From Natronorubrum halophilum (lineage in GTDB: Archaea; Halobacteriota; Halobacteria; Halobacteriales; Natrialbaceae): a stretch of 64,000 bases of DNA. The translations under genes were made by a program, and so were the position numbers. Every line of letters starts with the position of its first letter. Position 1 is the stretch's first letter. The notes below the pieces were generated by a model. The model was not told the origin of the DNA. It ran no database searches and saw only the letters and a program-made list of their open reading frames with translations. The stretch covers positions 310,001 to 374,000 of the forward strand of contig NZ_QQTY01000001.1 of assembly GCF_003670115.1 (NCBI RefSeq), read 5' to 3'. This document shows positions 1-64,000 of the stretch, piece by piece.

Positions 1-200
1 AAAACCGCGTTCGCGGTCGTCGGCCGGAGGACGCGCTCCTCGAGTCGTGGGCGGAGCCGCTCGGTCAGCAGCTTCGACCCGTACCAGACCACGATCACCG
101 CGAGGACGGCGAACACCCACGAGAGCTCGAGGCCGTCGACGACGTCCCCGAGTTGCGCTACCCTGTCAGCTCCGTCGGACGACGACAGTGAGGGCGACAC
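1..200 (-). CDS. MscS-type mechanosensitive channel, N-terminus (partial)
   Basis: The first 66 codons of a gene read leftward off the window edge. The start is GTG at 200; the same frame has a TGA a few codons upstream, so the protein cannot begin much earlier. The visible part has a short polar N-terminus, one hydrophobic helix (LELSWVFAVLAVIVVWYG, about residues 28-45) and then a basic segment, LLTERLRPRLEERVLRPTTA. A single helix followed by this type of basic linker is how many haloarchaeal small-conductance mechanosensitive channels begin. The pore helix and beta domain lie outside the window, so the family call rests on resemblance of the N-terminus only. Confidence 0.5.
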   Translation of the reverse strand, partial: MSPSLSSSDGADRVAQLGDVVDGLELSWVFAVLAVIVVWYGSKLLTERLRPRLEERVLRPTTANAV

Positions 201-290
201 TGGGTGGCTCTTCCGCCGGCGTCAGAAAAAGGCTCTTCGTGGCAACAGCCGGGTCGCCTCGAGCGGGGAGCAACGGCGATTTTCGGATCG

Positions 291-842
291 TCACATGAAG
301 CCGCGGTCGACCTCGTCGTCCTCGATCAGGTCCTCGAGTTCCGCGCTCAACAGTTCCTCGGCCTCCTCGAAGCGCTCGGCGAGATCCTCGAGTTCGTCTG
401 GTCGGTCGTACTGATCGTACTCCATCGGGCCGAACGCGGGGCTCTCGACGGCGTCCATGATGTCGTCGAAGAGATCCTGCGGTCGAGTCGGCGCGTCCGC
501 GTGCGTCTCGAGGACCGTCTCGAGGCGCTTCGAGACGGTTTCGGCCTGTGCTTCGTCCTCGGGCGGGGACTGGACGGCGAAGCGACCGCCCGAGTCCCCC
601 GTCGGCATGAACGAGCCGATTTCGTCGTCGAGACTGCGGGCGACCCGGGTGCCGACGCCGCGAACCTCGAAGGGGTTCTTCGCGTACGTTTTCAGGAAGA
701 AGACCCCGGCGCGAGGGTGCGCGAGGTACATGTCTTCGCCGACGCCGCCGGCGCGGTCACCGGCGACCGCGCGCCAGTTTTCGGGATCGACGTTCCGCTC
801 GGTGACGTCCTCGAGTATGTCCTGCCAGTCGCGAATCCGCAT
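291..842 (-). CDS. Conserved haloarchaeal hypothetical protein (183 aa)
   Basis: Acidic soluble protein of 183 residues, starting MRIRDWQDILEDVTERNVDPENW. It has no membrane segment, signal peptide or cysteine. The N-terminal half (about residues 1-80) looks like a compact alpha/beta domain with a GEDMYLAHPRAGVFFLKTYA stretch. The C-terminal third is strongly acidic and predicted helical, rich in Glu and Asp (DELEDLAERFEEAEELLSAE), possibly a coiled coil. The length and regular codon use argue that it is a real gene, probably of a family restricted to haloarchaea. I do not recognise a function. It is transcribed away from the small membrane gene at 1003. Confidence 0.75.
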   Translation of the reverse strand: MRIRDWQDILEDVTERNVDPENWRAVAGDRAGGVGEDMYLAHPRAGVFFLKTYAKNPFEVRGVGTRVARSLDDEIGSFMPTGDSGGRFAVQSPPEDEAQAETVSKRLETVLETHADAPTRPQDLFDDIMDAVESPAFGPMEYDQYDRPDELEDLAERFEEAEELLSAELEDLIEDDEVDRGFM

Positions 843-1002
843 ACTCGTCCGTTACGACGCGGGCAGAATGAACGTATCGGTCGTGGCGAACAGTGAGAGA
901 CGCCGACTGGAAGCGATCGGTTCCGGATCCCCGGCCGCGGCGCGATCGAACCGAAAGGGATACGACGGCCCCGCCGACAGGGCGAGTAATCGACGTTTGA
1001 CC

Positions 1003-1278
1003 ATGTCCGGCCGTCACTCACTCTCGCTCGTCGAACTGTTTCGCGCGACACCAGCCAAAACCTCGCTTCTCGCGTTCGGCCCGCTCGTACTGGCGCTCGG
1101 ACAGTTAGGGAACAGTTACGCCAACAACATCTCGCCCGCCGTCTCGATCGGGTTCGCGGTCGTGATGGTCGCGTTCGCCGTCATCGCGACGCGCCACCAC
1201 GCGGCCGAGCATCGACTGCGACGACTCGAGGGCGAGATCGACGCCGATCGCGAGTCGCCGTTCGATGCGACCCGGTGA
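1003..1278 (+). CDS. Small two-helix membrane protein (91 aa)
   Basis: Short membrane protein starting MSGRHSLSLVELFRATPAK; I chose the ATG at 1003 because the reading frame further upstream is Arg/Ser-rich and looks non-coding. It has two hydrophobic segments, about residues 21-33 and 45-62 (VSIGFAVVMVAFAVIATRHH), then a charged tail with a short coiled-coil-like stretch (AEHRLRRLEGEIDADRES). The stop codon touches the end of the convergent SPW-repeat gene with no gap. No family is recognised. The topology suggests a small cytoplasmic-membrane protein with a charged cytosolic tail. Confidence 0.65.
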   Translation: MSGRHSLSLVELFRATPAKTSLLAFGPLVLALGQLGNSYANNISPAVSIGFAVVMVAFAVIATRHHAAEHRLRRLEGEIDADRESPFDATR

Positions 1279-1854
1279 TCAGGCCCGCGCGGAATCGGTC
1301 GCGACGCTCCGTGCGTCTCGAGCGTCGTAGGCGTTGTAACCGGCCAGCCCCGCGATGAGTAGGCCGGAGGCGAGCGTGCTCCAGAACGGGCTCTCCGTCA
1401 GCCCGATCCCGGCCGGCATCTCGAAGAGCGCCGGCGCGATGATCAACCAGACCCCGAGCAGTGCGACCAGCCCCGAAACCCCGACGCTGAGGGGGATGTC
1501 GTTGGCGAGTCGATAGGAGTTGTAGCTGCCGGCGACGAAGACGACGGCACCGACGAGGACGTTGTTCCAGAACGCGGCCTGCGAGACGTCGTAGACGATC
1601 ACGACCGACAGGGCGACCCACGCGCCGATGATGGCGACGATCGCGCTGATGACCGAGAGCTTACGCCGGCGTTCCTCGTTTGCGATCTGCGTCGAGTCGT
1701 CGCGATTGTCGCGCCCGGGATCGTCCCGATCGCCGACGCCGGTTCCCGAGTCGACATCGTCGGACGGCGATCGTGCTCGCTCTTCCCGTCCGACTCCACC
1801 CTCGGTTCCGCTCGCCGTCTCCGGGTTGCGGTCGTCTCCGTTCGAATCACTCAT
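1279..1854 (-). CDS. SPW-repeat membrane protein
   Basis: About 191 residues from the ATG at 1854 (MSDSNGDDRN); a longer frame upstream lacks support. The first 60 residues are a disordered acidic tail. It is followed by four hydrophobic helices arranged as two repeats: SQAAFWNNVLVGAVVFVAGS and SPFWSTLASGLLIAGLAGYN. This S-x-F-W...G-x-x-x-x-x-G-x-Y pattern is that of the SPW repeat family (PF03779), found in bacterial and archaeal membrane proteins of unknown role. It is convergent and contiguous with the gene ending at 1278. Cellular function is unknown. Confidence 0.8.
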   Translation of the reverse strand: MSDSNGDDRNPETASGTEGGVGREERARSPSDDVDSGTGVGDRDDPGRDNRDDSTQIANEERRRKLSVISAIVAIIGAWVALSVVIVYDVSQAAFWNNVLVGAVVFVAGSYNSYRLANDIPLSVGVSGLVALLGVWLIIAPALFEMPAGIGLTESPFWSTLASGLLIAGLAGYNAYDARDARSVATDSARA

Positions 1855-2061
1855 GGCGAAGACGAGTTCATCGCAGTCGGCCAAAAACGGCCCCGACCGT
1901 TCCACGACACGGTGACGAAATCCGCGAGTAATCAGCGATTACGCTGACCCGTTTCGATCGGTGACACGGAAATGGCGCTCAGCGCCGATCCGCTTCCCTC
2001 GAGCGCGCCACCCCGAACGCGACCGATAGCGTTTTTGACCGCTCGCCCGTGACGAATACTC

Positions 2062-4800
2062 GTGTACGTACGCGGAAGCGTCGCGGGCGAGGTGGAACTG
2101 CGTTCGGTGTCGACCAGTTACGGCGAGAGCGACCTCGCCGAGGTGCCGTTGCGCCTCGCGGCCGACAGCGGGGACGATCGGTCGACACAACGGACGCTCG
2201 CCGGAGCCGGCGCGGAGCCGGAACTCGAGGACGACCGCGAGACCACGACGGTAACGCTCTGGAACAAGTGGGCCGAGTCGGCCGACTACCTCGAGCCGGG
2301 GATGGAACTGCTCGTCACCGACGCCAAAGAAGACGAGTATCAGGGGGAGACCCGGTACGCGACGACGGGCGACTCCTACGTCGTCGTCGAGCCGAGCTTT
2401 CTGGTCAACGTGACGTCGATCCGCAACTGGGTGCAGTGTCCCCGACTGTATTATCTGAACAAGCTCTCCGGCGTGCCGCTGAACTACCCCGTCGTGAAGG
2501 GGACGCTCGTCCACGAGGTCTTCGGGGATCTGCTGCGCGATCGAGACCTGGAGGAGTCGATCGACGCCCGCGTGGACGAACGCGGGCTCGAGCTCGGCCT
2601 GCTCGGCGAAACGGCCGAGTCCGTCGCCGAGGACGTTCGGGAGAACGCGACGGCCATCGAAGGCTGGCTCGAGCAGGGCCGACTCACCGAGGAGGACAGC
2701 TGGCGCTCGGAACAGCTACTCATCAGCGAGACGTTCGGGATCCGCGGGCGCGCCGACGCCATCCGACGCGGCGCGCCGGTCGAACTCAAGACGGGCAAGA
2801 ACCTCAAGAAAGAGCCCCGGTTCAAGGACAAGGTCCAGGCCGCCTGTTACGCGCTCTTGCTCGAGGAACACGGCGGCGAGGTCGATACCGGAACGCTGCT
2901 CTACACGAAGAACTCGGTGCTCGATCGCAACGAGGAGACCGGCGATCTCACTCCCGCGAAGGACTTCTCGATGGGCGACGGGCTGTTGAAGTTCGTCGTC
3001 CGGGAGCGCAACGAACTCGCTGCGATGGAGATCGCGGGCGACGTTCCGACCGGATACGAGGGGTCAGCGAAGTGCGAGTACTGCTTCGAACAGGACACCT
3101 GCATGGTCGTCTCGGGCCGACTCGACCAGGAGTCCAAGGCCGGCCAGATCGGCACCCCCCTTCCCGAGGACGAACGCGACTACTTCGATCGGTTCTACCG
3201 GGCGATCGAGGAAGAGCGCCGGGAGGTCCACCGCGAGTACGCCAAGCTCTGGGAACAGAGCGCACAGGAGCGAGCCGACGACGACCGCGCGCTGATCGAC
3301 CTCGAGTTCGTCGAAAAACGACCGCTCGAGGGGGGACGGTGGGAGCTTCGGGCGCGGCGGACGAGCGGGGCGAACTCGAAGCTCCGCGAGGGCGATCTGG
3401 TGCTCGCGAGCGACGGACACCCGATCCGGGGCGACTCCGAGCTCGCGAGGATCGAGCGATTAGACGACGAGGTCGTCCTGACGACCGACGAACCCGTCGA
3501 GGTCACTCGCCTCGACGTCTATCCGTCGGAGCTGACGACCGATCGGCTGCTCGTCGCGATGCACGACGCACTTCTGAAGGGCGACGAGCGTCGCAAGGAC
3601 ATCCTGTTCGGGCGGGCCGAGCCGGAGTTCGAGACGCTCGAGGAGACCTTCATCGACAACAACGCGGCCCAGAACGAGGCCGTGACGAACGCCGTCGGGG
3701 CGAACGACTGCGCGCTGATCCACGGCCCGCCGGGGACCGGGAAGACGTACACCATCGCCCGCGCGATCCGCGCGATGGTCGAACGCGGCGAGCGCGTTCT
3801 GCTCTCGGCCTTTACGAATCGCGCGGTGGACAACGCCCTCGAGGCGCTGCTCGAGCAGTTGGAAGACGTCGTCGAAGCCGAACGGGTCGTCCGCGTCGGC
3901 TCCGAGAGCGGCATCCGCGACGATATGGAGCCGTACCGTCTCGAGCGCGCTGGCGACCCCGAGGACCGCGTCGCCGAGTTGCAGAACGCGCAGGTGGTCG
4001 CGGCGACGACGGCGACCTGCGGCTCGCGGGTGATGAAAGAGCAGGCGTTCGACGTCGCGCTGGTCGACGAGGCCGCCCAGTTGACGGAACCGGGAACCTG
4101 CGCGGCGATCAACCTGGCCGAGCGGTTCGTCCTCGTCGGCGACCACGAGCAACTGCCGCCGGTCGTCCGCGCCGAGAACGACCTCACCGAGTCGCTGTTC
4201 GAACGCCTCGTCGACCTCCACCCCGACGCCGGCGTCATGCTCGACCGCCAGTACCGGATGAACCAGCGGATTCAGGTCTTCGCCTCGACCGAGTTCTACG
4301 ACGGCGAGCTTCGACCCGCGACGCCCGAGGTTGCGGGTCGGACACTGGACGACCTCGAGGGGGTTTCCCGGAACGACCTTCCCGACGCCCTGCAGGACCC
4401 CGTCACGTTCGTCGATGTCGAGGGCGACGGCGGCCGGTACACCGACAGCGAGGAGGCCGCGCGGATCGCCGACCTCATCGAGACCTACGAAGCCGCGGGC
4501 CTCGGCCGAACCGATATCGGCGTCATCGCTCCCTTCCGCGCCCAGGTGTCCGAAATCTCGAGTCACGTTCCCGACGACGTCTCCGTGGACACCGTCGACC
4601 GCTTCCAGGGCTCGAGCCAGGAGGTCATCATCGTCTCCTTTACGGCGACGGGAACGCTCGAGGGGCCGATCTTCGAGGACTACCGGCGGATCAACGTCGC
4701 GCTGACGCGGCCGAAGCGCGCGCTCGTCCTCGTCGGCGACTCGGCCGCGTTAGCGTCCGATCCCGTCTACGAGCGGATGCTCGAGTGGGCGAGCGCGTAG
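2062..4800 (+). CDS. Dna2-like Fe-S nuclease / superfamily 1 DNA helicase
   Basis: A 912-residue fusion of a RecB/Cas4-type nuclease and an SF1B helicase, the architecture of eukaryotic Dna2 and its archaeal relatives, which process flaps and resected DNA ends. The nuclease half has the PD-(D/E)XK residues D232 and E241-L-K243, plus four cysteines positioned to bind a 4Fe-4S cluster: C126 in VQCPRLYYL and C338, C341, C347 in CEYCFEQDTC. The helicase half has Walker A GPPGTGKT (555-562), DEAAQ (669-673), a GDHEQLPPVV motif, LDRQYRM and the C-terminal VDRFQGSSQEV and NVALTRPK motifs. No key residue is missing. The GTG at 2062 is the first possible start because TGA lies in frame just upstream. 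It appears to be monocistronic. Confidence 0.93.
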   Translation: MYVRGSVAGEVELRSVSTSYGESDLAEVPLRLAADSGDDRSTQRTLAGAGAEPELEDDRETTTVTLWNKWAESADYLEPGMELLVTDAKEDEYQGETRYATTGDSYVVVEPSFLVNVTSIRNWVQCPRLYYLNKLSGVPLNYPVVKGTLVHEVFGDLLRDRDLEESIDARVDERGLELGLLGETAESVAEDVRENATAIEGWLEQGRLTEEDSWRSEQLLISETFGIRGRADAIRRGAPVELKTGKNLKKEPRFKDKVQAACYALLLEEHGGEVDTGTLLYTKNSVLDRNEETGDLTPAKDFSMGDGLLKFVVRERNELAAMEIAGDVPTGYEGSAKCEYCFEQDTCMVVSGRLDQESKAGQIGTPLPEDERDYFDRFYRAIEEERREVHREYAKLWEQSAQERADDDRALIDLEFVEKRPLEGGRWELRARRTSGANSKLREGDLVLASDGHPIRGDSELARIERLDDEVVLTTDEPVEVTRLDVYPSELTTDRLLVAMHDALLKGDERRKDILFGRAEPEFETLEETFIDNNAAQNEAVTNAVGANDCALIHGPPGTGKTYTIARAIRAMVERGERVLLSAFTNRAVDNALEALLEQLEDVVEAERVVRVGSESGIRDDMEPYRLERAGDPEDRVAELQNAQVVAATTATCGSRVMKEQAFDVALVDEAAQLTEPGTCAAINLAERFVLVGDHEQLPPVVRAENDLTESLFERLVDLHPDAGVMLDRQYRMNQRIQVFASTEFYDGELRPATPEVAGRTLDDLEGVSRNDLPDALQDPVTFVDVEGDGGRYTDSEEAARIADLIETYEAAGLGRTDIGVIAPFRAQVSEISSHVPDDVSVDTVDRFQGSSQEVIIVSFTATGTLEGPIFEDYRRINVALTRPKRALVLVGDSAALASDPVYERMLEWASA

Positions 4801-4885
4801 GATCGCCGCCCGGCGGCCAGCGCTCACCCGATCTTCCAGGGCCGAGGTCGCGATCACTTTTCCCGCCCGCCGCCGAATCGACCGC

Positions 4886-6142
4886 ATGGAGATTCCACTG
4901 GGCACCGGAGCGCTCGACCTCACGCGCCCGGACTGTGAGCTAACGGTCGCTACAGCGCCCGGCGGCGAACCAGTCGACGTCCGGGCGGCCGCCGAACGCG
5001 CGCTCGAGGAGCCGCTCGGCCCGTCCCTCGAGTCCCGCGTCGATCCCGACGGTGACGTTGCGATCGTCGTCACGGATATCACCCGCAAAGCGCCGGACGA
5101 CGTGCTTCTGGACGTGTTACTCGAGCGCTTGGCAGAGTGTGGCGTCGCACGCGAGCAGGTGACCGTCGTCGTCGGCCTCGGTCTCCACCGACCGATGACC
5201 GACGCGGAACTCGAGGACATGCTCGGTCCCCACGCCGATCTGGCGGTCAACCACGATCCCGAGTCGGTCGTCGAAGTCGGGACGGTCGCCTCGGGTTCGA
5301 GCGGCGAAGCCGCGACCGGGGCCGAGATTCCCGTCGAAATCGGCGAACCCGTCGCGAACGCCGGGACGGTGCTCTCGACCGGCGTGGTCGAGCCCCACCA
5401 GTACGCTGGATTCAGCGGGGGCGCGAAGACCGTCGTCATCGGCGCGGGCAGCGAGTCCCTGATCCGCTACACGCACGGGCCGGAGATGCTCGCCCGCGAG
5501 GGCGTCCGACTCGGCCGCGTCGAGGGGAACCCCTTCCGGGAAACCGTCGACGAGGCCGGCGACCTCGCCGGCGTCGACTTCTCGGTGAACCTGACCCACG
5601 GCCCCGCGGGCGTCCTCGGCGTCCGCGCCGGGGAGGGGAGACGGGTCGTCCGGGAACTCGCTGCAGTCGCTCGAGGGGCCCTCTCGGTGCCGATCGATCG
5701 CGAGTTCGACGCCGTCGTCTGCGGCGTCGGCGCGCCGAAAGACGCGACTCTCTACCAGGCGACGCGCGCGGCGACGTACGTCGCGCTCGGCGACCGAAAC
5801 CCGCTCCGGGACGGCGGTCGACTCGTCGTTCCCGCCGAGCTTTCGGAGGGTGCCGGCGACGGAACCGGCGAAGAGCGGTTCTACCGACGGTTACGTGAGG
5901 CGAGCGACGCCGAATCGTTGTACCGCGAGATGCGGTCGGGCTACGCGGCCGGTGCCCAGCGCGCGTTCGTCGTCGCTCGAGTGCTCCGGGATCACGACCT
6001 GTACGTGACGAACAGCGAGGTTCCCGACGTCGTCGAGACGTGTCTCATGCACGCCGCAGACGACGTTGCGGACGCGCTCGAGGCGGGGAGCGAGGTGCTC
6101 GTGGTGCCGGACGCGCTACACACGCTGCTCGTCGACGGCTGA
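4886..6142 (+). CDS. larA: LarA-family nickel-pincer racemase (lactate racemase-like)
   Basis: 418 residues, the usual LarA length. LarA enzymes use a nickel-pincer nucleotide (NPN) cofactor bound to a lysine to racemise or epimerise alpha-hydroxy acids. The residues known from Lactiplantibacillus LarA are all visible: a VTDITRKAP segment with D64 and R67, H101 in GLGLHRP, H171 in EPHQYAGFSGG, K181 (the cofactor lysine) and H197 in YTHGPE. The H171-K181-H197 spacing matches the reference enzyme. The cofactor-making LarB, LarC and LarE are not in this window, so they must come from elsewhere. LarA homologues act on several hydroxy acids, so D/L-lactate is only one possible substrate. Start ATG 4886 (MEIPLGTGAL). 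Confidence 0.88.
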   Translation: MEIPLGTGALDLTRPDCELTVATAPGGEPVDVRAAAERALEEPLGPSLESRVDPDGDVAIVVTDITRKAPDDVLLDVLLERLAECGVAREQVTVVVGLGLHRPMTDAELEDMLGPHADLAVNHDPESVVEVGTVASGSSGEAATGAEIPVEIGEPVANAGTVLSTGVVEPHQYAGFSGGAKTVVIGAGSESLIRYTHGPEMLAREGVRLGRVEGNPFRETVDEAGDLAGVDFSVNLTHGPAGVLGVRAGEGRRVVRELAAVARGALSVPIDREFDAVVCGVGAPKDATLYQATRAATYVALGDRNPLRDGGRLVVPAELSEGAGDGTGEERFYRRLREASDAESLYREMRSGYAAGAQRAFVVARVLRDHDLYVTNSEVPDVVETCLMHAADDVADALEAGSEVLVVPDALHTLLVDG

Positions 6143-6208
6143 ACGGTATCGAGCGGCCGCGTTCGGGACGCAAAACTGCGGGCGAAACGGCCGGTCAGCG
6201 TGACGGAG

Positions 6209-8134
6209 TTAGCGCTCGTGCCGTGCCGCCGCCGGAAGCGTAAACGAAAACGTCGCTCCCTCGCCGGGTTCGGCGTCGACCCAGATCTCGCCGCCGTGGC
6301 GCTCGACGACCCGCCGACAGAGCGCGAGTCCGATACCGGTTCCGCGGTACTCCGTGCGGCTGTGAAGACGCTGAAACACCTCGAACACGCGCTCTTGATC
6401 CTCGGGATCGATGCCGATGCCCTCGTCGCGGACCGATACGCTCCATCGGTTCCCGCGACGCTCGGCTCCAACGTGAATACGGGGCGGATCGTCTCCACTG
6501 TACGTGATCGCGTTACTCAGGAGGTTCTGGAAGACCTGTCGCAACTGACCGGCATCGCCCTCGACGCGGGGGAGTTCGTCGGTCGTAACCTCCGCGTCGG
6601 TCTCCTCGACCTGAAGACGGAGGGTCTCGAGGACGTCCTCGAGCACGCGATCGAGATCGACCGGCTCGAACGGTTCGCCCTGCGTTTCCACGCGCGAGTA
6701 CTCGAGAAGGCCCTCGATCATCTCGCGCATTCGATCCGCGCCGTCGATGGCGAACTCGAGGAACTCCTCGCCGTCCGAATCGAGTGCATCGGCGTACCGT
6801 CTCTCGATGAGTTGCAGGTAACTGGAGACCATCCGGAGGGGTTCCTGGAGGTCGTGGCTGGCGGCGTAGGCGAACTGCTCTAACCGTTCGTTCGACGCCT
6901 CCAGTTTGCGTTCGCGCTTTCGGCGGTTCGTAATATCGCGAGCGATGCCGATCATATACTCTCGATCCAATTCGACGTGGGCGACGTTGACCTCTACCGG
7001 AAAGGTCGTCCCGTCCTTCCGTTCGTGTTCTCCGGTGATGGTGACCGCGCCTTCGGTCTTGACGTCCTCGACGTGGGGTCCCCACGCTTCGAGGTCGTCG
7101 AACCGCCGCTCGATATCCGGAACCGATAACTCGAGCAGTTCCGCTCGATCGTAGCCGAGGCGACGGCAAGCCGTCTCGTTGACGTCGATGAACGCCCCCG
7201 ACTGCGGATCGATGACCAACACGCTGTCGTGGGAGTAATTGACCAGGGTTCGAAACAGTTCGCGCTCTCGTTCGCGCTCCTTGCGCTCGGTGACGTCCCG
7301 GAAGTAGACCGACAGTCCCGTCTTCGAGGGATAGGCTCGCACCTCGAACCAGCTGTCGAGCGGGTCCGGATAGTACCCCTCGAACGAGACGGTTTCCTGT
7401 CTGTACATCGCCCGTTCGTACTGCGGTTTGAGCTGCTGGTGGGTCGCCTCGGGAAACACGTCCCACACGTTCTTTTTGACCAGCGTTCGGTTCTCGGGAT
7501 TGATCAACTCGTGGGCGTGCTCGTTGAGGTACGTGAAGTTCCACGTCTCGTCGAGTGCGAAGAACGCGTCCGAGATGCGGCCGTAGCTCTCCTCGAGTTC
7601 GTGTTTGGTCCGTTCGTTCTCGATCGCCGTCGCGAGGATGTTCGCAACGCTCTGGACGAACGTCGCGTCGTGTTCCGTGAACGTCCGTTGCTCCGTGGCG
7701 TAGCTTCCCAGGACGCCCCACGGATCCGTAACCGAGCCGATGATCACGCTGATCCCGCTGACGACGCCGTGATCCGCGAGCAACGCCGGTTCGGAAAGTC
7801 GCTCTTCGGCCTCCAGATCGTCGACGATGATCGGCTGTTCGGTGAGCAGCGTATAACCTGCCTGAGAGTCGCGATTTGCGGGTACCGTCGCCGCCTCGAT
7901 CTCCTCGTCGCGCCATCCGTCGCCCGCTCTGAGGAGGAGTTCGTCACCGCCGGGAAGCAACTCGAGAACCTCCGTGTACTCGTTGTCGAGCGTTTCGGTA
8001 ACGGCAACCGAGGCGTCGGATAGTACTCGATCGAGCGCATCGGTTTCGAGCGCTCGCTGCCCGAGTTCAGCAACGACTTCCTGCTGGCGAACCCGCCGGT
8101 GGAGTTCCGCGTTGGCGTCGGAAGTCGAATCCAT
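6209..8134 (-). CDS. GAF/PAS sensor histidine kinase
   Basis: About 641 residues from the ATG at 8134 (MDSTSDANAE); an upstream GTG would add 33 residues coming from AT-rich promoter-like DNA and is not favoured. Domains in order: short coiled coil, GAF-like domain (about 15-180, ending in FVQSVANILATAIENER), PAS domain (about 185-310, FFALDETWNFTYLNEHAHEL), second PAS S-box (about 315-435, VLVIDPQSGAFIDVNETACR), HisKA with the phospho-accepting His in FAYAASHDLQEPLRMV, and HATPase_c with NLLSNAITYS, DEGIGIDPED and GTGIGLALCRR. There is no membrane segment, so it is a cytosolic sensor. No response regulator lies next to it, so it is an orphan kinase with unknown signal. Confidence 0.92.
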   Translation of the reverse strand: MDSTSDANAELHRRVRQQEVVAELGQRALETDALDRVLSDASVAVTETLDNEYTEVLELLPGGDELLLRAGDGWRDEEIEAATVPANRDSQAGYTLLTEQPIIVDDLEAEERLSEPALLADHGVVSGISVIIGSVTDPWGVLGSYATEQRTFTEHDATFVQSVANILATAIENERTKHELEESYGRISDAFFALDETWNFTYLNEHAHELINPENRTLVKKNVWDVFPEATHQQLKPQYERAMYRQETVSFEGYYPDPLDSWFEVRAYPSKTGLSVYFRDVTERKERERERELFRTLVNYSHDSVLVIDPQSGAFIDVNETACRRLGYDRAELLELSVPDIERRFDDLEAWGPHVEDVKTEGAVTITGEHERKDGTTFPVEVNVAHVELDREYMIGIARDITNRRKRERKLEASNERLEQFAYAASHDLQEPLRMVSSYLQLIERRYADALDSDGEEFLEFAIDGADRMREMIEGLLEYSRVETQGEPFEPVDLDRVLEDVLETLRLQVEETDAEVTTDELPRVEGDAGQLRQVFQNLLSNAITYSGDDPPRIHVGAERRGNRWSVSVRDEGIGIDPEDQERVFEVFQRLHSRTEYRGTGIGLALCRRVVERHGGEIWVDAEPGEGATFSFTLPAAARHER

Positions 8135-8630
8135 TCTATGGCTGCTAATAGAGATCGACGTGTAAAGCCTTCTGTGTGGCATCATCGATATGTTATAGAT
8201 TTGACCCCGATCGATTGAATTCGAGGTGGCCACCCGTGCGGTTCGCTACGGACGGCTACGCAACCGCTCGAGGGAGACGTCCCGTGATCGGGTGGCACTG
8301 CGTGTAATCGCGCTGAACCGTCCGAACGCCACCGATGACAGCGAGACACGATCGAAACCGCGAACTCGTCGCTTCGCCGACCTCGGGCCGCGATCGTATC
8401 CGCGAAACCGTCGACCGACGCGGCGAGCTACGCCGACGAATAGTCCGCCTTCCCTTCGTCGTCGCTCGTTCGGATCCAGTACACTCGAGCGGCGGGCGGG
8501 TGCATGTCCCCCTCGTCCTCGAGGTTGCTCCGAAGTCCCCGAACCTCGCCCGAGTCTTATCGACTCGTGCGAGCGAATACGTCCACTGTCTCCGGTTACC
8601 GGCTCCGACGACCTCGTGGGTCGGTTCGCG
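8135..8630. other. Intergenic region with kinase promoter
   Basis: About 500 bases between the kinase start and the stop of the AIR synthase-like gene. The part next to the kinase (8135-8220) is AT-rich and contains tatgttatagattt-type sequence, a plausible promoter on the minus strand. The rest is high-GC with no convincing gene apart from the possible micro-ORF at 8428-8505. No RNA gene or repeat was recognised. Confidence 0.5.
8428..8505 (-). CDS. Possible micro-protein (25 aa)
   Basis: A 25-codon frame (MHPPAARVYWIRTSDDEGKA, ending DYSSA) in an otherwise empty stretch. In favour: acidic, protein-like composition with Tyr and Trp rather than the Arg/Ser-rich look of shadow frames. The same frame stays open upstream for 17 codons to a TAA, with LRSNLEDEGD just before the Met. 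Against: very short, no clear promoter and no recognised relative. It could also be the tail of a degraded gene. Confidence 0.2.
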   Translation of the reverse strand: MHPPAARVYWIRTSDDEGKADYSSA

Positions 8631-9617
8631 TCAGTTCTCGGTATCTGCTCGCTCCCAGAGCGGATAGAGATCGTCCTCGACGGGATCGGTGATCGACCCT
8701 CCGCCGACGGCCAGTTCTGGCTCGCCCGCAGACACCGTGCCGATTTTGGCCCCCTCGAACCCCGCACACTCGAGCGCCGCGAGGCAGTCGGCGACCGCGT
8801 CGCCGGGGACGGTCGCGAGCAACGCCCCGGAGCCGAAGATCCGGAGCGGATCGACGCCGGCAGCCTCGCACAGCGCTCGCGTTTCCTCGCGCACCGGAAC
8901 CGAGTCGCGGTCGACCTCGAGCCGAACGCCCGACGCGCGGGCGATCTCGAGCAGTCCGGCCAGAACGCCGCCCTCCGTCGGGTCGTGCATCGCGGTCGCG
9001 TGCTCCCTGATCGCGCGGGCGTCGGGGACGACGCTGATCTCCTCGACGAACGCCTCGGCGCGCTCGCAGACGGCGTCGTCGACCGCGAGTTCGTCGCCGA
9101 AGTCGGTCGCGAGGATGGCCGTCCCCTCGATACCCGCGGCCTTCGTCACGAGCACGCTGTCGCCGGGTTCCGCACCGCCCGTCGGGACGAACGACTCGGC
9201 CGTGCCCATCGCCGTCAGCGAGAGCAGCGGCCGCTCGAGCTGATCGACGTACTCCGAGTGGCCGCCGACGATCGACGCGCCGACGTCTCGAGCGGCCACG
9301 TCGAGGTCGCGCGTGATCTCCTCGAGGGGTGCGTCCTCGCCGGGGAGCATGATGACGACCGTCAGCCAGCGCGGGTCGGCTCCGGACGCGGCGATGTCGT
9401 TACAGGCGACGGGGACGCCGAGGGTGCCGACCTGCGAGGCCGCGAGCGAGATCGGATCGGAGCTGACGACGAGCGTTTCGTCGCTCCCGGGGAACGCGAT
9501 CGCGGCAGCGTCCTCGCCGTTCGCCGGCCCCTGCAGCACTGTCTCGTCTTCAGCAGCCGTTCCCGTCCGGCCGAAGACGTGTGCGAGCAACTCGTCCGGA
9601 CTCACCTTGCCGGGCAT
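8631..9617 (-). CDS. AIR synthase-related / HypE-like protein
   Basis: 328 residues with the two-domain AIR synthase fold (PurM/ThiL/HypE/SelD superfamily). The N-terminal domain carries an ATP/metal segment, GEDAAAIAF, near residue 50 and VACNDIAASGADPRWLTVVI near 90-110. The C-terminal domain has HDPTEGGVLAGLLEIARASG near 210-230 and RIFGSGALLATVP near 260. In this family NDIAASGA and DPTEGGV are closest to HypE, the hydrogenase maturation cyanamide-forming protein. HypE's C-terminal Cys is absent here (the end is PLWERADTEN) and no hydrogenase genes are present, so classic HypE activity is unlikely. Haloarchaea widely carry such paralogues of unknown substrate. Confidence 0.8.
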   Translation of the reverse strand: MPGKVSPDELLAHVFGRTGTAAEDETVLQGPANGEDAAAIAFPGSDETLVVSSDPISLAASQVGTLGVPVACNDIAASGADPRWLTVVIMLPGEDAPLEEITRDLDVAARDVGASIVGGHSEYVDQLERPLLSLTAMGTAESFVPTGGAEPGDSVLVTKAAGIEGTAILATDFGDELAVDDAVCERAEAFVEEISVVPDARAIREHATAMHDPTEGGVLAGLLEIARASGVRLEVDRDSVPVREETRALCEAAGVDPLRIFGSGALLATVPGDAVADCLAALECAGFEGAKIGTVSAGEPELAVGGGSITDPVEDDLYPLWERADTEN

Positions 9618-9725
9618 ATCACGAACTGGGACGGTTTGGGGTTTGTAGCTGTCGGGGACGGCTCGAGGGACGTGTCGGAAACCCTACGGCCTCTCGACCG
9701 ATCCGTTCCACGAGCGACTCTGTCG

Positions 9726-10739
9726 CTACAGACTACTGGAGTTCTGCGGTGCCACGGCGTCCATCGTCCGGCGAATTTCGCCCCCGTCGGCCCCGCGAGG
9801 GAAACTGACGGCGATGGCGTCGAGGCCGTCGACGGCTTCGTAGCGCTCGAGTTGCTCGCGTGCGGTTTCCGGATCGCCGACGGCACAGAGGTCGTCGAGG
9901 ATGTTCTCGTCGACCAGCTCGAGGGCGCGTCCGCGGTCCCCCGCTTGCCAGGCGTCGTGGATCTCGACGGCCTCGTCGTAGCCCTGTCGCTCGAGCGCGT
10001 CGCGGTAGAACGTTCCCATCCCGCCGACGTAGAAGCCGACGTGCTGGCGCGTGAGTTCGCGGGCGCGCTCGGTATCGTCCAGCGCACAGCAGGTGACGCC
10101 GGCCGTGACTGCCACGTCGTCGGGGTCACGGTCACCCAGCTCGGCACCGCGTTCGATATCCTCGAGACGGTCTTCCATCCCTTCGGGAGTGAGCATGATG
10201 CCGTGCCAGCCGTCGGCGAAGCGACCGGCGAGTTCGACGGCCTTCGGTCCCATGCCGGTAACCTCGACGGGCGGCTGCGGGTCCGGGGCCGCACAGCGCA
10301 GGCGGAAGCCCGAGAGCTGGAAGTCCTCGCCGTCGTAGTCGACGGGGTCGCCCGACAGCACCTTGCGGACGATTTCGACGGTCTCGCGCGTCCGCCGGAG
10401 CGGGTTGCCATACGCCATCCCGTGCCAGTTCTCGATGACGACGGGGCCACTCGGCCCAAGTCCGAGACGGAATCGGCCGTCGGAGACCTCCTGCAGCGTC
10501 GCCGCCGTCTGGCCCAGCAGGGCCGGCGAGCGTGAGTAGGTGTTGAGGATGCTCGAGCCGATATCGATCGAGTCGGTGCGCTCGGCCATCGCCGTCAGGA
10601 CGGTCACGCCGTCTCGACCCCACGTTTCGGGGAGCCACGCGCAGTCGTAGCCGCCGGCTTCCGCGCGTCGCGTGTAGTCGGCGATCGCGTCGATCGTCGG
10701 CTGTGCGGCGACCGGCAGGTGGACGTCTCGGTCTGTCAT
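9726..10739 (-). CDS. F420-dependent LLM-class oxidoreductase
   Basis: 337 residues of the luciferase-like monooxygenase fold (TIM barrel). It closely resembles the haloarchaeal F420-dependent subfamily known as TIGR04024 (NP1902A type), judged from memory. Visible family segments are ADYTRRAEAGGYDCAWLPET (20-39), IGSSILNTYSRSPALLGQTA, GRFRLGLGPSGPVVIENWHG and EVTGMGPKAVELAGRFADGW. These enzymes transfer hydride between F420 and an unknown substrate. It faces the AI-2E-type exporter gene across a 100-bp divergent intergenic region with a gtttata element just upstream of its start. The substrate is unknown. Confidence 0.88.
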   Translation of the reverse strand: MTDRDVHLPVAAQPTIDAIADYTRRAEAGGYDCAWLPETWGRDGVTVLTAMAERTDSIDIGSSILNTYSRSPALLGQTAATLQEVSDGRFRLGLGPSGPVVIENWHGMAYGNPLRRTRETVEIVRKVLSGDPVDYDGEDFQLSGFRLRCAAPDPQPPVEVTGMGPKAVELAGRFADGWHGIMLTPEGMEDRLEDIERGAELGDRDPDDVAVTAGVTCCALDDTERARELTRQHVGFYVGGMGTFYRDALERQGYDEAVEIHDAWQAGDRGRALELVDENILDDLCAVGDPETAREQLERYEAVDGLDAIAVSFPRGADGGEIRRTMDAVAPQNSSSL

Positions 10740-10839
10740 CGTTGTTTATAGTGGAAACGAACCCTTTTGGGTGTATGGAAACTGGGGGCACGGTTTCGTC
10801 CGTTGTCGGATCCGTGAACTCATTTTCCAGACTGTTTAA

Positions 10840-11886
10840 ATGCCGGTCATGACGGATCACCAGTCGTCGGCCGATTGGATCGGCGAACAGCCCGGACTGA
10901 CCGCTATCGCAGTGGTGAGCGGCCTCCTCGCGCTGGTCGTTCTCCTGCCGTACCTCCAGTACGTCCTGTTCGGCATCGTGCTCGCGTACGTGCTCTTTCC
11001 GGTCCAGCAACGCCTCGAGTGGTATCTCAGCCCGACGCCCGCGGCGTTCGCCGTCGTGGTGGCGACGCTCCTGATCGTCCTCATCCCGCTCGTCTACGTG
11101 ATTACGGTGGCGGTTCGACAGGCTCTCGAGGTCGTTCCCGCGATCAGGCAGGGCCGGATCGACGTCGGAACGATCGAAAACGTCCTCGAGACCAACGGGC
11201 TCTCCGTCGATCTCGTCGCCCTGTACGAGGCTAACCAGGACCGAATCGCGACGGCGCTTCAGGAAGTCGCGATGGGGGTGCTCGATCTCGTCGGTAGCTT
11301 ACCGAGAGCGTTCATGGGGCAGACCGTCACGCTGTTCGTCCTCTTCGCCCTGTTGCGAGACGGGGAACGCCTCGTCGCGTGGGTCCAGTGGGCGTTGCCC
11401 GTCGACGACCGCATTCTTGACGAACTCCGCACGGGAGTAGATGGGCTCATGTGGGCCTCGGTCGTCGGGAACGTCGCCGTCGCCACCGTGCAGGCGGTGT
11501 TGCTCGGGGTCGGACTGGCGGTCGCCGGCGTCCCCGCGATCGTCTTTCTCACCGTCGCCACGTTCGTGCTGACGCTGCTCCCGCTCGTCGGCGCGTTCGG
11601 CGTCTGGATCCCCGCCGCGGCCTACCTCGTCGCGGTCGGCCGGCCGGGTGCCGGCGCGGCCATGACCGTTTACGGGCTGTTCGTCACCTTCTCCGACTCG
11701 TACCTTCGGCCGGCGCTGATCGGCCAGACCGAGGCCTACAACTCCGCGACCGTCATCGTCGGCATCTTCGGCGGCCTCATCGTCTTCGGTGCCGTCGGAC
11801 TGTTCATCGGCCCCGTCGTCCTCGGGGGCGCGAAACTCGTCGTCGACTGCTTCGCTCGAGAGCACGCCGGTGAGCGGGCGGAGTAG
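10840..11886 (+). CDS. AI-2E-family transporter (PF01594)
   Basis: 348 residues with seven or eight predicted membrane helices: hydrophobic blocks at about 19-45, 62-85, 140-165, 205-240, 242-265 and 290-330. The block arrangement, the central soluble segment and the C-terminal VGIFGGLIVFGAVGLFIGPVVLGG motif are those of the AI-2E/YhhQ (formerly UPF0118) exporter family. Some members export signalling molecules and others act as Na+/H+ antiporters; the substrate here is unknown. ATG codons at 10840 and 10849 are both possible starts (MPVMTDHQ). A second member lies at 55714-56808. Confidence 0.88.
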   Translation: MPVMTDHQSSADWIGEQPGLTAIAVVSGLLALVVLLPYLQYVLFGIVLAYVLFPVQQRLEWYLSPTPAAFAVVVATLLIVLIPLVYVITVAVRQALEVVPAIRQGRIDVGTIENVLETNGLSVDLVALYEANQDRIATALQEVAMGVLDLVGSLPRAFMGQTVTLFVLFALLRDGERLVAWVQWALPVDDRILDELRTGVDGLMWASVVGNVAVATVQAVLLGVGLAVAGVPAIVFLTVATFVLTLLPLVGAFGVWIPAAAYLVAVGRPGAGAAMTVYGLFVTFSDSYLRPALIGQTEAYNSATVIVGIFGGLIVFGAVGLFIGPVVLGGAKLVVDCFAREHAGERAE

Positions 11887-12005
11887 CTCGTTCAGTTCGT
11901 AGAGACGTCGCCGTCTTCGCTCGAGCGAGCACGTCGGCGCTGCCGTCCCGGTCTCCACCCGCACGAGAAGGGCGGGAGCGATCGCCGAGCCTCCGCGGCC
12001 GGCGC

Positions 12006-12782
12006 TCAGATGTCGCGCTCTTCGCTGATCTGTGGAACGCCCTGGACGGTGATGGTCTCGCCGACGACGTACGACGCGGCGGGGCTCGCGAGGAACTGCG
12101 TGACGTCGGCGATTTCCTCGACGGTACCGATGCGGCGAGCGACCGCCTCGCGGTCGATGTTCTCGACCGACACGCCCATCTGGCTCTCGACGCCCGGCGT
12201 CGCGACGAAGCCGGGGGCAATGCAGTTGACGCGGACGCCGTCGTCGGCCCACTCGTAGGAGAGCGTCGTGGTGAGGTTGATGACGGCCGCCTTGGCGGCG
12301 CCGTAGGGGCTCATCAGCGGCGAGCCGCGCTGGCCGGCGACGCTCGCGAAGTTGACGACGGTGCCGCCGTCCGCTTTGAGGTACTCCGCAGCGGCGTGCG
12401 TACAGTTGTACGTGCCGTGGAGATTGATGTCCACGATGGTCTTCCAGCCGTTCTCCGAGACGTCCTCGAAGTCGGCCATGAACGACGCGCCGGCGTTGTT
12501 GACCAGCACGTCCAGCCCGCCGAACTCCTCGACGGTCGCCTCGACGAGCGCCTCGACGGCCTCGCGGTCGGTCACGTCGCACTCGACCGCCAGCGCTCGA
12601 CCGGGACCGTCGCTCGCGTTGATCTCCGCCGCGACGGGATCGACGTTCTCCTGTTCGCGCGAACAGACGACGACGTCGACGCCGTCGGCGGCGAACCGTT
12701 TTGCGATTCCGCGACCGATCCCGCTCGAGGAGCCGGTGACGATGGCGGTTTCGCCGTCGATGCTAAATCGTTCGGTACTCAT
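12006..12782 (-). CDS. SDR-family NAD(P)-dependent oxidoreductase
   Basis: 258-residue classical short-chain dehydrogenase. The cofactor-binding TGSSSGIG is at 16-23, NNAG at 95-98, catalytic Ser147, Tyr160 and Lys164 (Y-x-x-x-K in SPYGAAK), and a C-terminal substrate loop (CIAPGFVATPGV). The sequence is of the FabG/glucose-1-dehydrogenase-like group; SREQENV after the second strand suggests NADP(H) use, which is an inference. It is divergent from the FMN-dependent hydroxy-acid dehydrogenase at 12962 across an AT-rich 180-bp region containing promoters for both. Shared regulation is possible but not shown. Confidence 0.88.
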   Translation of the reverse strand: MSTERFSIDGETAIVTGSSSGIGRGIAKRFAADGVDVVVCSREQENVDPVAAEINASDGPGRALAVECDVTDREAVEALVEATVEEFGGLDVLVNNAGASFMADFEDVSENGWKTIVDINLHGTYNCTHAAAEYLKADGGTVVNFASVAGQRGSPLMSPYGAAKAAVINLTTTLSYEWADDGVRVNCIAPGFVATPGVESQMGVSVENIDREAVARRIGTVEEIADVTQFLASPAASYVVGETITVQGVPQISEERDI

Positions 12783-12961
12783 CCGCGATCACCGACGCAC
12801 TGCCGCGCTGTCTTTACCATTGTTAGTTACAAACAGATATAGAGAATGGTTGTTAATAAATATGGGTGTGTGAGTCGTCAACCGTATCGTTAAGTGATTG
12901 GCAGGTAGTGGCATAGATACCCGGATAGCGACGGATTCACCGTCCCGTTATCGGACCAGCC

Positions 12962-14191
12962 ATGACAGACGACACTCCACAGGACGCCCCCCAGTACGGA
13001 CCGAACCGACAAGAGGAGGTCTATCGCAGCGGCATGCTCGAGGGCGAGCCGCCCGAATACCCCGTCTCCTACGAGGCCCTCCTCGAGCGCGCTCGCAGAG
13101 AACTCAGCGACGAGGCGTTCGCCTACGTCGCGGGCGGCGCGGGCTCGGAGTCGACGGTCGAGGCGAACAGCCGGGCGTTCGACGACTGGCGGATCGTCCC
13201 CCGAATGATGCGGGACGTCTCGACCCGCGACCTCTCGATCGAACTCTTCGGGGAGGAGTACCCGGCACCCGTCATGCTCGCGCCGGTCGGCGTGCAGGGA
13301 ATCCTCCACGGCGACGCCGAACTCGCCGTCGCCCGCGCGGCCAGCGAGTTCGACGTTCCGATGATCTGTAGCTCCGTCGCCTCGTACACGTTCGAAGAGA
13401 TTGCCGACGAACTCGGCGAGAGTCCCGGCTGGTTCCAACTCTACTGGAGTTCCGACCGGAACGTCGCCGCCAGCTTCCTCGAGCGGGCCGAAGACGCGGG
13501 CTATGAGGCCGTCGTCGTCACGCTCGACACGCCGAAGATGGGCTGGCGCGAGCGCGACATCGAACTCGGCTACCTCCCCTTCCTGCAGGGACAGGGCCTG
13601 AAGAACTACTTCGAGGACCCCGCCTTCTGCGACCGACTCGAGGGCGACGATCCGTGGGCCGACCCCGAAGCGTCGATCGAATCCTGGAACGACTGCTTCG
13701 GCGACGCCTCGCTCACCTGGGACGACCTCGAGTGGCTCACCGAGCGGACCGACCTGCCGATCGTCGTCAAAGGAGTCCTCCATCCGGACGACGCTCGCAC
13801 GGCGATCGATCACGGCGTCGACGGTCTGGTCGTCTCGAACCACGGCGGCCGACAGGTCGACGGCGCGATTCCGGCGCTCGAGGCCCTGCCGGACGTCGTC
13901 GAGGCCGTCGAGGACGCCACCGACGCGGACGACGAAGACGCCGAGGACGTTCCGGTGCTCTTCGACAGCGGGGTTCGCCGCGGAAGCGACGTCTTCCGCG
14001 CGGTCGCGCTGGGCGCCGACGCGGTTTTGCTGGGACGACCCTACGCGCTGGGACTCGGTATCGGCGGTGAAGACGGCGTTCGGGCCGTCCTCGGAAATCT
14101 GCTCGCCGACGTCGACCTGACGGTCGGCCTCTCGGGCTGTGCGAGTATCGACGAGGTCGACCGTTCGAAAGTCCGGAGGGCGGATCGGTGA
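12962..14191 (+). CDS. FMN-dependent alpha-hydroxy-acid dehydrogenase (lactate monooxygenase-like)
   Basis: 409 residues of the (S)-2-hydroxy-acid oxidase family: glycolate oxidase, L-lactate dehydrogenase LldD and lactate 2-monooxygenase. Signature elements are YVAGGAGSESTVEANSRAFD near the N-terminus, PVMLAPVGVQGILHGDAELA, VVVTLDTPKMGWRERD, the FMN-contacting Lys in LPIVVKGVLH, the catalytic His294 in SNHGGRQVDG, and FDSGVRRGSDVFRAVALGAD. The long N-terminus and an acidic insertion (about 318-330) are closer to the lactate 2-monooxygenase branch. It oxidises an unidentified 2-hydroxy acid. Its stop overlaps the start of the HAD gene (GTGA), indicating translational coupling. A LarA homologue in the same window is a possible but unproven metabolic partner. 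Confidence 0.88.
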   Translation: MTDDTPQDAPQYGPNRQEEVYRSGMLEGEPPEYPVSYEALLERARRELSDEAFAYVAGGAGSESTVEANSRAFDDWRIVPRMMRDVSTRDLSIELFGEEYPAPVMLAPVGVQGILHGDAELAVARAASEFDVPMICSSVASYTFEEIADELGESPGWFQLYWSSDRNVAASFLERAEDAGYEAVVVTLDTPKMGWRERDIELGYLPFLQGQGLKNYFEDPAFCDRLEGDDPWADPEASIESWNDCFGDASLTWDDLEWLTERTDLPIVVKGVLHPDDARTAIDHGVDGLVVSNHGGRQVDGAIPALEALPDVVEAVEDATDADDEDAEDVPVLFDSGVRRGSDVFRAVALGADAVLLGRPYALGLGIGGEDGVRAVLGNLLADVDLTVGLSGCASIDEVDRSKVRRADR

Positions 14192-14919
14192 TCGGCGACG
14201 AGCCGAGCGTCGAAACCGTCGAGACGACGGAGTGGGAGGCCGTCTTCTGGGACATCGGCGGCGTCATCCTCGAACTCGAGTCAGTCCAGAGCGCTCACGC
14301 CGCGTTCGTCGAGGGGATCGTCGAGGAATGCGACCTCGAGATGACGGTCGAAGCGGCGGTCGATACGTGGCGGACGGCCGTCGGGGATCACTTCCGCGAG
14401 CGCGAGGGGACCGAGTTCCAGTCGGCCCGCGAGGCCTACGCGAAGGGCGTCGAGGCGCTCGTCGGCGAACCCCTGCCGCGAGAGCGGTGGGAACCGGCGT
14501 TCGAGGACGCCGTCCGATCGTCGATCGAACCCGTCCCGGGTGCCGTCGAAACGATCGCGGACCTCGCCGAGCGGGACCTCCACGTCGGCGTCATCAGCGA
14601 CGTCGACGATGCGGCCGGCAAGGAAATGCTCGAGGCGTTCGGCGTCCGCGAGCACTTCGACTCGATCACCACCTCCGAGGCGGTCGGCCGGACGAAACCG
14701 GATCCCGCGATGTTCGAGACGGCACTCGAGAAGTCAGGCGTCGACCCCCAACGATCGCTCATGATCGGCGACCGCTACGACCACGACGTGAAGGGGGCCG
14801 ACGAGATGGGCATGCGCGGCGTCGCCTTCGGTGCCGAGGACGGCCCGGCCGTCTCCTTCCGGATCGAGTCAGCCGAGGACGTGCTCGAGATCGTCGAAGA
14901 CGCGGATCCTGGCGCGTAA
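14188..14919 (+). CDS. HAD-family hydrolase (phosphatase-like)
   Basis: 243 residues starting at GTG 14188, which overlaps the upstream stop by 4 bp. HAD motifs: motif I FWDIGGVILE (nucleophile Asp at about 22), a helical cap at about 30-110, motif II VGVISDVDD, motif III GRTKPDP with the conserved Lys, and motif IV MIGDRYDHDVKGADEMG. Motif I reads D-x-G rather than D-x-D. This is seen in HAD-IA members of the YihX type and does not by itself mean loss of activity, although the general acid/base position is changed. Coupling to the hydroxy-acid dehydrogenase suggests a phosphorylated relative of that substrate (phosphoglycolate would fit), but this is inference. Confidence 0.85.
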   Translation: MIGDEPSVETVETTEWEAVFWDIGGVILELESVQSAHAAFVEGIVEECDLEMTVEAAVDTWRTAVGDHFREREGTEFQSAREAYAKGVEALVGEPLPRERWEPAFEDAVRSSIEPVPGAVETIADLAERDLHVGVISDVDDAAGKEMLEAFGVREHFDSITTSEAVGRTKPDPAMFETALEKSGVDPQRSLMIGDRYDHDVKGADEMGMRGVAFGAEDGPAVSFRIESAEDVLEIVEDADPGA

Positions 14920-15028
14920 GCCGTACTCCCTTGTCGACGTTTTGTGACGGGAGCGACGAGACGACCGGGGACGCCGAATGGTCCCGGAATCCCGCCGATT
15001 CAAGTGCGAGCGCCCCCCTCTCGAATCC

Positions 15029-15967
15029 ATGAACGAGACGCGACGAACGATCCTCGAGGCGCTCGCGGACGGACCGGTATCGGGACCGGAGCTGGCCGAG
15101 TCGCTGGACATCTCGCGGGCGGCCGTCTGGAAACACATCGACGCGCTTCGCGACGCCGACTTCGAGATCGAGAGCGGGGCCAACGGCTACGAACTGGTCG
15201 CCGTCGCGGCGTACAACGGCCCCGCCGTCGAGTACGAACTCGAGGCACCGTTTTCGATCGACTACCACGACTCGTTGGGGAGCACGAACGATCGCGCGCG
15301 CGAGTTAGCGAACGAGGGAGCGTCGGACGTGGTCGTCCTCGCGGACGAACAGGTCGGCGGCCGGGGACGGCTCGATCGCGAGTGGTCGTCGCCGTCGGGC
15401 GGGGTGTGGCTGAGTGTCGTTACGCGGCCCGAAATCGCGCCCGCGCAAGCGCCGCTGTACACCCTCGCGGTGTCGGTCGCGACGGCGCGAGCGGCCCGCG
15501 AGGCGGGCGTCGATGCCCGGATCAAGTGGCCGAACGACGTGGTCGTTCCCGTCGGTGAGGACGGCGACTACCGGAAGCTCTCGGGCATCCTGACGGAGAT
15601 GGAAGGCGAGACCGATCGTGTCGACTGGATCATCGTCGGCCCGGGGATCAACGCGAACATCGACGCCGACGCGCTGCCCGAGGGAGCGACGAGTATTCGT
15701 GACGAAGCGGGCGACGTCGACCGGCGGCGGTTCGTCCAGCGGCTGTTGGAGGAGTTCGAGCGCTACAGGACCGATCTCGAGGCGGTCGTACCGGCGTGGC
15801 GCGAACTCACGCTGACGCTCGGCCAGCGGGTCAGAGTCGAACGTCCAGCGGGAGAACTCGTCGGCGAGGCGGTCGACGTCACCGAGTCGGGTGCGCTCGT
15901 AATCGAGACCGCGGACGGACGGGAAACCGTCTCGGCGGGCGACTGCGAGCATCTGCGACCCGTTTGA
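15029..15967 (+). CDS. birA: Biotin--protein ligase with HTH domain (BirA)
   Basis: 312 residues from ATG 15029 (MNETRRTILE); upstream sequence in frame looks untranslated. An N-terminal winged helix (residues 1-60, GPELAESLDISRAAVWKHID) is followed by the biotinyl-5'-AMP synthetase core. Core motifs are DSLGSTNDRARELA, the biotin-binding GGRGRLDREW, KWPNDVVV, and a C-terminal SH3-like domain ending in AGDCEHLRPV. It activates biotin with ATP and transfers it to carrier lysines, as in acyl-CoA carboxylases. The HTH domain implies it could also repress biotin genes, as in E. coli, but no biotin genes are adjacent. Confidence 0.94.
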   Translation: MNETRRTILEALADGPVSGPELAESLDISRAAVWKHIDALRDADFEIESGANGYELVAVAAYNGPAVEYELEAPFSIDYHDSLGSTNDRARELANEGASDVVVLADEQVGGRGRLDREWSSPSGGVWLSVVTRPEIAPAQAPLYTLAVSVATARAAREAGVDARIKWPNDVVVPVGEDGDYRKLSGILTEMEGETDRVDWIIVGPGINANIDADALPEGATSIRDEAGDVDRRRFVQRLLEEFERYRTDLEAVVPAWRELTLTLGQRVRVERPAGELVGEAVDVTESGALVIETADGRETVSAGDCEHLRPV

Positions 15968-16003
15968 GAGCCGGTCGAACGCGGTCCGAACGGTGCCCGT
16001 TGC

Positions 16004-16480
16004 TCACTCGACGGCCACGCGGTTTCGATCCGGCTGTCGCTCCATGTCCGGCGAATCGACCTGCACCGTCAACACCGGAACCGGCGCGTGCCGGACGACG
16101 CGCTCCGTAACGCTGCCGAGCAGGAGCCGATTGATTCCGCCGCGACCGTGAGTCCCCATCACGACGAGTTCACACTCACCGGGCTGGGCGTGTTCAACGA
16201 TGACGCGACTGGGTGACCCCTCGAGAACCGCCGTTTCGACCTCGATGTCGTCCGGCGCGAGCTCCTCGGCTCGAGCGACGGCCGCCTCTCCCTCTTTGCG
16301 AAGCGCATCGCTGATCCCCTCCAGCGCGGTTTCCATGGGGAGGCCGCCGTAGCCCGCAACGTTGACGACGTAGATCACCCGGATCGTCGCGTCGTGGGCT
16401 CGCGCCAGATCGAACGCGTACTCGAGCGCGTGCTCGACCTCCGGTGACCCATCAGTCGGAACGAGGATGCAGTCGTACAT
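16004..16480 (-). CDS. Universal stress protein (UspA family)
   Basis: 158 residues of the Usp alpha/beta fold: YDCILVPTDGSPEVEHALEY at the N-terminus, and the ATP-binding glycine loop in VVMGTHGRGGINRLLLGSVT near 110-130, followed by VVRHAPVPVLTV. The G-x-x-G-x9-G-S pattern is intact, so nucleotide binding is expected. The start at 16480 follows a very short leader. A TATA-like element (tgtataata, 16508-16516) and a perfect palindrome (16481-16497) sit directly upstream. It stands alone and is divergent from nothing close. Haloarchaea carry many Usp paralogues and the role of this one is unknown. Confidence 0.92.
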   Translation of the reverse strand: MYDCILVPTDGSPEVEHALEYAFDLARAHDATIRVIYVVNVAGYGGLPMETALEGISDALRKEGEAAVARAEELAPDDIEVETAVLEGSPSRVIVEHAQPGECELVVMGTHGRGGINRLLLGSVTERVVRHAPVPVLTVQVDSPDMERQPDRNRVAVE

Positions 16481-16497
16481 ATGTTATATGATAACAT
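16481..16497. promoter_or_regulatory. Perfect palindrome at the uspA start
   Basis: The sequence ATGTTAT-ATG-ATAACAT is a perfect inverted repeat with 7-bp arms and a 3-bp spacer. It begins at the base next to the UspA start codon and spans the expected transcription start, about 26 bp downstream of the TATA-like element at 16508-16516. This position fits a repressor operator or a very short 5' leader structure. Confidence 0.5.
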
Positions 16498-16595
16498 AGG
16501 GCTTTTGTGTATAATAGCGTTGTCGTGGACAGATCGAACCGTCATTCGAGGGAACAGAAACTCGAGCGGGCGACGGTGGAGGCGACCGGTTCTCC

Positions 16596-17615
16596 TCAGC
16601 TCCCGACGACCTCGCGCACGTCTCCGACGCCGGCCCGGCGAACCACGGCTCGCACGGGGTCTCGTGCGCCCGTGAGATTGTTCGAATCGCCGTCGAGAAC
16701 CAGCAATCGAGCCGCCCGCCCCGGCTCGACGAGTCCGTACTCGAGGCCGGCGATGTCGGCCCCGTTGATCGTCGCCATCCGGAGGATTTCGTCGGCCGGC
16801 AGGTCCGAGAGCTTCGCGAGGAACTCCATCTCTCGGAACATCGACGGCGAGTTGAGCATCACGTTGTCCGTCCCGAGGGCGAGCGTCGTTCGCTCGTCGA
16901 GCTCCGCATACGGTGAGAGCCCCACGTCCGTCACGAGGTTCGAGCGCGGACAGACGACGACCGGCACCGCTTGCTCGGCGATGCGCTCGAGGTGGTCCGA
17001 CTCGGGGTGGACGACGTGGACCAGAAACTCCGGCTCGAGGTCCAGTGCGGGGTGAATATCGCTCGCGTCGACCTCGCCCGCGTGGATGCCGAAGGGTTTC
17101 CCGGCCGCGCGCGTCGCTTCCCGTTCGTCGCCGAACTCGGCGTCGTTGGCACCGCTCGCGCCGAACCCGTGGCCCGCGTGCATCGCGTCGATCGAGCCGC
17201 GAGCGAAGGAGCGGGCGTCGATTTCGAGGCCGTCGGCGGCGGCTGCGAGCATTCGAACGCCCTCGACGCCACCTTCGCGAAAGTCGAGACAGGCCGCGGT
17301 ACCGGCCTCCTGCATGAATCGTAGCGACCGAGTCATCGCGTCGACGAGGTCGTCGCGCGAGGCGTCCCTGAGCAGCCGGTGTTTCAGCCCGTCCGGGGGC
17401 GCGACCAGTTCCTCGAGCGAGAGTCCGCGGCCCGCCTCCTTCGCGATCGAATCGCCGATATGGGTGTGTGCGTTGACGAACGCCGGGAGGATGATGTCGG
17501 TGCTCTCGACCGACTCCTCCTCGATCGCCTCGATCCGGCCGTCGTCGTCGATTACGACTCGTCCTTCGACGGGGGCGAACTCGCGACCCCGCAGAATCGT
17601 TCCCGTTCGTTCCAT
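16596..17615 (-). CDS. Amidohydrolase-family metal-dependent deaminase/hydrolase
   Basis: 339 residues of the amidohydrolase superfamily, closest in layout to the chlorohydrolase/cytosine deaminase-like group. An N-terminal beta-sandwich piece (EGRVVIDDDGRIEAIEEESV) leads into the metal motif NAHTHIGD (HxH), then GIHAGEVD and HVVHPESDHL for further metal-binding His residues, VVCPRSN and GTDNVMLNSPSMFREMEFL with the metal/catalytic Asp. The C-terminal sandwich strand ends LLVLDGDSNN. All expected metal ligands appear present. The substrate is not predictable; nucleobase-like amines are a common guess. No pathway partner is adjacent. Confidence 0.87.
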   Translation of the reverse strand: MERTGTILRGREFAPVEGRVVIDDDGRIEAIEEESVESTDIILPAFVNAHTHIGDSIAKEAGRGLSLEELVAPPDGLKHRLLRDASRDDLVDAMTRSLRFMQEAGTAACLDFREGGVEGVRMLAAAADGLEIDARSFARGSIDAMHAGHGFGASGANDAEFGDEREATRAAGKPFGIHAGEVDASDIHPALDLEPEFLVHVVHPESDHLERIAEQAVPVVVCPRSNLVTDVGLSPYAELDERTTLALGTDNVMLNSPSMFREMEFLAKLSDLPADEILRMATINGADIAGLEYGLVEPGRAARLLVLDGDSNNLTGARDPVRAVVRRAGVGDVREVVGS

Positions 17616-17704
17616 ACCCCCGTGTTCGTCGTCCGCGCCTTCAACGGTTCGGGGTTGGCCGAACAGACCAAACGTGGATGGTGCTCGGGACGCTATACGT
17701 TAGC

Positions 17705-18160
17705 ATGAACCAGATCGAAGTGTTCGAGGAGATCGACGCCCCGCCGCCGGTCGTCTGGGACGTCCTTCTCGAGTTCGAGAGCTATCCCGAGTGGAACCCC
17801 TTCGTGCGGGCGATCGAAGGCGTGCCGAGCGAGGGCGAACAGCTCCGGGTGCGGATCGAACCCCCGGGCGCTCGAGGGATGACCTTCAGGCCGGAGGTTG
17901 TCGCCGTCGAGGAAAACCGACGGCTCGTGTGGCTCGGACGGCTGGTCGTCCCCTTCGCGTTCGACGGCTACCACGAGTTCCACCTCGAGCCGATCGACGA
18001 AGGAGAGCGGACCCGACTGCTCCACCGCGAGACGTTTCGCGGCGCGCTCGTCCCCCTGTTGGCCGATCTGGAATCGCTCGAGGCAGGGTTCGCGGCGATG
18101 AACAGCGCCGTCAAAGCACGCGCCGAGAGTCGGGTCGGCGCGGCGGAACCCGACTCATAA
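17705..18160 (+). CDS. SRPBCC-domain (START-like) protein
   Basis: 151 residues from ATG 17705 (MNQIEVFEEIDAPPPVVWDV). The START/Bet v1-like fold begins with this beta strand and the conserved VWDVLLEFESYPEWNPFVRA segment typical of polyketide cyclase/coenzyme Q-binding-like SRPBCC proteins. The hydrophobic cavity presumably binds a small ligand or lipid. Its last 6 bp overlap the end of the convergent HAD gene. No specific function can be assigned. Confidence 0.85.
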   Translation: MNQIEVFEEIDAPPPVVWDVLLEFESYPEWNPFVRAIEGVPSEGEQLRVRIEPPGARGMTFRPEVVAVEENRRLVWLGRLVVPFAFDGYHEFHLEPIDEGERTRLLHRETFRGALVPLLADLESLEAGFAAMNSAVKARAESRVGAAEPDS

Positions 18161-18808
18161 CAGTCCGGAGATCGCCTCGAGATCCTCGATTTCGTACGTC
18201 GGCGCTCGCTCGAGTTCGTATCCTTTGCGGTGATTTCGGCGAACAAAGGCCACGTCGACTCCAGCAGCGTCGGCCGCCTCGATATCGACCCAGCTATCGC
18301 CCACGTACAGCGCGTTTTCCGTGCCGAGTTCCTCGAGTGCGAGCACCAGGTAGTACGGCGTCGGCTTCTTGCGATCGATTCCCTGAACGGTCGGTTCGCG
18401 GCCGTACCAGGCGTCGAACCAGTCGAGATCGCAGTGGTCCACGATGTTGCCGATCGTCTCGTGTTGATTGTTGCTCACGATGGCCGTCGCCGCCTCGAGA
18501 TCCGCGAGCGCGTCCACGTCGTCGTAGAGCCGTTTGCGCCCGGTCTCGATCTCCTCGAGTTGGGCCTCGATCGCGGCGTGTTCGCGCGCCGTCCAGAGTT
18601 CGTGGGGATCTACCCCGTGCGTGTCCGCAACTGTGCGGAGCGACTCGACGCTCGGCCCCATCAGGGTCCGTCTGTGTTCGTCCGTCGGGTTACCGACGCC
18701 GACGGTCGCGAAGGCGTCGGACATCGCCTCGAGCAGCACGTCGCGATCCGTCGGCGTCGTCAGTACGCCGTCGTTGTCGAAAACGACCGCATCGTATCCT
18801 GTATTCAT
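18155..18808 (-). CDS. HAD-superfamily hydrolase (PGP-like phosphatase)
   Basis: 217 residues with all four HAD motifs: D11-N-D13-G-V-L (motif I, full DxD), AIVSNNQHETIG (motif II), GIDRKKPTPYYLVLAL (motif III Lys), and YVGDSWVDIEAADAAGVDVA (motif IV). A helical cap domain lies between about residues 20 and 85. This is a standard HAD-IA phosphatase of the phosphoglycolate phosphatase type. It differs from the other HAD protein at 14188 in having the complete DxD. Tail-to-tail with the SRPBCC gene. Confidence 0.88.
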   Translation of the reverse strand: MNTGYDAVVFDNDGVLTTPTDRDVLLEAMSDAFATVGVGNPTDEHRRTLMGPSVESLRTVADTHGVDPHELWTAREHAAIEAQLEEIETGRKRLYDDVDALADLEAATAIVSNNQHETIGNIVDHCDLDWFDAWYGREPTVQGIDRKKPTPYYLVLALEELGTENALYVGDSWVDIEAADAAGVDVAFVRRNHRKGYELERAPTYEIEDLEAISGLL

Positions 18809-19136
18809 CTCCGGTTGTACGGTCGTAGGTCTCGAGGCGATATCGGCGTTGTGCCTCGTCGTCGCGTTCTCGAGGCCGTGCCGGCGGTCCGCTGTGACCG
18901 CCCTTCGACGGCGATTCGGAACGCAGAACGGCGGTTCGCCCAGCCGAGGTGTCGGTTACGATGACGGGACGTGTAGACCGCGACGACAGGATGTATCGAC
19001 CGCGACGGTGGACTCGAGCCGAGCCGGCACCCGTCCGGAGGTTCAAGTAGGGAAAAGCGGCCAGCACCGCCGATGCCCCCGCAGCCAGTTCAGTTCGTCT
19101 CGAGACGCGATCACCGTCCACCCTGCTCCGAGGCCG
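18809..19136. other. Intergenic region, no feature recognised
   Basis: About 330 bases between divergently transcribed genes (HAD hydrolase leftward, DUF6735-like gene rightward). It should hold both promoters, but no clear TATA box, repeat or RNA gene stands out in this GC-rich stretch. Open frames across it look non-coding. Confidence 0.4.
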
Positions 19137-19733
19137 ATGGGACATAGAGCGCTCGTCGCCTACCGGCGACCGAATCAGCGTTACGACCTGCGATACAGCC
19201 ACTGGGGCGGCGAAGACGTCTCTTTCGCCGATCGAATCAGCGCCGAAACGCCCCTCGCCGACGGGGCGATCGACGCCGACCTGCTGGCGGGTCCGATCAC
19301 TCGAGAGCGAATTCTCGGGGAACACCTCGATCCCTGTATCCACGAGGTGTTGTACCTCGTCGAGCCCGGGGCCGACTACCGCGTGTCCGCCTACCGCGTC
19401 TGCTGGCTCGAGTGGGGCGACGGTCGCGACGGCGGCCGCGGAGCGATCATCGCCGTCGACAGCACCGCCGCCGATCGGACGGTACGAACGTGGTTTCGCG
19501 CGACCAAGACCGCCCTCGCCGACATCATCGAGATGGGCGCGCTCTCGCGCCGCGCGGCACAGGCGTACCTCGAGGCGCGGGTCTGCGAGGACGAGGACGG
19601 AACGGTCTACACGTACGACGCCGCCGACGGACTGGAGCCGAACGAGTCGACGTACACGCCGACGCCGGATCGGTGGCTCGAAGCGGACGAAAACCGGAAC
19701 GCGGACCCGGAGGACGGAAGCGACGCGGGATGA
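19137..19733 (+). CDS. Conserved haloarchaeal protein, DUF6735-like
   Basis: 198 residues from ATG 19137. The opening MGHRALVAYRRPNQRYDLRY followed by SHWGGEDVSFADRI resembles, from memory, the haloarchaeal DUF6735 family, whose members start almost identically. No membrane segment, signal or obvious catalytic motif is visible. The middle region (IHEVLYLVEPGADYRVSAYR) looks like a beta-rich core and the last 40 residues are acidic and probably disordered. It ends directly against the stop of the convergent MutS-like gene. Function unknown. Confidence 0.75.
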   Translation: MGHRALVAYRRPNQRYDLRYSHWGGEDVSFADRISAETPLADGAIDADLLAGPITRERILGEHLDPCIHEVLYLVEPGADYRVSAYRVCWLEWGDGRDGGRGAIIAVDSTAADRTVRTWFRATKTALADIIEMGALSRRAAQAYLEARVCEDEDGTVYTYDAADGLEPNESTYTPTPDRWLEADENRNADPEDGSDAG

Positions 19734-21554
19734 TCAGTCGCGTTCGCTCCAGCGGGCGTCGGCCAGCGTCCGCTGGACGATCTCGTTACCGACCGCCTCC
19801 GCGAGCGTCTCGAATCCGGCTCGCTCGCTTCGGTCGTCGGCGTTCGCGACGAGCCGCGAGACGATGAACTCCGGCGTCGACCGGCCGACGGTGTCGAAGC
19901 GCGGCTGGTAATCGACCAGCAGCTCGAGGTCCGGATTCAACCCTTCGGCGAAGATGCCGTCCACGCGCGCTTCCGAGGGCAGCGGCTCCAGATCGTCCGC
20001 GAGGTGCGTGACGAATACCGCGAGCGCGTCGCGGGTAACCGAGAGCGTCACGAGGCCGTGGAGCAGGTTCGCCGCGCTGCCCGGTTCGGTGATCGCCTCG
20101 AACTCGTCGACCAGCATCAGGGTGCGCCCGTCCGCGGACAGCGGCGGCACGATCGAGCGCAGCGTCGACTCGAGCACGCCGGCGTTGAAACTCGCGTGCC
20201 GCCGGTGGAAGACCAGCGAGTCGACGGGCGTCACCTCGGCCCGCTCGGCGGGGACGGGCAGCCCCATCGTCGCCAGCAGGACGACCTGACAGAGCGTCTC
20301 GAGTAAGGTCGTCTTCCCGCCGCTGTTCGCGCCGGTGAGGACGGACACGCGTTCCGTCCCGGGGACCGAGTTCACGTCATCGGGAACGTCGACCACGCCG
20401 TGATCGCCGAGGGCGTAGGTGACTGGCTGGACCGATTCGTCGTCGTGAGCCGCAAGCGTCAGGTTCCGCGCCTCGAGGACGGAGACGGCGGCCGCCTGGC
20501 CGCCCGCTCGCGCACTCCGTGCGCTCGCGTTTGCCGGTGACTCGCTATCCACGAACACTGGTCGCGTGCAGTCGTACGCGAGCGCAAAGCGCGCCAGCGA
20601 GAGGTGCAAGGCGATGTCGTCGACCGCCGAGACCGCCTGCTCGACGGCCTCGCGGGACTCGTCCAGGGTGCCCTCGAACGCTCCTGCGACGGCGTCCTCG
20701 CGCTCGTCGATCGCCGCGGTGAGATCGCTCCGGAGCGCTCGCAACGTAGTCCCGACGAAGTCCGTCGCGTCGGCCGCATCGGTCGCCATCGCGTCTCGAA
20801 CCCGATCGATCGTCACGTCCGTCTCCGTCAGGAGACAATCCTCGAACGCTTCGCGGAACTGACCGACGTCGCGGACGCCGTCCGAACGAAGCTCCTCGAT
20901 CACCTCGAGCACGTTGGCGTCCATATCCTCGATCGCACCAAGCGCGTCCCGAAGCCGGTCGAGTTCGTCGTCCGCGCCCCGCGTGACGCGACCGTCGTCG
21001 AGCGCCGCGAGGGCCTCGGCGGCCTCCGCGAGCGTACCCCGCTCGAGGTCGGCGATAGCCGCGAACGGCCCCGAGTCCACGCCGGCCTCGAGCAGCGCGA
21101 GCGCGGCCTCGACGGCTGCATGCGTGCTTTCGTCGCGCTCGTCGTAGCGCTCGTAGGCGGCGAGGACCGCTTCCCGGTCGTTGTCCTCGAGCGTCGCCCA
21201 CGCGTCGCAGGCGGCGAGCACGTCGTCCACGCGACTCTCCATGGCCTCGCGGGACGTCAACGGCGTGAGCACCCGGATTCGGTCGGCCGCGCGCTCGGTG
21301 ACGGCGTGTTCGACCGCCAGGTCGAGCAGTTCCTTGTACGCTGACCGAGCGTCGCTGGTCGCGAGGGTGTCCATCCCGTCGCCGCCGGTCGCTCGGCGGA
21401 GGATACGCGTCGCCCGTCCGCGGGCGAGGCCGGCGTCCGAGAGCGCGCGCACGTCGCCGCTCTCGATCGCCTGAATCGCGCGCTCCCTGCCCAGTTGCTC
21501 AACCAGCGTCTCCCGCGTCTTCGGACCGACCCCCCAGTACTCCTCGAGTCGCAT
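19734..21554 (-). CDS. MutS-like ATPase with N-terminal helix-hairpin-helix
   Basis: 606 residues from ATG 21554 (MRLEEYWGVGPKTRETLVEQ). Residues 1-60 form a helix-hairpin-helix DNA-binding unit, then a long helical lever/clamp region, then the MutS domain V ATPase. ATPase motifs are Walker A GANSGGKTT (around residue 407), Walker B MLVDEFEAI, and VFVTHLADDL. It lacks the N-terminal mismatch-recognition domains of MutS1, including the Phe-x-Glu motif, so it is not a canonical mismatch repair MutS. It resembles the archaeal MutS5/MutS-related group. A role in recombination or branched-DNA handling is inferred from family knowledge. Divergent from purF. Confidence 0.85.
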   Translation of the reverse strand: MRLEEYWGVGPKTRETLVEQLGRERAIQAIESGDVRALSDAGLARGRATRILRRATGGDGMDTLATSDARSAYKELLDLAVEHAVTERAADRIRVLTPLTSREAMESRVDDVLAACDAWATLEDNDREAVLAAYERYDERDESTHAAVEAALALLEAGVDSGPFAAIADLERGTLAEAAEALAALDDGRVTRGADDELDRLRDALGAIEDMDANVLEVIEELRSDGVRDVGQFREAFEDCLLTETDVTIDRVRDAMATDAADATDFVGTTLRALRSDLTAAIDEREDAVAGAFEGTLDESREAVEQAVSAVDDIALHLSLARFALAYDCTRPVFVDSESPANASARSARAGGQAAAVSVLEARNLTLAAHDDESVQPVTYALGDHGVVDVPDDVNSVPGTERVSVLTGANSGGKTTLLETLCQVVLLATMGLPVPAERAEVTPVDSLVFHRRHASFNAGVLESTLRSIVPPLSADGRTLMLVDEFEAITEPGSAANLLHGLVTLSVTRDALAVFVTHLADDLEPLPSEARVDGIFAEGLNPDLELLVDYQPRFDTVGRSTPEFIVSRLVANADDRSERAGFETLAEAVGNEIVQRTLADARWSERD

Positions 21555-21808
21555 ACTCGTGGAGTTCGAGGCAACTGCCTTGAACACTGTGCCATCGACC
21601 GGAGTGATGGCGTCTATCGTCGGTTCGCGCGCTCGTCGTCCCGGAGTCGAGTCGCCACGGTGACGCGTCGTCACCGTTCACGTTCGCGCCACTCGCCCGG
21701 AATGGCCCGAACGGTGGAGATGAGGCCGCTACGCGTCCAGCGAGGAAGTGTGCAAGAACGTGGATATTCTGTGAGCCGATAGCCGGCGGCGCTGCACAAA
21801 CACGAGGA

Positions 21809-21815
21809 TTTTTAT
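21809..21815 (+). promoter_or_regulatory. purF TATA box
   Basis: The T/A-rich TTTTTAT stands in GC-rich DNA with its centre 28 bp upstream of the ATG at 21840. This is the spacing expected for a leaderless haloarchaeal transcript that starts at the first codon, and it supports ATG 21840 rather than the internal ATG at 21879. Confidence 0.6.
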
Positions 21816-21839
21816 CGACTCGAGCGCCTACTGACTCCC

Positions 21840-23351
21840 ATGACTGATGGGCGGGGCGAAACTCCCCGGCGAACAGGAATGACCGAGAAGTGCGGCGTCG
21901 TCGGCGTCTCACTGAACGGTCGAGACGCGGCACGACCGTTGTACTACGCGCTCTATGCACTCCAGCACCGCGGCCAGGAGTCCGCCGGAATCGTCACGCA
22001 CGACGGCTTCCAGCAACACAGCCACGTCAAGATGGGGCTCGTGGGCGACGCCTTCGGCGAGGACGACCTCGACGCGCTCAACGGGTCCGCGGGGATCGGC
22101 CACGTCCGCTATCCGACGGCCGGCTCGGTCGACTCCTCCTGTGCACAGCCCTTCTCTGTCTCGTTCAAGAGCGGTTCGCTCGGGCTCTCCCACAACGGCA
22201 ACCTCGTCAACGCCGACGAGATTCGGGACGAACTCGCGGCGGTGGGTCACGCCTTCACCAGCGACGGCGACACCGAGGTCATCGCCCACGACCTCGCGCG
22301 CAACCTGCTCGAGGAGGACCTCGTCCGGGCGGTCAAGCGCACGATGGGGCGGATCCACGGCTCCTACGCGCTGACGATCAGCCACGACGATACGATCCTC
22401 GGCGTCCGCGATCCGCAGGGAAACCGCCCGCTCTGTATCGGGGAACTCGAGGACGGCTACATTCTCGCCTCGGAGTCGGCGGCGATCGACACGCTCGACG
22501 GGGAACTCGTTCGCGACGTTCGGCCGGGCGAACTCGTCGTCCTCACCGAAGGCGGCGAAGGGTTCGACTCCTACCAGCTCGTCGAACAGGAGAACACCGC
22601 CCACTGTTTCTTCGAACACGTCTACTTCGCGCGGCCGGACAGCGTTATCGACGAAACGCTAGTCTACGAGGCGCGTCGGAATCTCGGACGCGAACTCTGG
22701 GACGAAAGCGGCGTCGAGACCGACGTCGTGATGCCGGTTCCCGACTCCGGGCGCGCGTTCGCCTCGGGTTACGCCGACGCGGCGAGCGAGACGACCGCCG
22801 ACGGCGAGCCCCGCGACGAGGACGACGACGGCGTCGAGTTCGCCGAGGGACTGATGAAAAACCGCTACGTCGGCCGCACGTTCATCATGCCGACTCAGGA
22901 CGAGCGCGAGCGCGCCGTTCGACTGAAGCTCAACCCGATCAAGTCCACCATCGAGGGCAAGACCGTCACGGTTATCGACGACAGCATCGTCCGCGGAACC
23001 ACCTCGACGCAGCTTGTCCAGTTGCTCAAAGACTGCGGTGCCGAGGCGGTCCACGTTCGAATCGGCGCGCCGAAGATCGTCGCCCCGTGTTACATGGGGA
23101 TCAACATGGCCACCCGCGAGGAACTCATCGCTTCGGATAAGACAACCGAAGAGATCCGCGATACCATCGACGCCGACAGTCTCGCGTACCTCTCGACCGA
23201 TTCCGTCGCCGAGGTCCTCGGAAAGGAGCGCCTCGACCTCTGTCTGGGCTGCGTGACCGGAGAGTACCCCTACGATATCGACGGCGAGGAGACCGATCGC
23301 GACGTCACCCGCCCCGAACTCGGTGGCCAGGCGCTGCACGCCGACGACTAA
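21840..23351 (+). CDS. purF: Amidophosphoribosyltransferase
   Basis: 503 residues. It catalyses the first committed step of purine synthesis: glutamine plus PRPP to phosphoribosylamine. The N-terminal Ntn glutaminase has its nucleophile Cys18 (EKCGVVGVSL), so the first 17 residues would be a cleaved propeptide. Further segments are LQHRGQESAGIVT, GHVRYPTAGS and LSHNGNLVN. The C-terminal phosphoribosyltransferase domain has VIDDSIVRGTTS, the PRPP loop. Cysteines in HCFFEHVYF, APCYMGINM and LDLCLGCVTGEYP correspond to the four Fe-S ligands of Bacillus-type PurF, so this is the iron-sulfur form. It has an acidic insertion at about residues 310-335. Transcribed alone. Confidence 0.96.
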   Translation: MTDGRGETPRRTGMTEKCGVVGVSLNGRDAARPLYYALYALQHRGQESAGIVTHDGFQQHSHVKMGLVGDAFGEDDLDALNGSAGIGHVRYPTAGSVDSSCAQPFSVSFKSGSLGLSHNGNLVNADEIRDELAAVGHAFTSDGDTEVIAHDLARNLLEEDLVRAVKRTMGRIHGSYALTISHDDTILGVRDPQGNRPLCIGELEDGYILASESAAIDTLDGELVRDVRPGELVVLTEGGEGFDSYQLVEQENTAHCFFEHVYFARPDSVIDETLVYEARRNLGRELWDESGVETDVVMPVPDSGRAFASGYADAASETTADGEPRDEDDDGVEFAEGLMKNRYVGRTFIMPTQDERERAVRLKLNPIKSTIEGKTVTVIDDSIVRGTTSTQLVQLLKDCGAEAVHVRIGAPKIVAPCYMGINMATREELIASDKTTEEIRDTIDADSLAYLSTDSVAEVLGKERLDLCLGCVTGEYPYDIDGEETDRDVTRPELGGQALHADD

Positions 23352-23453
23352 CGACCTCTGCTCTTTCTGTAGGTGCGTCGGGCTACGTACCTCTGTCGCG
23401 GCTCCACGGTGGTCCGCCGTTTCCGGGATCGTCTCGAGAGCACGGGATTTCGG

Positions 23454-24017
23454 TCAGTACGCGACGTGCAACAGCGCGTAGACGACGATCCCGAGCGAGA
23501 ACGAGATCAGCCAGAGGGACGCCGCGATCCGGCCGAAGCGGGCGTGACTGGTCCGGCGAAGTTCCGCGACCGGGTACGCGAAGGCCAGCAGGAGCGCGTA
23601 GTAGACCAGCGGCACGCAGACGATCGCGAGAAAGATGTGGATCGCGAGCACCGGCAGGTAGACGAACTGGTAGACAGCGTCGGGCCCGGGAAACGGCTGC
23701 GGGCCGCCGGTCGCTACCAGCCGGTAGAGATAGAGCGTCAGGAAGGCCGCGAACAGGCAGAACGAGGTGAGCATCGCGACGCGGTGTCTGTCGACCTGCC
23801 CGCGACGGATGGCTCGCCAACCCAGCGCGATCGTTCCGATCGCCGCCGCGCTGATCACCACGTTGAGGTGCGGAATCAGGTCGAGGAACCACTCGGGCGC
23901 GGCCGGCACCGTCGAGGGCGGAATCCGGCCGCCCGCCGCCGCGAAGACCACCGCGAGGGAGACGACGCTCAGGACTGCCGCGATCGGGGTGACGCGCTCT
24001 CGAGGGACGTACTCCAT
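23454..24017 (-). CDS. DUF420 membrane protein
   Basis: 187 residues from ATG 24017 (MEYVPRERVTPIAAVLSVVS). It has five hydrophobic helices: about 12-32, 45-65, 78-98, 118-140 and 160-183. The helix pattern and the HLNVVISAAA and VYQFVYLPVLAIHIFLAIVC segments with conserved His residues match the DUF420 family (PF04238), often found near cytochrome oxidase and haem genes. No oxidase genes are nearby. The His residues in membrane helices suggest a haem or metal-related function, but this is inference. Confidence 0.85.
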   Translation of the reverse strand: MEYVPRERVTPIAAVLSVVSLAVVFAAAGGRIPPSTVPAAPEWFLDLIPHLNVVISAAAIGTIALGWRAIRRGQVDRHRVAMLTSFCLFAAFLTLYLYRLVATGGPQPFPGPDAVYQFVYLPVLAIHIFLAIVCVPLVYYALLLAFAYPVAELRRTSHARFGRIAASLWLISFSLGIVVYALLHVAY

Positions 24018-24238
24018 GTCTCGAGGTTCGCGCGGAACGGGAAAGTGGTTACCGTCTTCGGCCACGCCCCCGAATCGGAGAACGTGGAGCGATCTACCGA
24101 GTCGCAGATAGTGTCGCTCTCGGCCCCCCGTAGCTGTCGTCCCCGTTTCCGATGCCGCTCCGAACGGGCCATCTCGAGCAGCACTCTCAGATGTTTCAGA
24201 ACGTAAACTTTTATCGGAAGTAACCACGAGAAACGGTC

Positions 24239-24589
24239 ATGACGAACATCCGACGAACGCCGTTCAGTACCGAAAATCCGGTGTCGTTCATCGTCCTCGT
24301 CGGACTGGTAGCGACGATCGGCGGCCTGACGATCCGTGATTCCGCCGGGATATCCACGATCGTCGCCGCGGTCGGTATCGGGCTGCTCGTCACCGGCAGC
24401 ACGTACACGCTCACCACCGGCTCCACGCTGCAACGATTGACGACCTCGTTCGTCGCACTCGTGTCCGTCCAACTGGTCGCCATCGCCGGCATCGTTAGGT
24501 GGCTGGGTGCGGTCGGCCTGCTGCTGGTACTCGCGGGAATTTGCTACGGCCGACGGGTCCGGCTGCACCGATCGCTCGCTCGCCGGTAG
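24239..24589 (+). CDS. Small hydrophobic membrane protein (116 aa)
   Basis: Four predicted membrane helices at about 15-30, 36-58, 65-85 and 88-105, with a basic tail (YGRRVRLHRSLARR) that should face the cytoplasm. Starts MTNIRRTPFSTENPV, with an aaacttttatcgg TATA-like stretch about 30 bp upstream supporting the start and a leaderless transcript. No known family is recognised; it is probably a haloarchaea-specific membrane protein. Confidence 0.7.
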   Translation: MTNIRRTPFSTENPVSFIVLVGLVATIGGLTIRDSAGISTIVAAVGIGLLVTGSTYTLTTGSTLQRLTTSFVALVSVQLVAIAGIVRWLGAVGLLLVLAGICYGRRVRLHRSLARR

Positions 24590-24691
24590 ATACCTGCAGA
24601 ACGACGCTGGCCGCTCGAGGGCTCGAGAGGACGAAACGTCGTCAAACAGCGCGCTTGCTATCGAACGTAGTTTTCTGAAGGATTATGCGTG

Positions 24692-24769
24692 GGTGATGTC
24701 CTCGAAGGAGATCACCTGCATCGTTGGTCGCGGCGCGTAGCGCCGCGCATTTGGTGGACATCGTCCACC
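24692..24769 (-). terminator. Hairpin series 3' of tRNA-Leu
   Basis: Three inverted repeats follow the tRNA 3' end. GGTGGAC-ATC-GTCCACC (24753-24769) and GCGGCGC-GTA-GCGCCGC (24730-24746) are perfect 7-bp stems with 3-nt loops. GGTGAT...ATCACC (24692-24716) encloses a smaller CCT/AGG stem. They could terminate or protect the tRNA precursor; no T-run follows on the minus strand, so termination is uncertain. Confidence 0.4.
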
Positions 24770-24776
24770 CATGCGA

Positions 24777-24861
<85 letters not shown>

Positions 24862-25002
24862 CCGCGTCGTCTTTGTCTTTCTGCACTCAATCGTACCCAT
24901 CGGGGTTACAAAAGCCCTTTCTTTTCACTCGGTGTCTGCGGCGGGGTCACACGGAAGCATTCGGAGCGGTGATTTGAAATGCGCCAGTTGCGAAAAGGTA
25001 CC

Positions 25003-25527
25003 ATGGCTAAGTATTCGACTGGTTCGTCCTCCGGCAGCGGCGCGACGAACTGCGAACTCTGCGGTGCCGAGAGCGACTCGCTTCGCCTCGCGAGCGTCGC
25101 CGGTGCCGAACTCGAGGTCTGTCCCGACTGTGCACCCCACGACGACAATCAGAAACGCTCGCGATCGTCCCAGCGGAGTTCCCAGGGGCAGGACAGTGCC
25201 TCGAGCGACGAGTTGAATCGCAAGAAGAAGGCGGCCCGGAACGTCGCCAAGGCGAACCCGGTCTGGGACGGCGACTCCAAACACTGGGAGAAAGAGGGGA
25301 CGAACTACGACGACGATCAACTCCCGTACCTCGTCTCCGACTACGGAGAGGTGCTGGTCGAGGCCCGCCGGGACGCCGGCCTCCAGCGCGAGGAACTCGC
25401 GGAGGAACTCGGCGCGCGCGAGAAGGCGATTCTCGCCGTCGAGCAGGGCCGGGCGACCCAGGCCGGCGTCGGTGGCGGGTTGATCGAGGCGCTCGAGGAG
25501 CGCCTGGACGTCACGCTGGCGGAGTAA
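25003..25527 (+). CDS. MBF1-like zinc-ribbon/HTH transcription factor
   Basis: 174 residues from ATG 25003 (MAKYSTGSSSGSGATNCELC). A zinc ribbon C-x-x-C...C-x-x-C (CELCGAESD...EVCPDCAPH, about residues 17-48) is followed by a charged linker and a C-terminal Cro-type helix-turn-helix (about 112-172, LVEARRDAGLQREELAEELG and ILAVEQGRATQAG). This is the layout of archaeal multiprotein bridging factor 1 homologues, which are thought to link regulators with TBP. Its promoter shares the region between tRNA-Leu and this gene, where an AT-rich caaaagccctttctttt stretch lies. Confidence 0.9.
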   Translation: MAKYSTGSSSGSGATNCELCGAESDSLRLASVAGAELEVCPDCAPHDDNQKRSRSSQRSSQGQDSASSDELNRKKKAARNVAKANPVWDGDSKHWEKEGTNYDDDQLPYLVSDYGEVLVEARRDAGLQREELAEELGAREKAILAVEQGRATQAGVGGGLIEALEERLDVTLAE

Positions 25528-25639
25528 CGAGACGGGTTCGATACGGTTCCGTTAGACGGCAGTCTACGCGTTCGATGTCGACGCCGGCGGGCGATGCTCG
25601 GCAAGCAGACTTTTCATTGCGGAGGATAGACTCCACCTC

Positions 25640-26506
25640 ATGACGCAACGGGCGGCAAGAGAGCCGTACACCACGCGATTCGAGACCGAGGTGACGGCCG
25701 TCGACGGGCGATCGGTCTGGCTCGAGACGAGCTACTTCTTCGGGGCGAGCGGCGGTCAGCCGGCCGATCACGGCACGGTCGGCGACATCGCCGTCACCGA
25801 CGTGCAACTGGACGGCGGCGAGCAGGTCCACGTGCTCGCCGAGGAGCCGTCGTTCAAGTCCGGCCACCGCGTGCTGTGCTCTATCGACTGGTCGTTTCGC
25901 ATGTACTGCATGCGAGCCCACACGGCCAGTCACGTCCTCTACGGTGCCGCCGTACGATCGCTCGAGGAGGAGCCGGCGTACGCCGGCCTCGAGATCAGCG
26001 AGGAGACGGTCGGCGTCACGCTCGAGACGGAGTCGATCGACGACGGGACGCTGATCGAACTGGACGAACTGCTCAACCGAGTGGTCTGGGAGTCTCGGCC
26101 GGTGTCGTGGGAGGACGTGCCGATCTCGAGTGCGCGCGAGCGCGACGAAATCGGATTCGACGAAGAGCGAACGCCGGACGCGATCGAGAAGGGGCGAGTG
26201 CGAGTCGTCTCGATCGGGGACAACAACGACAACGGGAACGGCGGTGCGCTGCCGAGTGCACGGGATACGTGGGACGTCACGGCCTGTAGCGGGACGCACG
26301 TCCGGAACACGCGCGAGGTGGGACCGGTGACGGTGCTCGGCCGGTCGGCTACCGAGGAGGGGCTGACGCGGATCGAACTCGCCGTCGGCCCGCGGGCGAT
26401 CGAACGGCGGACGGCCGAAAAGCGCGCAGTGTTCGCCGCGACGCGGGCGCTCGACGTCGATATCGACGGCATTCACGACGAACTCGACCGGCTGGACGCG
26501 CGCTGA
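25640..26506 (+). CDS. alaX: Alanyl-tRNA editing protein AlaX
   Basis: 288 residues. AlaX proteins hydrolyse mischarged Ser- or Gly-tRNA(Ala) in trans. The editing-domain signatures are SYFFGASGGQPADHGTV (about 32-48), the zinc/catalytic H-T-A-S-H in RAHTASHVLYG (about 92-102), and the third metal motif ACSGTHVRNTREVG near 215-228. The short Ala-type (AlaX-M) domain set is complete, but the loop normally reading GGGQ is A-S-G-G-Q here. A Gly/Asn-rich insertion (DNNDNGNGG, about 194-202) is unusual. No catalytic AlaRS domains are present. Start ATG 25640. Confidence 0.9.
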   Translation: MTQRAAREPYTTRFETEVTAVDGRSVWLETSYFFGASGGQPADHGTVGDIAVTDVQLDGGEQVHVLAEEPSFKSGHRVLCSIDWSFRMYCMRAHTASHVLYGAAVRSLEEEPAYAGLEISEETVGVTLETESIDDGTLIELDELLNRVVWESRPVSWEDVPISSARERDEIGFDEERTPDAIEKGRVRVVSIGDNNDNGNGGALPSARDTWDVTACSGTHVRNTREVGPVTVLGRSATEEGLTRIELAVGPRAIERRTAEKRAVFAATRALDVDIDGIHDELDRLDAR

Positions 26507-26706
26507 CGAGATGGCAGAGACTGCCTCGAGAGCGCTTGTAATCGTTGAGAGCGCCGTGTAGTTCCATCGACCGTACAGAGCAGCCGCGCGCCAATGAAAA
26601 TTGTTGAAATATATGTTCTAACTTTTTAACTGTGAGGGCCCGAGTCGATATCGGCCGTCGATTGCGGATCTCGTCCGCGATGGGACTCGAGAGCCGTCGG
26701 ACCGGG

Positions 26707-26715
26707 AATATTTTA
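26707..26715 (+). promoter_or_regulatory. trmB TATA-like element
   Basis: AATATTTTA lies about 40 bp upstream of the TrmB ATG at 26751, implying a short leader of around a dozen bases. An additional AT-rich stretch (gaaatatatgttctaacttttt, two pieces around 26605-26630) further upstream may be an alternative promoter. Confidence 0.45.
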
Positions 26716-26750
26716 CCGTGACCGACCAATCCGTGAGGTACTGAACACCC

Positions 26751-27809
26751 ATGGAACACGCGGATCTCGCCGAACTGCTCGAGCGGTTCGGCCTCTCGGC
26801 AAAGGAGATCGACACCTATCTCGCGATTCTCGAACACGGAGAGTCGAAGGCGAGCACCATCGCCGATGCTGCCGACGTATCCAAACGCTACGTCTACAGC
26901 ATCAGCGAAGAACTCGAGGAACGCGGGTTCGTCGAGGTCGACGACCACTCGGTGCCGGCGGTGATTCGCCCCGTCCAGCCCGAGACGGTCATCGAACGGC
27001 TGTCACAGAGCGTCGAAGCGATCGAACCGGAGCTGCGCTCGCGCTACACCTCGACCGAACGCACGGGCGAGGAGTTCGAGGTGATCAAGTCCCGCCAGAC
27101 GGTACTCAAGCGCATCGAGAGCCTGCTGGTGCGCGCCGAGACGGAAGTCACGCTCTCGCTGCCCGCCGAGATGCTGCCACGGGTCCGGTCGACGCTCGAG
27201 GAGACCGTCGACCGGGGCGTCCTCGTGTTGCTCCTGCTGGGCGGGACCGACGAAGAACAGGACATCGCGTCGCTGGCGGGCACGGCGAGTACGGTCCGCA
27301 CGTGGGACGCGCTCGTGCCGACGATGCTCACGGTCGACGGCCGCCACGGACTGCTCGCCCCCTCGCAGATGCTCACGACGTCGACGAGCGAGACGCGCGC
27401 GATCGCCATCTCGCAGCTGCAGCTCGCACCCGTCTTCGTGGGTTCGTTTCTGGCGAACTACTGGCCGACCGCCGAGGAACGGTACATCACCGCACCCGGT
27501 GAACTGCCCAGTACGTTCGAGGGATTCCGCAACGCGGTCTTCCAGATCGCCCTGCACCGCGCCACCGATAGCCGGATCGAAGTGACCGTCACGGGTTCGC
27601 CGGTCGGCGACCGGGTCCTTCCGTCGACGCTCTCCGGCGAGGTCGTCGCCGTCCGACAAAGTCTCGTCCGCCCGGCCACGTCGACGGTTCCGATCGAGAA
27701 CGCGTTCGAACTCGACGTCGACGGCGAGCGCTACACCATCGGCGGCACCGGCGCGTTCCTCGAGGATTTCGAGGCCGAGTCGGTGACGGTTAAACCGCTC
27801 GAGGACTGA
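26751..27809 (+). CDS. trmB: TrmB-family sugar-responsive transcription regulator
   Basis: 352 residues. An N-terminal winged helix (residues 1-75: LLERFGLSAKEIDTYLAILE, STIADAADVSKRYVYSISEE) is followed by a short coiled coil (about 80-100) and the TrmB C-terminal effector-binding domain (about 110-350). The length and three-part layout match Halobacterium TrmB (VNG1451C), a glucose-responsive global regulator of glycolysis and gluconeogenesis. The neighbours downstream are KDPG aldolase, glucose dehydrogenase and gluconate dehydratase, and three inverted repeats resembling the published TrmB motif (TACT-N7/8-GAGTA) lie at their promoters. This makes local control of this pathway the natural inference. 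Confidence 0.92.
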   Translation: MEHADLAELLERFGLSAKEIDTYLAILEHGESKASTIADAADVSKRYVYSISEELEERGFVEVDDHSVPAVIRPVQPETVIERLSQSVEAIEPELRSRYTSTERTGEEFEVIKSRQTVLKRIESLLVRAETEVTLSLPAEMLPRVRSTLEETVDRGVLVLLLLGGTDEEQDIASLAGTASTVRTWDALVPTMLTVDGRHGLLAPSQMLTTSTSETRAIAISQLQLAPVFVGSFLANYWPTAEERYITAPGELPSTFEGFRNAVFQIALHRATDSRIEVTVTGSPVGDRVLPSTLSGEVVAVRQSLVRPATSTVPIENAFELDVDGERYTIGGTGAFLEDFEAESVTVKPLED

Positions 27810-27828
27810 GCCCGCTTCGACCGGCTTA

Positions 27829-27846
27829 TTTCTCGCCCATGAGTAA
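27829..27846 (+). promoter_or_regulatory. TrmB-type operator candidate, KDPG aldolase promoter
   Basis: TTTCT-CGCCCATG-AGTAA is one mismatch from a perfect TTACT-N8-AGTAA inverted repeat and contains GAGTA exactly as in the Halobacterium TrmB consensus. A TATA-like taaattt (27844-27850) starts inside its right arm. A Shine-Dalgarno sequence, ggaggaagg (27906-27914), precedes the aldolase ATG, so this gene has a leader of about 45 nt. Confidence 0.55.
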
Positions 27847-27915
27847 ATTTCTTGAGCGAGGGCCGCAAACGTCGTGTCGTGATGACCTGTCACCAGCCTG
27901 CGGCCGGAGGAAGGC

Positions 27916-28569
27916 ATGACTGACGCGCGGACGATCAGGGACCGAATCGTCGACGGCGGCGTGGTCGCCGTTCTCCGCGGGATCGACGAGGACCGGATCG
28001 TCCCCGTCGCTCGAGCGATCCACGAAGGGGGCGTCGACGCGCTCGAGATCACCGCGGACGGAACGCGCGCGAGCGAGCAGATCGCCGCCGTCGACCGCGA
28101 ACTCGCGGATACCGACGCGATCGTCGGTGCGGGGACCGTCCTCGACGCGCCGACGGCGCAGTCGCTGATCGACGCAGGAGCCGAGTTCGTCGTCTCGCCG
28201 AACACCGACGTCGAGACCGTCAGACTCTGCAATCGCCAGGGAATCCTCTCGGCACCCGGCGTCATGACGCCGACGGAGGCCGTCACCGCCATGGAGGCCG
28301 GGGCGGACGTCCTCAAACTGTTCCCCGCCTCGACCGTCGGACCGGGACACATCGGCGCGATCCGAGGCCCGCTCGGCGACGTCGACGTGATCCCGACCGG
28401 CGGCGTTGCGCCCGACAACGTCGGCGACTTCTTCGACGCGGGTGCCGTCGCCGTCGGCGCTGGCGGTGCGATCGTCGACTACGACGCGATCGCCGACGAC
28501 GACATGGACCGCGTCCGCGAGACCGCCGCTGCGTTCGTCGACGCCGTCGAATCCGCCCGGAGCGAGTGA
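27916..28569 (+). CDS. kdgA: 2-keto-3-deoxy-6-phosphogluconate (KDPG) aldolase
   Basis: 217 residues of the class I Eda fold, cleaving KDPG to pyruvate and glyceraldehyde 3-phosphate in the Entner-Doudoroff pathway. Key segments are VVAVLRGIDEDRIVPVARAI, the Glu45-type catalytic acid in ALEITADGT, GAGTVLDAPTAQSLIDAGAE and the Schiff-base Lys134 in DVLKLFPAS. IPTGGVAPDNVGDFFDAGAV forms the phosphate site. The second strand reads EITADGT where bacterial enzymes have EVTLRTP/RT. It follows trmB on the same strand but has its own promoter-operator region and Shine-Dalgarno. It could also act on 4-hydroxy-2-oxoglutarate, as bacterial Eda does. Confidence 0.92.
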   Translation: MTDARTIRDRIVDGGVVAVLRGIDEDRIVPVARAIHEGGVDALEITADGTRASEQIAAVDRELADTDAIVGAGTVLDAPTAQSLIDAGAEFVVSPNTDVETVRLCNRQGILSAPGVMTPTEAVTAMEAGADVLKLFPASTVGPGHIGAIRGPLGDVDVIPTGGVAPDNVGDFFDAGAVAVGAGGAIVDYDAIADDDMDRVRETAAAFVDAVESARSE

Positions 28570-28745
28570 GTTCGTTCGCCGGTACCCTTCTTTTACATCG
28601 TTTCGTCGACCGCCGCTTTCGCCGTCCGCCACCGCGTTTCGTCGTCGTCTTACGAGCCGTTTCCCCGGGCGAGCGACGGCCGACGCTACGCCCGCCCGTC
28701 GATCGCGATAGTTACTACCGATAGCCGACCGCCGTTCAAAATAAT

Positions 28746-28763
28746 TTACTACGGATACGGTAA
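28746..28763 (+). promoter_or_regulatory. TrmB-type operator candidate, glucose dehydrogenase promoter
   Basis: TTACT-ACGGATAC-GGTAA, part of a longer perfect repeat ATTTAC-N10-GTAAAT (28745-28766 region). The TATA box taaatattta (28761-28770) begins inside the right arm and is centred 29 bp from the ATG at 28795, so transcription is leaderless and the operator sits in the BRE position. In Halobacterium, TrmB sites upstream of TATA tend to activate. Confidence 0.6.
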
Positions 28764-28794
28764 ATATTTATCAGACGCGTCCCTGCTTCGAGAT

Positions 28795-29862
28795 ATGAAC
28801 GCGATCGCTGTCGAGCCCGGCACCGGGGAACCCGCCCTCGTCGAGATGCCACGACCGGATCCGGCACCCGGCGAAGCGCTCGTTCGCACGCTTCGCGTCG
28901 GCGTCGACGGAACCGATCACGAAGTCATCGCCGGTCGTCACGGCGCGCTTCCCGAGGGTGCGACGCGACTCGTCCTCGGCCACGAAGCCGTCGGCGTCGT
29001 CGAAGATTCGAACGGAACGGACCTCGAGGAGGGCGAGTTCGTCGTCCCGACGGTTCGACGGCCGCCAGCCGTCTCCAACGAGTACTTCGACCGCGGCGAA
29101 CCCGATATGGCACCCGACGACGAGTACGTCGAACGCGGTATCGTCGGCGCACACGGCTTCATGGCGGAGTACTTCACCAGCCCCGAGGAGTACCTCGTCT
29201 CGATTCCCGAACGGTTCGCGCCGCTCGGTTTCCTCGTCGAACCGATCAGCATCACCGAGAAGGCCATCGAGCACGCAGTCGCCTCCCGATCCGCGTTCGA
29301 TTGGGAGCCGGAATCGGCGCTCGTCCTCGGGAACGGTGCGCTCGGACTCGTCACCCTCGCGATGTTCGAGGCGGTACTCGACGTCGATCGCACGTACTGC
29401 CTCGGCCGGAGCGACCGACCCGATCCGACGATCGATCTCATCGACGAACTGGGCGCGACGTACGTCGACTCCCGCGAAACCCCCGTCCCTGAGATTCCCG
29501 AAGTCCACGAGTCGGTGGATCTCGTCTACGAGGCGACCGGACACGCCAAACACGCCTTCGAGACGATCGACGCGCTCGCGCCTAACGGCGTCGGCGTCCT
29601 GCTGGGCGTCCCCGAACCCTGGGAGTTCGAGGTCGACGGCGGCAGCCTGCACCGAGAACTCGTCCTCCACAACAAGGCGCTGTTGGGAACCGTCAACTCC
29701 CACCGCGGCCACTTCGAGTCCGCGGTGGACACCCTCTCGCAGCTGCCGACGTGGTTCACCGACGAGTTCGTCACCGGCGTCTACGGGCTCGAGGAGTTCG
29801 AAGACGCGTTCGAAACCGGCGACAACGTTATCAAGACGGCCGTCGAATTCGGCACCACCTGA
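28795..29862 (+). CDS. gdh: Glucose 1-dehydrogenase (zinc MDR family)
   Basis: 355 residues, medium-chain dehydrogenase, oxidising glucose to gluconolactone with NAD(P)+. This is the first step of the haloarchaeal semi-phosphorylative Entner-Doudoroff route. Catalytic zinc ligands match Haloferax mediterranei glucose dehydrogenase: Asp38 (VGVDGTDHEV, replacing the usual Cys), His63-Glu64 (LVLGHEAVG) and Glu149 (FLVEPIS). The nucleotide-binding fold has ALVLGNGALGLVTLAMF. The structural-zinc cysteines of other MDR enzymes are absent, as is common for halophilic members. It lies between the KDPG aldolase and gluconate dehydratase genes and has a strong TATA plus operator upstream. Confidence 0.94.
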   Translation: MNAIAVEPGTGEPALVEMPRPDPAPGEALVRTLRVGVDGTDHEVIAGRHGALPEGATRLVLGHEAVGVVEDSNGTDLEEGEFVVPTVRRPPAVSNEYFDRGEPDMAPDDEYVERGIVGAHGFMAEYFTSPEEYLVSIPERFAPLGFLVEPISITEKAIEHAVASRSAFDWEPESALVLGNGALGLVTLAMFEAVLDVDRTYCLGRSDRPDPTIDLIDELGATYVDSRETPVPEIPEVHESVDLVYEATGHAKHAFETIDALAPNGVGVLLGVPEPWEFEVDGGSLHRELVLHNKALLGTVNSHRGHFESAVDTLSQLPTWFTDEFVTGVYGLEEFEDAFETGDNVIKTAVEFGTT

Positions 29863-29948
29863 TTCCGTTCGGACGTGACCGTCCGCTTTCAATTCGACCG
29901 CCTCGAGACGGACCCGAACGGTTGTCGGCAGTCCGCGAATAGAAACTA

Positions 29949-29966
29949 TTACTATTTTCGAAGTAA
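29949..29966 (+). promoter_or_regulatory. TrmB-type operator candidate, gluconate dehydratase promoter
   Basis: TTACT-ATTTTCGA-AGTAA is a perfect 5-bp-arm inverted repeat with the same N8 spacing as the sites at 28746 and 27829. It ends 12 bp before the ATG at 29978 and overlaps the TATA-like ctattactatttt (29946-29958). An overlapping site would be expected to repress, unlike the site upstream of gdh. Confidence 0.6.
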
Positions 29967-29977
29967 GAATTTTACCC

Positions 29978-31216
29978 ATGGGAGTCGACTACTCACAGCT
30001 ACACGACCCGAACGCCGAGTACACGATGCGGGAGCTCTCGGCGGAGACGATGAACGTGACGCGCGAACGCGGGGGTGGCCGCGACGTCGAGATCACGGAC
30101 ATCCAGACGACGATGGTCGACGGCAACTTCCCGTGGACGCTCGTGCGCATCTACACGGACGCGGGGATCGTCGGGACCGGCGAGGCCTACTGGGGCGCGG
30201 GCGTGCCGGAACTGATCGAACGAATGACGCCCTTTTTGGAGGGCGAGAACCCGCTCGACATCGATCGCCTGACCGAACATCTCGTCCAGAAGATGTCCGG
30301 CGAGGGCTCGATCGGCGGCGTCACCGTCACGGCGATCGCCGGCGTCGAGGTCGCCCTCCACGACCTGGCGGGCAAGATCCTCGAGGTCCCCGCCTACCAG
30401 TTGCTCGGCGGGAAGTACCGCGACGAGGTCCGCGTCTACTGTGACTGTCACACCGAAGACGAGGCCGATCCGACCGCCTGCGCCGACGAGGCCGAACGCG
30501 TCGTCGAAGAACTTGGCTACGATGCGCTGAAGTTCGACCTCGACGTGCCATCGGGTCACGAGAAGGATCGCGCGAACCGCCACCTGCGGGGCCCCGAGAT
30601 CGAACACAAGGCGTCGATCGTCGAGGCGATCACCGAACGCGTCGGGGACAAAGCCGACGTCGCCTTCGACTGCCACTGGACGTTCTCGGGCGGCAGCGCG
30701 AAGCGACTCGCGAAGCGACTCGAGGAGTACGACATCTGGTGGCTCGAGGACCCCGTGCCGCCGGAGAACCACGACGTCCAGCGGGAGGTCACCCAGAGTA
30801 CGACGACGCCGATCACCGTCGGCGAGAACGTCTACCGAACCCACGGACAGCGCCGGCTGCTCGAGGAGCAAGCGGTTGACATCATCGCGCCCGACATGCC
30901 CAAAGTCGGCGGGATGCGCGAGACCCGGAAGATCGCGGATATGGCCGACCTCTACTACGTGCCGGTCGCGATGCACAACGTCGCCTCGCCGATCGCAACG
31001 TTGGGCAGCGCCCACGTCGGCGCGGCGATCCCGAACTCGCTGGCCGTCGAGTACCACTCCTACGAACTCGGCTGGTGGGAGGATCTAGTCGAGGAGGACG
31101 TCATCGAGGACGGTTCCATCGAAATCCCGGAAAAGCCGGGTCTCGGCGTCACGCTGGATATGGACACCGTCGAGGAGCACATGGTCGACGGCGAAGACCT
31201 CTTCGACGAGGAATAG
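29978..31216 (+). CDS. gad: D-gluconate dehydratase (enolase superfamily)
   Basis: 412 residues, mandelate racemase/muconate lactonizing enzyme fold, converting gluconate to 2-keto-3-deoxygluconate. An N-terminal capping domain (about 1-150: IVGTGEAYWGAGVPELIERM) precedes the barrel. Visible barrel elements are DALKFDLDVPSG, the metal ligands Asp in VAFDCHWTFSGG, Glu in WWLEDPVPPEN and Glu in TVGENVYR, and a His in VAMHNVASP. This pattern is that of sugar-acid dehydratases. Context (gdh immediately upstream, aldolase and trmB in the same block) favours gluconate as substrate. KDG kinase, needed before the KDPG aldolase can act, is not in this window. Confidence 0.92.
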   Translation: MGVDYSQLHDPNAEYTMRELSAETMNVTRERGGGRDVEITDIQTTMVDGNFPWTLVRIYTDAGIVGTGEAYWGAGVPELIERMTPFLEGENPLDIDRLTEHLVQKMSGEGSIGGVTVTAIAGVEVALHDLAGKILEVPAYQLLGGKYRDEVRVYCDCHTEDEADPTACADEAERVVEELGYDALKFDLDVPSGHEKDRANRHLRGPEIEHKASIVEAITERVGDKADVAFDCHWTFSGGSAKRLAKRLEEYDIWWLEDPVPPENHDVQREVTQSTTTPITVGENVYRTHGQRRLLEEQAVDIIAPDMPKVGGMRETRKIADMADLYYVPVAMHNVASPIATLGSAHVGAAIPNSLAVEYHSYELGWWEDLVEEDVIEDGSIEIPEKPGLGVTLDMDTVEEHMVDGEDLFDEE

Positions 31217-31246
31217 CGCTCGCGACTGATTCCCGACCGCCACCGC

Positions 31247-31436
31247 TTACCGGTCGGGCGAGTCACCGCGCCGGAACGGCGTCTCGATGCGTTCCGGATC
31301 GAAACGGTCGGGAGTCGCGTCCCCGTCGGCCTCGAGCGCCCGCGCGAGATACAATTCGATCGGCGTTCGTCGGGCGAGGGATCGAAACGCTATCGGTCAA
31401 CCCGAGGTGGAAGACGGCCTGCGGGAAGTTACCCAG
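31247..31436 (-). pseudogene. Remnant of a GH15 glucoamylase-type gene (C-terminus)
   Basis: Reading leftward from 31436, one frame gives LGNFPQAVFHLGL, the conserved C-terminal signature of GH15 glucoamylase/glucodextranase-like proteins (typically LGNFPQAFSHLGL). A TAG lies just before it. A second frame, reached by a shift, continues with IELYLARALEADGDATPDRF and ends ETPFRRGDSPDR at a TAA (31247-31249). Neither frame alone is a gene, so it is a frameshifted leftover. A glucose-releasing enzyme would fit beside glucose dehydrogenase. The signature match is from memory, so the call is moderate. Confidence 0.5.
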
Positions 31437-31527
31437 CTACTGTCCGTTTTCGAGAGACCGTCACCGAATCCGAGGAGATGGCCGTGCTGGTGGGCATTTT
31501 ATTGCACTCGTCGGGGTGACAGGGAAC

Positions 31528-32637
31528 ATGTCGCCAGAGAAGACACGAGTTACGCGCCGTCAACTCCTGCGCGTGAGCGCCGGAACTGCCGCGATGCTCG
31601 GGATCGGCGGCTCCGCGGCGGCGAGTGCCGACCCGCGCGTCATCGACGCCTCGAGCGGAACGCTCCAGGACGAGACGGCCGAGGGATCGGGCCGGTACAC
31701 GGACATCTACGAGGAAACCATCGACGACGTCGTTCTCGTCAACGTCTTCGGCACCGACGAGCAGGATCCGGGCGGCCTCGGATCCGGATTCGTCGTCGAC
31801 GACTACGTCGTGACGAACAACCACGTCGTCCGCCAAGCGTCCGAGGCCGAACTCCAGTTTCGCGACGAACAGTGGCGAACGGGGGAGGTCGTGGGCACCG
31901 ACGTCCAGAGCGACATCGCCGTGCTGTCCGTCGACGATATGCCCGACGGATCCGACGGGCTCTCGTTCGCCGACGGGACGCCGGAGGTCGGCACCGAAGT
32001 CCTCGCGCTGGGTAACCCGCTCGGTCTCGACGCGTCGATCTCGCAGGGCATCGTCAGTGGCATCAACCGATCGCTCCCGAGCCCGTCCGGGTTCTCGATT
32101 CCCGCCGCGATACAGACCGACGCGCCGGTCAACCCCGGCAACAGCGGCGGCCCGCTGGTCAATCTCGACGGGGACGTGATCGGCATCGTCTTCGCCGGCG
32201 CCGGCCAGACGATCGGCTTCGCGATCTCCGCGGAACTCGCCGAGCGCGTCGCTCCCGCGCTCGTCGAGGACGGCGAGTACGAACACCCCTACCTGGGCGT
32301 GGGCGTTCTCCCCGTCAGTCCGCTGGTCGCCGAGGCCAACGATCTCGAGGATCCACAGGGCGTCTTGGTCACCGAAGTCGTTCCGGACGCACCCGCCGAC
32401 GGCGTTCTCGAACCCGCGGACGATGAAACCACCGTCGACGGCGACGCCGTTCCCGTCGGCGGCGACGTGATCGTCGCTATCGGTGATCGGGAAATTCCGA
32501 ATCAGGAACTCCTCGCGTCGACGCTCGCCCTCGATACGTCTCCCGGTGAAACGGTTTCCATCGAAGTCATCCGCGACGGCGATCGGGAGACCGTCGACGT
32601 GACGCTCGAGTCGCGACCGGAGACCGACCTGCCCTGA
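31528..32637 (+). CDS. HtrA/Deg-type serine protease with Tat signal
   Basis: 369 residues from ATG 31528. The N-terminus has a twin-arginine motif and hydrophobic stretch (RRQLLRVSAGTAAMLGIGGS), so it is exported folded by Tat, usual for haloarchaea. The trypsin-like domain has the complete triad: His99 (TNNHVV), Asp129 (QSDIAVL) and Ser206 (GNSGGPLV). A single PDZ domain follows at about 265-360 (YLGVGVLPVS, GGDVIVAIGDREI). It probably degrades or refolds damaged extracytoplasmic proteins. No lipobox Cys is present, so it is likely secreted or held by an uncleaved signal helix. Confidence 0.92.
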   Translation: MSPEKTRVTRRQLLRVSAGTAAMLGIGGSAAASADPRVIDASSGTLQDETAEGSGRYTDIYEETIDDVVLVNVFGTDEQDPGGLGSGFVVDDYVVTNNHVVRQASEAELQFRDEQWRTGEVVGTDVQSDIAVLSVDDMPDGSDGLSFADGTPEVGTEVLALGNPLGLDASISQGIVSGINRSLPSPSGFSIPAAIQTDAPVNPGNSGGPLVNLDGDVIGIVFAGAGQTIGFAISAELAERVAPALVEDGEYEHPYLGVGVLPVSPLVAEANDLEDPQGVLVTEVVPDAPADGVLEPADDETTVDGDAVPVGGDVIVAIGDREIPNQELLASTLALDTSPGETVSIEVIRDGDRETVDVTLESRPETDLP

Positions 32638-32732
32638 CGAATCGGTTTTCGTTCGCGAGTTCGATCGGATACACCCTTCCCGAAGCGCGGCCGCCGATTT
32701 CGATCACGTCGCCGTCCACCAGATCGGCTCGA

Positions 32733-32942
32733 TCACTCCGCTCCTGTCTCTTCTACGTCCTCCGCCTCTTCTATATCCTCGAGTTCGTCCGCGTCCTCGC
32801 GGGGTGCGTTCTGTGTCCCGAGGTCGCCGCTCCCGTCGTCGACCTGGTCGGGATCCTGGTCGACGCGCTCGAGTTCGTCCTCGATTTCAGCCTCCCGTTC
32901 CGCCTCGTACTCGTTCGCTCTGTCGGCATCGTCTTCGGCCAT
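32733..32942 (-). CDS. Small acidic protein (69 aa)
   Basis: 69 residues, nearly half Asp and Glu, starting MAEDDADRANEYEAEREAEI and ending EEAEDVEETGAE. It has no hydrophobic core, cysteine or known motif and is probably disordered or a single helix. Its codon pattern is regular and the frame is clean. Similar short highly acidic proteins are common in haloarchaea, with no known role. It lies between htrA and secE and is transcribed away from secE. Confidence 0.55.
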   Translation of the reverse strand: MAEDDADRANEYEAEREAEIEDELERVDQDPDQVDDGSGDLGTQNAPREDADELEDIEEAEDVEETGAE

Positions 32943-33062
32943 GACATGTGAGGTTCGTCGCGAAGGAGTTTGACCGCCGGGCCGTCAAGTGCAACGTCGG
33001 CCCCGTTTTCGCTCACTTTCGGCGGTGATCGCGATCCGGTACGTCTCCGGACACGAAAGACA

Positions 33063-33070
33063 GATAAAAG
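33063..33070 (+). promoter_or_regulatory. secE-spt5 TATA box
   Basis: GATAAAAG is centred about 28 bp upstream of the secE ATG at 33095, the spacing of a leaderless transcript. It would drive the two-gene secE-spt5 operon. Confidence 0.6.
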
Positions 33071-33094
33071 ACGCCGCGTTGTAAACAGACATAC

Positions 33095-33268
33095 ATGGAC
33101 GTTCCGTACGACCTGACCTCGTACGTTCGGGTGTTAAAGATGGCAACGACACCCACGACTGAGGAGTTCCTTCAGGTGTCAAAGATCGCCGGCGCAGGAA
33201 TCCTGCTGATCGGGCTCATCGGCTTCCTTATTGGAGTCGTCATGCTCTTCCTGACTGGTGGTTTCTAA
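33095..33268 (+). CDS. secE: Preprotein translocase subunit SecE (Sec61 gamma)
   Basis: 57 residues: a short amphipathic N-terminal helix ([20 protein letters not shown]), the conserved T-T-E-E-F turn, and one membrane helix ([20 protein letters not shown], about 35-54). This is the archaeal one-helix SecE/Sec61gamma that clamps SecY. The stop overlaps the next start as TAATG at 33266-33270, so translation of SecE and Spt5 is coupled. The secE-spt5 pairing is conserved in archaea, mirroring bacterial secE-nusG. Confidence 0.93.
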
Positions 33269-33705
33269 TGGGTATTCACGCAGTGAAGACGACGGCGAGC
33301 CAGGAGCGCACCGTCGCGGACATGATTATCAACCGCGAGGAGCCGGAGATCCACGCCGCGCTCGCCCCGGACTCGCTGACCTCCTACGTGATGGTCGAGG
33401 CGGACGGCAGCGCCGTCTTAGAGCGCGTGCTCGAGGATATCCCTCACGCCCGGAGCATCGTGCCCGGCAACTCCGACATCTCGGAGGTCGAACACTTCCT
33501 CTCACCCAAGCCGGACGTCGAGGGGATCGCCGAGGGGGACATCGTCGAACTCATCGCCGGCCCGTTCAAAGGCGAGAAGGCGCAGGTCCAGCGCATCGAC
33601 GAGGGCAAGGATCAGGTGACCGTCGAACTGTACGAAGCGACGGTCCCGATTCCGGTGACGGTGCGCGGAGACCAGATTCGCGTGCTGGACAGTGACGAGC
33701 GCTAA
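33268..33705 (+). CDS. spt5: Transcription elongation factor Spt5 (NusG)
   Basis: 145 residues. An NGN domain (about 1-85: [38 protein letters not shown]) precedes a KOW domain (about 88-145: [20 protein letters not shown]). With Spt4 it binds the RNA polymerase clamp and raises processivity. Length is typical of archaeal Spt5. Translationally coupled to secE. Downstream is a run of three perfect hairpins (33723-33797) that may form the operon's end. Confidence 0.95.
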
Positions 33706-33722
33706 CGCGCTCGTCAAGCAGT

Positions 33723-33804
33723 CAGCGCGGCTCCGCCGCGCTGAATATAGCGACGAACGATAGTTCGTCGGATCATGCGAACGGCGCGGTGCGCCGTGAG
33801 CAGA
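33723..33804. repeat. Tandem hairpins, copy 1 of a repeat element
   Basis: Three perfect inverted repeats in a row. They are CAGCGCGGC-TCC-GCCGCGCTG (33723-33743), CGACGAAC-GATA-GTTCGTCG (33751-33770) and ACGGCGC-GGT-GCGCCGT (33781-33797). The second and third, their 10-nt linker gatcatgcga and the tail gagcaga align with a second locus at 51723-51777. The linkers are conserved there while the stem sequences differ in a base-pairing-preserving way. The position after spt5 suggests a transcript-end structure. Confidence 0.6.
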
Positions 33805-33915
33805 CAGTGCCCGCGAGCCGCCGGCTGTCGGACCGCAGACGATCCCCGATGTTATACTGTCGTTCGTAAAACGGAGCGACGCGCGGGCAGTCCGTGACGG
33901 CGATCTTCGAGACGG

Positions 33916-34203
33916 CTATCGTCGGAGTTCCGTCGCGATCGTCTGCATGTCCGCGACGTCTTCGATCTCCTCGAGGAGTTCCTCTCGTTGGCGGACGTCC
34001 TCGGAACTCGCGCCGTAGGCGCGGACGTACTCGGCGCGACTGTGCTCGGTGAATGCGTGTCGAATCGCGAGGTACCCGTCGGGAACGACGGTCCCGCAGA
34101 CGCTACACTCTCGTCGCTCGTGCTCCGTCGCCTGATGAACGACGGTCGACTCGACGTCCTCGAACACTGCCCCACAGCCGTCGATTCCGCATTCCCAAGC
34201 CAT
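33916..34203 (-). CDS. Haloarchaeal C2H2-like zinc-finger protein (95 aa)
   Basis: 95 residues. Two zinc-binding pairs are visible: C5 and C10 with H23 and H28 (ECGIDGCGAVF...TVVHQATEHE), and C33 and C36 with H49 and H54 (CSVCGTVVP...IRHAFTEHSR). Each is a C-x2/4-C...H-x4-H arrangement, so this looks like a tandem C2H2-type protein. The C-terminal 35 residues are an acidic helix (EELLEEIEDVADMQTIATEL). Such small zinc proteins are frequent in haloarchaea and usually uncharacterised. DNA, RNA or protein binding cannot be distinguished. Confidence 0.8.
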   Translation of the reverse strand: MAWECGIDGCGAVFEDVESTVVHQATEHERRECSVCGTVVPDGYLAIRHAFTEHSRAEYVRAYGASSEDVRQREELLEEIEDVADMQTIATELRR

Positions 34204-34332
34204 TCACTCTCACTACGGGAGTCGAGTGGCTAGCCTAATGATACTTTCGCAGCCGGTGGTGGCGGTGATCGGTACCCGTCGAGTGGAGATCGAATCAGAA
34301 TTCATAACTCGGATCTCTCGAAAGAGGGGGTC

Positions 34333-35103
34333 GTGAGCGACGGTAGAGCAAGGGAAACTCGAGTGGACTGTCACGTGAAGGTGCTCGACGACGCGGTCGT
34401 CGAGCGAGGCAAGGCCGCGGGGCTCGATGCGATCGTCTACGCACCTCACTTCACTCGACTCCCGGAAATTCAGCGACGGGCGGCCCGCTACTCGAGCGAG
34501 GATCTGCTGGTCTTCCCCGCGCGAGAGGTGTTTACCGGATCGTGGCGCGAGCGAAAGCACGTACTGGCGATCGGTCTCGAGGAGCCGGTGCCGGATTTCA
34601 TCCCGCTCGAGACCGCGATGGCGGAGTTCGAACGACAGGGAGCAGCGGTTCTCGTCCCTCACCCCGAGTTCGCGACGGTGAGCCTCGCCGAAGCGGATCT
34701 CCGAGCGTACGGGGACGTCGTCGACGCCGTCGAAATTTTCAACTCGAAACACCTTCCATCGCACAACCGGCGGGCGAGAGAGCTCGCCGAGACGCTGGGG
34801 TACCCGCCCTTTACGTCGTCGTACGCGCACCTTCCGAGTTCGGTCGGTGTGGCCTACACCGCGTTCGAAACGGCGATCGAAACCGAAGCGGATCTCGTGA
34901 GCGCGCTCGAGGACGGCGTCGCGCGTCGCGTCGTCCACCACAACGGCGGTAGGCGGTGGCGAACGATGGCTCGCGAACTCGTCCATCTCGGGTACGAGAA
35001 CACGTGGGAGAAGGTCGATCGACTCTTCCTGTCCGGGATCGAGCCGACGCACCCACACCACATCGCCTACGACGGCCGGTTCGACGACGTCTCCGTCTAC
35101 TGA
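34333..35103 (+). CDS. PHP-domain-like protein with altered metal site
   Basis: 256 residues from GTG 34333. The overall pattern is that of the PHP phosphoesterase family: a first strand with D-x-H (VDCHVKVLDD), IVYAPHF, LVFPAREVF, a VLVPHPEF His motif, VDAVEIFNSKH, and a His-rich C-terminal tail (HPHHIAYDGRF). The normal first motif is D-x-H-x-H, but here the second His is Lys (DCHVK). One metal ligand is therefore lost and the trinuclear site may be incomplete. Other PHP His positions (PHPEF, NSKH) remain. Activity and substrate are unknown. Confidence 0.72.
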   Translation: MSDGRARETRVDCHVKVLDDAVVERGKAAGLDAIVYAPHFTRLPEIQRRAARYSSEDLLVFPAREVFTGSWRERKHVLAIGLEEPVPDFIPLETAMAEFERQGAAVLVPHPEFATVSLAEADLRAYGDVVDAVEIFNSKHLPSHNRRARELAETLGYPPFTSSYAHLPSSVGVAYTAFETAIETEADLVSALEDGVARRVVHHNGGRRWRTMARELVHLGYENTWEKVDRLFLSGIEPTHPHHIAYDGRFDDVSVY

Positions 35104-35121
35104 CCGACCGCGAGACGTCGG

Positions 35122-35280
35122 CTACTGCGTCTCCTCGAGCGCGTCGGCGATCCGCTCGAGTTGCAAGCCGACGTAACAGAGCGCCTGCGTCTGCATGATC
35201 GCGGGGTCGTTGCTCCACTCGTTGGTGATGTAGGCCGCCTGTTTTCCTGCGCGATCGAGGTACTGGTTATCGCTCGACAT
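35122..35280 (-). CDS. Small conserved-looking protein (52 aa)
   Basis: 52 residues: it starts MSSDNQYLDRAGKQAAYITN and continues with EWSNDPAIMQTQALCYVGLQ, ending LERIADALEETQ. The balanced composition with Trp, Tyr and Cys and a long helix pattern in the second half argue for a genuine gene that is often missed because of its size. It is predicted soluble and mostly helical. No function is recognised. It converges with the PHP-like gene with 18 bp between stops. Confidence 0.6.
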   Translation of the reverse strand: MSSDNQYLDRAGKQAAYITNEWSNDPAIMQTQALCYVGLQLERIADALEETQ

Positions 35281-35505
35281 GGTCTCTGCACGGTTCGCTA
35301 TCGAAATACGAAACGGTTTGGGTCGGTAAGTCGACGCCGTCGGCTTGCGGTCAGTGTACTAATTCGTCGGACCGTCCGCTCGAGACCCGTACGAACAGCG
35401 CTAACCGGCACGGGATTTCGGCTATGGTCAGTCAGATACCGTCCAGAGGCGGCATTCTCACGCCCAACGACTACCACGTTCCGCGGTATCCGTTATCACT
35501 GGACG

Positions 35506-35712
35506 ATGGGTGAAACAGTCAAAGTCATCACACTGACCGGCAACTCGACAGAATCGTGGGAAGACGCCGCACAGAACGCGATCGACGATGCGGACCAGAC
35601 GCTCGAGAACATCACCGGAGTCGAGATCGAATCGCAGACGGCGGAAGTCGACGATGGAACGATCGAACAGTATCGGACGACCCTCGACGTCGCGTTCGTA
35701 CTGAACAGATAA
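35506..35712 (+). CDS. Dodecin-family flavin-binding protein, Trp-less variant
   Basis: 68 residues from ATG 35506, the length of dodecins, which assemble into hollow dodecamers that store or buffer flavins. The fold signature is clear: VKVITLTGNSTESWEDAAQN, a helix, then VEIESQTAEVDDGTIEQYRT and LDVAFVLNR. The Trp that stacks on the isoalloxazine ring (position 36 in Halobacterium dodecin, in NVVWAEVV) is Gly38 here (NITGVEIE). Q55, near the flavin ring in the archaeal protein, appears kept as Gln55 of IEQYRT by alignment. The ligand may therefore differ or binding may be weak. Confidence 0.85.
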   Translation: MGETVKVITLTGNSTESWEDAAQNAIDDADQTLENITGVEIESQTAEVDDGTIEQYRTTLDVAFVLNR

Positions 35713-35747
35713 CCCAGACGACGGTTGCAGAGGACGCAACCGTCCGA

Positions 35748-36158
35748 TTAGCGGTCCTCGATCGGCTCTTCAGCGACCTCGTCGATTTTCGAGAGGGTCG
35801 TTTCGACTCGTTCCCAGTGACTGCCGCGCCAGAAGTGCTGATCACAAGATCGACAGCGCCAGACGTCGGTGCCGGCGGGGTCGGGTGCGTACCCGGGCGT
35901 CGATGCTGACCGGTCGACGCGCTCGAGCGACCCGTTGCATCGCCCGCAGAACGCCGGCTCGTCCGCGAGCGTGAGGTCGAGCCCTGCAGCCGCGAGTTCC
36001 GCCAGTTGCGCCTCGACGTCGCGCGACTCGAGCAAGATCGCGTGTTCCCCACGAGACGCGAGCGCGAGAAGGTTGTCGTCGGATTCGACGCCGCGGTCGC
36101 CGGCGTAGGCGGTGTCGGAGCCGCACATCCGCAGGTACGAGCGGATCCCACCGCACAT
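35748..36158 (-). CDS. Mut7-C RNase-domain protein with disrupted 5' end
   Basis: 136 residues from ATG 36158. The middle (MCGGIRSYLRMCGSDTAYAG) and the C-terminal zinc ribbon (FCGRCNGSL ... WRCRSCDQHFWRGSHWERV) match the Mut7-C family (PF01927), a PIN-like predicted RNase. Family members begin with a strand carrying an acidic residue, typically FLLDVMCG. The corresponding FLDLMCG is encoded immediately upstream in frame (TTC CTC GAT CTC ATG TGC), but no ATG, GTG or TTG opens that frame. An ATG in another frame sits just ahead (MSLSSI, about 36178), so a one-base indel would restore a full protein. Either a truncated start or a frameshift. Confidence 0.7.
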   Translation of the reverse strand: MCGGIRSYLRMCGSDTAYAGDRGVESDDNLLALASRGEHAILLESRDVEAQLAELAAAGLDLTLADEPAFCGRCNGSLERVDRSASTPGYAPDPAGTDVWRCRSCDQHFWRGSHWERVETTLSKIDEVAEEPIEDR

Positions 36159-36207
36159 GAGATCGAGGAAAGTGACATAGCGGGGAAGCGGCGATCGGTG
36201 CGGGCGG

Positions 36208-37959
36208 TCAGTGCAGGAACTCGCGCAGTTCCTCGAGTTCCCACGTGTTGATCACGTCCGTGGGTTCGGCCCAGCCGCGACGGGCCGTGTGGACGCCCCA
36301 GCGCATGTACTCGAGGGTCGACGGCTGGTGTGCGTCGGTGTTGATCGAGATCGGTGCGCCGTTCTCGAGGGCGGCCTGGACGGCGCTGCCCCAGAGGTCG
36401 AGTCGCCGCGGGTTGGCGTTGATCTCCAGGGCCGTCTCGTGTTCGGCGGCGGCCGCTCCGAGCGCGGTGGCGTCGAAGTCCAGCCCGGAGCGTTCGTTGA
36501 GCAGTCGACCACTGGGATGGCCGAGCACGTCGATCGCCGGGTTCTCAACGGCGCGGACGAGCCGCTCGGTGGCCGTCTCCGCGTCCTGATCCAGCGCGCT
36601 GTGGGGCGACGCGACGACGACGTCCAGCGCCTCGAGCACCTCCGCGGAGAGGCCGATTTCTCCGTCGGCGGTAACGTTCGCCTCGATGCCCGCAAAGACC
36701 GCGATATCGCTCGCGGCGGCGACCTCGCGGATGGCCTCGATCTGCTCTATGATTTCGGTGTCCGAAAGGCCCATTCCGCCGACGATACCCGGCCCTTCGG
36801 CGTGGTCGGCGACGCCGTAGTATTCGTAGCCCATCTCCGCCGCGGCCTCGACCATCGCCTCGATGGAGGTGTTGCCGTCGGACCACTCGGTGTGGCTGTG
36901 GAGGTCGCCGCGGACGTCCTCGCGCGTGATCAGGTCCGGGAGGTCGCCGTTCTCGGCGGCGGCGATCTCGCCGCGATCCGTGCGGAGCTCCGGCGGGATC
37001 CACGGGAGGCCGAGCGAACTGTACATGCCCTCCTCGGTTTCGCCCGCGACGCGCTCGCCGACGCGCTGTCCCGAATCCGGATCGTCGACCGCCGACACGT
37101 CGAACGCGCCGTACTCGTTCAGCTTCATGTCGCGGGCGATCGCGTAATTCCGAAGCCGAACGTTGTGGTCCTTGCTTCCCGTGAAATACTGCAACGCGGA
37201 GCCGAACTCCGCGGGAACGACGACTCGCAGATCGACCCGGATCTCGCCGACGCGCACGCTCGCCTTCTCCGGACCGGACTCGATCTCGCTGTCGACCGAG
37301 TCCCAGCCGACGAAGGCCTCGATAACGTCCTCGCCCGCCTCGGTCGCGACGAGGACGTCCACGTCGCCGATCGTCTCGCGCCAGCGTCGAATCGAGCCGG
37401 CGACCTCGCAGCGTTCGACCGCCTCGACTCCCTCGAGGAACTCGAGGACGTCGTCCGCGAGCGGTCGCGCTTCCCCCAGAAGCTGGCGCTGGCCGACCTC
37501 GCGGGCGAACTCGATGTTGTCCCGAATGTTCTCCTCGGTTTTCGGGCCGAAACCGGAGATCTCCTGAATCTCGCCGGCCTCGGCGACCGCCTCGAGGTCG
37601 TCGAGCGTCCGGACGCCGAGTTCCCGGTAGAGCGTCCCCGCGGTCTTCGGGCCGACGCCCTCGATGCGCGTGATGTCGGCGATATTGATGGGGAGTTCCG
37701 CGCGCAGTTCCTCGAGTTCCTCGATTTCGCCGGTGTCGACGTACTCGACGATCTTCGATGAGATGGCGTCGCCGACGCCGTCGATCTCCTCGAGGACCTC
37801 CTCGTCGCCCGCCTCGACCCGATCGGCGATCGGGACGGGGTGGGCGCGGATGTTCTCGGCCGCGCGCCGGTAAGCTCGCGGTTTGTACTCGACGTCGTCG
37901 GCCTCGAGCAAGTCGGCGAACTCCTCGAAGCGGCCGGCGATTTCGGCGTTGGTCGCCAT
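36208..37959 (-). CDS. polX: DNA polymerase X / PHP exonuclease (PolX)
   Basis: 583 residues, full length. Order: 8-kDa-like helical domain with HhH (about 1-90, EIDGVGDAISSKIVEYVDTG), second HhH (about 95-150, RIEGVGPKTAGTLYREL, ISGFGPKTEENIRDNI), nucleotidyltransferase (about 155-310) with catalytic acids in IGDVDVLVAT and VDLRVVVP and a FTGSKDHNVRLRNYA segment, then the PHP domain (about 340-583). PHP ligands are visible in GDLHSHTEWSDG, VADHAEG, ASPHSAL, LGHPSGR and NTDAHQP. It fills short gaps and trims 3' ends in base-excision-type repair. Its start codon overlaps the stop of the upstream gene (TAATG), so the two are coupled. Confidence 0.95.
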   Translation of the reverse strand: MATNAEIAGRFEEFADLLEADDVEYKPRAYRRAAENIRAHPVPIADRVEAGDEEVLEEIDGVGDAISSKIVEYVDTGEIEELEELRAELPINIADITRIEGVGPKTAGTLYRELGVRTLDDLEAVAEAGEIQEISGFGPKTEENIRDNIEFAREVGQRQLLGEARPLADDVLEFLEGVEAVERCEVAGSIRRWRETIGDVDVLVATEAGEDVIEAFVGWDSVDSEIESGPEKASVRVGEIRVDLRVVVPAEFGSALQYFTGSKDHNVRLRNYAIARDMKLNEYGAFDVSAVDDPDSGQRVGERVAGETEEGMYSSLGLPWIPPELRTDRGEIAAAENGDLPDLITREDVRGDLHSHTEWSDGNTSIEAMVEAAAEMGYEYYGVADHAEGPGIVGGMGLSDTEIIEQIEAIREVAAASDIAVFAGIEANVTADGEIGLSAEVLEALDVVVASPHSALDQDAETATERLVRAVENPAIDVLGHPSGRLLNERSGLDFDATALGAAAAEHETALEINANPRRLDLWGSAVQAALENGAPISINTDAHQPSTLEYMRWGVHTARRGWAEPTDVINTWELEELREFLH

Positions 37960-38423
37960 TATCGCCCCCTCCGAGCGCTTCCGCCGTCGTCGCCGAGGGC
38001 TTTCTTCAGGAACGACATCCAGCGCTTTCGATCGGCCGCCTGTTTGGCCTGCTGCTCGCGCTCGAGATCCGTCGGCCCGAGGCTCTCCAGGGCGTTCAGC
38101 GCGCGATCGATCCCAATGATGCTCTGGGCGAGTTCCTCGCCCGTCTCGCGAGAGATGTCGTCCGCCTCGATTCGTTCGAGGCGGTCGTTCCGTTCGCGGC
38201 GCAGGTTCTTCTTCGCTCGCTCGACGCGGTCGCGCTCGCCGGCCGGCACCGTCTCGCGGCGCTTGATCTCGAAGACGAACGTCCGGAGGTCGATCGCCTC
38301 GCCCTGGACGGTGATCGTCTCGGGGATGTCCGCGCCGACGGTCGCGCCATCGCGCTCGACTCGCTCGAGCAGCTGCTTGCGCTCGTATGCTTGCACGTCT
38401 CGATATCCGGGTTGGGAGGGCAA
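37959..38423 (-). CDS. PolX-linked conserved haloarchaeal protein (DUF5788-like)
   Basis: 154 residues, highly charged and mostly helical. An N-terminal AYERKQLLERVERDGATVGA region with possible wing-like strands (IPETITVQGEAIDLRTFVFE) precedes a long coiled-coil-like helix (ERDRVERAKKNLRRERNDRL) and a basic tail (KKALGDDGGSARRGR). From memory it resembles DUF5788. Its stop overlaps the polX start as TAATG, so it is translationally coupled to PolX. A shared role in DNA repair is plausible but is guilt by association only. Confidence 0.75.
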   Translation of the reverse strand: MPSQPGYRDVQAYERKQLLERVERDGATVGADIPETITVQGEAIDLRTFVFEIKRRETVPAGERDRVERAKKNLRRERNDRLERIEADDISRETGEELAQSIIGIDRALNALESLGPTDLEREQQAKQAADRKRWMSFLKKALGDDGGSARRGR

Positions 38424-38479
38424 AAATGTACAGTCCGCACTCGGGGTTCAGTCGGGACGGACGTCTCGAGACCGTTCGA

Positions 38480-38659
38480 TCACGGAGTAGCGAGACAGCG
38501 GGTCCGGTCGTACCGGTGCTCGAGAACGTCGGTAAGATCGAAATACCGCCCAGTATGATCGGTTAGCAACACGAAAGACGCGTCTAGACGGCCGTAATCC
38601 TCCCATTCGACCCGCCATTCAGTCGGAGGAACGAACCCCAAATCCCTTAGCGGTGCCAC
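38480..38659 (-). CDS. Possible small protein (59 aa)
   Basis: From a GTG at 38659 a frame encodes VAPLRDLGFVPPTEWRVEWE, then DYGRLDASFVLLTDHTGRYF, ending RYDRTRCLATP. Unlike shadow frames it is not Arg/Ser-rich and contains several aromatic residues in a beta-strand-like pattern. However, GC at third positions is lower than in neighbours and there is no known relative. It would overlap the promoter of the rhomboid gene head-to-head. Confidence 0.25.
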   Translation of the reverse strand: MAPLRDLGFVPPTEWRVEWEDYGRLDASFVLLTDHTGRYFDLTDVLEHRYDRTRCLATP

Positions 38660-38674
38660 CCCTACCCCCGTACA

Positions 38675-39610
38675 ATGGCCAAGTGCGACGTGTGTGGGAA
38701 AGACGAAAGCATGCCCTACAACTGTCGGCACTGCGGGGGAACATACTGCTCCGACCACCGCCTCCCGGAGAACCACGACTGTACGGGACTGCGAAACTGG
38801 AACGACCCCCAGGGGGTCTTCGACAGCGGCTTCGACGACTCCGTCAACGGCGGCGGAAGTACGTCCAGAGCCTCGAGTCTCACCGACAGGTTACCGTTCA
38901 ATACGGGAGCGGGCGGGCCGCTCGCGTACTTCCGCGGGAACATGACGTACACGTTCCTCGCGCTGATGTGGATCACCTTCCTCGCCCAGTTGGTCGTGAG
39001 CGCGGTACTCGGCCCCGAAACGATGCGGTCGCTGTTCGTCCTGACGCCCCAGAATCCGGAGTACGTCTGGACGTGGGTTACGTCGATCTTCGCTCACGGC
39101 GACTTCATGCACATCGTGTTCAACAGCATCGTGATATTCTTCTTCGGACCGCTCGTCGAGCGCTACATCGGTTCGAACAAGTTCGCGGTTCTGTTCGTCG
39201 TGAGCGGTGCGCTCGCCGGTCTCGGGCAGATCGGCATTCAGATCTTGCAGGGCGGTGTCACGGCAACCACGCCCGGCGTTCTCGGAGCCAGCGGCGCTGC
39301 ACTCGCGATTATGGGCGTGCTGACGATCCTGAACCCGAACCTCACCGTGTACATCTACTTCATCATCCCCGCCCCGATCTGGGCGCTGACCGGGTTCACG
39401 GCGCTCATCAGCGTCTTCTTCATCGGCACCGGTGGCGGCGGGAACATCGCCCACATGGCCCACCTCGTCGGCCTCGTGATCGGCCTCGGCTACGGCGAGT
39501 ACGTCAAACGCACCCAGAACGTCCGCACGACGAGTCAGTTCCAACTCGGCGGCGGCGGTCCCGGCGGACCGGGCGGCCCTGGCGGTCCCGGCGGCCGTCG
39601 TCGGTTCTGA
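38675..39610 (+). CDS. Rhomboid intramembrane protease with AN1-type zinc finger
   Basis: 311 residues. An N-terminal AN1-like zinc finger (C4, C7, C17, C20, C25, H28, H34, C36) is followed by a Ser/Gly linker and six membrane helices of the rhomboid fold (about 88-275). The catalytic dyad is Ser206 in GVLGASGA and His263 in AHMAHLVGL; HGDFMHIVFN (141-150) supplies the oxyanion-side His/Asn. The tail is low-complexity, four GGP/GPGG repeats (about 295-307) ending RRRF. Fusion of AN1 finger and rhomboid is a haloarchaeal type, like Haloferax RhoII. The finger could recognise ubiquitin-like SAMPs or substrates; this is inference. Confidence 0.92.
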   Translation: MAKCDVCGKDESMPYNCRHCGGTYCSDHRLPENHDCTGLRNWNDPQGVFDSGFDDSVNGGGSTSRASSLTDRLPFNTGAGGPLAYFRGNMTYTFLALMWITFLAQLVVSAVLGPETMRSLFVLTPQNPEYVWTWVTSIFAHGDFMHIVFNSIVIFFFGPLVERYIGSNKFAVLFVVSGALAGLGQIGIQILQGGVTATTPGVLGASGAALAIMGVLTILNPNLTVYIYFIIPAPIWALTGFTALISVFFIGTGGGGNIAHMAHLVGLVIGLGYGEYVKRTQNVRTTSQFQLGGGGPGGPGGPGGPGGRRRF

Positions 39611-39673
39611 TTTCCCGCTGAGAGACGAGCGCAACCCCGACACTGATTTTCACCCGTTGCCAATGTCCGTTCG

Positions 39674-40465
39674 ATGACCGCACCCCGCCCCGACCTCGCC
39701 CCCGACGCGTCGCTCTCGCGCGACGACATGGAAGCCCTACAGCGCGAAATCGCCGACGCGGCCGTCTTCGAGGACGACTTCGCGTTCGACCCCGCGACGC
39801 TCGGCGATCCGCTCGCAACGGCGACGAGCGACGCCGATCCGCCCATCGTCGTCGGCGTCGACCAGTCGTTCCTGCGAAACGAGGAGGGAGACTTCGACCG
39901 GGCGCTTTCCGCCGTCGTCGCAATGCAGGGCGGCGAGGTGATCGAGCGCGTCCACGCGGTGACGCCCCTCGAGATCCCCTACATTCCCGGCCTCCTGTCG
40001 TTCCGCGAGGGACGGCCGATACTGGACGCGCTCGAGGCGCTGACGGTCGACCCCGACCTCGTCCTCTTCGACGGCAGCGGGCGGATCCACTTCCGGCAGG
40101 CCGGAATCGCGACCCACATGGGCGTCGTCCGGGACGTCCCGAGTATCGGCGTCGCGAAGAGCCTCCTCTGTGGCGCTCCCGACGGGGAGACCGAGAACCT
40201 GCCCGCCGGATCGCGAGTTCCCATCGAGGCGAACTCGAGGGTCGACGCGCCCGACGGCACCCTGATCGGATACGCTGTCCAGACGCGGCAGTACGACTCG
40301 CCGGATCGCTACATCAACCCGCTGTACGTAAGCCCCGGCCATCGCGTCGGCCCGGAAACCGCGGCCGACGTCGCGCTCGCACTCGCTTCGTCCTACAAAC
40401 TTCCCGACCCCGTCCGACTGGCCGACCAGTACGCCACCGAGGCCAAGCGATCGGTCGCCGAGTAG
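39674..40465 (+). CDS. nfi: Endonuclease V
   Basis: 263 residues. It nicks DNA (or RNA) one base 3' of deoxyinosine and other deaminated bases. Motifs: VVGVDQSF with catalytic Asp63, PYIPGLLSFREGRPILDALE with the conserved wedge Pro-Tyr and Glu, VLFDGSGRIHFRQAG with the second Asp, and IGVAKSLLCG. The wedge segment PYIPG, which senses the inosine, is intact, although family members usually have DGxG-x-x-HPR-x-G where this one has DGSGRIHFRQAG. Relevant in a GC-rich genome exposed to cytosine and adenine deamination. Follows the rhomboid gene with a 63-bp gap. Confidence 0.93.
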   Translation: MTAPRPDLAPDASLSRDDMEALQREIADAAVFEDDFAFDPATLGDPLATATSDADPPIVVGVDQSFLRNEEGDFDRALSAVVAMQGGEVIERVHAVTPLEIPYIPGLLSFREGRPILDALEALTVDPDLVLFDGSGRIHFRQAGIATHMGVVRDVPSIGVAKSLLCGAPDGETENLPAGSRVPIEANSRVDAPDGTLIGYAVQTRQYDSPDRYINPLYVSPGHRVGPETAADVALALASSYKLPDPVRLADQYATEAKRSVAE

Positions 40466-40604
40466 CGCGGTCTGCCGGCGGTTGGAACGGACGGTGCCGA
40501 GGGCGTGTAGCGTCTTCGAGGACCCGTCCACCACCGGAAACGCACCGATCTCGAAACTACGAGACCCGTTGGGCCGGAAAATTACGATTCGCGCGACAAA
40601 CCGT

Positions 40605-40620
40605 CGATACTTAGGTATCG
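40605..40620. promoter_or_regulatory. Inverted repeat in SDR promoter
   Basis: CGATAC-TTAG-GTATCG, perfect 6-bp arms with a 4-bp spacer. Its centre is about 27 bp before the ATG at 40640, where the TATA element should be. It could be an operator, or a TATA-like sequence that happens to be symmetrical. Confidence 0.35.
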
Positions 40621-40639
40621 TCTCTCGAACCAGTCACGT

Positions 40640-41611
40640 ATGGCCACCGCTGAGGACGTCGAGGGAACCGACGACGACGGGTTAGACGGCACCGTCGTCG
40701 AGGATGAACGTGACTCCGAAACCACCGCAAGTGAAGACGATCGGGACACCGAAACCCCCACGAGTGAGGACGACCGCTACACCCGCAAGCAGAGCGTGCT
40801 GATCACCGGCTGCTCGTCGGGAATCGGTCGCGCGACCGCCAACGCCTTCCTGGCGAAAAACTGGCAGGTGTTCGCGACGGCCCGAAACACGGCCGACATC
40901 ACCGACCTCGAGGAGGCGGGCTGTACGGTCCTCGAACTCGACGTGACCGACCCCGAGCAGGTCGCGCGCGTCGTCGAACGGGTCGTCGATATCGGCGGCG
41001 CGATCGACTGCGTCGTCAACAACGCCGGCTACGCCCAGATGGGGCCGATGGAGGACGTCTCGACGGTCGATCTCCACCGGCAGTTCGACGTCAACGTCTA
41101 CGGCCCCCATCGACTCGTTCGCGCCGCGCTGCCCCACATGCGCGCCCAGGGTGCCGGTCGAATCATCAACGTCTCGAGCATCGTCGGTCGGATTTCGTTC
41201 CCCGGGTCGGGAGCGTACGCCGGCTCGAAGCACGCGCTCGAGGCGATGAGCGACTCGCTACGGGCCGAAGTCGAGGAGTTCGACATCGACGTGGTCGTGA
41301 TCGAACCGGGGCCGGTCGAGACGAACTTCACCGACCGCGTCGACGAGGAACTCCCCGAATCCGAGCGCACGCCGGCCTACGAGACGCTGTACGAACTGTA
41401 CGACGAGATGCAACTGATCGGCGGCGGCAGCGGCGGCCCCTTCGCCTCCGAACCCGAAGACGTCGCGCGGGCGATTCTCGAGGCGAGTACGGTTTCCGAA
41501 CCGCCGTCTCGCTACCCGGTCGGGCCGCTGGCGACGTACGGCGTGTACGCTCGCTTCCTGCCGGACAAACTGCGTGACATGGGCTACGGTCTGCTCCGGA
41601 AGGTCGTCTGA
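40640..41611 (+). CDS. SDR oxidoreductase with acidic repeat N-terminus
   Basis: 323 residues. Residues 1-50 are an acidic, Thr/Ser-rich extension containing almost three copies of an 11-residue repeat: EDERDSETTAS, EDDRDTETPTS and EDDRYTRKQS. The short-chain dehydrogenase domain starts at about 51: TGCSSGIG (57-64), NNAG, Ser in NVSSIVG, and Tyr/Lys in SGAYAGSKHALEA. The C-terminus resembles the 17-beta-HSD/retinol dehydrogenase-like branch (SDRs acting on sterol-like or fatty substrates). The extension is likely disordered and is not part of the catalytic fold. A start later in the frame (no suitable ATG until the SDR core) is less likely. Confidence 0.88.
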   Translation: MATAEDVEGTDDDGLDGTVVEDERDSETTASEDDRDTETPTSEDDRYTRKQSVLITGCSSGIGRATANAFLAKNWQVFATARNTADITDLEEAGCTVLELDVTDPEQVARVVERVVDIGGAIDCVVNNAGYAQMGPMEDVSTVDLHRQFDVNVYGPHRLVRAALPHMRAQGAGRIINVSSIVGRISFPGSGAYAGSKHALEAMSDSLRAEVEEFDIDVVVIEPGPVETNFTDRVDEELPESERTPAYETLYELYDEMQLIGGGSGGPFASEPEDVARAILEASTVSEPPSRYPVGPLATYGVYARFLPDKLRDMGYGLLRKVV

Positions 41612-41797
41612 TCGTTCCACGTCACGCTCGAGTGTTCGACGGACGAAATTCGAACGAAAAGCGTTCGGTCAGCGGTGACGAGACGGAAGCCGATCGCGTC
41701 GAACCGCGACCCGCGGTTGCGTGACCGGGCGCGTCGACGGTTGGGATCGTTGCTATGGGATGTCCAACCGACGGCGACGCACCCCGAGCAACACCGG

Positions 41798-42037
41798 TCA
41801 GTCAGCGGGGTTCGTCGCCGTGTTCCGTCCACCGTCGGACTCGGCGAGTGTGTACGCTCCGCCCGTACACTGGCGAAGATAGCCGTCTCGCTGGAGGGAT
41901 CGACAGCGGCGCTCGACGGTCATCGGGTGCGTCTCGAGGGCGGTCGCCAGTTCGACGGCCGTCGCCGAACGGGAACGGTCGAGCGCCTCGAGGATCGCTG
42001 CTGCCCGTCGGTGATCTGGGGAATCGTGGGTTGGCAT
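41798..42037 (-). CDS. Winged helix-turn-helix DNA-binding protein (79 aa)
   Basis: 79 residues made of little more than one winged-helix domain: a helix (DHRRAAAILEALDRSRSATA), turn, recognition helix (LATALETHPMTVERRCRSLQ) and a wing (RDGYLRQCTGGAYTLAES). It resembles single-domain MarR/ArsR-like or phage-type regulators in haloarchaea. No effector domain is present, so it would work as a small repressor or activator. The nearest candidate target is the DASS transporter gene upstream at 42210-44006, on the same strand. Confidence 0.8.
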   Translation of the reverse strand: MPTHDSPDHRRAAAILEALDRSRSATAVELATALETHPMTVERRCRSLQRDGYLRQCTGGAYTLAESDGGRNTATNPAD

Positions 42038-42209
42038 TCCGTCTCACACGAACCATGCTCGAACAGCCGTATCAACCTCGCCGACGGTTCCCAGTTCGTT
42101 AGAATGGGATTTCCATCGGCTATCGTCCGAGCGATTACGGCGGATAATCCCCGCGGCGACTGTGCGATCGGTGTCGCGGTCGCCGACGGGGCGACTCGAG
42201 TCCGAGTCG

Positions 42210-44006
42210 CTACGAGTTCCAGGCTTCGACGAACTCCGGCGGAAGCGCCGTGATGTCGATCCCCCAGGCGATCGGCAGCCAGAAGAGTGCGACGGTCGTG
42301 ATCAGGATGATTCCGATGACGTTGAGTCCGATCCCGACCCGGGCCATCTGTGGCAGCGTGATGTACCCGCTGCCGAAGACGATCGCGTTCGGCGGCGTCG
42401 CGACCGGGAGCATGAACGCGAAGGAAGCCGCGGTCGCGCCGGCGATCATCAGACCGAAGGGGTGGACGCCGATGCCGATCGCGACGCCCGCGAGGATCGG
42501 CATCAACATCGCCGTCGTCGCCGTGTTCGACGTGACCTCGGTCAGGAAGATGGTCATCACGACCACGGAGAACAGGATGAGCGCCATCGAGACGCCCTCG
42601 AGCGTCTGAAGCTGTTCGCCGATCCAGACCGCGAGACCGGTCTCGCCGAAGCCGGCGGCGATCGCGAGTCCGCCGCCGAAGAGGAGGATGACGCCCCACG
42701 GGATGTCGACGGCGCTCGACCAGTCGAGCAGGAAGGTGTGGTCGCCGTCTTCGGTCTTGGTCGGCAGCGTAAAGAGGACCATCGCGCCGCCGATGGCGAC
42801 GATCGTGTCGGCATCCTCGGGAACGGGAACGAGTTCGGCCTGGCCGACCAGGCTTGCGCCGATCCAGGCAAGTGCCATCCCGATAAAGACGACGAGGACC
42901 ATCCGTTCTTGCGTACTCATCGAACCGAGATCGGCGAGTTGGCGGTCGATTGTATCGGCACCAACGGGTAGCCGATCGAACTCCGGCGACATCGCGAGAC
43001 GCGTGACGTAGACGTAGACGGCCGCGAGTCCGACGATCGAGATGGGGACGCCGTAGAGCATCCACTGGGCGAAGCTGACGCTCTCGCCGAAGAGTTCCTG
43101 CGCCTGGCCCGCAAAGAGGATGTTCGGCGGCGTGCCGATGAGCGTCGAGACCCCGCCGACGGACGCGCCGTAGGCGATACAGAGCATGAGCGCGATACCG
43201 AACGAGAAGTTTCCTTCGCTGGTATCGATGTCGAGACCGGTCTCATCGACCAGATCCGCGGTCTGGTAGATGACCGCCAGCGCGATTGGAACCATCATCA
43301 TCACGGTCGCGCTGTTCGAGACCCACATCGAGAGGAACGCCGTCGCGAGCATGAACCCGAGAATGAGCCTCGAGGGTTCGGTGCCGACGGCCTTGATGGT
43401 TCGCAGCGCGATGCGTCGGTGGAGTCCCCACCGCTGCATCGCCATCGCGAGGAAAAAACCGCCCATAAAGAGGAAGATCAGCGGGTTGGCGTAGGAGGGC
43501 GTCGTCTCCGCGGCCGGAAGCGCGCCGGTCAGCGGGAACAACACGATCGGGAGCAACGACGTCGCGGGGATCGGAATCGCCTCGGACATCCACCAGACGG
43601 CGACCCACGCGGTGACGGCAGCGACGGCCTGTCCGTCCGGCGTGAGCCCCTCCGGCGTCGGCGAGAGAAAGATGAGCGCGAACAGCACCGGTCCGAGTCC
43701 GAACCCGACTTTTTGTCGGAGGCCGTACGAACCGCTGACGTCGAACGGACTCCGGTCGTCGTCCGGACCGTTTCCGCCGGCGTCCGCTCCCGCGTTCGGT
43801 CCGTTTCCGTCGCCCGGATCGCGGCCACCGTCGGCGAACGCCTTCCGCGCGAGACGTTTCTCCTCCGCGGTCATCTCGTCCATGTCCTCGAGGATGGCCG
43901 GCCCATCGAGTCGGAGATACGCCTTCGTCTGGTCGTTAAGCCGCCAGAGGTACGTCCAGACGTTCCGAATAAACTTTTGATGTGTTTTCGGAGTCGTACT
44001 GTCCAT
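42210..44006 (-). CDS. DASS-family (SLC13) anion:Na+ symporter
   Basis: 598 residues. A hydrophilic N-terminal region (1-90, including a Gly/Asp/Pro-rich spacer GGRDPGDGNGPNAGADAGGN) precedes about 11-12 helices with two substrate/sodium-binding SNT motifs: SNSATVMMM and SNTATTAM, the hallmark of the divalent anion:Na+ symporter family. The gene has the family's PTPEGLTPDGQAVAAVTAWV start and PVATPPNAIVFGSGYI near the end. Candidate substrates are C4-dicarboxylates, citrate, phosphate or sulfate. Between its TATA-like gtttatac and the ATG at 44006 lies a weak inverted repeat CTGTC-N7-GACAG (44011-44027). Confidence 0.93.
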   Translation of the reverse strand: MDSTTPKTHQKFIRNVWTYLWRLNDQTKAYLRLDGPAILEDMDEMTAEEKRLARKAFADGGRDPGDGNGPNAGADAGGNGPDDDRSPFDVSGSYGLRQKVGFGLGPVLFALIFLSPTPEGLTPDGQAVAAVTAWVAVWWMSEAIPIPATSLLPIVLFPLTGALPAAETTPSYANPLIFLFMGGFFLAMAMQRWGLHRRIALRTIKAVGTEPSRLILGFMLATAFLSMWVSNSATVMMMVPIALAVIYQTADLVDETGLDIDTSEGNFSFGIALMLCIAYGASVGGVSTLIGTPPNILFAGQAQELFGESVSFAQWMLYGVPISIVGLAAVYVYVTRLAMSPEFDRLPVGADTIDRQLADLGSMSTQERMVLVVFIGMALAWIGASLVGQAELVPVPEDADTIVAIGGAMVLFTLPTKTEDGDHTFLLDWSSAVDIPWGVILLFGGGLAIAAGFGETGLAVWIGEQLQTLEGVSMALILFSVVVMTIFLTEVTSNTATTAMLMPILAGVAIGIGVHPFGLMIAGATAASFAFMLPVATPPNAIVFGSGYITLPQMARVGIGLNVIGIILITTVALFWLPIAWGIDITALPPEFVEAWNS

Positions 44007-44247
44007 TTTTCTGTCCGTTCCAGACAGGGCGTATAAACTGTACCGGTCTCTGCATCCTCGATTGTGATTCGCCGCGGACGGATGCTGCTGGTACCGTAAT
44101 TACTGTTAGAACCGAGATTGTAAACGACGACCCGTTTGTTCTGACACCGATCGATGTCGCGTCGAATCGTCGCGATCGAGAGTGAGGACGAAGCGGGAAG
44201 TCCTCATTCATCGAAACGGCCAACCCGGTGGCCGGCCAACTCGAGGT

Positions 44248-44622
44248 ATGCCGCTCTTACAGTTCGAGGCGACGCTCTCGCTGTCGACCGCCGAGAAGAC
44301 GGCGCTCGCAGACCGAGTGACCGACATCTACACGACGGAGATGGCGACGACCGCGGGCCACGTCGCGGTGTCGATCCGCGAGCGGGACCCGGCGGACCTC
44401 CACCTCGGGCGTGCGGTCGACGGTCCGATCGTCTTTCTCGACGCCGAGATACGGCGGGGACGGCCGTTCGAACGCAAGCGCGCGTTCGCCCTCGAGACGT
44501 TCGCCGCCCTCGGCGAGACGTTCGACGTTCCCGACGAGAACATGAAAGCCGTCTTCACCGAACATCCCGGCGACCAGATGATGGGCGTCGACCGCGTCGG
44601 CGGGGAGTGGGACGGCGAGTAA
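44248..44622 (+). CDS. Tautomerase-superfamily protein
   Basis: 124 residues from ATG 44248, giving Met-Pro at the N-terminus (MPLLQFEATLSLSTAEKTAL). After methionine removal, Pro-1 would be the catalytic general base of the 4-oxalocrotonate tautomerase/MIF superfamily. A longer frame upstream would bury this Pro, so the 44248 start is preferred. The beta-alpha-beta units and length are MIF/CHMI-like (two fused units), with HVAVSIRERDPADLHLGRAV in the middle. The reaction is probably keto-enol tautomerisation or a related lyase/dehalogenase reaction; substrate unknown. Confidence 0.8.
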   Translation: MPLLQFEATLSLSTAEKTALADRVTDIYTTEMATTAGHVAVSIRERDPADLHLGRAVDGPIVFLDAEIRRGRPFERKRAFALETFAALGETFDVPDENMKAVFTEHPGDQMMGVDRVGGEWDGE

Positions 44623-44803
44623 GGCGACGATCGATCGGTGGGCGACCCGCCGCGTGGTGAACGGCCCGACAAGTAGGGGACGGCCCGACGAGGAGGAATC
44701 GAGCGCTCGCAAAAACCGCGTGCAGAAGCCGGTTACGCATCCCGGAACGTCTCTCCGTCACCGGGACAGTAAAGCGCACGCTCGAGAAAGGACGCGACGT
44801 TCG

Positions 44804-46000
44804 ATGGATCGGTCGCACTGGCGGACGGTCGCGCTCGTAACGCTGTGGCAGGTGTCGGCCAGTATCTGCTACTACACCGTCTTCGCGGCGACGCCGTTCT
44901 TTCGAGACGAGTTCGGGCTGTCCCGACTCTCCGTGGGGTTCGTAGTGACGGCGCTGACGCTCGGATACGCGAGCTTACTGCTCCCCGTGGGCGCGCTGAT
45001 CGACCGGTACGGCGAGACGCGCTCGCTCACGCTCGGGCTCCTCGGACTGGCGGCCGGCGCGGTGATGGTCGCGGGCGCGCCGACGTACGCCCTGTTGCTC
45101 GCGGCCGCCTTCTTCCTCGGCTCGATGTACGCGTCTGCGATCCCTGGAACGAACAAGGCGATCTACGACGGCATCGCGGCGGGCCGTCAGAACTTCGCGA
45201 TGGGAATCAAGCAGGTCGGAGTCACCGCCGGGAGCGGAATCAGCGCGCTGCTCGTGACCGGGCTCGCGGGAGCCCTCTTTTGGCAGGCTGGGTTCCTGAT
45301 CGCCGCGGGCGTCGGCCTCGTCGTCGCCCTCGTCTTCGCGATCCTCTACAGCGGCTCGAGCGACGGCGGGCAGGCCGAGTACCCCGATTTTCGCGCTCTC
45401 TCGCACAATCGTCCGTACCGGGTGCTCGTCGCGGCCGGGTTCTTCCTCGGCGCGGCGCTGTTCACCACGACAGGGTACACCGTCCTCTACGTCGAGGAGG
45501 AAATCGGCACCTCGGTGGCCTTCGGCGGCGCGGTGCTCGCGCTCGTTCAACTGTTCGGCAGCGTCGGTCGCATCGTCACCGGCTGGCTGAGCGATACCCT
45601 GCCCGGCGATCCGCAGGTCCGAATCGGCGGAATACTGACTGTTCAGGCGCTCGCGGGAGCCGCCATGTTCTTCGTTGTCGCCGCGACCGACACCGCGGTG
45701 AGCGCCGCCGTCGCCTTCTCGCTGTTGGGCTTTTTCGTGCTCGGCAACACCGGGATCTACTACTCCTACATGGCGACGCTGGTCGCGGCCGACGAGATGG
45801 GCGGGGCGACCGCCGCCGGACAGCTTTCGCTCGTCGTCGGCTCGGTCGTCGCCCCGCCCGCGTTCGGCTACCTCGCGGACACCGCCGGCTACCGCGGGGC
45901 GTGGTGGCTGCTCGCCGCCGGTACGGGTGTCGCCGTTGTCCTCTTGGTGTACGCCGTCCGGCTCGAACCGCCGATCGACGAGCCGGCGATGCGGGAGTGA
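44804..46000 (+). CDS. Major facilitator superfamily transporter
   Basis: 398 residues from ATG 44804 with 12 predicted helices. The MFS loop-2 signature reads GALIDRYGETRSLTLGLLG, and a second-half counterpart is GWLSDTLPGDPQVRIGGIL. IKQVGVTAGSGISALL on helix 5 is characteristic of the OPA/ACS-like (anion:cation) group that also contains nitrate/hexuronate-type carriers. No substrate can be predicted from neighbours. Upstream frame sequence (about 50 residues) is hydrophilic and not conserved-looking, so the later start was chosen. Confidence 0.9.
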   Translation: MDRSHWRTVALVTLWQVSASICYYTVFAATPFFRDEFGLSRLSVGFVVTALTLGYASLLLPVGALIDRYGETRSLTLGLLGLAAGAVMVAGAPTYALLLAAAFFLGSMYASAIPGTNKAIYDGIAAGRQNFAMGIKQVGVTAGSGISALLVTGLAGALFWQAGFLIAAGVGLVVALVFAILYSGSSDGGQAEYPDFRALSHNRPYRVLVAAGFFLGAALFTTTGYTVLYVEEEIGTSVAFGGAVLALVQLFGSVGRIVTGWLSDTLPGDPQVRIGGILTVQALAGAAMFFVVAATDTAVSAAVAFSLLGFFVLGNTGIYYSYMATLVAADEMGGATAAGQLSLVVGSVVAPPAFGYLADTAGYRGAWWLLAAGTGVAVVLLVYAVRLEPPIDEPAMRE

Positions 46001-46068
46001 GGCGGCCGGCGGTCGTCGGCAGGGCGGTAGCGACGCCCGTTTCGTCGCGGGCGACTGGTGCGCGATGG

Positions 46069-46854
46069 TCAGCGTTCCGCTCGGAAACAGATCGAGCGCG
46101 GCGGCCGCCGCAGCAGTTCCGCCGGGATCTCCACCTCGCTCCCGTCGTCGAGGTCTCGGAGGTCGGGTTCGACGAGGTCGCGTACTTCGAAGCCCGCGTC
46201 CAGCAGCGGCCGCAGCAGTTCGGTCATCGACCGCCGGTAGTACGTCCCCGGATTCGAACTGTCCGGACCGCCCCAGCGTATCTCGAACGCCTCCGTGTCG
46301 TGGTAGGTCGGTTCGTCCGGTTCGGGCCTGACTACCGCGTCCAGGTCCCACCCGTCAATCGCGCTGGTATCCGGGTACTCCCGCTCCCGCACGACGAGGA
46401 AATCGTGAACCGGATTGTGCGTAGAGACAACCAGCGTTCCGCCGGGCTCGAGCACGCGAGCGAATTCGGCGTACGGCACCTCGAGATCCGGCAGGTGAGA
46501 GAGCACGTGCTGACAGAGCACGAGATCGAAGCGTCGATCGCCGACGTCGTCGAGCGCGTCCGTCAGCTCGGCCCGTCGGAACTCGGCGTGGTCTCCGTGC
46601 GCCTCTCGAGCCGCGTCGATCATCGCACGGCTTACGTCGATCCCGACGATGTCGGCGCCTCGGTCCGCGAGCCACCTCGAGTACGTGCCGTCTCCGCACC
46701 CGGCGTCGAGAACGCGTTTACCCGCGACCTCCGGCAGGAGCGAACGGACCGTCGGCCAGAGGAGTCGCTGTTTCCACGGGAGTTCGGTGAACGCCTCCCA
46801 CTGCGTCGCGATCGCGTCGTAGTGGTCGCCGACGGACGGATCGTCTTCTGTCAC
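46069..46854 (-). CDS. SAM-dependent class I methyltransferase
   Basis: 261 residues from GTG 46854 (VTEDDPSVGDHYDAIATQWE). This start matches a TATA element (gataaaac, 46879-46886) 29 bp upstream and gives a leaderless mRNA; an ATG at 46878 would lie inside the promoter. Rossmann-fold motifs: motif I VLDAGCGDGTYSRWLA, motif II acidic residue in IVGIDVSRAMIDAARE, motif IV FDLVLCQHVLSHLPD, and LEPGGTLVVSTHN. The substrate is unidentified; the C-terminal half (EIRWGGPDSSNPGTYYRRSM) resembles small-molecule O- or C-methyltransferases such as UbiE-like enzymes. Confidence 0.9.
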   Translation of the reverse strand: MTEDDPSVGDHYDAIATQWEAFTELPWKQRLLWPTVRSLLPEVAGKRVLDAGCGDGTYSRWLADRGADIVGIDVSRAMIDAAREAHGDHAEFRRAELTDALDDVGDRRFDLVLCQHVLSHLPDLEVPYAEFARVLEPGGTLVVSTHNPVHDFLVVREREYPDTSAIDGWDLDAVVRPEPDEPTYHDTEAFEIRWGGPDSSNPGTYYRRSMTELLRPLLDAGFEVRDLVEPDLRDLDDGSEVEIPAELLRRPPRSICFRAER

Positions 46855-46916
46855 GAGCCTTATTTGCGCGGAGTACATGATAAAACGGATCTATGTTCCG
46901 GCAATCGGCTCGCGTT

Positions 46917-46950
46917 CGAGGCGTTTCGACGATCTCGTCGAAACGCCTCG
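46917..46950. repeat. Perfect 34-bp palindrome (16-bp arms)
   Basis: CGAGGCGTTTCGACGA, then TC, then TCGTCGAAACGCCTCG: a perfect inverted repeat with 16-bp arms and a 2-bp spacer. It sits between the divergent methyltransferase (start 46854) and UspA (start 47022) promoters, outside both TATA positions. A chance 16-of-16 match is very unlikely. It could be a high-affinity operator or cruciform. As RNA it would be a stem with a loop too small to form without opening two pairs. Confidence 0.75.
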
Positions 46951-47021
46951 GATGCGGTCGCCCTCACACGCGCCGCGAACGCCGGTGAACACCTTTACCG
47001 CTCGGAATCGAAGGTCGACGC

Positions 47022-47483
47022 ATGTATCGCGTCTTACTCCCGGTCGACGAGAACGAGTCGCGAGCGCGCGCACAGGTCGAGACCGTCCTCGAACTCCCCG
47101 CGACTCCCGGCGACCTCGCGGTCGACGTCGTCCACGTTCACGACGAGGCCACGACACCGGACGTCGAGTGGGCCGCCGGCAGCGGGTTTTCCGAAACGTA
47201 CGCCGAAGAGATGGCCAAGAGCGTCCGTAAGGCGGATCGACTTCCGGCGTCAGTCGAAGCCGCCGTCGATCGTCTCGAGTCGAGCGATCTCGAGTACGCG
47301 GTCCACGAGCGTACCGGTGGGCCGGCGGAGACGATCCTCGCGGTCGCGGACGAACTCGACAGCGACGTGATCGTCCTCGGAGTCAGCAAGCGCTCGCCGG
47401 TCGGCAAAGTCCTGTTCGGCAGCGTCGTCCAGGCGGTGATCCTCGATAGCGATCGGCCGGTGACGGTCGTTCCGGAGCAGTGA
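47022..47483 (+). CDS. Universal stress protein (UspA family)
   Basis: 153 residues, Usp fold: MYRVLLPVDENESRARAQVE, then DVVHVHDEATTPDVEW, and the C-terminal VIVLGVSKRSPVGKVLFGSV and RPVTVVPEQ. The ATP-loop consensus is G-x-x-G-x9-G-S/T; here the second Gly is Lys (G-V-S-K), while the final G-S remains. ATP binding may therefore be altered compared with the Usp at 16004. A TATA-like ctttacc (about 46991-46997) lies near 28 bp upstream of the ATG, fitting a leaderless transcript. A perfect 34-bp palindrome lies about 70 bp upstream. Confidence 0.9.
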   Translation: MYRVLLPVDENESRARAQVETVLELPATPGDLAVDVVHVHDEATTPDVEWAAGSGFSETYAEEMAKSVRKADRLPASVEAAVDRLESSDLEYAVHERTGGPAETILAVADELDSDVIVLGVSKRSPVGKVLFGSVVQAVILDSDRPVTVVPEQ

Positions 47484-47547
47484 GCAAACGTCGTTCGATC
47501 GGGTGTGCAGCGACGTTCGATGGCAACTATCGGTCCGGGCGTCGACT

Positions 47548-48297
47548 CTACCAGTCGTCGCCTCCCCAGGAATCGTCTCGAGCCCTGTCGTCCGTCGAAC
47601 CCCACGAGGACTCGTGGCGGCTAGTGGTATCCGAGTGCGAATCGGAGACGGGGCGATTCTCGAGGTAGACGCGGGCGTACGCGAACTGGACGACCGGGCT
47701 GATGAACGCGGTGAAGACCGCTGACACGGCGAGATACGCGAGGTAGAACTCTTCCTCGAGACCGGTAGCTAGCAGCGTAACGACTATCGTGGCGATGGTG
47801 AGGAGAAACAACGCGACGGAGATGCCGAACAGTTTGAGCAGGTTTCCCTTCGCGACGGTCCAGCTCGTATCGAGGCTCTCGAACGCGCCCTGATCGTCGA
47901 TAACGCACGCGGGAAACGCGAGTGAGAGACGAAGGCCGAAGTAGAGTCCGGGAAGAACGAACAAAATGAGTCCGACCGCGACTATCAGTATGTACAACAC
48001 CATCACGCCGATCAGCGAGAGAAATCGTCTGAGGACGGCGGTCGACGCCCGACCGATGTCGCTGGTCTCACCGGCCGCTTCTTGCGCCCCGATCACGTGG
48101 ACGAGGCCGTCGATGTAGGGTCCGACGAAAAAACCGAGTAGGGTGAGCACACCGCCGATCGGACCGAACAGTCCGCTGAAAAGGTCGAGGAGACCGTAGA
48201 GGAAGAAGACGCCGATGAGGATCGGATTTCGCCGGAGCCATCCGATCGCGTCACCGATCGTTCCGATCGTTCCCTTCCGTCGAAGTGTCCCATTCAT
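47548..48297 (-). CDS. DUF4013-like multi-pass membrane protein
   Basis: 249 residues. Six hydrophobic segments: about 26-45, 47-65, 93-120, 125-135, 150-175 and 185-205, and a hydrophilic Ser/Asp/Trp-rich tail (SSWGSTDDRARDDSWGGDDW) repeated as two W-G-x-D units. The short turn EAAGETSDIGRASTAVLRRF and FVLPGLYFGLRLSLAFPACV are typical of DUF4013/DUF7847-type proteins in haloarchaea (also related to the glycerophosphodiesterase membrane domain). No enzymatic residues are seen. Function unknown. Confidence 0.78.
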   Translation of the reverse strand: MNGTLRRKGTIGTIGDAIGWLRRNPILIGVFFLYGLLDLFSGLFGPIGGVLTLLGFFVGPYIDGLVHVIGAQEAAGETSDIGRASTAVLRRFLSLIGVMVLYILIVAVGLILFVLPGLYFGLRLSLAFPACVIDDQGAFESLDTSWTVAKGNLLKLFGISVALFLLTIATIVVTLLATGLEEEFYLAYLAVSAVFTAFISPVVQFAYARVYLENRPVSDSHSDTTSRHESSWGSTDDRARDDSWGGDDW

Positions 48298-48367
48298 ACG
48301 GTGAAATGGCAGATTGGATATATAAAACGGCAGTCTTATTGTGGTGCCGACAGCTCGATCCGAGCGA

Positions 48368-49555
48368 TCACCGCAGACAGGCCGCGACGACCTCGAGCAT
48401 CCCCTCCCCGCGAACTTCGTCGGCGAACAGCGGCACTCGCCGCACGTCGGTTCCGCGGAAGAGGTCTTGAGCCTCCGCGAGCGCTTGCTGCTGGACGTCC
48501 CAGCGGCGCTGACAGAACGCGCAGTCGTCCAGATTCGGCTGGAGGAACTCGCCGTGAACGTCGTCGGTGACGTTAGAAAGGGGTTCCATCACGCGGTTGA
48601 CGACCACGGTGCCGACCGGAATTTCGAACTCCCGAAGCTGCTGGCGCAGGCGCTTGGACTCGAAGACGCTCATCTCCTCGGGAACCATGACGATCCGGAA
48701 ATCCGTTCGGGACGGATCCTGTAGCGCCGCTCGAAGCCGCTCGATCCGCTCGCGAAGCTCGTTCAGGTCCTCGAGATCCGATTCGTCTTCGGGCGGCTCT
48801 TGCCCGCCGAACACGCCTTTCATCCCGTCGATCATCCCGCCGATCCGCTGGCGGAACTGGATGATTTTCCCCATCATCGAATCCATCAGTTCGGGCAGTT
48901 TGAGCAGCCGGAGGGTGTGGCCCGTCGGTGCGGTGTCGACGATCACGCGCTCGAACCGGGGATCGTCCATGTACTCGAGGAGCAGTTGCATCGCGGCGGC
49001 CTCGTCGGCACCGGGCATCCCGCCGCCGAAGAGGGCGTCCATCGGCGACTCGCCGCCGAGCAGTTCGCCGAGCCCGCCGAGATCACCCATTCCGCCCGCG
49101 TCGGCGGCTTCGCCACCTCCGCCGAGGCTGCCCTCGCCGCCAGCGCCCGGGAACGCGGCCTGCCCGTCCTCCATGGCAGCCTCCGGATCGATCTCGGCCG
49201 CGTAGAGGGGGATATCGTCGCGAATACGGCCGGGTTCGGCCGGGACGTCCGTTTCGAAGGTGTCCGAGAGGGAGTGTGCCGGGTCCGTCGAGACGACGAG
49301 CGTGCTGGTCCCACGGCGGGCGCTGTCGAGGGCAGTTGCGGCGGCCATCGTCGTCTTTCCGACGCCGCCTTTTCCGCCGTAGAGGACGTAGTCGGGGCCG
49401 TCGACGGGCTCGTCGGACGGCTCCACGTCGATCGTCTCGCGTTCGTCGTCCGCGACGGAATCAGTCGGCGTCACCTCGATGGAGTGTGCGCCGTCGTCGT
49501 CCGCTGGTTCCTCCTCGGACGTCTTATCGACCGGCTCGACGTCGATTCCACTCAT
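48368..49555 (-). CDS. Get3/ArsA-family ATPase
   Basis: 395 residues from ATG 49555 (MSGIDVEPVDKTSEEEPADD). The first 52 residues are an acidic extension. The deviant P-loop GGKGGVGKTT is at 60-69, then switch I VVSTDPAHSLSDTF, switch II IVDTAPTGHTLRLL, the A-loop VPEEMSVFESKRL, and a C-x-x-C in DDCAFCQRRW, which zinc-bridges the Get3 dimer. A Gly/Met-rich insertion (GGMGDLGGLGELLGG, about 145-175) replaces part of the client-binding region. No second ATPase half or arsenite Cys triad is present, so Get3-like membrane-protein targeting is favoured over arsenite export. Haloarchaeal Get3 roles are still debated. Confidence 0.9.
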   Translation of the reverse strand: MSGIDVEPVDKTSEEEPADDDGAHSIEVTPTDSVADDERETIDVEPSDEPVDGPDYVLYGGKGGVGKTTMAAATALDSARRGTSTLVVSTDPAHSLSDTFETDVPAEPGRIRDDIPLYAAEIDPEAAMEDGQAAFPGAGGEGSLGGGGEAADAGGMGDLGGLGELLGGESPMDALFGGGMPGADEAAAMQLLLEYMDDPRFERVIVDTAPTGHTLRLLKLPELMDSMMGKIIQFRQRIGGMIDGMKGVFGGQEPPEDESDLEDLNELRERIERLRAALQDPSRTDFRIVMVPEEMSVFESKRLRQQLREFEIPVGTVVVNRVMEPLSNVTDDVHGEFLQPNLDDCAFCQRRWDVQQQALAEAQDLFRGTDVRRVPLFADEVRGEGMLEVVAACLR

Positions 49556-49712
49556 AACGGCTACTTTCCCGCCCCGACACGAGTATTCGTCGGTCCCGTC
49601 CGGATCGCACGGTGTGGCATCTGGCGACCGTAGAAACCGCTCGTCGGAGCTCACCCGTCCAGAATCGTGCGTCGTCCAATTCCGTGCCGCCCGCACGCGA
49701 GCAGATGCTGCG

Positions 49713-50813
49713 TCAGTCGAAGTACGCCGCCAACCGCCGAGCCGCCTCCTCGACTCGCGGCGTCACGAGCGCGAACCGGAGCCAGTCCGCCCGCGAGTCG
49801 CCGAACGCCTCGCCGGGCATCCCGGCGACGCCGGCCTCGTCGATCAGCCGTTCGACGTTCTCGAGCGTTCCCGGATAGCCCTCGAAGCGCGCCATCACAT
49901 AGAACGATCCCTGCGGCGTGGTGTACTCCGCGCCGGCAGCGTCGAGGGCGTCGGTGAACGTCGCGACGCGCTCGCGGAGCAACTCGCGGTTCGCCTCGTA
50001 GTAGTCGGGACTCGTCTCCCGTAGTGCCCGCGAGACCGCGTACTGGCCGGGTCGGGTGGTGGCGACGTTGACCAGCATGTGTCGGCTCTTGGCGTTCGCG
50101 ACGAGGCTCCGCGGAAAGACGGCGTAGCCGACGCGAACGCCGGTGATCGCCATCGACTTCGAGAAGGCGTTGGTGACGATCCGGTGGGCCGAATCGAACT
50201 GGAGCGCGCTCGAGAACTCCCCCGAGAGGTCGAAGTGGTCGTAGACCTCGTCGCTGACGAGGATCGCGTCGTACTCCTCCGCAATGGCGACGAGTTCCCG
50301 AACCGTTTCCTCGGGGTAGACCGCTCCGGTCGGGTTGTTCGGCGAGTTGACGACGATCGCCGCCGTCTCCTCGTTCGCGGCCTCGCGAACGTCGGCGGGA
50401 TCGAGCTGCCCCTCGTTGTCCGTCGCCACGAATCGCTGGGTCCCGCCCAACATCGTCGTCTTGCCGGGATAGTACGGGTAGACCGGATCCGTTAGCAGGA
50501 TCTCCGTCCCGCGGTCGCGCTCGAGCGCCCGCGCCATCGCGAGGTAGTTCGCCTCGCCTGCCCCGTTCGTGACGATCACCTGTTCGGCGTCGACGCCTCG
50601 GCGGGCGGCGATCTCCTCGCGAAGCTCGAGCAGCCCCTCGCTCGGCGGATACTGGAACGCGTCCGGCTCGAGATCGGCGTACTCGCGGAGTCCGTCGCGA
50701 AGCGCCTCGGGCGGCTCCCAGTCGGGGTTGCCACTGACCATGTCGATAACGTCGCGCTCCGCTCGGTCCGCGTACTGCATCACCTGAAAGAACAGCGGCG
50801 TCTCGTACTCCAT
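49713..50813 (-). CDS. PLP-dependent class I/II aminotransferase
   Basis: 366 residues from ATG 50813 (MEYETPLFFQVMQYADRAER). Fold-type I aminotransferase: VTNGAGEANYLAMARA (phosphate-cup region), NSPNNPTG (157-164), Asp/Tyr in ILVSDEVYDHF, and the Schiff-base Lys219 in NAFSKSMAITGVRVGY. It belongs to the aspartate/aromatic aminotransferase branch by these motifs. Specificity cannot be deduced: candidates are Asp, aromatic amino acids or LL-diaminopimelate-type donors. The region upstream holds no biosynthetic operon. Divergent from the CinA-family gene. Confidence 0.92.
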   Translation of the reverse strand: MEYETPLFFQVMQYADRAERDVIDMVSGNPDWEPPEALRDGLREYADLEPDAFQYPPSEGLLELREEIAARRGVDAEQVIVTNGAGEANYLAMARALERDRGTEILLTDPVYPYYPGKTTMLGGTQRFVATDNEGQLDPADVREAANEETAAIVVNSPNNPTGAVYPEETVRELVAIAEEYDAILVSDEVYDHFDLSGEFSSALQFDSAHRIVTNAFSKSMAITGVRVGYAVFPRSLVANAKSRHMLVNVATTRPGQYAVSRALRETSPDYYEANRELLRERVATFTDALDAAGAEYTTPQGSFYVMARFEGYPGTLENVERLIDEAGVAGMPGEAFGDSRADWLRFALVTPRVEEAARRLAAYFD

Positions 50814-50922
50814 ACCGGTACAGCGTCGGCCGCCACCGTCGTTCTTTCCGTTCGGTCCTCCCCAGTCAGTGGTTCCCAACCCACGCTTTGACGGTCGTCC
50901 GTCCCCTTCCCTCGAGTCACGC

Positions 50923-51435
50923 ATGAACGACGATATCGATCGGGACCGTCCCATGGACATCGGCGACGCGCTCCGGGATCGCGAGGAGACGCTCGCCGTC
51001 GCCGAGTCCTGTACCGGCGGATTGATCGGCGCGGCGATTACGGCCATTCCGGGCGCGAGCGACTACTTCGATGCGGGGCTGACGACCTACGCGTACGACG
51101 CCAAGCGCCGCCACCTCGGGGTCAGCCGCGAGGCGCTCGACGAGCACGGTGCCGTCTCCGAACCCGTCGCCCGCGAGATGGCCCGCGGAGTTCGGGACGT
51201 CGCGGACGTCACGTGGGGCGTCGCAACGACGGGTGTCGCCGGCCCGACCGGCGGAACCGAGGCGGACCCGGTCGGCACGGTCTACATCGGCGTCGCCTAC
51301 GCCGGTCCGTGGGGGAGCGACGCCTCGTTCGCGTCGGTCTCCCGATACGTCTTCGACGGCGACCGGGCAGCCGTTCGGGCGAAGACCGTCGATCGAGCGC
51401 TCGAGGACTTGCTCGAGGCGATCGACGAGCAGTGA
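50923..51435 (+). CDS. CinA C-terminal domain protein (NMN amidohydrolase type)
   Basis: 170 residues from ATG 50923. The single domain is the CinA C-terminal fold: LAVAESCTGGLIGAAITAIP, SDYFDAGLTTYAYDAKRRHL, VAREMARGVRDVADVTWGVA, TTGVAGPTGG. This domain in PncC/CinA hydrolyses nicotinamide mononucleotide to NaMN and ammonia; ESCTGG with the catalytic Ser and the GVAGPTGG loop are kept. The molybdopterin-binding-like N-terminal CinA domain is absent, as in stand-alone PncC. It starts a separate transcript from the aminotransferase. Confidence 0.88.
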   Translation: MNDDIDRDRPMDIGDALRDREETLAVAESCTGGLIGAAITAIPGASDYFDAGLTTYAYDAKRRHLGVSREALDEHGAVSEPVAREMARGVRDVADVTWGVATTGVAGPTGGTEADPVGTVYIGVAYAGPWGSDASFASVSRYVFDGDRAAVRAKTVDRALEDLLEAIDEQ

Positions 51436-51906
51436 GCACTTCGCCGTCCGGGCGAATCGCCGAAGGGACCGGATCTGGAAGTCTCGAAACTGGCTCCGTT
51501 AAGACCACTAGTTAATGATGTTTTTGGCACCCTCCACGGTAAGTACAGGTGATTCCATCGTCACTCCAAACCGCTCAAATCACGTGCGGTGGCGCGCGCT
51601 GGGCCGCGTCGAACGAACAGTGAGACGCGGTTCGTAGTCGTCGCGAGTGAAACGAGCGACTGCGTGGAAGACACAAAGCGCCTTCCTATGGATGAGCGAG
51701 TGAGCTTGTGAGCGAGCGTTAGCGCGGAACCGGAGGTTCCGCGAACCATCCGAACGGGTGCTTCGCACCGTGAGGAGAAATCGGCTGGGGAGGACGTGGA
51801 AATCACCGCCGCCAGCGGCAGCAATACGCTCGTCTTCGAGTCATCACTGCAAAAACAGAATCGACAAGTACGCACACGTAGCTGCCGTTCAGTAGAGAGG
51901 GAGTAG
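51436..51906. other. Gene-poor interspersed-repeat-like patch
   Basis: About 470 bp with no convincing gene. It contains the tandem hairpin element at 51723-51777 and further symmetric or near-repeated strings (gagcgagtgagc / gtgagcgagcg, 51694-51718). A minus-strand open frame over 51561-51875 (104 aa, Ser/Arg/Thr-rich) looks like the recurrent spurious frame annotated in many haloarchaeal genomes, not a protein. Composition is more AT-rich towards 51800-51900. A degenerate non-coding repeat or an insertion scar is the best reading. Confidence 0.5.
51723..51777. repeat. Tandem hairpins, copy 2 of a repeat element
   Basis: CGCGGAACC-GGA-GGTTCCGCG (51723-51743) is a perfect 9-bp stem. The linker aaccatccga (51744-51753) precedes a second hairpin, ACGGGTGC-TTC-GCACCGT (51754-51771), with one bulged G. 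The linker, the ACGG/CCGT boundaries and the tail gaggaga correspond to copy 1 at 33751-33804, while stem sequences differ but still pair. Confidence 0.55.
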
Positions 51907-52122
51907 TTACTGGTTCTTCAATAGTGCAGAAATAAGCATAACCACCGCAAAGACAATTGTAAAGACCATTACTCCGACTCCGAAAACGTAGTACGGGTTC
52001 GTGAAATCAGGGCTGTTGAGGAACAAGAAGAGGCTAAAACTCGAACCCATCAACAGAATCACTGCAGACGAAACACTTGGATTATACCAGTCCTCAAGTG
52101 CGACCCGGACAGACCCATACAT
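51907..52122 (-). CDS. Small AT-rich membrane protein (71 aa)
   Basis: 71 residues from ATG 52122 (MYGSVRVALEDWYNPSVSSA). Two membrane helices, about 19-35 (VILLMGSSFSLFLFLN) and 45-68 (VFGVGVMVFTIVFAVVMLIS), and a Lys/Asn tail (ALLKNQ). Third codon positions use A and T far more than neighbours and the composition is visibly less GC-rich, so it is likely foreign or fast-evolving. It lies next to the repeat-bearing patch, suggesting a small acquired segment. No family recognised. Confidence 0.65.
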   Translation of the reverse strand: MYGSVRVALEDWYNPSVSSAVILLMGSSFSLFLFLNSPDFTNPYYVFGVGVMVFTIVFAVVMLISALLKNQ

Positions 52123-52316
52123 ATCAGTAGATTGTCTCCTGTATCGTATAGCGTTTGCGGTCGGTGAACTATGGTAAGTTCGCAGCTGTAGTGAACGTGT
52201 TTCACACAAAAATACAGCTGAAGAATAGGATTTCAACAGAGCCTTGAAATCGATCCGGAGCGAAGACACTCTTCGAAAGAAAGCTATTCGTCGGTTGACT
52301 CTCCAGTAGCAGGTAG

Positions 52317-52802
52317 ATGAACAAGAAGGGACACGTTCTCAACGCCATTCTCTTGAGCCTCGGGCTCGGTTACATCCTCGAACCGGCGGGCGACCTCGAG
52401 ACGTTTCGGTCCATCATCATGATCGGCGTTCCGGTGACGCTGGGGGCGCTGTTCCCGGACGTCGACACGGAGTTCGGCAAGCACCGGAAGACGCTCCACA
52501 GCCTCCCGGTTCTGCTCGGGTTTATCGCCTTTCCGTACGTCTTCGGCAACCTCGAGTACGTCTGGATCGGCGTCCTGACCCACTACGTACTCGACGTCGC
52601 GGGCAGCAAGCGCGGCATCGCGCTATTTTATCCGCTCTGGAAGAAGGAGTTCGGCCTTCCGATCGGCGTCGCCGTCAGCAGTAAGCGCGCGGACGTGATG
52701 ACGGTGTTCATCACGGTTCTCGAACTGGTAGCCGTCGCGCTGGTCATCTACGAAGTCCCCCAGCGGAGTCTCGAGGTCGGACGACAGACCGTCGGCTTCT
52801 AG
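52317..52802 (+). CDS. Membrane-bound metal-dependent hydrolase (YdjM-like)
   Basis: 161 residues with four membrane helices (about 9-25, 32-46, 62-88 and 128-148). The family's metal motifs are kept: H6 in KKGHVLNAILL, PDVDTEFGKHRKTLHSL (Asp-x-Asp and His-x4-His) and LTHYVLDVAGSKRG. This is PF04307, inner-membrane predicted metal-dependent hydrolases (YdjM/LexA-regulated in bacteria). Its catalytic role is unproven in any organism. It begins at ATG 52317 after an AT-rich spacer. Confidence 0.85.
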   Translation: MNKKGHVLNAILLSLGLGYILEPAGDLETFRSIIMIGVPVTLGALFPDVDTEFGKHRKTLHSLPVLLGFIAFPYVFGNLEYVWIGVLTHYVLDVAGSKRGIALFYPLWKKEFGLPIGVAVSSKRADVMTVFITVLELVAVALVIYEVPQRSLEVGRQTVGF

Positions 52803-52853
52803 TTGAGCGATCGTCGCTCGATTTCTCCCCTCTCGTTGCAGAACTCGTCTCGG

Positions 52854-53834
52854 TTACCGGTTGTTCGGCGTCCACTCCTCGCAGGCGTCCATATCGTCCA
52901 TCGCCGTCTCTTGGAGGGCACAGTAGGGAACCATGCCGCCGGACGAACGAACGTATTCGAAGTGACTGCAGTTCCCACAGTAACGATCCGTGGGTTCGTC
53001 CGACGGCGACCGTTCGGATTCCGATTCGACGATTTCCGCGTCGCGCCCGCCACTGGCGTCGTTCGGGGAGGTGAGATCCGAGGCGGCCGTCCCGCCGTCG
53101 CTGGTCGCGACACCGGGCGTTCGGGCTCGAGCGGGGCCGGTACCGGTTTCGGAGTCGGAGCTGACTGTCGAACGCCGAACGGATCGGCTCGAATCCGACG
53201 GTTCGTCGTCGGGTTCGGTCGTGTTCGTTTGCGTTTCGACGTCGCCGTCCGGTTTTCCGCCGAAGAAGCCGATGCCGCCGAAGCCGCTCGAGGTGTTCGA
53301 TTCGGCGACCTCGACGACGGTCTGGTTGTGGCGGGTGACGTTCATCTCGAGGGCACCGCCGGGGTCGTTTCGGGTCTTGAAGTTGACGATGGCGGTAAAG
53401 AGGCTCCAGACGGCGGTGAAGAGCCCGAGAAGGTAGATCGCGGAGACGCGGAGCGTGTGATCCTCGCCGTAGGTTCGCCAGTCCTGGGGATAGGCGTCCC
53501 AGAAGAGGACGACCCCGAGCAGACACAGGCTCACGCTGATCGCGGCGGCGGCGTGGACACGACGGCTGGCCGGCAACACGAGGAAGACGCCGACGAGTGC
53601 GGTCGGGACGCCGAGACCGGCGAGGATACCCGCCATGCGAACCGCGGCGAGGTGATCGATTATGCCGGGGGAAAGCGCGGATGCAGTGGCGCTGAAGAGG
53701 TCGGTCGTCGCCGTGAGCACGGCTACGACGGCCAAAACCGCGCCGAGCAGGACGAGCGCCGTCCCCGCGTAGAGACGCCCGGGGCTCGCCGTGCCCCCCG
53801 CGCTCCCGTCGTAGGCCTCCGTCAGGCTTGTCAT
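52854..53834 (-). CDS. Haloarchaeal membrane protein with C-terminal Cys4 motif (DUF7139-like)
   Basis: 326 residues. Four membrane helices (about 22-42, 65-85, 90-112 and 128-150) are followed by a long Thr/Ser/Asp-rich, probably disordered region (about 190-285). The end holds a four-cysteine zinc-finger-like module: CGNCSHFEYV ... PYCALQ ... DACEEW. The combination of a membrane half and a small cytoplasmic metal module resembles, from memory, DUF7139 proteins of haloarchaea. The linker also has a Gly/Phe-rich stretch (GFGGIGFFGG). Function unknown. Confidence 0.75.
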   Translation of the reverse strand: MTSLTEAYDGSAGGTASPGRLYAGTALVLLGAVLAVVAVLTATTDLFSATASALSPGIIDHLAAVRMAGILAGLGVPTALVGVFLVLPASRRVHAAAAISVSLCLLGVVLFWDAYPQDWRTYGEDHTLRVSAIYLLGLFTAVWSLFTAIVNFKTRNDPGGALEMNVTRHNQTVVEVAESNTSSGFGGIGFFGGKPDGDVETQTNTTEPDDEPSDSSRSVRRSTVSSDSETGTGPARARTPGVATSDGGTAASDLTSPNDASGGRDAEIVESESERSPSDEPTDRYCGNCSHFEYVRSSGGMVPYCALQETAMDDMDACEEWTPNNR

Positions 53835-53953
53835 GTGCGTGACTTGGGCCTCCCATCACAAAACGCTACGTCAGACACACCTCGCCGGACGGAGAGGTTG
53901 GGCTGACCCCGCGAAACGAAAGCTTGAATCGACGGGCTCGCAAACGGAGGACC

Positions 53954-54238
53954 ATGAGCGACGAGGACGACGAAGAGCCGGCCGTTACGCTCGGAGCGCA
54001 GACTCCCGTCGAGGGTGCCCCCCTCGCCCGCGTGACCTCCCGGCTGACCTGGCCGAAAGAAAAGAGCGAAATCGAGCGTCTCGAGGGAGACAGCATCGTA
54101 CGGACGCCGGACGGACCGCGAGCGCTGGCGGCCGTCCTCGAGGACGTCGACGAGACGTACTTCCAGCGCCGTCAGGAGTTCGAGGCCCACGTCCGGGCGG
54201 TCGTCGGTACCGGACCGGTCCCGACCGCGGACGAGTAA
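53954..54238 (+). CDS. Small acidic haloarchaeal protein, DUF5789-like
   Basis: 94 residues from ATG 53954 (MSDEDDEEPAVTLGAQTPVE). The segments GAPLARVTSRLTWPKEKSEI and VRTPDGPRALAAVLEDVDET followed by TYFQRRQEFEAHVRAVVG resemble, from memory, DUF5789, a small haloarchaeal alpha/beta protein. No cysteine or membrane helix. It is followed 14 bp later by the CPBP-type gene on the same strand, so the two may be co-transcribed. Function unknown. Confidence 0.75.
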   Translation: MSDEDDEEPAVTLGAQTPVEGAPLARVTSRLTWPKEKSEIERLEGDSIVRTPDGPRALAAVLEDVDETYFQRRQEFEAHVRAVVGTGPVPTADE

Positions 54239-54252
54239 CCGCCTGTGGTACC

Positions 54253-54951
54253 GTGGTAACAGAGGGTGTGCGCAGCGGCGGTCGCTGGCTTCGAGACCAG
54301 TTCGACCGACTCTCCTGGGTTCAGAAGTCCCTGCTAACCGGGGCGATTCTCACGCTGCTGTGGATGCGGTACGTTCCCAGTGAACTCGGACGCCGAGCGG
54401 TGGTCGACGCCGTGTTGTTGATCGGCGGACCGCTCGCCCTTGGACTCACTCACGGCAATCACGTCGGCTGGAACGTCGATCGCGTCGCGATTCGCAACGC
54501 GGTCTTGCTCTCGCTGTTCGTCCTCCCGTTCTATCTCGTGGGATCAACGCTGCCGACGATCCGGACGTACTACCCCATGTGGCAAACCTCGGCCGCGCTG
54601 GGCGAGTTCATCCCGCACGCGATCCAGTTGTTCATCCTCGCGCTGGCGGCCGAGACCTACTACCGCGGGTTGCTCTGCGTCGGCGTCAAGGAGATCGGTT
54701 TCAAAGCGGTGTTCATCAGCCCCGTCGTCTACATGATCCACCACTCCGGAAAGCCGCCGATCGAGTTCCTGCTCTCGGGGCCGACGGACATCCTCTTCGG
54801 CGCGGTGGACTACGAGTCCGACTCCATTCTCCCCTCCGTTATCGCCCACGGAGCCGGCCTCGTCCTGCTCGACTGGCTCGTCTTGCACGATCCGCTGTTC
54901 GATCCGACGGCGGTGCTACGCGCCCTCGAGTGGCTCCCGATCCCGTTGTAA
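54253..54951 (+). CDS. CPBP-type (Rce1/Abi) intramembrane protein with altered motif
   Basis: 232 residues from GTG 54253. Eight hydrophobic segments and three motifs of the CPBP (CAAX protease/bacteriocin-processing) family: motif 1 LAAETYYRGLL, motif 2 VYMIHHSGKP and motif 3 IAHGAGLVLLD. Motif 1 is normally E-E-x-x-x-R; here it reads A-E-T-Y-Y-R, so the first Glu is lost while Arg and the two His motifs remain. This may reduce or abolish protease activity. In haloarchaea such proteins are candidates for prenyl-Cys or peptide processing, but nothing in the context supports a substrate. Confidence 0.72.
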   Translation: MVTEGVRSGGRWLRDQFDRLSWVQKSLLTGAILTLLWMRYVPSELGRRAVVDAVLLIGGPLALGLTHGNHVGWNVDRVAIRNAVLLSLFVLPFYLVGSTLPTIRTYYPMWQTSAALGEFIPHAIQLFILALAAETYYRGLLCVGVKEIGFKAVFISPVVYMIHHSGKPPIEFLLSGPTDILFGAVDYESDSILPSVIAHGAGLVLLDWLVLHDPLFDPTAVLRALEWLPIPL

Positions 54952-55057
54952 CGGTCGCTGGGAGCCGCGGACGGGTCGTCGCGGTCGGAAACCGCGGCCA
55001 GGCTGAACCGCGCCGATGACGATGGGGCTTTAGTGAACTCCCGTCGATGGTCCGAGT

Positions 55058-55522
55058 ATGTCGCTGCCAATCGACCCTGCCACGATCGATCCGGAGGCGT
55101 ACGGCGAGAAACAGGCCGTCCTCGAGATGGACCACGAGGAAGCCATCGAACACGTCCGCGAGGTCTGTGAAGACGTCGGGTTCGGAATCCCGGTCGAGTT
55201 CTCGCCGTCGGAACTGTTGAACGAGAAGGTCGATGCCGACCGCGACCCCTACTACGTGCTCGGAGCTTGCAACCCCGAGATCGCGGACCGGGCGCTCGAC
55301 GAGACGATGCGGATCGGCGGCCTCTTCCCCTGCAACGTGATCGTCTGGGAGGAGGAGCCGGGTCGTCAGCGCGTCTACCACGTTTCGATCATGAAGATCG
55401 CCCGACTGCTCGGCACGGCACCCGACAACGACGAGTGGCGCGAGATCGTCGAAACGACCGGCGATCTCACCGAGGACGCCTTCGAGCGATTCGATTCGGT
55501 GGAAATCGAGGTCACGGAGTAG
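55058..55522 (+). CDS. DUF302-domain protein
   Basis: 154 residues. The DUF302 fold (PF03625) is recognised from DHEEAIEHVREVCEDVGFGI, YVLGACNPEIADRALDETMR, and IGGLFPCNVIVWEEEPGRQR followed by VYHVSIMKIARLLG. The central CNP and PCNVIV segments are the family's most conserved parts, with a Cys at about position 71 and another at about 92. Structures are ferredoxin-like and function is unknown, possibly ligand or metal binding. Ends in an acidic helix and strand (FDSVEIEVTE). Confidence 0.88.
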   Translation: MSLPIDPATIDPEAYGEKQAVLEMDHEEAIEHVREVCEDVGFGIPVEFSPSELLNEKVDADRDPYYVLGACNPEIADRALDETMRIGGLFPCNVIVWEEEPGRQRVYHVSIMKIARLLGTAPDNDEWREIVETTGDLTEDAFERFDSVEIEVTE

Positions 55523-55663
55523 GGGCTCGAGGACGACGAGTCGCCGAATAGAGCCTCGAGCGATCACACGCGTCCGAGCGTTTTCCCGCCGATCCGGCGA
55601 TTGCATCCCCCTCCTTCTTGCCGACCCAGTGATGGAACCCTCGTCGCGACTCGCCGTCGGAAA

Positions 55664-55690
55664 TGACAGTCAAAAATGTCAATATTTATG
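55664..55690 (+). promoter_or_regulatory. Promoter with inverted repeat, AI-2E-type gene
   Basis: TATA-like atatttatg (55682-55690) is centred about 27 bp from the ATG at 55714, so the transcript is leaderless. Immediately upstream is TGACA-GTCAAAAA-TGTCA (55664-55681), a 5-bp-arm inverted repeat with 8-bp spacer in the BRE/activator position. Confidence 0.5.
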
Positions 55691-55713
55691 TAATGAACGG
55701 TTTACCGTGACGT

Positions 55714-56808
55714 ATGGACGTTCGAACGACATTTTTCGCCCTCCTGCTCGTCGCCCTCGCCGCGATCGCCGCCTTGCTGGTCGCACCGCTGATACAGTAC
55801 ATCATGGCAGCCGCCCTCCTCGCGTTCGTTCTCTACCCCCTTCAGGCACGACTCGAGACGCGTCTCGGGCCGCGGGTCTCGGCGCTTACTCTCACCGGGT
55901 TCGCGATCGTCGCTGCGGTCGCTCCGATACTGTTTCTCTCGGTAATCATCCTCCAGACCGTGTTTTCGTTTCTCAACGGTTTCGACGAACTAGCGACGAT
56001 CGATGGGATCAGGAACGTTGCACTCGACCTCGGCATCGAAGAGGAGACGCTCCGGTCGATCGAAACCGGAATCGTCGCGGAGATCGAGGGCTCGCTCTCC
56101 ACCACCGTCGAGATCGTACTGATGGAGTTCGTCGGGCTGTTGAACGCGAGTATCCGAATGAGTGTTGGACTGCTGGTCGTCGTGTTCTTGCTCTACTACC
56201 TGCTGGTCGACGGTCCCGAGTTCGTCGCCTGGCTTCGCGACGTCGCACCGCTCGAGGACGAGGTACGTGAGGAACTCTTCGAGGAGGTCGAGGCCGTCAC
56301 CTGGGCGGTGATTCAGAGCCACGTCCTCGTCGCGCTGGTCGAGGGCGTGCTCGGTGGTCTCGGCTTGTATCTGCTCGGCGTTCCGAACGTCGCGTTCTGG
56401 ACCGTGGTCATGATCGTCGTCTCGTTCCTTCCGGCGGTCGGCGTCTGGCTGGTGTGGGGACCCGCCGTCGTCTATCTCGGGCTCGCGGCCGACCCGCTCC
56501 ACGCGGTCGCCCTGTTGCTGTACGGAATCTCGGTTCTCTCGCTCGTGGACAACTACCTGCGGGCGATCTTCGTCGACCGGACGTCGGGGCTCCACCCGGC
56601 GGTCGTTCTCGTCGGCGTCATCGGCGGAATCTACCTGCTCGGCATCATGGGACTGTTCCTCGGACCCGTCCTGCTCGCGGTGTTCAAGGCGGGGTTGAAC
56701 GTCTTCAGCGCGATGAACCTGACCGTGGAAGAACGGTCTCGCCAACCCGGGGCAGAGCCCGGACGCCAACTCGCGGAGTCGAAAGGATCGGAGCGAGTCG
56801 GGGGATGA
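55714..56808 (+). CDS. AI-2E-family transporter, second copy
   Basis: 364 residues with the same helix layout as the protein at 10840: paired N-terminal helices (FFALLLVALAAIAALLVAPL), a soluble central region with an acidic helix (RSIETGIVAEIEGSL), and C-terminal helices ending VLVGVIGGIYLLGIMGLFLG. The conserved PAVGVWLVWGPAVVYL and SVLSLVDNYLRAIFVDRTSG stretches support the PF01594 assignment. It differs from the first copy in sequence and in a basic, disordered tail (SRQPGAEPGRQLAESKGS). Two paralogues in one window suggest distinct substrates. Confidence 0.9.
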   Translation: MDVRTTFFALLLVALAAIAALLVAPLIQYIMAAALLAFVLYPLQARLETRLGPRVSALTLTGFAIVAAVAPILFLSVIILQTVFSFLNGFDELATIDGIRNVALDLGIEEETLRSIETGIVAEIEGSLSTTVEIVLMEFVGLLNASIRMSVGLLVVVFLLYYLLVDGPEFVAWLRDVAPLEDEVREELFEEVEAVTWAVIQSHVLVALVEGVLGGLGLYLLGVPNVAFWTVVMIVVSFLPAVGVWLVWGPAVVYLGLAADPLHAVALLLYGISVLSLVDNYLRAIFVDRTSGLHPAVVLVGVIGGIYLLGIMGLFLGPVLLAVFKAGLNVFSAMNLTVEERSRQPGAEPGRQLAESKGSERVGG

Positions 56809-56827
56809 CGACCCCTGGCGAACGGAA

Positions 56828-58264
56828 TCAGTCCGCGGTCTGGGCCGCTTCGGAACGGTGCCGCATCGGTACACCGAATCCGGTCAGCACCATCGCGAAC
56901 AGCACCAGCGGCGACAGGATTCCGAACAGGTAGAAGGGCGCGTACGACAGCGTCGAAACGCCGGTCGCAGAGGCCATGAAGACGCCGCCGGCGTGCCACG
57001 GGATGAGCGCCCCGGTCGGCGTCCCGGCCGCTTCGACGGCGCGGGAGAGTTCGTCGCTGTCGAGGCCGAACTCCTCGTAGAGGTTTCGAAGCGTCATTCC
57101 CGGAAGCACGATACTCATGTACTGCTGGGCGGTAAGCGCGTTGATGAAGATCGCGGAAATACCGGTGCCGGCGATCAGGGTCCTGGAGCTTCGGACGCCC
57201 TGCGAGAGCCGGTGTGCAAGGACCGCGAGGACGCCGGTTTTCTCGAGGAGTCCGCCGAGGGCCAACGCGGCGACGACGACGGTGATCGTCCAGGCCGAAC
57301 CCGTCAGACCGCCGGTGGCGAGCAGTTCGTCGACCAGTTCCAAACCGGTCCCGGGTTCGGTTCCGTTCAGGAAGACGTTCCACGCGGGAACGAAACCGGA
57401 TCCCTGGAGGAGTATCGACGTGAAGACGCCGGCGATAGCCCCGGCGACGAGCGTCGGGAGGGCGGGATACCCCCGAAGCGCAAGCGCGAAGGTGAACATC
57501 AAGGGGAGAAACACCAACAACGAGACGCTGTACGTGCCGGCGAGTGCGGTCTGAATCTCGGAAACGCGACCGGTCGGGACGGTACCGCTGGTCTGGAGAC
57601 CGAGGACGGCGAAGATCGCGACCGCGAGTCCGAAGGCGATGACCGTTCCCGTTCGCATCCGGCGAATGTGGTCGTACAGCGGCGTGTTCGTCACGCCGGC
57701 CGCGAGGTTCGTCGTGTCCGACAGTGGCGATTGTTTGTCGCCAGCGTACGCGCCGGAGAGGACCGCGCCGACGGTCATCGGCCCGGAGATCCCGAGTCCC
57801 GAACCGATACCGACGAACGCGACGCCGAGCGTCCCCACCGTCGTCCACGAGGACCCGATCGAAAACGCGACGGCGGCGGCCAGTACGGCCGTGGCCGGCA
57901 GGAACACCGTCGGCGTCAGCAACTCGAGGCCGTAGTACATCATCGCCGGGATCGTGCCGGCGGCGACCCAGGTCGCGATGAGCGCGTAAATGGTAAAGAG
58001 GATCAGGATCGCCTGCAGCCCCATCAAAAGCCCGTTAGCGATCCCGTCGTAGAGATCGTCCCACGAGTAGCCCAGGTAGTGGCCGAACGCGCCCGTGACA
58101 ACGATACTCCAGAGAAGCGGCACGTGGGGATCGAAACCGAGTAGCGCAGATCCCACGCCGAGGAAGAGCACGACTGCGAACACCGGAACGAGCGCGAGCG
58201 CGACCGAGGGCCGTCGCTCCGGATCGAGGTCGTCGACCGTCGTCGGAGTGAAATTCAATGACAT
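56828..58264 (-). CDS. nhaC: NhaC-family Na+/H+ antiporter
   Basis: 478 residues with 11-12 helices. NhaC signatures: SSWTTVGTLGVAFVGIGSGL, VGAVLSGAYAGDKQSPLSDT (the family's highly conserved sodium-binding loop with Asp and Ser), and INALTAQQYMSIVLPGMTLR in the second half. It exchanges cytoplasmic Na+ for H+ and keeps sodium low while K+ is high, a constant need in haloarchaea; tetracycline- or malate-linked relatives exist but the loop supports Na+/H+. The promoter contains a perfect 10-bp-arm palindrome over its TATA box (58284-58311), suggesting tight regulation. Confidence 0.93.
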   Translation of the reverse strand: MSLNFTPTTVDDLDPERRPSVALALVPVFAVVLFLGVGSALLGFDPHVPLLWSIVVTGAFGHYLGYSWDDLYDGIANGLLMGLQAILILFTIYALIATWVAAGTIPAMMYYGLELLTPTVFLPATAVLAAAVAFSIGSSWTTVGTLGVAFVGIGSGLGISGPMTVGAVLSGAYAGDKQSPLSDTTNLAAGVTNTPLYDHIRRMRTGTVIAFGLAVAIFAVLGLQTSGTVPTGRVSEIQTALAGTYSVSLLVFLPLMFTFALALRGYPALPTLVAGAIAGVFTSILLQGSGFVPAWNVFLNGTEPGTGLELVDELLATGGLTGSAWTITVVVAALALGGLLEKTGVLAVLAHRLSQGVRSSRTLIAGTGISAIFINALTAQQYMSIVLPGMTLRNLYEEFGLDSDELSRAVEAAGTPTGALIPWHAGGVFMASATGVSTLSYAPFYLFGILSPLVLFAMVLTGFGVPMRHRSEAAQTAD

Positions 58265-58283
58265 CGACGGACGTATGCAACCG

Positions 58284-58311
58284 GAGAATAAAAAATGTCC
58301 GTTTTATTCTC
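58284..58311. promoter_or_regulatory. Perfect palindrome over the nhaC promoter
   Basis: GAGAATAAAA-N8-TTTTATTCTC: 10-bp perfect arms with spacer AATGTCCG. The minus-strand TATA element of nhaC (revcomp of gaataaaaaa, 58286-58295) lies inside one arm, centred 27 bp from the start codon at 58264. A dimeric regulator bound here would block TBP/TFB binding. Confidence 0.65.
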
Positions 58312-58435
58312 GATGGTTATTCATCGAGCGCGGAGTGGGGACCGCACGGCGAAGGTTACGATCGATCTCGAGCGAACGTCGGCGCTATCCGCGCGACTCT
58401 GTCCGAGAAAACTGTCGCGAACCGGCCACCGAGAG

Positions 58436-58630
58436 TTACCGCGGCCCGTCTTCTCGTACCGGAACGTCGCCCTCGTCGGACTCGAACTCCTCGAGTCGCT
58501 GCTCGGCGTCGTACTGGATATACCCCGTGACGATCGCGGTTACGGCGATGACGAACAGCGGCATGCCGACGAGCAGCGCGATCATCGCGATCACGATGAG
58601 GAATTCGGTGCTGACGAGCGCGAGCCACAT
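58436..58630 (-). CDS. Small membrane protein (64 aa)
   Basis: 64 residues: two closely packed hydrophobic helices, about 6-22 (VSTEFLIVIAMIALLVG) and 24-40 (PLFVIAVTAIVTGYIQY), then an acidic tail (EQRLEEFESDEGDVPVREDG). Good codon pattern and a clean frame. The hairpin topology with acidic C-terminus in the cytoplasm recurs among uncharacterised small haloarchaeal membrane proteins. It lies between nhaC and nreA on the same strand. Confidence 0.65.
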   Translation of the reverse strand: MWLALVSTEFLIVIAMIALLVGMPLFVIAVTAIVTGYIQYDAEQRLEEFESDEGDVPVREDGPR

Positions 58631-58815
58631 ACCCTCGTGAACGCGTTCGGACGGTTTAGGCGCTCGGTTTCGGAAAGACCGTCCCGTCGCGCCCGTTCGG
58701 CGATCGGCATCGTCTCCGTCGCGGCGCTCAATGCGCTGTTCGAGGGTTGCGACTCGTCGCTCGAGGGTACCGTCAGCACCGTTCGCGGATCGGTGATCGG
58801 AGGCTCGTCACATCG

Positions 58816-60117
58816 CTATTTCGTGCTCGAAAACGCGCTGAGATTCGACTGCAGCCCCGCCGCGAGTTCCGACTTGCGACGGAGTCGGGCGTGGGACACC
58901 GGCAACTGCGTCGCGATCTCCGCGACCGCCTCGTGGAACGTTTCCGCCTCGCCGTAGTGGCCCTCGAACGCGTTTCGCACGCTTTCGCGGACCTGCCAGA
59001 CGCCGACGGGTGCCCAGTAGTCGTCGGAAACCTCTCGCAAGACGAGACACTTCGCCTGCCGACCGATCGACTCGAGGTACTCGAGGACGCCCAACCGGGC
59101 CGCGTAGTAGGCGCCCGCGGTCTCCTCGACGTAGCTCGAGCGCCCCTCGAACCCTTCGCTGGCACTCGCGAGCCAGACGTCGTCGTGGGGGTCGGGGTTC
59201 CAGATGCTGCCGGGGGCTTTCATCTCGACGAGTTCGAACTCCCAGTTGCCGGGTGCGAGGACCACCCAGTAACGGTTGCCCATGTACTCGTTGGCCCAGA
59301 CCTGTACCTCGTTGATACTGGGCGCGCTGCGAATGCCGCCGCGCAGGAACTGGCCGACGGTGTCGTCCACCGCGGTGATCGACCAGCGCGTCGGCACGAG
59401 TCGCCGCTGTTTGGTCTCGCCCAGCGCGCCGGCCGAGAGTATGGAGTTGATCTCGTAGACGTCGAACCCGCGGCGATAGAGGTAGGTCATCGCGCCCTGG
59501 GCCTGCCAGTCGTCGTCCTCGAGGGTCTTCTTGACCGGTTTGGGGACGTACGGGTTCTCCCGCAGCTCCGCGTTCCGGGCGTTGGCGCGCGGCCCGCGCG
59601 GCGTCGCGACGTCCGTGCCCGTATCGAGCCCGAGGTCCGGTTTGGCGTCCAGTCCGATCTCGAGATCGACCGGCCGACCGGCGATGGCGACCTCGCGCTG
59701 GACGCCGACGAAGCCGTCCCAGGTGTCGTGGACCGAGGGCGTAAACCGGCTCGCGATGCTCGGCGAATCGACGTTCGTGCGCTTACTGGAGTTCAACAGG
59801 CCCGTCCGTCGCTGTAGTACGTCCGTGATCCCGTGGCCCTGTTCGTACCAGTTCCCGTCGGTGACGTACTCCTCGGCGGCGTCCTCGTCGCCAACCGGCG
59901 AGAGCAGTCCCACGGGAATGTCGGGATAGTTCGACCGCCCGACGAAGATCGACGGGGCCGTCGAACCCACGAGGGAGTCGCCGCTGAGGGCATCGTCGAA
60001 GCGCTGTTCGAACTCCTCGAGGTGGTCCGTGATCGCGTAGGACTTCTCCTTCGCGAGTCGCCGTCGCTCGGCTTCCTCGTCCGGCTCGAGATCCTCGATG
60101 TAGTCGTCGAGGCGCAT
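58816..60117 (-). CDS. nreA: DNA repair protein NreA
   Basis: 433 residues of the archaeal Nre family (NreA of Haloferax volcanii). Conserved segments are STAPSIFVGRSNYPDIPVGL, VGVQREVAIAGRPVDLEIGL, TRWSITAVDDTVGQFL, MGNRYWVVLAPGNWEFELVE and FEGRSSYVEETAGAYYAARL. The C-terminus has a PCNA-interacting peptide (PIP-type) Q423-x-x-L426-x-x-F429 (QSNLSAF), as reported for Haloferax NreA, needed for its role in mitomycin-type damage tolerance. The longer NreB paralogue has an extra zinc finger, which is absent here. The exact biochemical activity of Nre proteins is unsettled. Confidence 0.94.
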   Translation of the reverse strand: MRLDDYIEDLEPDEEAERRRLAKEKSYAITDHLEEFEQRFDDALSGDSLVGSTAPSIFVGRSNYPDIPVGLLSPVGDEDAAEEYVTDGNWYEQGHGITDVLQRRTGLLNSSKRTNVDSPSIASRFTPSVHDTWDGFVGVQREVAIAGRPVDLEIGLDAKPDLGLDTGTDVATPRGPRANARNAELRENPYVPKPVKKTLEDDDWQAQGAMTYLYRRGFDVYEINSILSAGALGETKQRRLVPTRWSITAVDDTVGQFLRGGIRSAPSINEVQVWANEYMGNRYWVVLAPGNWEFELVEMKAPGSIWNPDPHDDVWLASASEGFEGRSSYVEETAGAYYAARLGVLEYLESIGRQAKCLVLREVSDDYWAPVGVWQVRESVRNAFEGHYGEAETFHEAVAEIATQLPVSHARLRRKSELAAGLQSNLSAFSSTK

Positions 60118-60556
60118 TCAGTATCCGTAGGAACGGCTCGGGTTTGAATGTTGAGTTGCCGTCCGGCGTCGCCTCGCGCTCGGTGTCGCCGCGCAGGGAT
60201 ACCGTCCTCGGTCACGGAGAGGCGGTCGAGGCACCCGTGTGCCGGTTTCATCCGCACGATCGAGCTCGTCGCTACGCTCGGAGTCGAGTGACGCCAGAAG
60301 TGTCAGAGGCAGAGGTCCGGCCGTGGTCACACCACCAGACCTCACACGTTCGTTTCGGCCCGACCGTAATGTACCTAGAAGCGCGTTCTCAGAGCGAGAA
60401 AACGCTCGCACCGATTCGGGGTTACCGAACGGACCGTCTCGAACGTCGCCCACGGGGAATCGGCGACGCTGACGCCGCCTGGTAGTGGTTGTCTGTCGTT
60501 CTCGCGGCCGGTTCTCAAAAGAAACCGTTAAAACCGGCGGGCGGAAAGGAAGGGGT
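60118..60556. other. Intergenic region with divergent promoters
   Basis: About 440 bp between nreA (leftward) and the zinc-finger gene (rightward). A TATA-like gttaaaac (60528-60535) precedes the zinc-finger ATG by about 26 bp. The rest is GC-rich with no recognised gene, RNA or repeat; open frames in it look non-coding. Confidence 0.45.
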
Positions 60557-60736
60557 ATGAGTACGACGGACGATCAACAGAGACGGTCCTGCGTTTCCTG
60601 CGGGATCAACATCGCCGGCACGAACGCCGCCGCGTTCAAGTGTCCGGACTGTGGCGCACAGATTTACCGCTGTGCCAAGTGCCGCAAACAGAGCAACCTC
60701 TACGAGTGCACCGACTGCGGATTCATGGGCCCATAA
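60557..60736 (+). CDS. HVO_2753-type two-finger zinc protein
   Basis: 59 residues, the same length as Haloferax HVO_2753, a small protein whose four C-x-x-C motifs bind zinc in two fingers. Four C-x-x-C pairs are visible: [26 protein letters not shown] and CTDCGFMG. That is eight Cys for two zinc sites. The sequence [15 protein letters not shown] and the ending TDCGFMGP match the family closely. In Haloferax, deletion affects biofilm and swarming; here this is inference. It is 12 bp upstream of the EF-1beta gene and probably in one operon, as in other haloarchaea. Confidence 0.93.
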
Positions 60737-60748
60737 GGTGTTCGAACG

Positions 60749-61015
60749 ATGGGAAAAGTAGCCGCGAAAATCAAGGTCATGCCGGACAGCCCCGAAAACG
60801 ATCTCGACGCCCTCCAAGAGCGCCTCGAGAGCGCCCTCCCCGAGGGTGCGAAGATCAACGGCGTCGAACGTGAAGACGTCGCGTTCGGTCTCATCGCCCT
60901 CTACCCCACCGTGATCGTTCCGGACGGTTCGGGCGGGACGGAAACCGTCGAGGAGAACTTCTTAGCCGTCGAGGGCGTCGAGAGCGTCGGCGTCGAGAAC
61001 GTCGGCCGTATCTGA
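60749..61015 (+). CDS. ef1b: Translation elongation factor 1 beta (aEF-1beta)
   Basis: 88 residues, the archaeal guanine nucleotide exchange factor for EF-1alpha. It is a compact alpha/beta (ferredoxin-like) domain: [40 protein letters not shown] and the conserved C-terminal [18 protein letters not shown]. It corresponds to the C-terminal catalytic domain of eukaryotic eEF1B-alpha, as expected. Located directly downstream of the zinc-finger gene and probably co-transcribed. Confidence 0.95.
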
Positions 61016-61213
61016 ACTGCCCTTCAGCCGTTTTCGTTCCCTCTCGCCGCTGACGCCGCGAGCGCGTCGTCCGTCGATCGCACCGACGAACCGAGAGACG
61101 CATCGACCGCACTCGAGCGGCCGTTACCGCCGGTAACGACGCGAGACGCTCCGTCGAGTGGTCGCCGACCGTCCTCCGACAGTCTAATCCGGCCGGACGC
61201 CGCCCACACGATC

Positions 61214-62374
61214 ATGGACGACGACTACCGGATCGAAACTCGATCGATCCACGCCGGACAGGAGCCGAACGAAGAGACGGGGGCGCTGATGACGCCGATC
61301 CACGCGAATTCGACGTACGAGCAGGACGCGCCGGGCGATCACCGGGGCTACGAGTACTCTCGAACCGGAAATCCCACACGAACCGACCTCGAGGCGAACC
61401 TCGCGAGCCTCGAGAACGGCGAGTACGGCCGCGCGTTCGCCAGCGGGATGGCCTCGATCAACACCGTCCTCAACCTCCTCGAGGCCGGCGACCACGTCGT
61501 GACGGGAAACGACGTCTACGGCGGCACCCACCGCATCTTCACGCAGGTGTACGAGGACTACGACGTCGAGTTTTCGTTCATCGATATGACCGACCTCGAC
61601 GCGATCGAGGCCGCCTTTCGGGAGGAAACGGAACTGCTCTGGCTCGAGACGCCGACGAACCCGCTCATGTCGATCGTCGACATCGAGGGCGCGGCCGAGA
61701 TCGCCCACGACCACGACGCGCTGTGTGCGATCGACAACACGTTCGCGACGCCGTACCTCCAGCGCCCGCTGGAGCTCGGTGCGGACGTCGTCTCCCACTC
61801 CCTGACGAAGTACCTCGGCGGTCACTCGGACGTGGTCGGCGGCGCGCTCGTGACGAACGACGAGGCGATCGACGAACGGTTGGGGTTCTACCAGAACTCG
61901 GTCGGCGCGACGCCCGGTCCCTTCGAGTCGTTTCTCGTTCTTCGGGGCACCAAGACGTTGCCCGTCCGCATGGAACGTCACTGCGAGAACGCCCGCGCTA
62001 TCGCCGAGTGGCTCGACGATCACCGCACCGTCGACCGCGTCTATTATCCCGGCCTCGAGACCCATCCGGGCCACGAAATCGCTTCCCGGCAGATGGACGA
62101 CTTCGGCGGGATGTTGAGCTTCGAACTCGACGCGAGCCTCGAGGAAGCGAGCGAGGTCGTCTCGAGCACTGACGTCTTCACGCTCGCCGAGAGCCTCGGC
62201 GGGGTTGAGAGCTTGATCGAACAGCCCGCCCCGATGACGCACGCCGCAATTCCCCGCGCGGAGCGCATCGAGGCCGGCCTCACGGACGGCCTGATTCGGG
62301 TCAGCGTCGGTATCGAGCACGTCGACGACCTGATCGACGACCTCGAGCAAGCGATCGACGCGGCGCTCGCGTAA
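61214..62374 (+). CDS. Cystathionine gamma-synthase / gamma-lyase family
   Basis: 386 residues, PLP fold-type I trans-sulfuration enzyme. Pattern: TRSIHAGQEPNEETGALMTP (typical start), YEYSRTGNPTR, FASGMASINTVLNLL, YGGTHRIFTQVYEDY, LLWLETPTNPLM, the Schiff-base Lys199 in SHSLTKYLGGHSD, and NSVGATPGPFESFLVLRGTK and GVESLIEQPAPMTHAAIPRA. It most resembles bacterial cystathionine gamma-synthase (O-acylhomoserine plus cysteine), but gamma-lyase and O-acetylhomoserine sulfhydrylase share these motifs and cannot be told apart by eye. No other sulfur genes are adjacent. Confidence 0.88.
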   Translation: MDDDYRIETRSIHAGQEPNEETGALMTPIHANSTYEQDAPGDHRGYEYSRTGNPTRTDLEANLASLENGEYGRAFASGMASINTVLNLLEAGDHVVTGNDVYGGTHRIFTQVYEDYDVEFSFIDMTDLDAIEAAFREETELLWLETPTNPLMSIVDIEGAAEIAHDHDALCAIDNTFATPYLQRPLELGADVVSHSLTKYLGGHSDVVGGALVTNDEAIDERLGFYQNSVGATPGPFESFLVLRGTKTLPVRMERHCENARAIAEWLDDHRTVDRVYYPGLETHPGHEIASRQMDDFGGMLSFELDASLEEASEVVSSTDVFTLAESLGGVESLIEQPAPMTHAAIPRAERIEAGLTDGLIRVSVGIEHVDDLIDDLEQAIDAALA

Positions 62375-62410
62375 CGCCGCTCGAGGAGGCGTCCGAAGGA
62401 TTTTCGAGGA

Positions 62411-63412
62411 TTACGATCCGGATGCTCCCTTTGCGAGTTGTGCGCGAAAGACCGTCTCGAATCCCTCGAGGTACGCGCCGATATCGACCGAATCGATCTC
62501 GTCGATGAACTGCGCGGCCTCGGTGTACTCGCTGCGCCAGCGATCGACGAAGTACTCTTCGATACCGGACTCGCGGATCTTCGTGACGATCGGTTCGATG
62601 GGGGTCTCGGACGAACGCGTTCGGATCGCCCGCAGTTCATCGACCGAGAGGAGGTCGGTCTCGAACGCGCGAACGACGACCCCCGAACTGTAGTCGCCCT
62701 CCGCGAGCTCGCGCTCCCAGGTTGCGATCCAGTTGCCGATGCGCGCCATCCGCTGGCAGCGGGCAACCACCCGCCGGACGGCCGAGAGGTCGGTCGAATC
62801 GAACGCGGACGCGTTCGCAAGGTCGATCGTGGCGAAGACGAACACCAGCATGTTGTGGGCGTCGTACGTCCAGAGTTCGCGTTCGGAGGCGAGACCCGGG
62901 TGGTGGGCCAGCAGTGCGGAGTAGTCGACCGCCTGGAGGGCCTGTCGCAGATCGAATCGGAGCAGGTCCGCGAACTCGTCGGCGCGCGCTCCAGCGTCAT
63001 AGAGCTCCAGAAACTGCGACCAGAGATCGCGCTGGAATCGGACGTACTCGCCGTCGACGTCGTCTCGAGTCGGATCGGCGTGCTGGTGCTCGAAGGGGAC
63101 GTTCCGAAGTTCCGCAAACGTCGCGCGGTCGCCGTATCGCTCGGCGACGTCGTCGGCGACGGTGATGAACATCATCGCGAGTATCTTCGCCTCGCAAGCG
63201 CGTCGTGTTCGCTCCGGCTCAACGCAGGACAGTCTGATCTCGGGTTCTATCCGGTGGAACCAGTGCCAGAGCGTCCGGTCTCTGTCCGCAATGCGTTCGT
63301 CGTACGCATCGGCCAGCGGCACGACGTTCTCGGGAAGCGGTCGGGCAGCGACGTCAGCGAACGGGTTCGTCTTCCCGTCGAGAGCGGGAACGCGGGGATC
63401 AGGTCGCGGCAT
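62411..63412 (-). CDS. Putative class I terpene synthase-like protein
   Basis: 333 residues, all-helical. The start is ATG 63412, 27 bp downstream of a TATA element (63435-63443 on the minus strand); an upstream TTG is not needed. Two metal motifs of class I terpenoid synthases are present. The first is Asp-rich: D87-D88-V-A-E91 in FITVADDVAERYGDR. The second is an NSE/DTE-type motif: N227-x3-T231-x3-E235 in RIGNWIATWERELAEGDYSS, about 140 residues later. In known enzymes they read DDxxD/E and ND-x-x-S-x-x-x-E, and both chelate three Mg2+ for the prenyl diphosphate. The length is bacterial-like. The second motif has W for the usual D. Product and partners are unknown. Confidence 0.65.
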   Translation of the reverse strand: MPRPDPRVPALDGKTNPFADVAARPLPENVVPLADAYDERIADRDRTLWHWFHRIEPEIRLSCVEPERTRRACEAKILAMMFITVADDVAERYGDRATFAELRNVPFEHQHADPTRDDVDGEYVRFQRDLWSQFLELYDAGARADEFADLLRFDLRQALQAVDYSALLAHHPGLASERELWTYDAHNMLVFVFATIDLANASAFDSTDLSAVRRVVARCQRMARIGNWIATWERELAEGDYSSGVVVRAFETDLLSVDELRAIRTRSSETPIEPIVTKIRESGIEEYFVDRWRSEYTEAAQFIDEIDSVDIGAYLEGFETVFRAQLAKGASGS

Positions 63413-63434
63413 CAAGATGCTAGTTACGCTCCTC

Positions 63435-63443
63435 AAATTTAAG
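63435..63443 (-). promoter_or_regulatory. TATA box of the terpene synthase-like gene
   Basis: On the minus strand CTTAAATTT (complement of aaatttaag) is centred 27 bp upstream of the ATG at 63412. This is leaderless spacing and supports that start. Confidence 0.5.
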
Positions 63444-63560
63444 CAATTATAACTATGTGTTCTGTTATGGTGTTCGCGAGGATTACGTTACCGACAGTTC
63501 GCTGACCGTCGACGCCCGCGGACGAACACTGCTTTGGGACTGGCCGCGAATCCCTCGAGT

Positions 63561-64000
63561 ATGCACTCCGACGAGGAACGCGACGCCGGCGTTCATACGC
63601 TACCGATCACGGTCGAGTACGGCGACGGAGAGATCACGATTACGCCGACGGTCGTCGAGACCGGGCGCGGACTCGTCCTGATCGACGTCGGGCCGCGAGG
63701 GGCGACCGACGCCATCCGAACGCATCTCACCTCGCTCGGGTACGCGCTCGAGGATATCTGGCTCGTCGTCCTGACGCACCACGACGGCGACCACGCCGGC
63801 GGCCTCGCGGAATTGCTTGAGCGGGTCGACGCGGTCGTCGCAACACACCGGGACGAAGCGCCGTTTCTCACGGGCGAGCGCGATCCGATCAAGAGCACCG
63901 GCGGCGACCGCTATCCGCCGGTCGCCGTGGATCTGGAACTCACCGGCGGCGTTCGAATTCCGACGCTCGCGGGACCGATGGCGGTCGTCGACACGCCGGG
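63561..64000 (+). CDS. Metallo-beta-lactamase-fold hydrolase (partial)
   Basis: 146 codons from ATG 63561 running off the right edge without a stop. Residues 15-60 form the first MBL strands (VVETGRGLVLIDVGPRGATD). The metal motif is THHDGDHAGGL near residue 73: H-H-D-x-D-H, a variant of the usual H-x-H-x-D-H in which the second His position is Asp. This form occurs in some MBL proteins. TLAGPMAVVDTPG at the edge leads into the next metal-binding loop. The substrate cannot be judged from this half. Divergent from the terpene synthase-like gene. Confidence 0.85.
   Translation, partial: MHSDEERDAGVHTLPITVEYGDGEITITPTVVETGRGLVLIDVGPRGATDAIRTHLTSLGYALEDIWLVVLTHHDGDHAGGLAELLERVDAVVATHRDEAPFLTGERDPIKSTGGDRYPPVAVDLELTGGVRIPTLAGPMAVVDTP

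Follow-up and report, generated by a model that had tools for sequence, protein, structure and literature searches.

We propose that a protein encoded in the 64,000-nucleotide stretch of Natronorubrum halophilum DNA analysed here (the window) is likely to be a divergent, non-canonical class I terpene synthase, which would convert a prenyl diphosphate into a terpene, most likely a cyclic one. The gene lies on the minus strand at 62411-63412 and runs from ATG to stop, encoding 333 amino acids; an alternative in-frame start, a TTG at 63436, would give a product of 341 amino acids. The original prediction had described a 333-residue protein with D87-D-V-A-E91, N227/T231/E235 and a subsequent GDYSSGVV, and its coordinates and residue positions were exact; the strand, which it left unstated, is minus. 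Comparison of the gene with close relatives gave a dN/dS of 0.16-0.28, the differences among these relatives peaked at codon position 3, and the encoded protein is acidic (18% Asp plus Glu), as in haloarchaea. Therefore, the gene is real and under purifying selection. An A/T-rich TATA-like box, CTTAAATTT, was found at 63435-63443 on the minus strand, with its centre 27 nt upstream of the ATG. A TATA-type box at this distance is expected for a leaderless haloarchaeal transcript, and the element is accordingly a putative leaderless promoter. No significant hairpin was found in the promoter region of the gene.

Both metal motifs of class I terpene synthases were observed in the protein. The Asp-rich motif is D87-D-V-A-E91 (63140-63154, minus strand), and 140 residues downstream of it is the NSE/DTE-type triad N227/T231/E235, contained in N227-WIA-T231-WER-E235 (NWxxTWxRE; 62708-62734, minus strand). 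This is the combination of DDxx[D/E] and N-x3-[S/T]-x3-E, at the usual spacing, of the microbial synthases of family PF19086. Two further features are shared with these enzymes: the G-[DE]-x2-[NS] element after the NSE box, here GDYSSGVV (62675-62698, minus strand), which aligns with the G-E/D-x-x-N-x-V of bacterial terpene synthases, and a Y-x2-G-[FML] helix near the C-terminus. The motif pair by itself was rejected as proof of a terpene synthase, since 2-3% of unrelated local proteins have it. Using the pattern DDxx[DE] followed by [ND]x3[ST]x3E at 100-180 amino acids, the pair occurred in 1.9% of shuffles of the 333-residue protein and by chance in 15 of 458 other local proteins near the homologues (2 of 458 when only N was allowed at the first position of the second motif), and because of these frequencies the pair alone is weak evidence.

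The pair is meaningful because of its conservation across 91 unique haloarchaeal homologues. D87 was found in 88 and D88 in all 91 of them, and position 91 is Glu in 80 and Asp in 11. N227, W228, W232, R234, E235 and D240 are each present in 91 of 91, and position 231 is Thr in 87 and Ser in four. The metal residues thus stay invariant or nearly so down to about 26% identity. Also invariant are a family-specific N-terminal signature, R44...W49-x-W51 (63260-63283, minus strand; 91/91), and the residues D197, R213 and R224. Most of the methanogen members keep the metal motifs as well, in the forms DDSCD and N-x3-TW-x-[RK]E. It had been noted originally that the second motif has Trp where Asp is usual, and that metal binding could be modified as a result. 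W228 does replace the second residue of the NSE box; however, the metal ligands of this box are N, S/T and E, and since the second residue is no ligand, W228 does not by itself imply altered metal binding. It is instead a family signature, invariant in the haloarchaeal set and occupied by Thr, Ala, Cys or Trp in the methanogen members.

In a Pfam search, only terpene-synthase models matched the 333-residue protein. The best was PF19086 (Terpene_syn_C_2; E 6.5e-5), with 23.2 bits against a curated cut-off of 23.7, 0.5 bit short, and the score was 24.7 bits when the frame neighbours of the protein were included. In the HMM search suggested in the original prediction, the score is thus borderline for the window protein itself, but 45 of 63 aligned family members matched PF19086 at E<0.01. 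No match to PF00348 or PF00494 was found in the Pfam search at E up to 1. Squalene/phytoene synthases and trans-prenyltransferases share the class I fold superfamily with the window protein but have two DDxxD motifs, whereas its second motif is of the NSE type, so the earlier statement that the protein is neither a squalene/phytoene synthase nor a linear prenyltransferase holds. A profile-profile alignment (hhalign) against ten synthases of the bacterial type from plasmid records placed DD on DD and NWIATWERE on NDLFSYQRE with a P value of 3.7e-4, at a probability of only 37%, and kept the Y-x2-G helix in register together with the metal motifs. No PDB chain was matched by sequence, whether the protein or the family profile served as the query, and an NCBIfam search with the protein returned nothing. 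Altogether, the profile evidence agrees with a terpene synthase, though weakly.

The predicted structure points to the class I terpenoid fold. AlphaFold2 on a 63-row alignment gave a model with a pLDDT of 94.5 and a pTM of 0.92, and 41 of its 42 Foldseek matches in the PDB with E<1e-3 were class I terpene synthases, the remaining one being an archaeal GGPP synthase. Aristolochene, T-muurolol and hydropyrene synthases and VenA were among the matches, with a Foldseek probability of 1.00. The model has the all-alpha class I terpenoid synthase fold, as do PF19086 enzymes such as the aristolochene, T-muurolol and hydropyrene synthases and the N-domain of geosmin synthase, and the structure prediction that had been proposed as a check, like the residue conservation in the 91 homologues, thus supported the class I terpene cyclase reading. 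Identity in the structural alignments with microbial class I terpene synthases was about 10-17%, and the TM-scores were moderate (0.5-0.6), suggesting that the catalytic pocket may differ from those of known synthases. The class I terpene synthase fold was also predicted, at a pLDDT of 88.4, for a methanogen relative (family f13) that no Pfam model matches. In a viral fold library, the predicted structure of the window protein matched nothing at E<=1e-3.

Compared with the PF19086 synthases, the haloarchaeal family differs at several positions expected to handle the diphosphate. In canonical microbial synthases, a sensor Arg is located about 46 amino acids before the NSE box. In the ten bacterial-type synthases, the diphosphate-sensor Arg within YIxxRR (R183 of that set) is invariant, as is a C-terminal RY pair. 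The corresponding site in the window protein is Y183-DAH-N187-M188 (62849-62866, minus strand), where no Arg or Lys is conserved; across positions 170-199, no conserved sensor Arg or Lys was found, the highest count at any position being 33 of 91. Likewise, no conserved C-terminal RY pair was found in the haloarchaeal family, and the chain ends shortly past the Y-x2-G helix. The Lys/Arg preceding the NSE Glu is retained (R234). By these alignments, the family is non-canonical: neither the sensor Arg nor the RY pair is conserved, NW stands where canonical synthases have ND, it has its own invariant Arg/Trp set (R44, W49, W51, R213 and R224, together with D197), and its Pfam scores are borderline or sub-threshold. 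It is the missing conserved pyrophosphate-sensor Arg and RY pair, and not W228, that are the real departures, and they would offer a natural test of alternative set-ups for diphosphate ionisation.

These departures also bear on the idea that the gene encodes an ordinary terpene cyclase of the canonical bacterial type and was recently obtained from bacteria. Such an enzyme would have the same fold and the same two metal boxes, as observed; however, it would not be expected to lack the sensor Arg and the RY pair, and a very long branch separates the family from the bacterial-type synthases in a quick tree, which carries a long-branch warning and from which only this separation, not the branching order, was used. 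In addition, the surroundings of the gene in Natrialbaceae are a stable set of housekeeping genes, and true bacterial-type synthases in haloarchaea look different. The latter, found in Halocatena, Actinarchaeum and one Natrialbaceae genome (G231), belong to the same superfamily but, unlike the window family, score 136-170 bits with PF19086 and have the canonical ND, the sensor Arg and the RY pair. Recent transfer from bacteria is disfavoured by the long branch and the motifs, and we regard it as extremely improbable.

The bacterial-type synthases form a second, unrelated haloarchaeal terpene synthase group (L114, NZ_CP071308.1 60160-73047; L115, NZ_CP109980.1; G183:C3; G231:C28, C56), which was likely gained from bacteria. 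In Actinarchaeum halophilum, which is a filamentous haloarchaeon, and in Halocatena marina, their genes lie next to those of polyprenyl synthetases; the Halocatena enzyme also carries an SRPBCC/Polyketide_cyc2 domain fused to its N-terminus. With these synthases included, PF19086 matches above the cut-off were present in 48 of 381 haloarchaeal genomes.

Based on the predicted fold and the conserved residues, we infer a mechanism in which two to three Mg2+ ions held by D87/D88/E91 and N227/T231/E235 would bind the diphosphate of the prenyl substrate. The substrate would be FPP, GGPP or GFPP from the cell's own polyprenyl synthases, a supply that is possible since the same genome encodes three of them. 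Removal of the diphosphate would yield an allylic cation, which the helix-bundle pocket would guide to a terpene hydrocarbon or alcohol, most likely a cyclic one. The highly conserved R44, K76, R213, R224 and R234 would probably hold the diphosphate in lieu of the sensor Arg and the RY pair.

The same fold and metal chemistry could serve an enzyme that is not a cyclase, either by hydrolysing the diphosphate to a linear alcohol of the nerolidol or geranyllinalool type, or by transferring the prenyl cation to a non-isoprenoid acceptor in the manner of DabA-type enzymes, which are N-prenyltransferases of the terpene-synthase fold. Fold and motifs cannot separate cyclases from such enzymes, and the fold search with the methanogen relative found both DabA (6vkz) and a linalool/nerolidol synthase (5nx4); however, the best matches were cyclases in the models of both the window protein and that relative. 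The pocket could close in another way, given the lack of the sensor Arg and the RY pair, yet the RY pair is still present in a bacterial-type linalool synthase. We therefore consider a non-cyclase unlikely.

The window locus lies inside a housekeeping stretch (EF-1beta, L21e, Rpb4, KsgA), an order that recurs in Natrialbaceae. Its neighbours, both conserved in Natrialbaceae, are a divergent gene for a metallo-beta-lactamase-fold hydrolase (63534-64000, plus strand, extending beyond the window; 243 amino acids in locus L142) and a convergent gene for a PLP enzyme of the cystathionine gamma-synthase/lyase type (PF01053; 61214-62374, plus strand). The window gene is without an adjacent regulator, like most Natrialbaceae members. 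Across the family, in contrast, a regulator gene of the Bat/HalOD1, PAS-kinase or FilR1 type adjoins the family gene in 43 of 73 loci and in 23 of 39 genera, and this adjacency is what is new here. Among genes three to four places away, such regulators numbered 9 of 238 (Fisher p ~1e-12, a value inflated by relatedness). The regulators in families other than Natrialbaceae are Bat-type PAS/GAF/HTH_10 proteins with HalOD1 partners, PAS histidine kinases and FilR1-like winged-helix proteins.

The neighbourhood survey used our own gene-calling heuristic based on acidic composition, and single neighbour assignments can therefore be wrong. The trend was matched by Pfam counts on the same gene calls and by independent RefSeq annotation. 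PAS_9 was found in 19 and BAT in 10 of 70 upstream neighbours, and both are outside the 25 commonest families of 71 more distant genes. In the RefSeq annotation, Bat and HalOD1 genes are divergent from the family gene in Halobellus limi, a PAS protein and HalOD1 are encoded directly downstream of it in Halobaculum, and a PAS kinase lies downstream of it in Salinigranum. A PAS/HisKA_2 kinase is encoded just upstream, on the same strand, in most Methanosarcinaceae-like loci. Since the association recurs with different regulators and gene orders, it suggests that the family product is made under regulation.

Adjacency to PAS, GAF, Bat, HalOD1 and FilR1 regulators would also suit a non-catalytic member of the fold that binds a ligand and partners with the sensor kinases and Bat-type regulators encoded nearby, and one divergent methanogen member (L112) has no second motif. 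However, loss of a metal ligand is rare or absent among the 91 haloarchaeal proteins, although a dead sensor would not need these residues, and most Natrialbaceae members, the window gene included, have no regulator beside them, so that we judge such a role very unlikely. For an active synthase, the adjacency would fit a regulated specialised metabolite as the product. We tentatively raise the possibility, itself rather unlikely, that a terpenoid common to haloarchaea and some methanogens is produced as needed under dedicated sensory control, its divergent synthase being linked to Bat/PAS-GAF, HalOD1, FilR1 or histidine-kinase regulators and its product serving as a signal, a membrane modifier or an agent of chemical ecology. 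If so, this would be a regulated archaeal terpenoid system in which the diphosphate is bound at a site that differs from that of the canonical synthases, and the light/oxygen-type regulators that recur beside the gene offer a concrete hint at when production would take place.

Other genes were noted beside the methanogen members. In L107-L111 and L113, whose genomes (family f13) are probably Methanosarcina and relatives (Methanosarcinaceae), the family gene directly follows that of a PAS/HisKA_2 histidine kinase in the same orientation; the L108 member, the only one of this group scanned, is invisible to Pfam. The downstream genes encode a SAM methyltransferase in L111, an MFS transporter in L108 and an MBL-fold protein in L109 and L110. 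The members in L100 and L101 (G599, G410) adjoin PAS histidine kinases and a DUF92 membrane protein (PF01940, the family of phytyl-phosphate kinases). Prenyl synthase or P450 genes are common beside bacterial terpene cyclases; none was seen adjacent in the flanks of the family genes.

Of 391 Halobacteria genomes, 120, from 40 of 86 genera, contained a relative, and relatives also occur in some members of the same phylum that, from their phylum, families and gene content, would be methanogens. The distribution is patchy, with a member in four of eight genomes of the window's own genus. A plasmid search returned haloarchaeal relatives only, which are annotated as hypothetical protein, and a scan of genome contigs gave only five, all close and from Natrialbaceae; no relatives were found in the viral contigs searched. 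If active, the family would place a terpene synthase, automatically annotated as hypothetical, in about one third of sampled haloarchaeal genomes, and archaeal terpenoids beyond carotenoids and membrane lipids would be largely unexplored.

The original prediction called such enzymes in haloarchaea little described, which is now too strong. Active archaeal terpene synthases, characterised in yeast, have been reported by Samusevich et al. (bioRxiv 10.1101/2024.01.29.577750), as cited by MARTS-DB (PMC12797696), and archaeal enzymes are also mentioned in PMC13235557; the novelty of the present family is limited by these reports. The enzymes of the preprint may include members of the window family, and the regulator adjacency and the missing sensor Arg and RY pair may be described there too. 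A search of the open-access literature found no paper on the window family.

Two further observations concern copy number and decay. The methanogen copy in L112 (G478) is divergent or decayed, having lost the second metal motif, and has a methyltransferase gene adjacent to it. Three divergent paralogues of the family in one haloarchaeal genome, noted under G199 (L060, L061 and L062) and G121, hint at several products per organism.
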